Positions 1 to 32,121 of a DNA stretch of 32,121 bases are shown here, piece after piece. The DNA comes from Microbacteriaceae bacterium PS02332 (GTDB taxonomy: Bacteria > Actinomycetota > Actinomycetes > Actinomycetales > Microbacteriaceae): contig JASCOJ010000020.1 of NCBI GenBank assembly GCA_029959645.1, forward strand, positions 1-32,121, given 5' to 3'. The notes under the pieces were generated by a model, which was not told the origin of the DNA, did no database searches, and worked only from the letters and a program-made list of their open reading frames with translations. How positions within the stretch are numbered: position 1 is the first letter of the stretch; each line of letters starts with the position of its first letter. The translations under genes were made by a program, and so were the position numbers.

Positions 1-747
1 GGTCCGGGCCGCGTCCGGTGCGCCCAGCACACGTCGACGGACCGGCGGGGTCTCCGCGGCCGGCTCCGGCGTGCGGACGACCGGTTCGGCGTCGGTCCGC
101 ACGGCGGCGGCGCGGGCACCCTCCGCCGGGTCCGGCTCGGCCGTCGGCATCGTCATGGAGGCCCGGATCGCCGCCTCGACGGCGGTGCGGAGCGCTTCGG
201 TCCGCTCGGCGGGGGCCCCGGCGGCGCGGAAGGCGTCGTAGGCGCGGCTCAGCACCGAGCGGGCCTCCTCGTACCGGGACAGTTCGTACAGCGACCACCC
301 CTCGAGCTCGGCCGCGGCGCCCTCGAGCTCCGGCCACTCCTCGGTCGCGGCGGTGCCCCTGGCCATCGCGGCCTCACTGGCGGCCCGCTCGTACCGGCCG
401 AGGTCGTGCAGGACGTGCGCGCGCCGCACCCGGGCGGCGACCTTGTCCTGGCGCTCACCCGTGAACATCGTCAGGCGGAAGACCTCCTCGGCGACCGTCA
501 GGGCTTCATCGAGCCGGCCGAGCAGCCGGAGCAGCTCGGCGCGTTCGGCGAGGGCGTCGGTGCTGCGGCTCTGGCCGAGCTGCCGCAGGCGGTCCTGGAC
601 GACCTGCACGTCGACGGCCGGGCGGAGGCTGATCGGCGCGAACGTGCTGCCCGGGCTCACCCCGGCGGTCACGGGGGCGGCGCGACGGGGCTCCCGGTCC
701 TGGTCGGAGCGGGTGCGGTCGCGGTCTTCGTCGGGCGGGAGGGACAT
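1..747 (-). CDS. TPR-repeat protein, N-terminal part (gene runs off the window)
   Basis: The minus-strand frame opens at ATG 747 and has no stop before the window edge, so 249 N-terminal residues are visible. The first ~45 residues are charged and Pro-rich (starts MSLPPDEDRDR). From about residue 50 to 165 there are helix-turn-helix tetratricopeptide-like units, seen as LLRLLGRLDEALTVAEEV, HVLHDLGRYERAASEAAMA and YELSRYEEARSVLSRAYDAF, each with the Leu/Gly/Tyr/Ala spacing of TPRs. After that comes a low-complexity Ala/Pro/Glu-rich stretch. TPR proteins are usually protein-interaction scaffolds; a specific role cannot be read here. No signal peptide or membrane segment is visible in this part. 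Upstream (748-817) is a short gap facing the terminator of the next minus-strand gene. Confidence 0.7.
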   Translation of the reverse strand, partial: MSLPPDEDRDRTRSDQDREPRRAAPVTAGVSPGSTFAPISLRPAVDVQVVQDRLRQLGQSRSTDALAERAELLRLLGRLDEALTVAEEVFRLTMFTGERQDKVAARVRRAHVLHDLGRYERAASEAAMARGTAATEEWPELEGAAAELEGWSLYELSRYEEARSVLSRAYDAFRAAGAPAERTEALRTAVEAAIRASMTMPTAEPDPAEGARAAAVRTDAEPVVRTPEPAAETPPVRRRVLGAPDAART

Positions 748-817
748 CACGGTCGAGGGTATCCGCGCCTCGCCCGGAGGAGCCCGTGCCACGCGCGGGT
801 CGGGGTGGCGGACGTGA

Positions 818-854
818 CGACGGCCCGACCCGCGGGGAGCGGGACGGGCCGTCG
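818..854 (-). terminator. Hairpin terminator of the Gln-rich membrane protein gene
   Basis: A perfect 10-bp stem (CGACGGCCCG at 818-827 with CGGGCCGTCG at 845-854) is extended by three inner pairs (829-831 with 841-843) after one mismatch, around a 9-nt loop. It begins 19 nt past the stop codon of the minus-strand gene ending at 873. No T-tract follows, which is common for terminators in high-GC actinobacteria. Confidence 0.65.
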
Positions 855-872
855 GTCGGGCTGTCGGGGGAG

Positions 873-1562
873 TCAGATGCCGCCCGAGGCACCCGCCGAA
901 CCGAGCGCTGCGACGCCGATGGACGCCGCGTAGGCGATGACGCCGACGACCGCGACCACGATGGCGACGACACCCCAGGCCCGCCCGCGGGAGGTCGCGA
1001 TGGCCACGACGCCCTGGATGATCGCCCAGAGGCCGAGCGCGGTGCCGAGGTAGAACATCGCGATGCCGGCGACGGCGGACGGGGTGGTCATCAGCCCCTC
1101 GAACTGCGACGGGTCGCTGGTCGACGACCCGGTCCGCGCGGCCTCGCGGAACGCCTCCGAACCGCCGAAGACCTGCCCGAGCAGGACTCCACCGATGATC
1201 CCCGCGACGAGGGCGGCGAGCCCGGCGACGAACGCGATGACGCCGACCGTCTTCTTCTTCGGCCCCGGTGCGTCGGGTGCCTGCCAGGCGGGAGCGCCGC
1301 CCTGCTGCCACTGCTGCGGCTGGCCGTACTGCTGCCCGTGCTGCTGCCCGTACTGGTCGTGCCCGTGCTGCTGGGGGTCCTGCTGGCCGCCCCACTGCGG
1401 CGCCGACTGCTGGGGGTGCTGCTGCCCGCCCCACTGCGGCGCCTGGTCGGGCGTGATGCGCTCGCCGTAGCGCGGAGCGTCGTCCCGCGCACCGTGCTCG
1501 GGCGCGGCTCCACCGGCTCGCGGCTGGTCGTTGTGGTCGTCGCGCTGGTCGTCGGTGCTCAT
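873..1562 (-). CDS. Gln/His-rich membrane protein, DUF4190-like, unknown function
   Basis: A 229-residue protein. Residues 1-100 are hydrophilic and rich in Gln, Gly, Pro and His, with two copies of a 13-residue unit (APQWGGQQ followed by HPQQ or DPQQ). A KKK patch precedes a first hydrophobic segment (about 105-128, TVGVIAFVAGLAALVAGIIG). A second membrane region follows a ~40-residue hydrophilic loop, with further helices to the C terminus (about 163-225). Cytoplasmic low-complexity tails followed by a small membrane module are common in actinobacterial proteins of the DUF4190/DUF4352 kind; the assignment is by general look only. The start at 1562 is followed by a typical acidic N terminus, and a hairpin lies just past the stop. 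No enzymatic motif was seen. Confidence 0.75.
   Translation of the reverse strand: MSTDDQRDDHNDQPRAGGAAPEHGARDDAPRYGERITPDQAPQWGGQQHPQQSAPQWGGQQDPQQHGHDQYGQQHGQQYGQPQQWQQGGAPAWQAPDAPGPKKKTVGVIAFVAGLAALVAGIIGGVLLGQVFGGSEAFREAARTGSSTSDPSQFEGLMTTPSAVAGIAMFYLGTALGLWAIIQGVVAIATSRGRAWGVVAIVVAVVGVIAYAASIGVAALGSAGASGGI
1388..1443 (-). repeat. 17-bp direct repeat, 39-bp period, inside the Gln-rich protein gene
   Basis: CGCCCCACTGCGGCGCC occurs at 1388-1404 and again at 1427-1443. The 39-bp period keeps the frame and encodes the duplicated 13-residue APQWGGQQ unit. It looks like an internal coding duplication. Confidence 0.8.
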
Positions 1563-1651
1563 CGGCGGCCTCCTCGTCGTGTCCGGTCGCTCGCGGGGTG
1601 CGGCGTCCGCCCCATCCTGGCAGGCCGTGCTGCACGCGGCTCGGACCGCCG

Positions 1652-2503
1652 TCAGCCTCCGAAGACGGAGCGGTTCGGCTCCGGCGACCCCACCGCGGTG
1701 GCGTCGGTGACGATCGGCGCGCCGGCGATGAACGCCCGGAGCTCGTCCCCGTGCACGACCTTCGCCGGCATCGGGTCGGAGGCGTACCGGCGCGGCATCT
1801 CGGCGACCGGCAGCTCCGTCGGCGACCCGAGCAGCACGATGTTGCCGAACCGCCGGCCCTTGAGCATCCCGGTGTCGGCGACCACCGCGACCGAGGGCAG
1901 GACCGACTGCAGCGTCGCCGCCTGGCCCCGGGCGAAGGCGAGCCCCGCACCGTCGGCGACGTTGAAGGCCACCATCCCACCAGGGGCGAGGAACGACGCG
2001 ACCGCCCGGTGGAACTCGACGCTGGTGACGTGCCCCGGCGTCCGCGCCCCGCTGAAGACGTCGACCACGGCCAGGTCGACCGTGCCGCGGAGGCCGCCCG
2101 GCAGCTTCTCGAGCACCTCGCGGGCGTCGCCGTAGCGGACGCGGATCGACGCGCCGCGGGGGAAGGGCAGTGCCTCCCGGACGTGGTCGACGAGGTCGCG
2201 CTCGAGCTCCACGACCTGCTGGCGGGAGCCCGGTCGGGTGATGGCGACGTACCGCGGCAGCGTCAACGCCCCGGCGCCGAGGTGCAGCGCCGTGACCGGC
2301 CCCGGCGGCAGCAGGTCGATGGCGTGCCCGATGCGCCGGATGTACTCGAAGGCCAGGTGCGTCGGGTCGTCCAGGTCGACGTGCGACTGCGGTGTGCCGT
2401 CGACGACGAGCGTGAAGGAGCCGGGCCGGTGCTTGTCCGGCTCGACGACCGCGTACCCCGCACCCACCCGGAACCCGTCGAACGCATCAGCCATGCCGTC
2501 CAT
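1652..2503 (-). CDS. Spermidine-synthase-like (class I Rossmann fold) protein
   Basis: A 283-residue protein if it starts at ATG 2503, or 280 residues from ATG 2494; neither has a strong ribosome-binding site. The fold is that of spermidine synthases and class I methyltransferases: glycine-rich motif LHLGAGALTLPRY (about 73-85), an acidic end of strand 2 (VVELERD, E99/E101), the YGDARE motif (about 124-129), and the central strand VDLAVVDVFSG (about 142-152) followed by FLAPGGMVAFNVADG. True spermidine synthases have a GGGDG-type motif I and an Asp in a D-S/T-S/T-D-P loop. Here motif I is GAGAL and the loop is DVFSG, so aminopropyl transfer is doubtful. Related actinobacterial proteins are annotated 'spermidine synthase' by fold only. 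The gene is divergent from the membrane protein at 2639. Confidence 0.8.
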   Translation of the reverse strand: MDGMADAFDGFRVGAGYAVVEPDKHRPGSFTLVVDGTPQSHVDLDDPTHLAFEYIRRIGHAIDLLPPGPVTALHLGAGALTLPRYVAITRPGSRQQVVELERDLVDHVREALPFPRGASIRVRYGDAREVLEKLPGGLRGTVDLAVVDVFSGARTPGHVTSVEFHRAVASFLAPGGMVAFNVADGAGLAFARGQAATLQSVLPSVAVVADTGMLKGRRFGNIVLLGSPTELPVAEMPRRYASDPMPAKVVHGDELRAFIAGAPIVTDATAVGSPEPNRSVFGG

Positions 2504-2638
2504 GGAACACCACCGTGCGCCCTGCCCGATCACCACCCGGCACCCCACCCAGGGGTGGTGGGCCGGCGGGACCGTCCCGGCGACGCTGGGAGGACCGGTC
2601 GGGAGCGTCCCGCCGGGACCGACCGGGAGGCACCCACC

Positions 2639-3139
2639 ATGACCGTCCAGCTGCTCGCGAACACCCTCGTCGGACTCGCCCTCGTCGTGTTCCTCGCCGT
2701 CCGGCAGGCGTCCTGGCAGTCCGTCGACCCGACCCGCGTCTGGCGTGGCCCCCTCGTGCTCGGCGGCGTCGGGATCGTCCTCCTCGCCAGGAGCGCCGCC
2801 GTCGTCACGACGCTCGACGTCGTGTTGCTCGCGGTCGAGGCGATCGTCGCGGTCGGGCTCGGCCTCGCGATGGGGTCGCTCACCCGGTTCCGCACGACCG
2901 CGGAGCCGGACCGGCGCGGCCGCACGCTGCAGGCGCGGACCGGCTGGGCCGGCGCCGGCTGCTGGATCGCACTCATCGCCGTCCGCGTCGTGCTCGACGT
3001 CGTCGGCGGCCACCTCGGTGCGCACCTGCTCACCTCCACCGGAGCCGTCCTCCTCACCCTCGCGGTGAACCGGGCTGCACGGGCGCTCGTCGTCGACCAG
3101 CGGATGCCGCGCGCCGCCCGGGGCATGATGGTGCCGTGA
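2639..3139 (+). CDS. Small multi-pass membrane protein coupled to a two-component system
   Basis: A 166-residue hydrophobic protein starting at ATG 2639 behind a good Shine-Dalgarno (GGGAGG, ending about 8 nt upstream). Four or five membrane segments are visible: about 5-20 (LLANTLVGLALVVFLAV), 35-52, 55-77, 100-120 and 125-145. A charged loop (TAEPDRRGRTLQAR) lies in the middle. The architecture resembles small CcdC/DUF1453-like membrane proteins, but no diagnostic residue was recognised. Its stop codon overlaps the GTG start of the sensor kinase, so it is probably co-translated with it and may be an accessory or sensed component. Function unknown. Confidence 0.75.
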   Translation: MTVQLLANTLVGLALVVFLAVRQASWQSVDPTRVWRGPLVLGGVGIVLLARSAAVVTTLDVVLLAVEAIVAVGLGLAMGSLTRFRTTAEPDRRGRTLQARTGWAGAGCWIALIAVRVVLDVVGGHLGAHLLTSTGAVLLTLAVNRAARALVVDQRMPRAARGMMVP

Positions 3140-4335
3140 ACCCCGTGCACGACGCGACCGACCCCCTCGCGGGCCGGTCGCGCTCCGGCCTCGGTCGGGG
3201 GCTGAACGCCCTCGGGGTCGTCGTCGTCGCGGTCTGGTTCGTCCGGAACGGTCTCGAGGAGCACCTCGACCCCTGGGTCTGGGCCGTCGGGGCGGTGGCG
3301 CTCGCCGCGTGGGCCGTCCGCGAGGCCGTCCAGGACCACCGCGTCCTGCTCGTCGCCCTCGCCGTGATGCTCGGCGCCGGTGCCCTCGTCACGGTCCCCA
3401 CGCTCGCGCTCCTCGTCGTGCCGGTCGTCGTCGCCGTCGTCGCCCTCGAGGCCGACGACCGGCTGCCGGTCTGGCTCGGGGGTGTCGCCGCGCTGGTCGC
3501 CGTCGCGGTCGTGGCCGTCGTCGCCCTGCTGACGGGAGCGTCGGTGCAGTTCGTCCTCGGGGTCGTCGGCGGGCTCGCCGTCGGGCTCCTCGCCGGGTAC
3601 TCGCGTCGCCAGGCCCGGGCCGCCGAGCACCGGGCACGGTCGGCGGAGCGGGACCGACAGCGCGCTTCGCTCCTCGCCGACCGCGCCCGGGCGGCGCGGG
3701 ACGTGCACGACGTGCTCGCGCACTCGCTCGGCGGCCTGGTGCTGCAGCTCGACGCCGTCGAGGCGCTCCTCGAGGCCGGCCGCGTCGACGAGGCCGCCGC
3801 TCGGGCCGGTGCCGCGCGGGCCCTCGCCGCGGACGGACTCGCCGAGGCCCGCTCGGCCGTGCGCGTCCTCCGCGACGACGCCGGCAGCGGCCCCGCACCC
3901 GTGACCGCAGCCGACGGGACGGAACCGGACCAGGCCTCCCGGCCGACGGCTCCGAGCGCCGGTCTCGTCCCGCTGGTCGAGGCGCACCGGTCCTTCGGTG
4001 GCGAGGCCGTCGTCCAGGGCGACCTGACGCTCGCCGTCCTCGACGACGCGGTCCGCGACGCCGTGGTCGCGGCCGTCCGGGAGGGGCTCAGCAACGCCCG
4101 CAGGCACGCCCCCGGCAGCGCCGTGTCCCTGTCCGTCATCCGGGACGGCGACGCCGTGGACGTCGTCGTGGCGAACCCGCTCCGGACGGACGGCCACGGG
4201 CTGCGCGGCATGCGGGAGCGCTTCGCCGAGCTCGCCGTCGACGCGACCGTCGAGACGGAGCAGTCCGACGGCGAGTTCGTGGTCGCCGTGCACGTGCCGG
4301 TCGCCGCGCTCACGGACGCGACGGGCACGCCGTGA
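3136..4335 (+). CDS. Sensor histidine kinase, NarL/DesK type
   Basis: A 399-residue membrane sensor kinase that starts at GTG 3136, overlapping the upstream stop. Residues 1-155 contain about five or six hydrophobic helices and no large extracellular domain, suggesting sensing within or near the membrane. A basic linker leads to the HisKA_3 dimerisation domain with ARDVHDVLAHSL; H191 is the likely phosphoacceptor. The HATPase_c domain (about 290-395) has the N-box VREGLSNARRHA and the GHGLRGMRERF G2 box. The usual DNG/DDG G1 motif is replaced by ANPL, a variant seen in some actinobacterial kinases. The kinase would phosphorylate the response regulator encoded immediately downstream with a 4-bp overlap. 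The stimulus is unknown. Confidence 0.92.
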   Translation: MNPVHDATDPLAGRSRSGLGRGLNALGVVVVAVWFVRNGLEEHLDPWVWAVGAVALAAWAVREAVQDHRVLLVALAVMLGAGALVTVPTLALLVVPVVVAVVALEADDRLPVWLGGVAALVAVAVVAVVALLTGASVQFVLGVVGGLAVGLLAGYSRRQARAAEHRARSAERDRQRASLLADRARAARDVHDVLAHSLGGLVLQLDAVEALLEAGRVDEAAARAGAARALAADGLAEARSAVRVLRDDAGSGPAPVTAADGTEPDQASRPTAPSAGLVPLVEAHRSFGGEAVVQGDLTLAVLDDAVRDAVVAAVREGLSNARRHAPGSAVSLSVIRDGDAVDVVVANPLRTDGHGLRGMRERFAELAVDATVETEQSDGEFVVAVHVPVAALTDATGTP

Positions 4336-4994
4336 CGATCCGGGTGCTCGTCGTCGACGACCAGGCGATCGTCCGCGACGGGCTCGTCACGGTGCTCTCG
4401 CTCGTGCCCGACCTCGAGGTCGTCGGTGCCGCGGGCGACGGCGCGGCGGCGATCGCCGCGGTCGAGCGCACCGCCCCGGACGTCGTCCTCATGGACCTCC
4501 GGATGCCGGGCGTCGACGGGCCGACCGCGACGGCGCGGATCACCGCCGCGCACCCCGACGTGGCGGTCCTCGTGCTCACCACGTACGCCGACGACACGTC
4601 GATCACGACCGCGCTCGCGGCGGGCGCCCGCGGGTACCTGACGAAGGACGCCGGGCGGGCGGAGATCGCGACGGCGGTCCGCGCCGTGGCGTCCGGGCAG
4701 ACGACGTTCGACAGTGCCGTCGGGGCGGTGCTCGTCGGCCGGTTGACCGGAGCGACGCCGGCCGCGGCGGCGCAGCCCGGGCGGACGTCCGGGGCCCCGG
4801 TGCACGAGCGCTTCCCGGAGCTCACCCCGCGGGAGGCCGACGTGCTCACCCGCATCGCCGAGGGCCGGACGAACCCGGAGATCGCCGCCGAGCTGTTCCT
4901 GACCGTGCCGACGGTGAAGTCGTACGTCACCCAGGTGTTCGCGAAGCTCGGGGTCCGGTCCCGGGCGGAGGCCGTGGCCCGCGTCCTCCGCTGA
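4332..4994 (+). CDS. LuxR/NarL-family response regulator
   Basis: A 220-residue regulator starting at GTG 4332 within the end of the kinase gene (GTGA overlap), so the two are translationally coupled. The receiver domain (1-120) has the acidic pair D9/D10, phosphoacceptor D55 in VVLMDLRMPG, the conserved Thr in VLTTY and the Lys in GYLTKDA. A linker rich in Ala, Gly and Pro (about 140-155) joins a C-terminal LuxR-type helix-turn-helix, LTPREADVLTRIAEGRTNPE, with the recognition helix near TVPTVKSYVTQVFAKLGVRS. It is expected to bind DNA as a dimer after phosphorylation by the neighbouring kinase. Targets are not evident from the window. Confidence 0.95.
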   Translation: MTIRVLVVDDQAIVRDGLVTVLSLVPDLEVVGAAGDGAAAIAAVERTAPDVVLMDLRMPGVDGPTATARITAAHPDVAVLVLTTYADDTSITTALAAGARGYLTKDAGRAEIATAVRAVASGQTTFDSAVGAVLVGRLTGATPAAAAQPGRTSGAPVHERFPELTPREADVLTRIAEGRTNPEIAAELFLTVPTVKSYVTQVFAKLGVRSRAEAVARVLR

Positions 4995-5041
4995 CCCCGA
5001 CCCCGGCGACGACCCCGACCCCGGCGCCGTCCAGCGGACGC
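4981..5041 (+). terminator. Possible terminator after the two-component operon
   Basis: GCGTC-CGCTG (4981-4993, with a 3-nt bulge) is complementary to CAGCGGACGC (5032-5041). The stem spans the response-regulator stop codon and loops out two copies of a 16-bp direct repeat (GACCCCGACCCCGGCG at 4993-5008 and 5011-5026). No T-tract follows. The rest of the gap to 5276 holds no convincing gene. Confidence 0.35.
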
Positions 5042-5276
5042 CGAGGAGCAGGACCTACCGTGGTCCGGTCCTCCGACGGCGTGCGGCGCGACGGGTGCAC
5101 CACGCACCGGCCACTCGCGCCCGCCGTCCCGGTCCGCGACGCCCCACGCCGAGCCGGACCGGACCTGCCCGACGACGCGCCCACCCGACGCGTCCGTGAC
5201 GGTGCGGGAGCGGCGGCGTGGGCGGGTCTCCCACCCGTACCGCCCTCCCGGCCGCCGCCGGGTCCGAGGAGTCCCG

Positions 5277-6002
5277 ATGACCGCCGACACGCTCAGCATC
5301 CCCGTCCGCCCCGTCCGCCGGCACACCGGCAGCCGGATCCGACCCGGTGACCGGGTGCGACCGGACGAGCGGGCGCGGCCGGACGAGCGGCAGCGACCGG
5401 ACGAGCGGGCGCGGCCGGACGCCGCAGGTCGGCTGGACGACGCGGCCGGCGCGGGGGACCGCGCGGGGCGCGCGTCGGACGCGCGGCGGGCCTCCCGGCC
5501 GTTGCTCGCCGACACCGAGTCGGCTCCGGCGTGGATGCGGGCGGTCGGTGGCGGGGTCCTGACGGCCGGGCTCGCGCTGTCCGCGGCGGTGCTCGCCTGG
5601 CCGGGTGACGCACCGGAGGTCGGCCTCATCGTCCCCGGTGCCGTCGCGGTCGTCGTCGGGGTGCTGCTCGTCGTGGCCCGCGCCGGGCTCACCGTGACCG
5701 AGACGGACGTCGTGCTGCACTTCCGTCCCCTGCCGCCACGGCGGCTCGCCCGGCGGGCCATCGCCGGCGTGCGCGTCGTCGAGGCGGACGCCGGCACCTA
5801 CGGCGGGGTCGGTCTGCGGCTCGCACGACGGCGTCGCGCACTCATCCTGACCCCGGGCGCCGGGGTGGAGCTCACCGACGACCGCGGCCGCGTCACCTTC
5901 GTCCGCACGCGGTGTGCAACCGCCGCGATCTGCGTCATCACGGGCCGGGAGGCGTCGCGGACCGGTCGTCCCGGCGCCCGCCGGGAGGCCCTGCACGGGT
6001 GA
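5277..6002 (+). CDS. Membrane protein with N-terminal charged repeats, unknown function
   Basis: A 241-residue protein starting at ATG 5277 behind GAGGAG. Residues 1-75 are highly charged and contain the tandem hexad RPDER-A/Q, encoded by a 29-bp exact repeat. Two adjacent hydrophobic segments (about 89-107 and 116-135) make a helical hairpin, after which residues 140-200 look like a small beta-rich cytoplasmic domain ([15 protein letters not shown], then [18 protein letters not shown] and [16 protein letters not shown]). The order 'two helices then a beta domain' recalls bacterial PH-like or DUF3093-type proteins, but I cannot assign it firmly. It sits alone between the two-component operon and the rpoB promoter. 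Confidence 0.7.
5357..5421 (+). repeat. 29-bp exact direct repeat, 36-bp period, coding
   Basis: The same 29 bases occur at 5357-5385 and 5393-5421. The 36-bp period encodes the 12-residue unit [12 protein letters not shown], itself two hexads. The repeat keeps frame and is part of the charged N-terminal tail. Confidence 0.85.
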
Positions 6003-6060
6003 CCCGGGACGGTCGCGTCGCGCTTATACACGCCGGGGACGATCTCGGTCAAGCCAGGAC

Positions 6061-6090
6061 TGGACAGCACGTGGATCGGCGACCTATGAT
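6061..6090 (+). promoter_or_regulatory. rpoB promoter
   Basis: TGGACA (6061-6066) and TATGAT (6085-6090) are separated by 18 bp, a good match to the vegetative sigma consensus and the best promoter in the gap before rpoB. The expected start is near 6097, giving a leader of about 240 nt. Confidence 0.7.
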
Positions 6091-6096
6091 GACTGT

Positions 6097-6339
6097 TCGC
6101 GCTCCCTGGCAATCCGTGTCGTCATATTGCGGTCGACCGACGTTCTCCATGAACCCGCCTGGTGCAGCCGGTCCCGAAGATGGCGGCGGGACCCGCTCAC
6201 CGATCACCGCACACCGGTTCCCCGACCAGGGGCTCACCGTACTCGTGTCGTGATCGCGGGGTGCGCAGACCGATCGATCCACTCACCTACACACTGCTCG
6301 TCAGTGTCGGCCCGACGGGGCCTACCGGAGGTCAAACCC
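6097..6339 (+). promoter_or_regulatory. Structured rpoB 5' leader
   Basis: This long untranslated leader contains several hairpins: GGTCCCG/CGGGACC (6170-6176 with 6187-6193), ACACTG/CAGTGT (6291-6296 with 6302-6307) and GGCCC/GGGCC (6309-6313 with 6318-6322, loop GACG). The last two are separated by one base and end 4 nt before the GGAGGT Shine-Dalgarno (6327-6332). I see no gene in it. Control of rpoBC translation or transcription through this leader is an inference. Confidence 0.5.
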
Positions 6340-9300
6340 TTGGCTGCTGCGCCCAACGCATCCACCAACCCCAAGAACGGTCGCAACCACTCGCGACTCT
6401 CGTTCGCCAAGATCACGGACACCCTCACGGTGCCGGATCTGCTCGCACTCCAGACGGAGAGCTTCGACTGGCTCGTCGGCAACGACGTCTGGAAGGCCCG
6501 CCTCGCCGAGGGGCAGGAGCAGGGTCGTACCGACCTCGCGCTGCACTCCGGCCTCGAGGAGATCTTCGAGGAGATCTCCCCGATCGAGGACCTCGGCGAG
6601 ACCATGCAGCTCTCGTTCACGTCCCCGGAGCTCGAGGACCCGAAGTACTCCATCGACGACTGCAAGGAACGCGGCAAGACCTACGCGGCCCCGCTGTACG
6701 TCAACGCCGAGTTCATGAACCACATGACCGGTGAGATCAAGACGCAGACGGTCTTCATGGGCGACTTCCCGCTCATGACCGAGCGCGGCACGTTCATCAT
6801 CAACGGCACCGAGCGTGTCGTCGTCTCGCAGCTCGTCCGCTCGCCGGGCGTGTACTTCGAGCGTGCCCAGGAGAAGACGTCCGACAAGGACATCTACTCC
6901 GCCCGCATCATCCCGTCGCGCGGTGCCTGGCTCGAGTTCGAGATCGACAAGCGCGACCAGGTGGGCGTGCGCATCGACCGCAAGCGCAAGCAGTCCGTGA
7001 CCGTCTTCCTCAAGGCCCTCGGCCTGACGAGCGAAGAGATCATGGAGGAGTTCCAGGGCTTCGCGTCCATGGAGTCGACCCTCGAGAAGGACGCCGTCCT
7101 CACGAAGGAAGAGGCGCTCAAGGACATCTACCGCAAGCTCCGTCCGGGCGAGCAGGTCGCTGCCGAGGCCGCGCGTGCGCTCCTCGACAACTTCTACTTC
7201 AACTCGAAGCGCTACGACCTCGCGAAGGTCGGCCGCTACAAGCTGAACCGGAAGCTCGGCATGGACGCCCCGCTGTCCGACTCGGTCCTGACCGTCGCCG
7301 ACATCGTCGCGACGATCAAGTACCTCGTCTCGCTGCACGCGGAGAAGACGGCCATGAACGGCGTCCGCGACGGCGAGCCCGTGCAGCTCCGCCTCGACGT
7401 GGACGACATCGACCACTTCGGCAACCGTCGCATCCGCGCGGTCGGCGAGCTCATCCAGAACCAGGTCCGCACCGGTCTGTCCCGCATGGAGCGCGTCGTC
7501 CGCGAGCGCATGACCACGCAGGACATCGAGGCGATCACGCCGCAGACCCTGATCAACGTGCGCCCCGTCGTCGCCGCGATCAAGGAGTTCTTCGGCACGT
7601 CGCAGCTGTCGCAGTTCATGGACCAGAACAACCCGCTCGCGGGCCTGACGCACAAGCGGCGTCTCTCGGCCCTCGGCCCGGGTGGTCTGTCCCGTGAGCG
7701 TGCCGGCGTCGAGGTCCGTGACGTCCACCCGTCGCACTACGGCCGCATGTGCCCGATCGAGACCCCGGAAGGCCCGAACATCGGCCTGATCGGCTCGCTC
7801 GCGTCGTTCGGTCGGATCAACTCGTTCGGCTTCATCGAGACCCCGTACCGTCGCGTCGTCAACGGTGAGGTCACGAAGACGATCGACTACCTGACCGCCT
7901 CGGAAGAGGACGAGTTCGTCGTCGCGCAGGCCAACGCCCCGCTGACGGACACGTTCCACTTCCAGGACGACAAGGTGCTCGTCCGCAAGAAGGGCGGCGA
8001 GGTCGAGCTCGTCGGCAAGGACGAGGTCGACTACATGGACGTCTCGCCGCGCCAGATGGTGTCGGTCGCGACCTCGCTCATCCCGTTCCTCGAGCACGAC
8101 GACGCGAACCGCGCCCTCATGGGTGCGAACATGCAGCGCCAGGCCGTGCCGCTCCTCCGCTCCGAGTCGCCGCTCGTCGGCACCGGCATGGAGGGCTACA
8201 CCGCCATCGACGCCGGCGACGTCGTCATCGCCGACAAGGCCGGTGTCGTCTCCGAGGTCTCGGCCGACGCCGTGACCCTGCAGCTCGACGAGGGCGGCAC
8301 GCAGACCTACTACCTGCGCAAGTTCGACCGCTCGAACCAGGGCACGAGCTACAACCACCGCGTGATCGTCAGCGCCGGTGAGCGTGTGGAGCAGGGCGAG
8401 GTCATCGCCGACGGCCCCGCGACGGAGAACGGCGAGCTCGCGCTCGGCAAGAACCTCCTCGTCGCGTTCATGCCGTGGGAGGGCTACAACTACGAGGACG
8501 CGATGATCCTGTCGCAGAACCTCGTGAAGGACGACACGCTCTCCTCGATCCACATCGAGGAGTACGAGGTCGACGCCCGCGACACCAAGCTCGGTAAGGA
8601 AGAGATCACCCGCGACCTCCCGAACGTCAGCCCGGACCTCCTGGCCGACCTCGACGAGCGCGGCATCATCCGGATCGGTGCCGAGGTCCGCCCCGGCGAC
8701 ATCCTGGTCGGCAAGGTCACGCCGAAGGGCGAGACCGAGCTCTCCGCCGAGGAGCGCCTGCTCCGGGCCATCTTCAACGAGAAGTCGCGCGAAGTCCGCG
8801 ACACCTCGCTCAAGGTGCCCCACGGTGAAGAGGGCACGATCATCGGCGTCAAGGTGTTCGACGCGCAGGACGGCGACGACGAGCTCGGCTCGGGCGTCAA
8901 CCAGCGCGTGGTCGTGTACATCGCCCAGAAGCGCAAGATCACCGCGGGTGACAAGCTCGCCGGTCGTCACGGCAACAAGGGCGTCATCTCGACGATCCTT
9001 CCCGTCGAGGACATGCCGTTCCTCGCGGACGGCACCCCGGTCGACATCGTCCTCAACCCGCTCGGCGTCCCCGGCCGCATGAACTTCGGCCAGGTGCTCG
9101 AGATCCACCTCGGGTGGCTCGCGAAGCAGGGCTGGCAGGTCGAGGGCATCCAGGAGTGGGCCGAGGCCCTGCCGGAAGCCGCGCACAGCGCAGCCCCCGG
9201 CACGAAGGTCGCCACCCCGGTGTTCGACGGTGCGTACGAGCGTGAGATCGAGGGCCTCCTCGACTCGACCCTCCCGAACCGCGACGGCGAGCGTCTGATC

Positions 9301-9828
9301 GGTTCCTCGGGCAAGGCGCAGCTCTTCGACGGCCGCTCCGGCGAGCCGTTCCCGGAGCCCGTGTCGGTCGGCTACATGTACATCCTGAAGCTGCACCACC
9401 TGGTCGACGACAAGATCCACGCCCGTTCGACCGGCCCGTACTCGATGATCACGCAGCAGCCGCTGGGTGGGAAGGCGCAGTTCGGTGGACAGCGCTTCGG
9501 CGAGATGGAGGTGTGGGCGCTCGAGGCATACGGTGCCGCGTACGCCCTCCAGGAGCTCCTGACGATCAAGTCCGACGACATCCTCGGCCGCGTGAAGGTC
9601 TACGAGGCGATCGTCAAGGGCGAGAACATCCAGGAGCCCGGCATCCCGGAGTCGTTCAAGGTCCTCATGAAGGAGATGCAGTCGCTCTGCCTGAACGTCG
9701 AGGTCCTCTCGGCGGACGGCCAGGCGGTCAGCCTCCGCGACACGGACGACGAGGTCTTCCGTGCCGCTGAAGAGCTCGGCATCAACATCTCCTCGCGGTT
9801 CGAGTCGTCCTCTGTCGACGACATCTGA
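6340..9828 (+). CDS. rpoB: DNA-directed RNA polymerase subunit beta
   Basis: A 1162-residue RNA polymerase beta subunit, normal length for Actinobacteria. TTG 6340 is chosen as start because a perfect GGAGGT lies 7 nt upstream and the reading begins MAAAPNAS directly ahead of the conserved region ([15 protein letters not shown]). The rifampicin pocket is intact and wild type: [14 protein letters not shown] then [14 protein letters not shown], with D428, H438, R441 and S443 equivalent to E. coli D516, H526, R529 and S531. Other landmarks are [15 protein letters not shown], the catalytic-site region [14 protein letters not shown] and the C-terminal [20 protein letters not shown] that binds beta'. 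Co-transcribed with rpoC, 42 nt downstream. Confidence 0.99.
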
Positions 9829-9870
9829 TCCCGCCCGTACTCGTAACGAATCCAGCTAGAGAGAAGAACA

Positions 9871-13752
<3,882 letters not shown>

Positions 13753-13770
13753 ACCGAGTGAGTCCACCGG

Positions 13771-13810
13771 CAGGGGCCCCCCCACCCCCCCGGCGGGGGG
13801 GCCCTTCCTG
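13771..13810 (+). terminator. rpoBC terminator
   Basis: GGGCCCCCCC (13774-13783) pairs with GGGGGGGCCC (13795-13804) around an 11-nt loop, and the 3' arm is followed by TTCCTG. It lies 20 nt past the rpoC stop. It may also serve the convergent VOC gene, whose stop is at 13884. The rest of the gap to 13883 is GC-rich without a gene. Confidence 0.85.
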
Positions 13811-13883
13811 CATCCCCGGGTGGCGCGGCCGGGAGGCGCGGGACGGGGCCGCCACGGGCCTCCCGTCGGCGACCCCGGGAGCG

Positions 13884-14282
13884 TCAGGCGGAGCGGCCAG
13901 CGCCGCTGTCGCGGCCGCCGGACCCTGGTCCGGGCTCGTCGGCGAGCGAGTACAGGCTGAGGACGTTGCCGTCCGGGTCGCGGACGTCGAACCAGTCGAC
14001 CGCACCGTCGACGCACTCGACCGGCCCGACGTCGATGCCGAGGGCGGCGATCCGCGTGTGCTGGGCGACGACGTCGTCGACCCCGAAGCGGACGGTGGCC
14101 GGGTTCTCGTCGGCGTCCGGGTCCTCGAGGAGCTGGATCCAGATGCCGCCGACCTCGTACTCGGCGACGCCGTCGGCCGGTTCCAGGTCGGGCTCGGCCC
14201 GCTCGAACACCGCGCCGTACCAGAGGCAGGACGCCTCGAGGTCGGTGACGGGCAACCCCACGGTCACGCTCGTGATGTCCAT
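13884..14282 (-). CDS. VOC (glyoxalase/bleomycin-resistance) family protein
   Basis: A 132-residue protein starting at ATG 14282 (MDITSVTVGLPVTDLEAS); an in-frame ATG at 14312 would add ten poorly conserved residues. It shows the vicinal-oxygen-chelate pattern: an opening beta strand and helix (VGLPVTDLEASCLWYGAVF), a middle strand with GGIWIQLLED, and the closing FDVRDPDGNVLSLYS typical of small glyoxalase/dioxygenase/bleomycin-resistance proteins. The usual metal-binding His at the first strand is absent, so metal use and substrate are uncertain. It is divergent from the GNAT gene with about 56 bp between starts. Confidence 0.85.
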   Translation of the reverse strand: MDITSVTVGLPVTDLEASCLWYGAVFERAEPDLEPADGVAEYEVGGIWIQLLEDPDADENPATVRFGVDDVVAQHTRIAALGIDVGPVECVDGAVDWFDVRDPDGNVLSLYSLADEPGPGSGGRDSGAGRSA

Positions 14283-14338
14283 GCCCCATCTTGTCCCGCG
14301 CGACCGGTGCACGTCGAGGGGTACGGCATGCTGGATGC

Positions 14339-15361
14339 ATGGCGACGCTGCGCGAACGGGTCACGGCCCCTGCCCACCTCGACACCCCGACGGCGATCGG
14401 CGGCCTGACGTTCCGGCCCGGGTCGGTGGCGGACGTCCCCGCGGTCCACGAGCTCGCGGTCGCGGTCGCCGCGGTCGACGACCCGCACGAGCGTCCCTCC
14501 ACCGACGACCTCGCGAACACGTTCTCCACCGAGGGGCTCGACCCGGCTCGGGACAGCGTCGTGGGCGTCGATGCTGAAGGGCATGTGCACGCGTACGGGA
14601 TCGTCGTCGGCATCCCCTCACGGGTCACGGCCGCCCGGGTCGTCCTCGTCGGGGCGGTGCGGCCCGAGCTCCGCGGGCAGGGCATCGGCCGCCGGGTCAT
14701 GGCGTGGCAGGTGTCCCGCGCCCGCCAGCAGCTCGCGGCGCTCGAGGTCGACCTGCCCGGCGCGATCGACCTCAGCGCCGCCGAGGGGTCGCCGACGCTC
14801 CGGCTGGCGGCCCGGTTCGGGCTCCTGCCCGTGCGGCACTGGACGGACATGGAGGCCCCGCTCGTGGGGACTGAACCACCCGTCGTGCCGGCGCTGCCCG
14901 ACGGACTGGTCCTCCGCGCGGCGACCGATGACGACATCGAACCGATGCGCATCGCCAAGAACGACGCCTTCCGCGACCACTGGGGGTCCCAGCCCATGGT
15001 GGCGACCGACTGGAACGGCTTCCTCACGACCGGCAAGACCCGCCTCGACCTGTCGCGGGTGGTCGTGGACACCGACGGCAGCGTCCTGGCGTTCACGGTC
15101 GTCGAGTCCGACCCGGAGGCCTTCGTCGCCCGTGGGCGGTCCTTCGCGGAGCTGCACTGGGTCGGCGTGGTGCGCCGTGCACGCGGTCGCGGGCTGGCTC
15201 CGATCGTCGTCGGAGCGACCCTCGACGCGGTCCGTGCAGCGGGGCTCGACGCGGCCGTCCTGCTCGTCGACGCCGAGAACCCCAGCGGTGCCGTGGCGCT
15301 CTACGAACGGCTCGGGTTCGTCGGCGGTCACGTCAGCGTCACGGTCTCCGCGGCGGTCTGA
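14339..15361 (+). CDS. Tandem-GNAT N-acetyltransferase
   Basis: A 340-residue protein starting at ATG 14339 (MATLRERVTAPAHLD). Two GNAT folds are visible. The first (about 23-170) has the acetyl-CoA loop RPELRGQGIGRRVM near residue 110. The second (about 185-340) has WVGVVRRARGRGLAPIVVGA and the typical closing NPSGAVALYERLGFVGGH. Double-GNAT proteins include mycothiol synthase (MshD) and many antibiotic or unknown acetyltransferases. The spacing fits the MshD-like group, but I see nothing specific enough to name it. No clear ribosome-binding site precedes the start. A GCACCC/GGGTGC hairpin lies just after the stop. Confidence 0.85.
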   Translation: MATLRERVTAPAHLDTPTAIGGLTFRPGSVADVPAVHELAVAVAAVDDPHERPSTDDLANTFSTEGLDPARDSVVGVDAEGHVHAYGIVVGIPSRVTAARVVLVGAVRPELRGQGIGRRVMAWQVSRARQQLAALEVDLPGAIDLSAAEGSPTLRLAARFGLLPVRHWTDMEAPLVGTEPPVVPALPDGLVLRAATDDDIEPMRIAKNDAFRDHWGSQPMVATDWNGFLTTGKTRLDLSRVVVDTDGSVLAFTVVESDPEAFVARGRSFAELHWVGVVRRARGRGLAPIVVGATLDAVRAAGLDAAVLLVDAENPSGAVALYERLGFVGGHVSVTVSAAV

Positions 15362-15388
15362 CCCGGGCGAGCACCGGCGGGCACCCCT

Positions 15389-15462
15389 GTTCTGGGTGCA
15401 CCCGCAGCCCCGCCGTCCCCTCGTTCTGGGACTGCTCGCGGCGGCACGGCCGGCCGTACCGT
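15389..15462 (+). promoter_or_regulatory. Candidate pilB promoter with paired GTTCTGGG boxes
   Basis: Two copies of GTTCTGGG begin at 15389 and 15423, exactly 34 bp apart. Each is flanked by short inverted arms: GCACCC/GGGTGC (15381-15386 with 15394-15399) and GTCCC/GGGAC (15415-15419 with 15428-15432). A -10-like TACCGT starts at 15457, 34 bp after the second box; no good -35 is present, suggesting activator dependence. The same arrangement precedes the major pilin gene. The first hairpin could instead be the GNAT gene terminator. Confidence 0.45.
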
Positions 15463-15572
15463 GGACGAGCACCGCACCCCTGGCGGACGCAGAACCGACC
15501 GGCTGCACCACTGCGACGGCGGACACACTCGACGCCGCTTCGCCGCGCGTGAAACCAAGGAGGAACGGGGCC

Positions 15573-17243
15573 ATGGCCACCCTGTCCGAGATCCTCATCC
15601 TCAACGGCGCGCTCCCCATCGAGTACCTGGACGCCATGACCGGCGACGAGGACGTCGACGAGCACGCCATCCGCACCCTGGTCGACCAGGGCGTGGTCAG
15701 CGAGGCGCAGTACATCACCGCCCGGGCCGCGACGAACAACTCCCGGACGGTTCCGCTCACCGACTACCCGGTCGACGGCACCGCCGTGTCGATCCTCCCG
15801 GCCCCGCTCTGCCGTCGGCACGCGGTGCTCGGCGTCGGGTTCGAGGGTGAGACGCTCGTCCTCGCGATGGTCAACCCCGCGAACGTGCTCGCGATCGACG
15901 ACGCCCGTGCCGCCTCCGGTCGACCGATCAAGCCGCTGCAGGTCGACGAGCGCGAGCTCCTCGCCGCGCTCGACCGCTACCTCCGCGCCGACGACGAGCT
16001 CAACGACCTGACGTCCTCCCTCGAGGAGGAGGCGACGCGCTCCGCGGAGCAGCAGGCGGACATCGGCGACGGTGCCCTCGACGACGTGCCGATCGTGCGC
16101 TTCGTGAACCTGCTCGTCTCCCAGGCGATCCAGGACCACGCGTCCGACATCCACATCGAACCGGGCGAGCACGAGGTCCGGGTGCGCTACCGCATCGACG
16201 GCGTGCTGCACGAGATGGCGCCGGCGCCGAAGAACATCCAGAACGGCGTGATCAGCCGTCTGAAGATCATGAGCGACATCGACATCGCCGAGCGTCGCAA
16301 GCCCCAGGACGGCCGCATGTCGGTGCGCCACGGCGGCCGCCAGATCGACCTCCGTGTGGCGACGCTGCCCACCGTGTGGGGCGAGAAGGTCGTCATGCGG
16401 ATCCTCGACAACACGAACACGTCGCTGACCCTGAAAGACCTCAACCTGCTCGACCAGAACGCCCGGGCCTACCAGAAGTCGTACTCGAAGCCCTACGGCA
16501 TGATCCTGGTCACCGGTCCGACGGGCTCCGGCAAGTCGACGACGCTGTACACGACCCTGAACGCGGTCGCGAAGCCCGAGATCAACGTCATCACCGTCGA
16601 GGACCCGGTCGAGTACCGGATGGCCGGCATCAACCAGGTGCAGGTCAACCCGAAGGCCGGGCTCACCTTCGCCTCCGCGCTCCGCAGCATCCTGCGGTCC
16701 GACCCCGACGTCGTGCTCCTCGGTGAGATCCGTGACCACGAGACCGCGCAGATCGCGATCGAGGCCTCGCTCACCGGTCACCTCGTGCTCTCCACCCTGC
16801 ACACCAACGACGCCCCGTCCGCGGTCACCCGTCTCACCGAGATGGACATCGAGCCGTTCCTGGTCGGGTCCGCGCTCGACTGCGTCGTGGCCCAGCGCCT
16901 CGCGCGGAAGCTCTGCGACCGGTGCAAGGCGCCCGCCGTGTACGAGCCCGAGCAGCTGCACGCCCTGGGCTTCCTGCCCTCCGCCGATGCCCCTGTGCCG
17001 GAGTTCTCCGCCCCGGTCGGCTGCGCGGTGTGCTCGAACACCGGCTACCGCGGCCGCATCGCCCTGCACGAGGTGATGACCGTGTCCGAGGAGATCGAGC
17101 GGCTCGCCGTCGCCCGTGCCTCGAGCGCCGAGATCAGCCGTGTCGCCCAGGAGCAGGGCATGCTCACCCTCCGGCAGGACGGGTGGGAGAAGGTCAAGCT
17201 CGGCCTGACGAGCGTCGACGAGATCCTGCGCGTGGTCGCGTAG
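15573..17243 (+). CDS. pilB: Type IV pilus extension ATPase PilB (GspE family)
   Basis: A 556-residue hexameric motor ATPase that powers pilin polymerisation at the membrane. The start ATG 15573 follows a strong AAGGAGG at 9-nt spacing. Residues 1-150 are a GspE/PilB N-terminal domain. The core has the family's DHASDIHIEPGEHEVRVRYR segment, Walker A GPTGSGKS (315-322), the Asp box with EDPVEYR, Walker B DPDVVLLGEIRD and the His box TGHLVLSTLHTNDA. A tetracysteine zinc site (C448, C451, C484, C487) separates PilB/GspE from PilT. First gene of the pilus locus, 20 nt before pilT. Confidence 0.96.
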   Translation: MATLSEILILNGALPIEYLDAMTGDEDVDEHAIRTLVDQGVVSEAQYITARAATNNSRTVPLTDYPVDGTAVSILPAPLCRRHAVLGVGFEGETLVLAMVNPANVLAIDDARAASGRPIKPLQVDERELLAALDRYLRADDELNDLTSSLEEEATRSAEQQADIGDGALDDVPIVRFVNLLVSQAIQDHASDIHIEPGEHEVRVRYRIDGVLHEMAPAPKNIQNGVISRLKIMSDIDIAERRKPQDGRMSVRHGGRQIDLRVATLPTVWGEKVVMRILDNTNTSLTLKDLNLLDQNARAYQKSYSKPYGMILVTGPTGSGKSTTLYTTLNAVAKPEINVITVEDPVEYRMAGINQVQVNPKAGLTFASALRSILRSDPDVVLLGEIRDHETAQIAIEASLTGHLVLSTLHTNDAPSAVTRLTEMDIEPFLVGSALDCVVAQRLARKLCDRCKAPAVYEPEQLHALGFLPSADAPVPEFSAPVGCAVCSNTGYRGRIALHEVMTVSEEIERLAVARASSAEISRVAQEQGMLTLRQDGWEKVKLGLTSVDEILRVVA

Positions 17244-17263
17244 CCGGACCGGGAGCCCACGAC

Positions 17264-18982
17264 ATGACCGACTCCGTCTACGACCTCACCCCCGCCGGCG
17301 ACGAGCCCGTCGCCGGGTGGCACCCCGGTGCGCCCGGCAACGAGGTGGGCGGCCGCCGCGCAGCGCGCCTCGCGGCGACCGGCCAGCAGCCCCTCGTCCC
17401 GCCGACCGCACCGCCCGCGGCTGCGCCCGCACCCGCCGCCGAGCACGTCTACGACCTCAGCGACGACTTCGCCGCGTTCGGCGCTCCGGCGGCCGACCCC
17501 TACGCCGCCTTGCCGACGGCGCCCGCCGAGCCGTCCGTCGGTGTCAGTGGCTGGCCCGCGCCGAGTGGCGCTCCGGTCGCCGTGCCGGTGGCCCAGCCGT
17601 ACGCGGCGCCGGCGACCCCGCCGGCGGCCGTCCCACCGACGATGGCGTCCTACGGCTACGCCGAGCAGGCGACCCAGTACCTGCCGGTCGCACCTGTGGA
17701 CGCCACTCCGGGCCTCCCGGCCGTCGACACGTACGCCGCTCCGACCTACGGAGCTCCCGAAGTGTACGCGGCGCCACCGCAGGCCGCACCCGTGAACTCC
17801 GCCGAGATCCACTTCACCCGCCACGCCCGCGAGGACGCCGACGCCGACCTCATCACCGCGCTGTCGCAGGTGGTCTACCAGGGTGCGTCCGACCTCCACG
17901 TCACCGCCGACGCCCCGCCCACCGTGCGCGTCGACGGCTCGCTCCGTCCGGCCGTGCCGGGAGGCCCGTGGGCACGCAACAAGATCATCGCGGCGCTCAG
18001 GACGCTGATGAGCGCCGAACAGGCTGCGCAGTTCGATGCCGAGCAGGAGCTCGACTTCGCGTACTCGCTGTCGCCGGAGTACCGCTTCCGCGTGAACTAC
18101 TACCAGCAGCGCGGCAACTGGGGCGCGGCGTTCCGCATCATCCCCACGAAGATCAAGACCCTCAAGCAGCTCGGCATCCCGGAGCACGTCGGCGAGTTCG
18201 CGAAGCTCCCGCGTGGGCTCGTGCTGGTCACCGGGCCGACCGGTTCCGGCAAGTCGACGACGCTCGCCGCGCTCATCGACCTCGTGAACGAGACCCGTGC
18301 CGACCACATCGTGACGGTCGAGGACCCGATCGAGTTCATGCACGAGCACAAGAAGGCGATCATCAACCAGCGCGAGGTCGGCGCGGACACGCACTCGTTC
18401 GCCCGCGCCCTCAAGCACGTGCTCCGTCAGGACCCGGACGTCATCCTCATCGGTGAGCTCCGCGACCTCGAGACCATCTCGGTGGCGCTGACCGCCGCGG
18501 AGACCGGTCACCTCGTCTTCGCGACGCTGCACACGCAGAGCGCGCCCGGCACCATCGACCGTGTCATCGACGTGTTCCCGCCGCACCAGCAGGGGCAGAT
18601 CCGCACGCAGCTCGCCGCGACCCTCGAGGGCGTCGTCTGCCAGACGCTCGTCCCGAAGGCGAACGGCGCCGGCCGTGTGGTCTCGACCGAGATCATGAAG
18701 ACCACCCCTGCGATCGGCAACCTCATCCGCGAGGGCAAGACCTACCAGATCACCTCGGCCATGCAGGCCGGGCGTGACTCGGGCATGCACACCATGGACC
18801 AGGACCTCGCCGAACTGGTCAACGTCGGGACGATCACCCGCAAGGCCGCGCTCGAGAAGGTGCACGACGAGGAGGGCTTCGACCGGCTGGTGCAGCGGGT
18901 CGAGTCGCCGTCCGACGCGTCCGCCGACGCCATCGCCGCCAGCGGGATCGACTTCGGCGACAAGTTCTCCGGAGGCTACTGA
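17264..18982 (+). CDS. pilT: Type IV pilus retraction ATPase PilT with long N-terminal extension
   Basis: A 572-residue ATPase; usual PilT is about 350. ATG 17264 follows GGGAG. Residues 1 to about 185 form a Pro/Ala/Tyr-rich, low-complexity extension that carries VYDL at both ~5 and ~62. The PilT core then begins (DLITALSQVVYQGASDLHVT), with Walker A GPTGSGKS (324-331), EDPIEF, Walker B DPDVILIGELRD, the His box LVFATLHTQSA and the PilT signature AIGNLIREGKTYQ near the C terminus (canonical AIRNLIRE). There is no tetracysteine site. It is expected to depolymerise pili, giving twitching or DNA uptake. Its stop overlaps the pilC start. Confidence 0.95.
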   Translation: MTDSVYDLTPAGDEPVAGWHPGAPGNEVGGRRAARLAATGQQPLVPPTAPPAAAPAPAAEHVYDLSDDFAAFGAPAADPYAALPTAPAEPSVGVSGWPAPSGAPVAVPVAQPYAAPATPPAAVPPTMASYGYAEQATQYLPVAPVDATPGLPAVDTYAAPTYGAPEVYAAPPQAAPVNSAEIHFTRHAREDADADLITALSQVVYQGASDLHVTADAPPTVRVDGSLRPAVPGGPWARNKIIAALRTLMSAEQAAQFDAEQELDFAYSLSPEYRFRVNYYQQRGNWGAAFRIIPTKIKTLKQLGIPEHVGEFAKLPRGLVLVTGPTGSGKSTTLAALIDLVNETRADHIVTVEDPIEFMHEHKKAIINQREVGADTHSFARALKHVLRQDPDVILIGELRDLETISVALTAAETGHLVFATLHTQSAPGTIDRVIDVFPPHQQGQIRTQLAATLEGVVCQTLVPKANGAGRVVSTEIMKTTPAIGNLIREGKTYQITSAMQAGRDSGMHTMDQDLAELVNVGTITRKAALEKVHDEEGFDRLVQRVESPSDASADAIAASGIDFGDKFSGGY

Positions 18983-20205
18983 TGTCCCTCGCCTACGACT
19001 ACCGCGGCCGCGACGGCGCCGGCAAGCTCGTCAAGGGGCGCCTCGACGCCGCGTCCGAGGGTGCCGTCGTGCAGCGGCTGCGAGGCATGGGCGTCTCGCC
19101 GATCGCGATCACGCAGGCGAAGGCCGGCACCGGGCTGCAGACCGAGATCAAGATCCCCGGGTTCGAGAAGGGCGTCGGGCTCAAGGACCTGGCGATCATG
19201 GCCCGGCAGGCATCGACGATGCTCTCGTCCGGCCTGTCGCTGCTCCGGGCGCTGTCGATCCTGGCGGACCAGACCGAGAACAAGAAGCTCAAGGACAACC
19301 TCGGACAGGTCCGCAACGAGGTCGAACGCGGGGTCTCGTTCTCGGATGCCATCGCGAAGTTCCCGGTCGACTTCCCGCCGATCATGATCAACATGATCCG
19401 CGCCGGGGAGACCGGCGGGTTCCTCGACCAGGCGATGGACTCGATCGCGACGAACTTCGAGAAGGAGCACAAGCTCCGGTCCACGATCAAGTCGGCGATG
19501 ACCTACCCGGTCGTCGTGTTGTGCATGTCCCTCGCAGCAGTCGTCATCATGCTCCTCTTCATCGTCCCGATCTTCCAGAACATGTTCACGTCGCTGGGCG
19601 GCGAGCTCCCGTTGCCCACGATGATGCTCGTCTACGCATCGCACGCCATGAAGTTCGTGGTCCCGGTGCTCATCCCCGTGATCATCGTCGCCGTGCTCTG
19701 GTGGCGCGCGAACAAGAACACCGATCGGGTCCGCGCATTCGTCGACCCCTGGAAACTCCGGCTCCCGGTGTTCGGGCAATTGAACCAGAAGATCGTCATC
19801 GCGCGTTTCGCGCGGAACTTCTCCAACATGATCGGCGCTGGCGTACCCATTCTCCAGGCATTGGGGATCGTCGGTCAGGTGGCGAACAACTTCGTCGTCC
19901 AACGCGCGCTCGAGCGCGTTGCCGAAGCGGTCCGCAAAGGGGAATCGATCGCCGTGCCGCTCGAGAAAGAGCGTGCATTCCCGGCGATGGTCTCGCAAAT
20001 GGTCGCAGTCGGCGAGGACGCCGGTTCGCTCGAGACGATGCTCGAGAAGATCGCGGTCTTCTACGATTCCGAAGTCGAATCGACGACCGAAGCGCTCACG
20101 TCACTCATCGAGCCGTTGTTGATCGCATTCCTCGGTGTCGTCGTCGGCGGCATGATCGTCGCGCTCTACCTCCCCATCTTCAAGATCACGTCGCTGATCC
20201 ACTGA
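18982..20205 (+). CDS. pilC: Type IV pilus inner-membrane platform protein PilC (GspF family)
   Basis: A 407-residue polytopic protein that sits between the ATPases and the growing filament. ATG 18982 overlaps the pilT stop (TGATG) and has GGAGG upstream. Two homologous GspF domains are visible: LAIMARQASTMLSSGLSLLR with INMIRAGETGGFLDQAM, and IARFARNFSNMIGAGVPIL with VAVGEDAGSLETMLEKIA. Three membrane helices follow the usual pattern (about 172-192, 220-240 and 375-398). From about 19740 onward codon choice changes, with GAA, AAA, TTG, CAA and ATT appearing often, whereas the first half is almost purely G/C-ending. The protein itself is intact. Confidence 0.95.
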   Translation: MSLAYDYRGRDGAGKLVKGRLDAASEGAVVQRLRGMGVSPIAITQAKAGTGLQTEIKIPGFEKGVGLKDLAIMARQASTMLSSGLSLLRALSILADQTENKKLKDNLGQVRNEVERGVSFSDAIAKFPVDFPPIMINMIRAGETGGFLDQAMDSIATNFEKEHKLRSTIKSAMTYPVVVLCMSLAAVVIMLLFIVPIFQNMFTSLGGELPLPTMMLVYASHAMKFVVPVLIPVIIVAVLWWRANKNTDRVRAFVDPWKLRLPVFGQLNQKIVIARFARNFSNMIGAGVPILQALGIVGQVANNFVVQRALERVAEAVRKGESIAVPLEKERAFPAMVSQMVAVGEDAGSLETMLEKIAVFYDSEVESTTEALTSLIEPLLIAFLGVVVGGMIVALYLPIFKITSLIH

Positions 20206-20219
20206 CCGCGATCCCGCGG

Positions 20220-20241
20220 GCGCAGCGCGTATGCCCTGCGC
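20220..20241 (+). terminator. Possible attenuator after pilC
   Basis: GCGCAG (20220-20225) pairs with CTGCGC (20236-20241) around a 10-nt loop, 15 nt past the pilC stop. No T-run follows. It may partly separate pilBTC transcription from the pilin unit. Confidence 0.3.
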
Positions 20242-20292
20242 TGGCACTTCTTCGTGACGTGTCCGGGGGGCATGATCCGAGCGGCCCCCCCG

Positions 20293-20365
20293 GTTCTGGG
20301 GGTATTTCGTTGCCCCATCACCCCCCGTTCTCGGGATTCCGCCCGGAATGCCGTGTCAATACGCT
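20293..20365 (+). promoter_or_regulatory. Candidate major-pilin promoter with paired GTTCT boxes
   Basis: GTTCTGGG begins at 20293 and GTTCTCGGG at 20327, 34 bp apart as at pilB. Flanking arms are CCCCC/GGGGG (20287-20291 with 20298-20302) and CCCG/CGGG (20324-20327 with 20332-20335). A weak -35 TTCCGC (20337-20342) and a -10 TACGCT (20360-20365) are spaced 17 bp and lie 33 bp after the second box. CGGGATTCCG and CGGAATGCCG (20332-20341, 20344-20353) form a further imperfect palindrome here. An alternative reading is that the first hairpin, followed by TATTTCG, terminates pilBTC. Confidence 0.45.
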
Positions 20366-20431
20366 CGTAGTGGCGGCAGAGCACGGCCCCGTTCCCCTTC
20401 ACCAAAGATTTCCGAAAGAGTGGAAAACACC

Positions 20432-20929
20432 ATGTACGCAGCGCTCATGGGCAAGCTCAATGCTCGCCGCAAGGGTCTTCTCGCAGACAACGACAAGGGC
20501 TTCACGCTCATCGAACTCCTCGTCGTCGTGATCATCATCGGCATCCTCGCCGCGATCGCCATCCCCGTGTACCTCGGCGTGCAGAACAACGCCAAGGACT
20601 CGGGTGTCCAGAACGACGTCTCGAACTTCAAGACGGCCGTTGTGTCCGTCCAGACGCAGAACAGCGGCACGCTCCCGAATGCCCAGGACTTCGCAGCCGC
20701 CACTGGCATCGATAACACCGCGTCCTTCGGCGCCACCGGCGCCACCACCGCCGGGCAGAAGTGGAGCGACGCCGGCGCTACTTGGAGCGACGCCGAGAAG
20801 ACCATCAACTACAAGCGACTGTCGGACACGACCTTCTGTGTCCAGGGCACGAGCACCACGGGCAAGACGTTCTTCGCGACGCAGACCGCAGGCGTGAAGT
20901 CCGGGACCTGCCCGACCACGACCCCGTGA
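20432..20929 (+). CDS. pilA: Major type IV pilin (prepilin)
   Basis: A 165-residue type IV prepilin starting at ATG 20432, with a purine-rich GAAAGAG upstream. The 23-residue charged leader ends in DNDKG; cleavage before F24 would leave FTLIELLVVVIIIGILAAIA, a textbook N-methylated pilin helix with Glu at mature position 5. The globular part is small (about 115 residues) and rich in Thr, Ser and Ala. C136 and C160 near the C terminus can form the D-region disulfide. An in-frame 21-bp duplication gives WSDAGAT-WSDAEKT. The gene has its own candidate promoter and a hairpin right after it, as expected for the most abundant subunit. Confidence 0.95.
   Translation: MYAALMGKLNARRKGLLADNDKGFTLIELLVVVIIIGILAAIAIPVYLGVQNNAKDSGVQNDVSNFKTAVVSVQTQNSGTLPNAQDFAAATGIDNTASFGATGATTAGQKWSDAGATWSDAEKTINYKRLSDTTFCVQGTSTTGKTFFATQTAGVKSGTCPTTTP
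20762..20795 (+). repeat. 21-bp period in-frame duplication within the pilin
   Basis: TGGAGCGACGCCG occurs at 20762-20774 and 20783-20795. The 21-bp period encodes two seven-residue units starting WSDA in the predicted surface part of the pilin. Confidence 0.8.
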
Positions 20930-20940
20930 CGTGAGTGGAG

Positions 20941-20970
20941 GGGGTCCCGCGGCTTCGTGCTCGGGGCCCC
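20941..20970 (+). terminator. Terminator or attenuator after the major pilin
   Basis: GGGGTCCCG (20941-20949) pairs with CGGGGCCCC (20962-20970) with one T-G pair, around a 12-nt loop, and is followed by TTCC. It starts 11 nt after the pilin stop. Partial read-through would give high pilin and low minor-pilin expression. Confidence 0.75.
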
Positions 20971-21014
20971 TTCCGCTGATTCACCGACCCGCGGTCCGTG
21001 GAAGGAGTTGAACC

Positions 21015-22421
21015 GTGCAGACGCAAGGCGCTGGGCTCTTCGCCACGCTCCGGGAGGATGACCGTGGCATGACCCTCGTCGAGGTGATCACGGCGATGAT
21101 CGTCTTCGCGATCATCGTGAGCGGCGCCCTCATCGGGATCGCCACGACCATGCGGATCAGCTCGGACAACTCGGCGCGGAGCGCCGCGACCAACCTCGCG
21201 TCTGCTGCCATCGACTCCGCGCGGGTCGAATCCCAGCAGAACATCGTGACGATGGCCGGCGAAGTCGACACTCCGGCGGTCAACGGGCGGACCTACACGG
21301 TCGTCCGGACGTTGGACTGGCAGTACACGAACGGCACGTCGAACCGCTGCAACGCAGCTGCGTCCGGGACCGCGGCACAGCTGCTCTTCCTGCAGGTGCA
21401 CATCAAGGTGACCTGGACGGGGATGGGGTCAGCGGCCCCGGTCGTCCAGGACACGGCGCTCGCACCGACGAGCAAGATCAACGACCCCAGCCTCGGCACC
21501 GTGCTCGTGTCGGTTCAATCGGTGACCGGTTCGGGCGGCACGTCGGGCGTGGTCGCGACGGTGACACCCTCGACCGACGTGCCGAACAACACCGCGCAGA
21601 CCTTGACGACCCAGCCGACGGTCACGAACGCCGACGGGTGCACCGTGGCCATCAAGGTGAAGCCGGGGACCTACTCGGTGACGCTCTCGCCCTCGAACGG
21701 GCAGCAGTACCGCGACCAGGACCAGCAGGCGAACCCGCAGAAGACCGTGGTGGTCAAGGAAGGCCAGTCCAGCGGTGCTTCCTTCACGTACGACCCCGCG
21801 GTGGCGGTCCGGATGAACTACGCGAGCAACGGCTCCGGGTCCGTGCTGCTCCCCTCCAACCTCATCACGTCGTTCGTGAGCACCTACGGAACGTCGACGA
21901 CGTCGGGCACCGCCTCGCCCCAGTACCTCAGCCCGATCACCGGCGGGTACACCGTGTACGCCGGCCCGTACGACTCGAACACGCAACTCGCCGACGGCTC
22001 GACGAACGCGAACAGCTGCCTGTCGACCGACCCGACGGCATGGCCGAAGGCATCGGACGGACGCGTGGGCAAGGCCGCGACGGGAGGCATCGGCGTCAGC
22101 GCGACGACCGCCGACGTGTCGATGGGGCTCGCGACGATCACGATCCCGAAGGCGAACACGGTGATCACCGCCCGACTCGCGCCGCCCTCGGGGGACGACC
22201 CCGGCTGCAAGGTCGCGCAGACACTCACCTTCAGTCGGAGCGTGACCGCCGGGTCCGGCAACACCGACGTCCAGGTCGCGCTGCCGTTCGGGTCCTGGAC
22301 CATCACCAGCCAGCGGACCGCGACCAGTGGCGGCGCGACGGCGGTCACCGTCAAGGACACCGGACGGGTCATCCTCGGTGCGCTCGGGTACGTCGTGCTC
22401 GATCCCCGGGTGGGGCCGTGA
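21015..22421 (+). CDS. Large minor prepilin, PilV-like
   Basis: A 468-residue prepilin starting at GTG 21015 behind AAGGAG. The 18-residue leader ends REDDRG; cleavage before M19 leaves MTLVEVITAMIVFAIIVSGA with Glu at mature position 5. This places it in the PilV/GspI-like group. The soluble part is more than 400 residues, far larger than a usual minor pilin (about 150-200), and is rich in Thr, Ser, Gly and Val with beta-like patterns (VKPGTYSVTLSP, VTVKDTGRVILGALGYVVL). Segments such as KPGTYSVTLS resemble carboxypeptidase-regulatory-like or PEGA beta-sandwich modules, so it may carry a grafted adhesive or structural domain. The stop overlaps the next start. Confidence 0.85.
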   Translation: MQTQGAGLFATLREDDRGMTLVEVITAMIVFAIIVSGALIGIATTMRISSDNSARSAATNLASAAIDSARVESQQNIVTMAGEVDTPAVNGRTYTVVRTLDWQYTNGTSNRCNAAASGTAAQLLFLQVHIKVTWTGMGSAAPVVQDTALAPTSKINDPSLGTVLVSVQSVTGSGGTSGVVATVTPSTDVPNNTAQTLTTQPTVTNADGCTVAIKVKPGTYSVTLSPSNGQQYRDQDQQANPQKTVVVKEGQSSGASFTYDPAVAVRMNYASNGSGSVLLPSNLITSFVSTYGTSTTSGTASPQYLSPITGGYTVYAGPYDSNTQLADGSTNANSCLSTDPTAWPKASDGRVGKAATGGIGVSATTADVSMGLATITIPKANTVITARLAPPSGDDPGCKVAQTLTFSRSVTAGSGNTDVQVALPFGSWTITSQRTATSGGATAVTVKDTGRVILGALGYVVLDPRVGP

Positions 22422-23110
22422 TCAGCGTCCTCCGGCGCGCCGCCCACCGACTCCGAAGCGAGGACCGCGGGATCACGATGTCCGAGCTCCTCGTCGCGAT
22501 GAGCCTCTTCACCGTGCTCTTGGTGATCGTCGGGGGCACGTTCGTCTCGATCACCCGCGCGACGACGTTCGCCGCTGCGCGCGACCAGAACACGCGGTCG
22601 GCGCAGAACGGCATGAACGAGCTGAGCCGGAAGTTGCGGGGTGCCGCTGACAACCCCGTCGCGAATGCGGCTGATTCGCCGGCCTTCACCGCTGCTTCCC
22701 CCGACGCCCTCACCGTCTCGACGCTCGTCGCGACGGGCCGTGACGCGGTCCCGCAACTCGCGTCGTTCTCGGTGACGGGGGGCACGCTCGTCGAGTCGAC
22801 GACGGCCGGTCGCGCGGTCGGGACCTACTTCGTGTTCGACGGTGCTCGCTCCTCGGTCCGCCTCGTCGACGGCGTCGATGCGACTCCGTCGAACTCATCG
22901 CCCCTCTTCACCTACTTCGACGCGTCCGGCGCCGAGCTCGTCCCGCCGACGGCTGCCGGCCTGACCGGTGACCAGCGGAGCCGGATCAGTTCGGTGACGG
23001 TCACCTTGGCAGTCGCGAACAGTCGCAGCAGCTTGCAGAACGGCATCGTCCTCCAGAGCAGTGTGGGCCTGCCGAACCTGCTCGACACCACGCAAGGGAA
23101 CACACCATGA
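22418..23110 (+). CDS. Minor prepilin, PilW/GspJ-like
   Basis: A 230-residue prepilin starting at GTG 22418, overlapping the preceding stop (GTGA). The leader ends RSEDRG; cleavage before I19 leaves ITMSELLVAMSLFTVLLVIV with Glu at mature position 5. The pattern after the helix (NGMNELSRKLRGAADNP) resembles PilW/GspJ-like proteins, which sit at the pilus tip with other minor pilins. The soluble domain is rich in Ser, Thr, Val and Ala and has no Cys. The 4-bp overlap with the following gene implies coupled expression and fixed stoichiometry of the minor pilins. Confidence 0.85.
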   Translation: MISVLRRAAHRLRSEDRGITMSELLVAMSLFTVLLVIVGGTFVSITRATTFAAARDQNTRSAQNGMNELSRKLRGAADNPVANAADSPAFTAASPDALTVSTLVATGRDAVPQLASFSVTGGTLVESTTAGRAVGTYFVFDGARSSVRLVDGVDATPSNSSPLFTYFDASGAELVPPTAAGLTGDQRSRISSVTVTLAVANSRSSLQNGIVLQSSVGLPNLLDTTQGNTP

Positions 23111-24909
23111 TCTGGCTGCGCCGTCGTCTGCACCTCGACCGCCTCGGCGACGATCGTGGCATGGCCCTCGCCATCGCGGTGGTGTTCGGCACGGTCATCG
23201 TGTTCATGGTGTCGAGCGCCGTGGCAGTGGCGACGTCGGGCATCCGCAAGTCGGTCAGCGATGCCGACTGGAACAGCGCGCTGAGCGCCGCCTACGCCGG
23301 CGTGCAGGACTACGAAGCGCGGCTGTCCAACGACACCGGGTACACGCAGTACGGGAACCCGGCGGCACCGTTCAGCGCGTCGAGCGCAGCGTTGCTGACG
23401 CTGCCGACCGGCGGCGCTGCGAACAAGGCCTTCGGTACCGGCGCCGGCGGGGACTGGGCGACGGTGCAGGGCGGCGACGGACGCGCGTCGTACCGGTACG
23501 AGGTCGACTCCTCCAAGTACTACAGCAGCGGCATCGTCCGCATACGCGCGACCGGGAAGGTGGGCAAGGCCGTCCGGTCCGTGGTCGCGAGCGTCCGGCA
23601 GCAGGGCTTCGTCGACTTCCTCTACTTCACGGACTACGAGATCCAGGACCCGGTCATGACCGGCGCCAACCCGACGGACTGCGTGAAGTACGCGTGGCAG
23701 AACCGACCAGTCGCTGCCTACGGCTCGAACCAGTGCGGCGAGATCGCGTTCGGCGGCAACGACACGATCGACGGTCCTGCGCATTCGAACGACACGATGC
23801 GGATCTGCGACGCGACCTTCACCGGGCAGGTCACGACCTCGAACCCCCGAACCACCGGTCTCCGGTACAACCGGTTGAACTCGTACGGCGGCAGCTGCAG
23901 CGGGCAGCAGTTCCCGCCCGGTGTCACGCAGCCGGGCTTCACCTCGACCATCGACATGCCAGCGACCAACGCCGCTCAGAAGTCGGCGACGCGGTCGGAC
24001 CAGGGCGCCGGGCGGCAGGCGGGCTGCCTGTACACGGGCCCGACGAACATCGTCTTCAACGCGAACGGGACGATGACCGTGAAGTCGCCCTACACCTCGT
24101 TCACCGAGACGGCCGGCGACGGGTCCACCTCGGGGAGCAACACGAACGGGTGCGGGATGCCCGGTACGGCGACCGGACGGCTCGGCTCGAGTGCAGGTGC
24201 CACGGTGCCGGTCCCGGACAACAACCTGATCTACGTCCAGAACGTCCCCTCGGCCACGTCGGACAAGAACGGCATCCCGGAGTCGACCCTGCGCACGGCG
24301 TGCAACACCGGCAACGGCGTGGGGTACCCGGCGCAGAACGAGAACGTGCTGAGCACCAGCCCGTGCAGCTACGGGACGCGGTCGGGTGATGCCTTCGTGA
24401 AGGGCACCCTGCAGGGCAAGGTGACGGTGGCAGCCGAGAACTACATCTACGTCACCGGCGACCTCACCTACCAGGACAGCAGCTCCGATGTCCTGGGTCT
24501 GACGGCGACGAACGCCATCCAGGTCTGGAACCCGATCACCAGCACCAGTTGCGGGTGGCAGGGGAGCTCGCGCTGCTACTCGTCGCTGCTCCAGAACGAC
24601 GGACGCGAGATCGATGCCGCGATGATCTCGGCGGCGCACACGGTCCAGGTGCAGAACAGCAACTACGGTGGTTCACGCGGCACGCTGAAGATCGTCGGCG
24701 CCATCGCGCAGAAGTTCCGCGGGGTGGTGAACACCGGCGGGAACGGGTACGTCAAGAACTACGTGTACGACGCGCGCCTCAAGCACACCGCACCACCGAA
24801 GTTCCTCAACCCGGTGACGACGACCTACGGGATCACCTCCGTCGGCGAGGTCAGTGCTGCGTACAGCCTCAGCGGCGATTGCTCGCGCGTGGGTGGGGTG
24901 TGCGTGTGA
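23107..24909 (+). CDS. Very large PilX/GspK-like pilus protein lacking Glu5
   Basis: A 600-residue protein starting at ATG 23107 (ATGA overlap with the previous gene). The leader ends GDDRG like its neighbours; cleavage before M19 leaves MALAIAVVFGTVIVFMVSSA. Position 5 is Ile rather than Glu, as in GspK-type tip subunits that begin a filament. The helix continues into IRKSVSDADWNSALSAAYAG, a PilX-like feature. The large ectodomain has about a dozen Cys, many in close pairs, and a TIDGPAHSNDTMRICD segment of the kind found in large PilX-like proteins of monoderm and Thermus-type pili. The C-terminal part has GTLKIVGAIAQKFRGVV. Probably the tip or adhesin component; this is inference. Confidence 0.8.
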   Translation: MIWLRRRLHLDRLGDDRGMALAIAVVFGTVIVFMVSSAVAVATSGIRKSVSDADWNSALSAAYAGVQDYEARLSNDTGYTQYGNPAAPFSASSAALLTLPTGGAANKAFGTGAGGDWATVQGGDGRASYRYEVDSSKYYSSGIVRIRATGKVGKAVRSVVASVRQQGFVDFLYFTDYEIQDPVMTGANPTDCVKYAWQNRPVAAYGSNQCGEIAFGGNDTIDGPAHSNDTMRICDATFTGQVTTSNPRTTGLRYNRLNSYGGSCSGQQFPPGVTQPGFTSTIDMPATNAAQKSATRSDQGAGRQAGCLYTGPTNIVFNANGTMTVKSPYTSFTETAGDGSTSGSNTNGCGMPGTATGRLGSSAGATVPVPDNNLIYVQNVPSATSDKNGIPESTLRTACNTGNGVGYPAQNENVLSTSPCSYGTRSGDAFVKGTLQGKVTVAAENYIYVTGDLTYQDSSSDVLGLTATNAIQVWNPITSTSCGWQGSSRCYSSLLQNDGREIDAAMISAAHTVQVQNSNYGGSRGTLKIVGAIAQKFRGVVNTGGNGYVKNYVYDARLKHTAPPKFLNPVTTTYGITSVGEVSAAYSLSGDCSRVGGVCV

Positions 24910-25748
24910 ACGCCGCCGTCCCGCTGCTGGCGGCCCTGGTCGGCGTGTTCGGTCTTGCGATCGGCTCCTTCCTGAACGTCGTCGTCCACCGGGTGCCGGC
25001 CGGGCTCTCGGTCGTCCGCCCCCCGAGCGCGTGCCCGGGCTGTGGACACGAGATCCGTCGGCGGGACAACGTGCCCGTCCTGTCGTGGTTGGCCCTGCGG
25101 GGTCGGTGCCGCGACTGCGGGATGCCGATCTCCGCGCGGTACCCGCTCGTCGAGACCGCCACCGCTCTGCTGTTCGTGCTCGTGACGGTGCTCCTGGTCA
25201 CGACTCCGTGGTCGCCCGTCGCCGGCGTCGGAGCGTCGCCGGTCGGTGCGGTCGTCGTGCTCGTGGCCTACCTGTACCTGATGGCGGTCAGTGTGTCCCT
25301 CGCGCTCATCGACCTCGACACGCACCGTCTGCCGAACCGCGTCGTTCTGCCGACCTACGTCGTGCTCGCAGTGCTGTTCACCGTCGCGTCCGCCCTGTCC
25401 GGGGACTGGGGAGCACTGGTACGTGGCATCGTCGGCGGAGTCCTGCTCCTCGGGCTGTACCTCACGCTCGCCCTCGTGGTGCCCGGCGGCATGGGGTTCG
25501 GCGACGTCAAACTCGCGGGGGTCCTCGGCTTCGCGATGGCGTACCTCGGATGGGGACCCCTCGCAGTGGGTTCTTTCGGCGCGTTCCTGCTCGGCGGTAT
25601 CTTCGCCATCGTCCTGGTGCTCACGCGTCGTACCGGGCGCCGAGGCGGTATCCCCTTCGGCCCGTGGATGCTCGGCGGCGCCTGGCTCGGCATCGCGATC
25701 GGGACGCCCCTCTGGGGCGCCTACCTCAGCCTCCTCGGCACCCCCTGA
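24906..25748 (+). CDS. pilD: Prepilin peptidase / N-methyltransferase PilD
   Basis: A 280-residue polytopic membrane enzyme starting at GTG 24906 within the previous stop region. It cleaves the short leaders of the pilins encoded upstream and methylates the new N terminus. The N-terminal cytoplasmic domain has the two zinc-binding Cys pairs C43/C46 (ACPGCG) and C68/C71 (GRCRDCG), marking the full bifunctional form. The aspartyl protease residues are D136 in LIDLDTHRLPN and D200 in GMGFGDVKLAG (GxGD motif). Seven or eight hydrophobic helices follow the usual layout. It is the only prepilin peptidase in the window. Confidence 0.96.
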   Translation: MNAAVPLLAALVGVFGLAIGSFLNVVVHRVPAGLSVVRPPSACPGCGHEIRRRDNVPVLSWLALRGRCRDCGMPISARYPLVETATALLFVLVTVLLVTTPWSPVAGVGASPVGAVVVLVAYLYLMAVSVSLALIDLDTHRLPNRVVLPTYVVLAVLFTVASALSGDWGALVRGIVGGVLLLGLYLTLALVVPGGMGFGDVKLAGVLGFAMAYLGWGPLAVGSFGAFLLGGIFAIVLVLTRRTGRRGGIPFGPWMLGGAWLGIAIGTPLWGAYLSLLGTP

Positions 25749-25819
25749 CCTCCACCGCCGACCGGCGCACACAGAAGCCCGCAGCGATCAGTTCGCGGCG
25801 GCCACGGAAGGAACCTCCA

Positions 25820-26872
25820 ATGGCGAAGAGCATCGTCGGCGTCGACATCGGGGCCACGACGATCCGTGGGGTCGAAGTCCAGGACCCCGATCGGCCGAAG
25901 CCGGTCATCACCCGGTTCGCCGAAGTGCCCGTCCCGGAGGGATCGACGCGGCAGGGCGAGGTCGTCGAGCCGAACACGGTCGCGGGTGCGCTGAAGGAGC
26001 TGTGGTCCATCGGGAAGTTCCGGTCGCGGGACGTCGTCCTCGGGATGGGCAACCAGCGGGTGCTCTCCCGCGACCTCACCGTCCCGAAGGCACCCATCGC
26101 GCAGATCCGTGAGTCGTTGCCGTTCCAGGTCCAGGAGATGCTCCCCGTGCCCGTCGGCGACGCGATCCTCGACTTCTACCCGACGTCGGAGGAGACGGGG
26201 GAGAGCGGTCCGATGGTCAGCGGACTCCTCGTGGCAGCGGTGAAGGACGCGGTCCTCGCCAACGTGCGAGCCGTCCAGATGGCCGGGCTGAACCCGGTCG
26301 GCGTCGACCTCATCCCGTTCGCCCTCGCCCGCATCCTGTCTTCGGAGCGCACCCACGGCACCATCGCCATCGTCGAGTGCGGCGGGAACACCACGACGGT
26401 CGTCGTGGTCACGAACGGGGTGCCGAAGTTCGTCCGGATCGTGCCGACCGGCGGAAGTGATCTGACGCGGATGCTCGCTGGTCGGTTGGACGTGTCGGAG
26501 CTGGCCGCGGAGTCCGTGAAGCGGCACCTGGGCATGCTCCCGCTGCGTGCGAAGACACGCGACGACGCCCTCGCCGTCGCGGCTGTCCGCGAGAGCGTCA
26601 GTGAACTCCTCGCGAGTCTCCGCAACACCGTGAACTACTTCGTGAACACACATCCGTCCGAACCGGTCGCCGAGATCGTCCTGCTCGGCGGGGCAGCCGC
26701 GCTCCCGGGCTTCACGGAGGCGCTCGCCGAAGCCACGCGCCTCCCGGTGCGGATGGGCGATCCCTTCGCGGGGGCTGCGGTGGCGAAGTCCATCCGAGCT
26801 GAGGACCTCGAGATCCACAGCTCCTCGATCGCAGTCGCCTGGGGGCTGGCTGCAGGAGGCCGAGCAGCATGA
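25820..26872 (+). CDS. pilM: Type IV pilus assembly protein PilM (actin-like ATPase)
   Basis: A 350-residue cytoplasmic protein of the FtsA/actin fold, starting at ATG 25820 behind GGAAGGA. The nucleotide-binding motifs are VGVDIGATTIRGVEV (phosphate 1), IVECGGNTTTVVVV (phosphate 2) and EIVLLGGAAALPGFTEAL (adenosine). The SFQVQ-type region (LPFQVQEMLPVPVGDAILDF) is typical of PilM. PilM binds the short cytoplasmic tail of PilN and links the inner-membrane complex to the motors. A 71-nt gap separates it from pilD, and its stop overlaps pilN (ATGA). Confidence 0.95.
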   Translation: MAKSIVGVDIGATTIRGVEVQDPDRPKPVITRFAEVPVPEGSTRQGEVVEPNTVAGALKELWSIGKFRSRDVVLGMGNQRVLSRDLTVPKAPIAQIRESLPFQVQEMLPVPVGDAILDFYPTSEETGESGPMVSGLLVAAVKDAVLANVRAVQMAGLNPVGVDLIPFALARILSSERTHGTIAIVECGGNTTTVVVVTNGVPKFVRIVPTGGSDLTRMLAGRLDVSELAAESVKRHLGMLPLRAKTRDDALAVAAVRESVSELLASLRNTVNYFVNTHPSEPVAEIVLLGGAAALPGFTEALAEATRLPVRMGDPFAGAAVAKSIRAEDLEIHSSSIAVAWGLAAGGRAA

Positions 26873-27645
26873 GCGAAGCGAAGATCCGGCAGCCGCGCCT
26901 CCTGGGCGGCCGTACCCGCGCCGTCGGCGGGGGCGGACCCCAGGCCGCGGAGGACGCGGGCAAGCGGTCGAAGCGGCTGTCGTCCCGCGGGCATGCCCCG
27001 CTCCTCGCGATCGGTGCTCGGCCCAGGGCCGACCTGCTGCCGGCGGAGGTGCTGGTCGACCGGCGCGAGCGTCGGGTCGTCCGGCGGCTGTGGGCCGGGG
27101 TCGGCGTGGTCGCGGCGGTCGTGGCCATCGGCGTCGGCGGTGCGTCCCTCGCGGCCTCCGGTGCCGCGACGGACCTGGCCAACGCCGAGGGGCAGACGGC
27201 TTCGCTCCTCCAGCAGCAGTCGCAGTACACCGACGTCCGGACCACCGAGGCATCGACCTCGCTGCTCGAGGCCGGCCAGGAGGTCGGAGGCTCGACCGAG
27301 ATCGCCTGGGGACCGTACCTGAGGACCGTTCGGGCTTCGCTGCCGAAGGGCGTCGTGATCAACGGCGTGTCCGTCGACTCGGCGTCCGCGATCGCCCCCT
27401 ACGCGCAGTCGGCCATCCCGCTGCAGGGACAGCGCGTCGCCACCCTCACGCTGGACGCAGTGAGCACGACGTTGCCCTCGGTCCCGGCGTGGCTCGATTC
27501 CGTGAAGGCACTCACCGGCTACGTGGACGCGACGGTCAACTCGGTGACGCTCGACGACACGGGCACGCGGTACACGGTGAACATGACCATCCACATCAAC
27601 GAAGACGCCTTCGACGGCAAGTACGACCAAAAGAAGGGAGATTGA
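26869..27645 (+). CDS. pilN: Type IV pilus assembly protein PilN
   Basis: A 258-residue bitopic protein, start ATG 26869 overlapping the pilM stop. A PilM-docking motif ADLLPAE (54-60, canonical INLLP) is followed by an arginine-rich stretch and one membrane helix (about 74-98). The exported part begins with a coiled-coil-like segment (ATDLANAEGQTASLLQQQ) and ends in a ferredoxin-like domain with IHINEDAF. Unlike usual PilN, where the docking motif is at the very N terminus, about 50 basic Gly-rich residues precede it here. Works with PilO and PilM in the alignment complex. Confidence 0.88.
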   Translation: MSEAKIRQPRLLGGRTRAVGGGGPQAAEDAGKRSKRLSSRGHAPLLAIGARPRADLLPAEVLVDRRERRVVRRLWAGVGVVAAVVAIGVGGASLAASGAATDLANAEGQTASLLQQQSQYTDVRTTEASTSLLEAGQEVGGSTEIAWGPYLRTVRASLPKGVVINGVSVDSASAIAPYAQSAIPLQGQRVATLTLDAVSTTLPSVPAWLDSVKALTGYVDATVNSVTLDDTGTRYTVNMTIHINEDAFDGKYDQKKGD

Positions 27646-27646
27646 C

Positions 27647-28393
27647 GTGACCCGGAACCGTCTCCACATGGTCCTGGCCGTGTTGTCCATGGTGGTCGTC
27701 GCAGCGGCTGGGTTCTTCATCGGTGTCCAGCCCCAGCTCGCCCGTGCTGCCGGGGACGACGCTCGGCAGGTCTCGGTCGAGGCGACGAACGCGACCACCG
27801 CGACCGAGCTGGCGCGGCTCCGGGAGCGCGCGAAGTCGTTGCCGCAGATGCGTGCCGAGCTCCGTGACCTCGAAGCATCCGTGCCCTCGACCAGTCAGAT
27901 GCCGTCGTTCTACGACGAGATCGACGCCGCTGCGGCGGCAGCGGGGGTCACGGTCTCGGCGATCACGACGTCCGATGCGGTGGCCTACACGCCACCGGCA
28001 CTGCCGGCCGCTGCGACCCCGACGGCGCAAGGGGCGGCCTCAGCGTCGGGAGGGGCGACCCCCAGCCCCACGCCCACACCGACCGCGTCCGCGACCCCTG
28101 CTGCTCCCGGCGTGCGGACCGACGCGAAGATCACGGCATCGAACTTCACCGTCATCCCCGTGTCCGTGTCCGTCGACGGGTCCTTCGCCCAGGCGCTCGA
28201 CTTCACCTCGGAGGCGCAGGACATGGGGCGCCTGTTCCTGATCAACTCGATCACGTCGTCGGCTTCCGAGCCGTCGAAGGAGTCGACGGAGACCTCGTCG
28301 ACGACGTGGAACTTCAGCGGGTACGTCTACGTGTTGCGGACCGACAGCGAGACCGCCCCGTCCGCCTCCGCCACCCCCGCCGCGAACGGCTGA
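27647..28393 (+). CDS. pilO: Type IV pilus assembly protein PilO
   Basis: A 248-residue bitopic protein starting at GTG 27647, one base after the pilN stop, with AGGGAG upstream. One membrane helix (about 8-27) is followed by a coiled coil (ATELARLRERAKSLPQMRAE) and a ferredoxin-like fold beginning with PSFYDEIDAAAAAAGV and continuing as FTVIPVSVSVDGSF. The two halves are split by a roughly 40-residue Pro/Thr/Ser/Ala linker (115-156), and a similar short tail ends the protein. Such linkers are not typical of PilO. It forms heterodimers with PilN. Last gene of the pilus locus. Confidence 0.88.
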   Translation: MTRNRLHMVLAVLSMVVVAAAGFFIGVQPQLARAAGDDARQVSVEATNATTATELARLRERAKSLPQMRAELRDLEASVPSTSQMPSFYDEIDAAAAAAGVTVSAITTSDAVAYTPPALPAAATPTAQGAASASGGATPSPTPTPTASATPAAPGVRTDAKITASNFTVIPVSVSVDGSFAQALDFTSEAQDMGRLFLINSITSSASEPSKESTETSSTTWNFSGYVYVLRTDSETAPSASATPAANG

Positions 28394-28403
28394 CCTCCCC
28401 TCC

Positions 28404-28466
28404 ACGGACGCCCCGCGGACTGGGGCCCTGCACAACGCGGGGGCCACCTTCCGTCGGGGCGTCCGT
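28404..28466 (+). terminator. Terminator of the pilus operon
   Basis: A 12-bp perfect inverted repeat, ACGGACGCCCCG (28404-28415) and CGGGGCGTCCGT (28455-28466), encloses a second stem GGCCC/GGGCC (28424-28428 with 28441-28445). It starts 11 nt after the pilO stop. A -10-like TACGAT (28473-28478) follows immediately, so the next gene may start there. Confidence 0.8.
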
Positions 28467-28565
28467 CGCGTCTACGATGCTGCTGAGCCCGCGCTCGCGG
28501 CTGCTCATCTCGTCCTCGGACGCCGCCTCCCGAGAGGGGCGTCCTCGTCGTGCCTGGAGTCGCGC

Positions 28566-29078
28566 GTGTTCGTCGGTGTCGTGGAGTTCCTCGGTTGGTT
28601 CGGGGCCGTGGCCGTCCTGAGCGGCTACATCCTGTTCTCCCTCGGGAAGCTCCCCAACGGCCTGGTCTACCAGGGCGTCAACCTCGTCGGCGGCCTCGCG
28701 ATCACGGTCAACGTCGCCGCCCACCACGCCGCCCCGTCGACGGTCGTGAACAGCATCTGGGCGGCCGTCGCCGCCGTCGTCCTCGTCCGCATGCTCCGCG
28801 CGCGTCGTGCCGCCCGCGCCGTCGGCGCACCCGTCGCGCACGAGGCGCACGTCGAGCCCCCGACGACGACGGCGGTCCTGCCCGTGGTCGGTCCTGCCCT
28901 CCGCGACCACGAGGCGGAGGCGTCGGTCCCCACCGGTCCGGTGTCGGGCCTCCCGGACGGATCGGCCGCCCCGATGACGGCGAGCGTGCCCGTCATCACC
29001 GCGGCGATCGCGCTCGCGCTCGTGCAGGCCGCGCAGGAGCAGGCGGACCGGCAGGAGCGCGCCACCGCACAGGGCTGA
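28566..29078 (+). CDS. CBU_0592-like small membrane protein
   Basis: A 170-residue protein starting at GTG 28566 after CTGGAG. Residues 1-80 hold three hydrophobic helices with VEFLGWFGAVAVLSGYILFS, KLPNGLVYQGVNLVGG and VNSIWAAVAAVVLVRML, a pattern I associate with the CBU_0592 family of small bacterial membrane proteins of unknown function. The remaining 90 residues are a hydrophilic Ala/Pro/Glu-rich tail with a weakly hydrophobic patch (VPVITAAIALALVQAA). It stands alone between the pilus terminator and the next membrane gene. There is no link to pilus assembly beyond position. Confidence 0.75.
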   Translation: MFVGVVEFLGWFGAVAVLSGYILFSLGKLPNGLVYQGVNLVGGLAITVNVAAHHAAPSTVVNSIWAAVAAVVLVRMLRARRAARAVGAPVAHEAHVEPPTTTAVLPVVGPALRDHEAEASVPTGPVSGLPDGSAAPMTASVPVITAAIALALVQAAQEQADRQERATAQG

Positions 29079-29156
29079 CGGCCTGGAGGCCCGACCGCCG
29101 TCCGCCACCCGGCCCGCGTCCTCCGGACGAGACCGTCGGGACGCTGCGCAGCGGGA

Positions 29157-29162
29157 TACCAT
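29157..29162 (+). promoter_or_regulatory. -10-like box implying a leaderless transcript
   Basis: TACCAT ends 6 nt before ATG 29169, and no Shine-Dalgarno precedes that start. Transcription would begin at or beside the A of the ATG. No clear -35 was found. Confidence 0.4.
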
Positions 29163-29168
29163 CGGCGC

Positions 29169-29678
29169 ATGTCCCGATGGCTGGTGGCGACGATGACGTC
29201 CGTCCTCTTCATCGCGCTCGTCATCGCGGTGACGGGGTTCGAGGCGCTGCTCGGCGGCGTCGAGGCCGTCCCGCAGCCCGATGCGACCTCCTACCTCGGA
29301 CCGGGCATGGTCGTCGCCGGCGCGGTCGTCGTCCTCCTCGCCACCGCCTCCGGCGCCCGGGAGGGCAACCCCGGCGTGACCGGTCTCGTCGCGGCCGCAG
29401 CGACCTACCTGGTGATGCTCGGTGTCGGTTCGGTCGGCTACGCGCTCGTCCGTGGTGACGCCACCGAACTGCTCGTCTTCCCGGCGGGGTCGGCGCTGAG
29501 CCCCTTCGTCGTCGGGTCCGTCGTGATCGCATTGTTCGTCGTGGTCGCGGGGGTCGCCGCCTGGCGGTACCAGGCGCGGCAGGTGCGGCAGGGGACACCC
29601 GACCAGCCGCTCGGGCACACGCTCGGACCGGATCGTCCACAGGCGGACGGGCAGCGGCACCCTCGTCCACAGGACTGA
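29169..29678 (+). CDS. Four-helix membrane protein, unknown function
   Basis: A 169-residue protein starting at ATG 29169. Four membrane helices are clear: about 4-27 (WLVATMTSVLFIALVIAVTG), 42-62 (YLGPGMVVAGAVVVLLATAS), 70-95 (VTGLVAAAATYLVMLGVG) and 110-135 (FVVGSVVIALFVVVAGVAAW). A hydrophilic, Gln/His/Pro-rich tail of about 30 residues follows. Similar small proteins are widespread in Microbacteriaceae without known function; I cannot name a family with certainty. The gene may be leaderless. Confidence 0.75.
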   Translation: MSRWLVATMTSVLFIALVIAVTGFEALLGGVEAVPQPDATSYLGPGMVVAGAVVVLLATASGAREGNPGVTGLVAAAATYLVMLGVGSVGYALVRGDATELLVFPAGSALSPFVVGSVVIALFVVVAGVAAWRYQARQVRQGTPDQPLGHTLGPDRPQADGQRHPRPQD

Positions 29679-29748
29679 CCCGTCGCGGGCCGTCGCGTGC
29701 GCCCCCGGGTAGCATTCCCCCGACGTTGAACGGCACGATGGGGGACCG

Positions 29749-30924
29749 ATGACCGACCAGACCGAACGGCCCGAGGGCTGGGACGCGGTCCCGCACGTGG
29801 CGACGATCCGCGGGGCGGAGGACCTCCCGGCGGCCTCGGGCCCGGGCGTCCCCGCGCCGGGTGCCGACGCCGGCGCCGCGGCCTGGGCTCCTCCGGCTCG
29901 TCGCCGGCTCCGTCGCGGTGCGGTCGTCGGCATCGTGAGCAGTGCCGTCGTACTGGTGCTCCTCGTCGTCGCCGGTGGTGTCGGCTGGGCCGTCGGGTCG
30001 GACGCACACTCGGCCGGCCGCCCGGTGGAGGCGTTCCTCGACGACCTCGAGTCCGGACGGGTGTCGTCCGCGCTCGACGCCGCGGGGGTGCAGCACGGCA
30101 AGGACGACGTGCTCCTCACCGACGCCGCCTACGCGAAGGCGGGCAACCGCGTCACGGGCCACCGGATCGTCTCGGTGTCGCAGTCGGGGGACACCGCCAC
30201 GGTGGACGCCTACCTGACCCAGGCCGGGCGGTCCGTCGCGACCACGTTCCGGCTCGAGCGCACCGGCAGCGACTGGGGCGTCTTCCCGGTGTGGGAGCTC
30301 CGACCGCCGTCCCTCGGCACGGTCGCCGTCGCGGTGCAGGGGCCGCCGCGCTCGACGGTGACGGTCGCCGGGCAGCGGGTCCGGGCGAGCGCGGACGGGA
30401 CCGTGTCGCTCCGTGCACTGCCCGGCTCGTACGAGGTCGGGTTGGACGGCGGGCAGTACGTCTCGGCCGAGGGGCAGACCGCCGCGGTGCGGGGCTTCGG
30501 TCCGGGCGGCACCACCCCGGTGCAGTTGACCACGGCCCTGACCGATGCGGGGAAGCAGGCCGCGGCGAAGGCGGTCGACGCGTGGGTGGACGGCTGCGTC
30601 GCGTCGACGTCGACCGAACCCGCCGGCTGCAGCTTCTACGCCTACGGGGCGAACCCGGCGAACACGTACACGAACCAGAAGTGGACGCTCGACAGCCGCC
30701 CCGGGGTGGAGGTCGGCGGGTGGCTGTCGAAGGGCTGGCTCGTCGACACGACCACCCTCGGCTCGGCGACCTACACCGCTGACTTCACCGGGCCCGCCGG
30801 GCGGGGCACCGCGACCGCGGGGCCGATCGAGGTCAGCGCCACCGGGTGGATCACCGGCTTCACGGCGTCCGGCGCGACCTTCGAGGCCGCGGTCGGCAAC
30901 CGCTCGTCCGCGAGCGGCTCCTGA
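29749..30924 (+). CDS. Membrane-anchored extracellular protein, unknown function
   Basis: A 391-residue protein starting at ATG 29749. Residues 1-55 are a cytoplasmic Pro/Ala-rich tail ending in RRRLRRG, then one membrane helix (about 58-82), placing about 300 residues outside. The ectodomain is beta-like. Its first part (about 88-180, with RPVEAFLDDLESGRVSSALD) resembles an NTF2/DUF4878-like fold. It is followed by STVTVAGQRVRASADGTVSL and LPGSYEVGLDGGQYV, a PEGA-like beta sandwich. Two Cys (GCVASTSTEPAGC) are likely disulfide-bonded. A possible -10 box TAGCAT lies at 29710-29715. Similar actinobacterial envelope proteins lack known functions. Confidence 0.8.
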   Translation: MTDQTERPEGWDAVPHVATIRGAEDLPAASGPGVPAPGADAGAAAWAPPARRRLRRGAVVGIVSSAVVLVLLVVAGGVGWAVGSDAHSAGRPVEAFLDDLESGRVSSALDAAGVQHGKDDVLLTDAAYAKAGNRVTGHRIVSVSQSGDTATVDAYLTQAGRSVATTFRLERTGSDWGVFPVWELRPPSLGTVAVAVQGPPRSTVTVAGQRVRASADGTVSLRALPGSYEVGLDGGQYVSAEGQTAAVRGFGPGGTTPVQLTTALTDAGKQAAAKAVDAWVDGCVASTSTEPAGCSFYAYGANPANTYTNQKWTLDSRPGVEVGGWLSKGWLVDTTTLGSATYTADFTGPAGRGTATAGPIEVSATGWITGFTASGATFEAAVGNRSSASGS

Positions 30925-30960
30925 GCGCCGGCCGGCGGTCCGGAGCGCGACGCGCCCGGA

Positions 30961-30989
30961 TTGATTTCGGGCCGTCCCGCGGCTAGGCT
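30961..30989 (+). promoter_or_regulatory. rpsL (str operon) promoter
   Basis: TTGATT (30961-30966) and TAGGCT (30984-30989) are spaced exactly 17 bp, a strong vegetative-type match. The expected start is near 30996, giving a leader of about 155 nt. Confidence 0.75.
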
Positions 30990-30995
30990 TCAGCG

Positions 30996-31151
30996 GGTGT
31001 GCGCCCTCGGGCGCGCCCTGCGCTCGGACGACCGACGGTCTCCGGGACACTCCATCCCACCTTCCCCCCGCTGCGAGGCGGTCGTCGGTGTGGGATGAGG
31101 AAGCCGGCGGACCGCGTCGGCCAGAGAGCACGAGCAGAACCAGGAGAACAG
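30996..31151 (+). promoter_or_regulatory. Structured rpsL leader with crossing stems
   Basis: Three stems are possible: GCGCC/GGCGC with loop CTCG (31001-31005 with 31010-31014); GACGACCG/CGGTCGTC (31027-31034 with 31079-31086); and CATCCCAC/GTGGGATG (31053-31060 with 31090-31097). The last two cross, so they would form a pseudoknot or exclude each other. No coding sequence was seen here. Ribosomal-protein feedback is a reasonable guess, not shown. Confidence 0.5.
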
Positions 31152-31520
31152 TTGCCTACCATCCAGCAGCTCGTTCGCAAGGGTCGTTCGCCCAAGGTCG
31201 TCAAGACCAAGGCGCCCGCCCTGAAGGCGAACCCCCAGCAGCGTGGCGTGTGCACCCGCGTCTACACCACCACCCCGAAGAAGCCGAACTCCGCACTGCG
31301 CAAGGTCGCTCGTGTGAAGCTGTCGAACGGCACCGAGGTCACGGCCTACATCCCCGGTGAGGGCCACAACCTCCAGGAGCACTCGATGGTGCTCGTCCGC
31401 GGTGGTCGTGTGAAGGACCTCCCCGGTGTCCGCTACAAGATCATCCGTGGCGCCCTCGACACGCAGGCCGTCAAGAACCGTAAGCAGGCTCGTAGCCGCT
31501 ACGGCGCGAAGAAGGGTTGA
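31152..31520 (+). CDS. rpsL: 30S ribosomal protein S12
   Basis: A 122-residue ribosomal protein S12, of the decoding centre. TTG 31152 is the start: AGGAG lies a few bases upstream and the product then begins [14 protein letters not shown] exactly as in the family. The decoding loops are wild type, [18 protein letters not shown] and [11 protein letters not shown], with the lysines whose replacement gives streptomycin resistance (E. coli K42 and K87 equivalents) both present. The C terminus is basic ([11 protein letters not shown]). It is co-transcribed with rpsG, 5 nt downstream. Confidence 0.99.
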
Positions 31521-31525
31521 GGTAG

Positions 31526-31996
31526 ATGCCTCGTAAGGGTCCCGCCCCCAAGCGTCCCGTCGTCGCAGACCCGGTCTACGGCGCTCCGATCGTCAGCCAG
31601 CTCGTCAACAAGATCCTGCTCGACGGCAAGAAGGGCCTCGCCGAGCGCATCGTGTACGACGCGCTCGAGGGCGTCTCGTCGAAGAACGGCCAGGACGCCG
31701 TCGTCACGCTGAAGAAGGCGCTCGACAACGTCCGCCCGACCCTCGAGGTCCGCAGCCGCCGCGTCGGTGGCTCGACCTACCAGGTGCCGGTCGAGGTCAA
31801 GCCGCACCGCGCGAACACCCTCGCGCTGCGCTGGCTGACCTCGTACGCCAAGGGCCGTCGCGAGAAGACGATGACCGAGCGTCTCATGAACGAGATCCTC
31901 GACGCGTCGAACGGTCTCGGTGCCGCGGTCAAGCGCCGTGAGGACACCCACAAGATGGCCGAGTCGAACAAGGCCTTCGCGCACTACCGCTGGTAG
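31526..31996 (+). CDS. rpsG: 30S ribosomal protein S7
   Basis: A 156-residue ribosomal protein S7, the primary 16S rRNA 3'-domain binder and head-assembly nucleator. ATG 31526 follows GAGGT that overlaps the rpsL stop (TTGAGGTAG), implying tight coupling. Conserved features are the N-terminal [33 protein letters not shown], the beta-hairpin [19 protein letters not shown] and the C-terminal [16 protein letters not shown]. Length is normal for Actinobacteria. In bacteria with a classical str operon, fusA and tuf follow; they would lie beyond the window. Confidence 0.99.
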
Positions 31997-32034
31997 TCAC
32001 CCGGCACCGTCCGGGCGCCGTGGTCAACAGCCGC

Positions 32035-32052
32035 GGCGGCCGGCCGGCCGCC
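32035..32052 (+). repeat. 18-bp perfect palindrome downstream of rpsG
   Basis: GGCGGCCGGCCGGCCGCC is its own reverse complement. It lies 39 bp after the rpsG stop, in a gene-free stretch (31997-32121) that also has a weak hairpin at about 32002-32020 and an eight-C run near 32100. It may be an attenuator between rpsG and the next str-operon gene. Confidence 0.6.
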
Positions 32053-32121
32053 CCCGCTCCGACAACACTCTCGGCGGGACCCAGTGGCGCAGGCCGGGGT
32101 CCCCCCCCTGCACAAGGTGCG

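Follow-up and report, generated by a model that had tools for sequence, protein, structure and literature searches.

Tandem C-run/G-run boxes upstream of pilB and pilA as a putative operator of type IV pilus genes in Curtobacterium

Results

Paired boxes precede the motor and pilin genes. In the window (i.e., the whole stretch of DNA that was analyzed; 32,121 nt; positions 1 to 32,121 of PS02332 contig JASCOJ010000020.1), tandem C-run/G-run boxes are located upstream of the genes encoding the pilus extension ATPase (pilB) and the pilin (pilA). These boxes are conserved in nearly all Curtobacterium genomes and are rare elsewhere in them, and thus look like putative docking sites of a pilus-controlling protein. 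On the basis of sequence comparisons, we consider that they probably form a tandem DNA operator through which a single trans-acting DNA-binding protein, probably a dimer, controls the pilus genes. The conserved part of the box is CCC(C)-N6/7-GGG, and the proximal G-run is followed by AYT; the conserved part is neither a GTTCT center nor a set of compensating arms. The features in the window are as follows.

15384..15396, + strand: pilB distal box, CCCC-N6-GGG (sequence; pair-pattern match; partner spacing kept in Curtobacterium)
15417..15433, + strand: pilB proximal box, CCCC-N7-GGGACT (sequence; pattern searches; conservation at pilB)
15457..15462, + strand: predicted pilB -10 hexamer, TACCGT (near-fixed distance from the proximal G-run)
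15573..17243, + strand: pilB, pilus extension ATPase (best match TIGR02538, with a score under the cut-off of that model)
20265..20270, + strand: degenerate third pilA site, its C-run not kept in PS02332 (its G-run precedes the distal G-run by 33 bp)
20285..20302, + strand: pilA distal box, C7-N6-G5, which also scores as terminator-like (sequence, geometry)
20321..20338, + strand: pilA proximal box, CCCCCC-GTTCTC-GGGATT (sequence; pattern conservation at pilA)
20360..20365, + strand: predicted pilA -10 hexamer, TACGCT (near-fixed distance from the proximal G-run)
20432..20929, + strand: pilA, pilin with an N-terminal methylation motif (PF07963)

Re-reading the sequence reproduced the box letters of the original prediction (i.e., GTTCTGGG at 15389, 15423, and 20293 and GTTCTCGGG at 20327), the spacing of 34 bp within both the pilB pair and the pilA pair, and the hexamers after the second boxes (TACCGT at 15457 and TACGCT at 20360). 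Single CCC-N5-7-GGG boxes number 93 in the window (46 and 47 on the two strands). Only two of them, with G-runs at 15428 and 20333, have a partner 33 to 35 bp upstream together with TANNNT 26 to 30 bp downstream. One further GTTCT pair with a spacing of exactly 34 bp is present in the PS02332 genome, at C25:3735-3776.

The pair is conserved in, and nearly exclusive to, Curtobacterium pilus promoters. The original prediction had allowed that the pair might be common genome-wide at unrelated genes or missing from relatives; neither was found, since the pair pattern matched 65 of 67 Curtobacterium genomes (PS02332 counted among these) and fell off the pilB and pilA promoters at only 3 places in the 67 genomes. 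The reversed control of this pattern gave 1 match. Across 44 Curtobacterium loci (558 kb), the tandem layout including the -10 hexamer had 83 matches, comprising 39 pilB, 43 pilA, and, in L074, a single pilA-type promoter that follows a stretch of N. Of 41 genomes, 39 had pilB recovered by the pilB proximal pattern, which also hit 8 scattered sites in 7 genomes; this looser pattern gave 34 matches in reverse, which was counted against the operator. G045, the sole genome without PilB among 8 Curtobacterium genomes checked, likewise lacks the box pair. A stricter pattern (ACCCCC-N4-6-GCGGGAYT), which is too strict for a census of targets, gave 11 places in 8 of 32 genomes (reversed control, 2); by position, 4 of these are pilB (G360, G260, G188, and G067) and 3 are pilA (G360, G241, and G172).

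Conservation was tested on pilB and pilA regions with CCC-N5-8-GGG followed by TANNNT 21 to 27 bp after it. Because such patterns were derived from the same promoters with a preset -10 range, the shuffle counts gauge specificity rather than prediction: the pattern was present in 44/44 Curtobacterium pilA regions (dinucleotide-shuffle mean, 0.88) and 43/43 pilB regions (0.38), and the proximal box was present at 58/72 pilB (1.06) and 26/75 pilA (0.96) regions of other Microbacteriaceae, in a sample in which many genomes are closely related and some stretches duplicate named loci (L134/L085 and L146/L087). Outside Curtobacterium, the tandem partner at pilB is almost absent (3 boxes at 32 to 35 bp among 58 promoters), which, like the low share at pilA, we counted against the operator. 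No box was found by eye at type IV pilus loci with PilB of about 51 to 58% identity, and some closer loci also lack it (e.g., L181 and L184; at pilA, L133 and L190).

The conserved core differs from the one first proposed. The paired boxes of the original observation are real and conserved, but the GTTCT center does not hold in relatives, which instead show GCACT, GGTACT, GTTACT, or CATTCT. The literal GTTCT pair occurs at pil in just 2 of 66 other Curtobacterium genomes (G021 and G041), and matches to the literal pattern across 150 genomes are mostly unrelated. Compensating arms were not borne out either: beyond the invariant CCC/GGG, covariation stood out (i.e., at most 8 of 300 partner shuffles) at 3 of 49 positions when arm positions 3 to 9 were tested in seven box sets. 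The three are positions 6 and 9 of the pilB distal box and position 7 of the pilA proximal box in the non-Curtobacterium set. Within Curtobacterium, the proximal box is near-invariant along its length and the distal box less so, and the consensus of the pilB -10 hexamer is TAGCGT. The C-run to G-run spacing outside Curtobacterium ranges from 4 to 8; this is loose for a single dimer site and was counted against the operator.

Box geometry is tied to a -10 hexamer. Within a search range set beforehand, the distance from the start of the proximal G-run to the TANNNT -10 is 27 to 29 bp in Curtobacterium (28 to 29 bp in 43/43 pilB and 27 to 28 bp in 44/44 pilA promoters). A second box lies 33 to 35 bp upstream at 44/44 pilA and 39/43 pilB promoters of this genus, the range at pilB being 33 to 34 bp. 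A third box is usual at pilA, with 42 boxes found 65 to 70 bp above the proximal box among the 44 pilA promoters. L068 has three boxes, and in L070 the 34-bp unit is exactly duplicated. Boxes 34 bp apart do not lie a whole number of helical turns from each other, which was counted against the operator. With respect to sigma-70-type elements, a TANNNT -10 is located at a near-fixed place, and none of 171 promoters has a -35 with fewer than two mismatches to TTGACA.

A GTPase operon carries a similar box. In PS02332, a third box pair precedes an operon encoding a Ras-like GTPase and a roadblock protein; in six relatives this operon sits 17 to 21 kb from pil. When compared by eye with a script check, the operon in PS02332 and six other genomes showed a similar box, and a hexamer (TTGGAT or TTCAAT) followed this box at exactly 30 bp in 7/7. 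The C-to-G gap of this box is 4 to 5, the -10 is not TANNNT, and a second box is present only in PS02332 among the seven genomes; all three points were counted against the operator.

Candidate regulators near pil were searched. A LuxR-type response regulator (window positions 4332 to 4994) was not found in L127 (i.e., the 19.9-kb stretch that separates pilB from the GTPase operon in G066). G066 nevertheless retains both box pairs, and this neighboring regulator is not favored for that reason. The accompanying histidine kinase, likewise encoded ahead of rpoB (up to 4994 in the window), was considered as part of the same candidate. Among the GerE proteins of ten genomes (extracted loci; G000 fully, with 21 matches), some recur in box-bearing genomes and none is pilus-specific. 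The conserved pil neighbors in 40 family loci are pil genes and rpoC, and no transcription factor was recognized among them from the sequence starts.

Discussion

The boxes are best explained as a DNA operator, with an activator as its most likely binding protein, because their arms hardly covary and their RNA folds are unremarkable. The two-site operator that had been proposed at pilB and pilA promoters without a good -35 is supported by conservation, rarity elsewhere, and fixed layout; the GTTCT core, the compensating arms, and the RNA hairpins of the same interpretation were not supported. Each box may be bound by a protein dimer, given that roughly one helical turn separates CCC from GGG, and adjacent dimers may assist each other. 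The proximal dimer, with its center near -45, would recruit RNA polymerase where a usable -35 is missing; such recruitment at both promoters would switch on the pilus assembly ATPase and the pilin together.

Two other protein-based explanations were considered. The boxes could be part of the core promoter, in which case the proximal C-run and GGGAYT would be read, along with the -10, by an alternative sigma factor or by an accessory protein bound to RNA polymerase, and the upstream boxes would be auxiliary. Two findings agree with this: outside Curtobacterium, pilB mostly has the proximal box alone, with little variation in its distance to the -10, and within Curtobacterium the proximal box is more strongly conserved than the distal one. 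However, the gap of 21 to 23 bp between GGGAYT and TANNNT exceeds the usual -35/-10 spacer, the -10 hexamers resemble the ordinary sigma-70 type, repeats at 34 bp are foreign to core promoters, and neither a WhiG/FliA sigma factor above the curated cut-off (10 genomes) nor a flagellar-type consensus at the window promoters was found; we regard this explanation as rather unlikely. It is unlikely that the boxes are occupied not by an activator but by a repressor, or by a silencing protein that cooperates across two or three sites. Cooperating tandem sites would suit a repressor too, and the geometry would put the proximal site near the expected -35, but the sites are placed ahead of the -10 rather than across the start, and the promoters lack a good -35 and so would be weak unaided.

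It is highly improbable that the boxes act as stem-loops (i.e., RNA hairpins or terminators) in transcripts of the genes preceding pilB and pilA. Although the most distal pilA box is long-armed in some species (e.g., L046 and L054), pairing beyond CCC/GGG does not exceed that of shuffled partners at 46 of 49 positions, the fold z-scores of the four box stretches are -0.55 to -1.70, no Rfam match was obtained, and the distances from the boxes to the -10 are fixed. The RNA-hairpin alternative of the original prediction is not sustained by these results. Its suggestion that some boxes double as terminators is possible for the distal pilA box, which scores as terminator-like (the proximal one does not), and unlikely for pilB, where no such site, which would comprise a GC-rich stem with a T-run behind it, is present. 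The frequency of single boxes might suggest that the C and G runs arose by chance in a genome of high G+C content. This is refuted by the conservation and near exclusivity of the full layout, which nearly all Curtobacterium have at both pil promoters and which is all but absent elsewhere, and the probability of chance is negligible.

A broader version of the operator hypothesis is more tentative, and we hold it to be somewhat less than an even prospect: a dedicated type IV pilus master regulator of Microbacteriaceae, unrelated to PilR or the WhiG switch, may assemble along 34-bp repeats at pilA and pilB and, in Curtobacterium, may have captured the accessory Ras-like GTPase/roadblock module. 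This capture would tie pilus building to an Mgl-type switch. The PilB of the window has matches at E values of ≤1e-100 in 127 of 259 sampled Microbacteriaceae genomes, more distant types included, and a limited literature search found no described control of Microbacteriaceae pili. A small, sharply defined operator common to motor and pilin would serve as direct bait for the pilus regulator and as a simple reporter of when Microbacteriaceae make pili, and the GTPase operon link is a testable hint at the placement or timing of these pili.

Several known systems invite comparison. The NarL operator is TACCC-N6-GGGTA, and DosR/DevR boxes contain GGGACT. Like NarL/FixJ (LuxR-type) operators, the boxes have inverted CCC/GGG half-sites about one turn apart in several tandem sites, the proximal one near -42 to -45 at a -35-poor promoter; inverted half-sites of this kind are common to many regulator families and are suggestive only. 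Unlike in those operators, the right half lacks symmetry and carries an AYT extension, the spacing of C-run and G-run varies outside Curtobacterium, and no cognate regulator was found among the extracted GerE proteins of ten genomes or the pil neighbors. In Gram-negative bacteria, pilA is regulated by PilS/PilR, and PilR acts at -24/-12 promoters together with sigma-54. The shared element is a pilin promoter with control of its own, whereas pilB and pilA here have a TANNNT -10.

The search for a WhiG-type promoter (TAAA-N14-16-GCCGATAA; up to 2 mismatches allowed) found 4 mismatches at pilA and 6 at pilB in the window, and sites with at most 2 mismatches in 1 of 120 pilA and 0 of 115 pilB regions. 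No WhiG/FliA sigma factor exceeded the TIGR02479 cut-off in 10 genomes (PS02332 best, 128.6 versus 189.6 bits), and weaker sigma matches were present in all 10; the known WhiG switch does not fit as controller of the boxes on either search. Type IV pilus promoters of Rubrobacter and Actinoplanes are reported to be under WhiG sigma factor control, with a flagellar-type promoter (TAAA / GCCGATAA) as the signal (PMC8325347). The window pil genes differ from the WhiG system in having tandem CCC-N6/7-GGG boxes without a flagellar-type promoter, and resemble it in that several transcription units within a type IV pilus cluster of an actinobacterium share a dedicated signal.

The pil promoters of Curtobacterium carry a tandem box array

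The G000 assembly (3.52 Mb; 339 contigs), in which the window is contig C122, is judged to belong to the genus Curtobacterium because the nearest pilC relatives (78 to 88% identical) come from that genus. The pil cluster (pilB, pilT, pilC, pilA, and more) lies 3' of rpoB-rpoC and 5' of putative rpsL and rpsG genes (names assigned from translated sequence). PilB is patchily distributed in the family Microbacteriaceae, with matches at E ≤ 1e-100 in 127 of 259 sampled genomes. The original prediction described pairs of GTTCT-centered inverted-repeat boxes upstream of pilB and pilA, and its box coordinates in the window proved exact on re-reading.

Upstream regions of 44 Curtobacterium-group loci (one labeled Microbacteriaceae only and one a MAG) were read directly and measured together with the window. 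At pilA, a distal box (CCCC(C)-N5-7-GGGG(G)) is followed 34 to 35 bp downstream by a proximal box that reads CCCCCGTTCTCGGGAT with few changes, and TANNNT lies 27 to 28 bp past the start of the proximal G-run. This whole arrangement occurs in 44/44 promoters, not counting locus L074 (N in the relevant stretch), where a pilA-type promoter is present behind the N run. An extra box occurs 65 to 70 bp upstream of the proximal one (42 boxes among the 44 promoters). At pilB, a CCCC-N-TGGG distal box precedes the proximal CCCC-N7-GGGACT by 33 to 34 bp, and a TAGCGT-like hexamer follows 28 to 29 bp past the start of the proximal G-run; with two loci that fall short of the pilB start left out, the proximal box is found in 43/43 promoters and the distal box in 39/43. 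GTTCT itself, proposed as the conserved center, is variable among these loci. In the pilC-pilA region of locus L070, one 34-bp box unit is repeated exactly, head to tail (starts at 5298 and 5332), and illustrates array growth in nature. Since L070 duplicates this unit and locus L068 has three boxes, the array can lengthen in steps of equal size.

The tandem layout is nearly exclusive to pil genes

The pair pattern without GTTCT matched in 65 of 67 Curtobacterium genomes, and the same pattern run reversed gave one match. Sites were assigned to pilB and pilA by their spacing (4.6 to 5.2 kb apart) or by matched letters; only three places fell outside these genes, a single one in genome G001 and two that resemble each other, in G061 and in G066. 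Of the two genomes with no match, G045 gave no PilB in a protein search (the only such genome among eight tested), and G054 has PilB, with only three C residues in its pilB distal box. When 41 genomes were scanned with the pilB-box pattern, pilB was recovered in 39, and eight scattered sites turned up in seven genomes; its reversed control gave 34 matches, and single boxes are therefore not rare by themselves. The complete layout (i.e., tandem boxes plus a TANNNT -10) occurred 83 times in 558 kb of Curtobacterium loci (39 pilB, 43 pilA, and the L074 pilA-type promoter). Two of the refutations proposed with the original prediction, that the boxes are common at unrelated genes and that they are not conserved in relatives, were put to the test, and both outcomes favor the prediction. 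Past the end of a membrane-protein gene (L011:1490-1590; C271:2608-2685 in G000), GTTCTCGGCAGGCACC occurs three times at 35-bp intervals; this is a local tandem repeat, apparently unrelated to the pil boxes.

Outside Curtobacterium, we sampled 75 pilA and 72 pilB regions from 16 loci and from stretches of 59 genomes chosen from the family-wide PilB search of the 259 genomes. CCC-N5-8-GGG with TANNNT 21 to 27 bp on was found at 26/75 pilA and 58/72 pilB regions (shuffle means, about 1), counts that are not independent predictions because some stretches repeat loci among the 16 and the patterns were derived from these same promoters. A partner box at 33 to 35 bp is common at pilA (22 boxes among 26) and uncommon at pilB (3 boxes at 32 to 35 bp among 58), where the sequence is GCGGGACTG or GCGGGTATGG in several genera. 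By eye, the box was not found in type IV pilus loci L172 to L176 and L178 to L180 (PilB, about 51 to 58% identity), or in some nearer loci (L181 and L184, and, at pilA, L133 and L190). Overall, we regard the predicted, nearly pilus-exclusive tandem operator as real; its conservation spans Curtobacterium and extends in part to the rest of the family.

A probable activator-binding operator

The boxes, described as having compensating arms, had been proposed to be either a regulator's operator at weak -35 promoters or RNA hairpins. Their RNA folds are unremarkable, no Rfam family matched, and the arms show hardly any covariation. The boxes keep a fixed distance to the -10, and no good-quality -35 was seen at these promoters. 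With the usual 7 bp from the -10 to the transcription start, the proximal box is centered near -45 and the distal box near -79. Probably, a dimeric DNA-binding activator would bind the boxes and contact RNA polymerase from the proximal one, with assistance from the upstream copies, presumably through cooperativity. The TACCC/GGGTA and GGGACT half-sites are reminiscent of NarL/DosR-type response regulator motifs. The adjacent LuxR-type response regulator (window 4332-4994; upstream of rpoB) is not favored as the pil regulator, because a search of the corresponding stretch of G066, a genome that keeps the boxes, did not reveal it. No single regulator stood out in the lists of GerE-domain proteins from ten genomes.

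In the pilA leader (window 20380-20440 and relatives), the ribosome-binding site often lies, by eye, inside a short inverted repeat whose arms vary (CATTC..GAATGGA in many Curtobacterium loci; CTGTC..GACAGGA in other genera). As an RNA hairpin, this repeat might control how the pilin is translated; the copy in the window folds only weakly (z, 0.73).

A less certain third target

The following features of G000 concern a possible third target:

C25:3735-3776, third 34-bp pair, flanked by a gene for an Nramp-type transporter and by an opposite-strand operon
L130:1504-3615 (contig C25), accessory GTPase operon encoding a Ras-like GTPase and a roadblock protein

Operon protein 1 (228 aa) has no Pfam family above the cut-off; protein 2 is the Ras-like GTPase (ATP_bind_1 and MMR_HSR1 above the cut-off), and the operon also encodes a roadblock/LC7 protein (Robl_LC7) plus a small protein for which no match was found. 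Protein 1 has matches in 8 of the 67 Curtobacterium genomes (one as a fragment only); six of these genomes have it 17 to 21 kb away from the pil promoters, and the remaining two have it on another contig. Read in the operon direction, six other genomes have GCCC-N4-GGGGGC with TTGGAT exactly 30 bp past the start of the G-run; G000 has GCCC-N5-GGGGGC twice, the nearer copy 30 bp before TTCAAT. The second box occurs in G000 only, and the strict pair pattern (without GTTCT) misses this site. The operon is a less certain target than pilB and pilA. A putative ABATE/zf-CGNR transcription regulator adjoins it in four genomes (L130:726-1421, L127, L128, and L129).

Comparison with known systems

In the literature searched, we found only one described case in which transcription of type IV pilus genes is controlled in actinobacteria, by the sigma factor WhiG in Rubrobacter and Actinoplanes (PMC8325347). 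The pil promoters of the window differ from the WhiG promoter consensus as given there, and no WhiG/FliA protein scored above the cut-off in 10 genomes. The GTPase operon, with its Robl_LC7 protein, is similar to conservon/Mgl-type GTPase modules.
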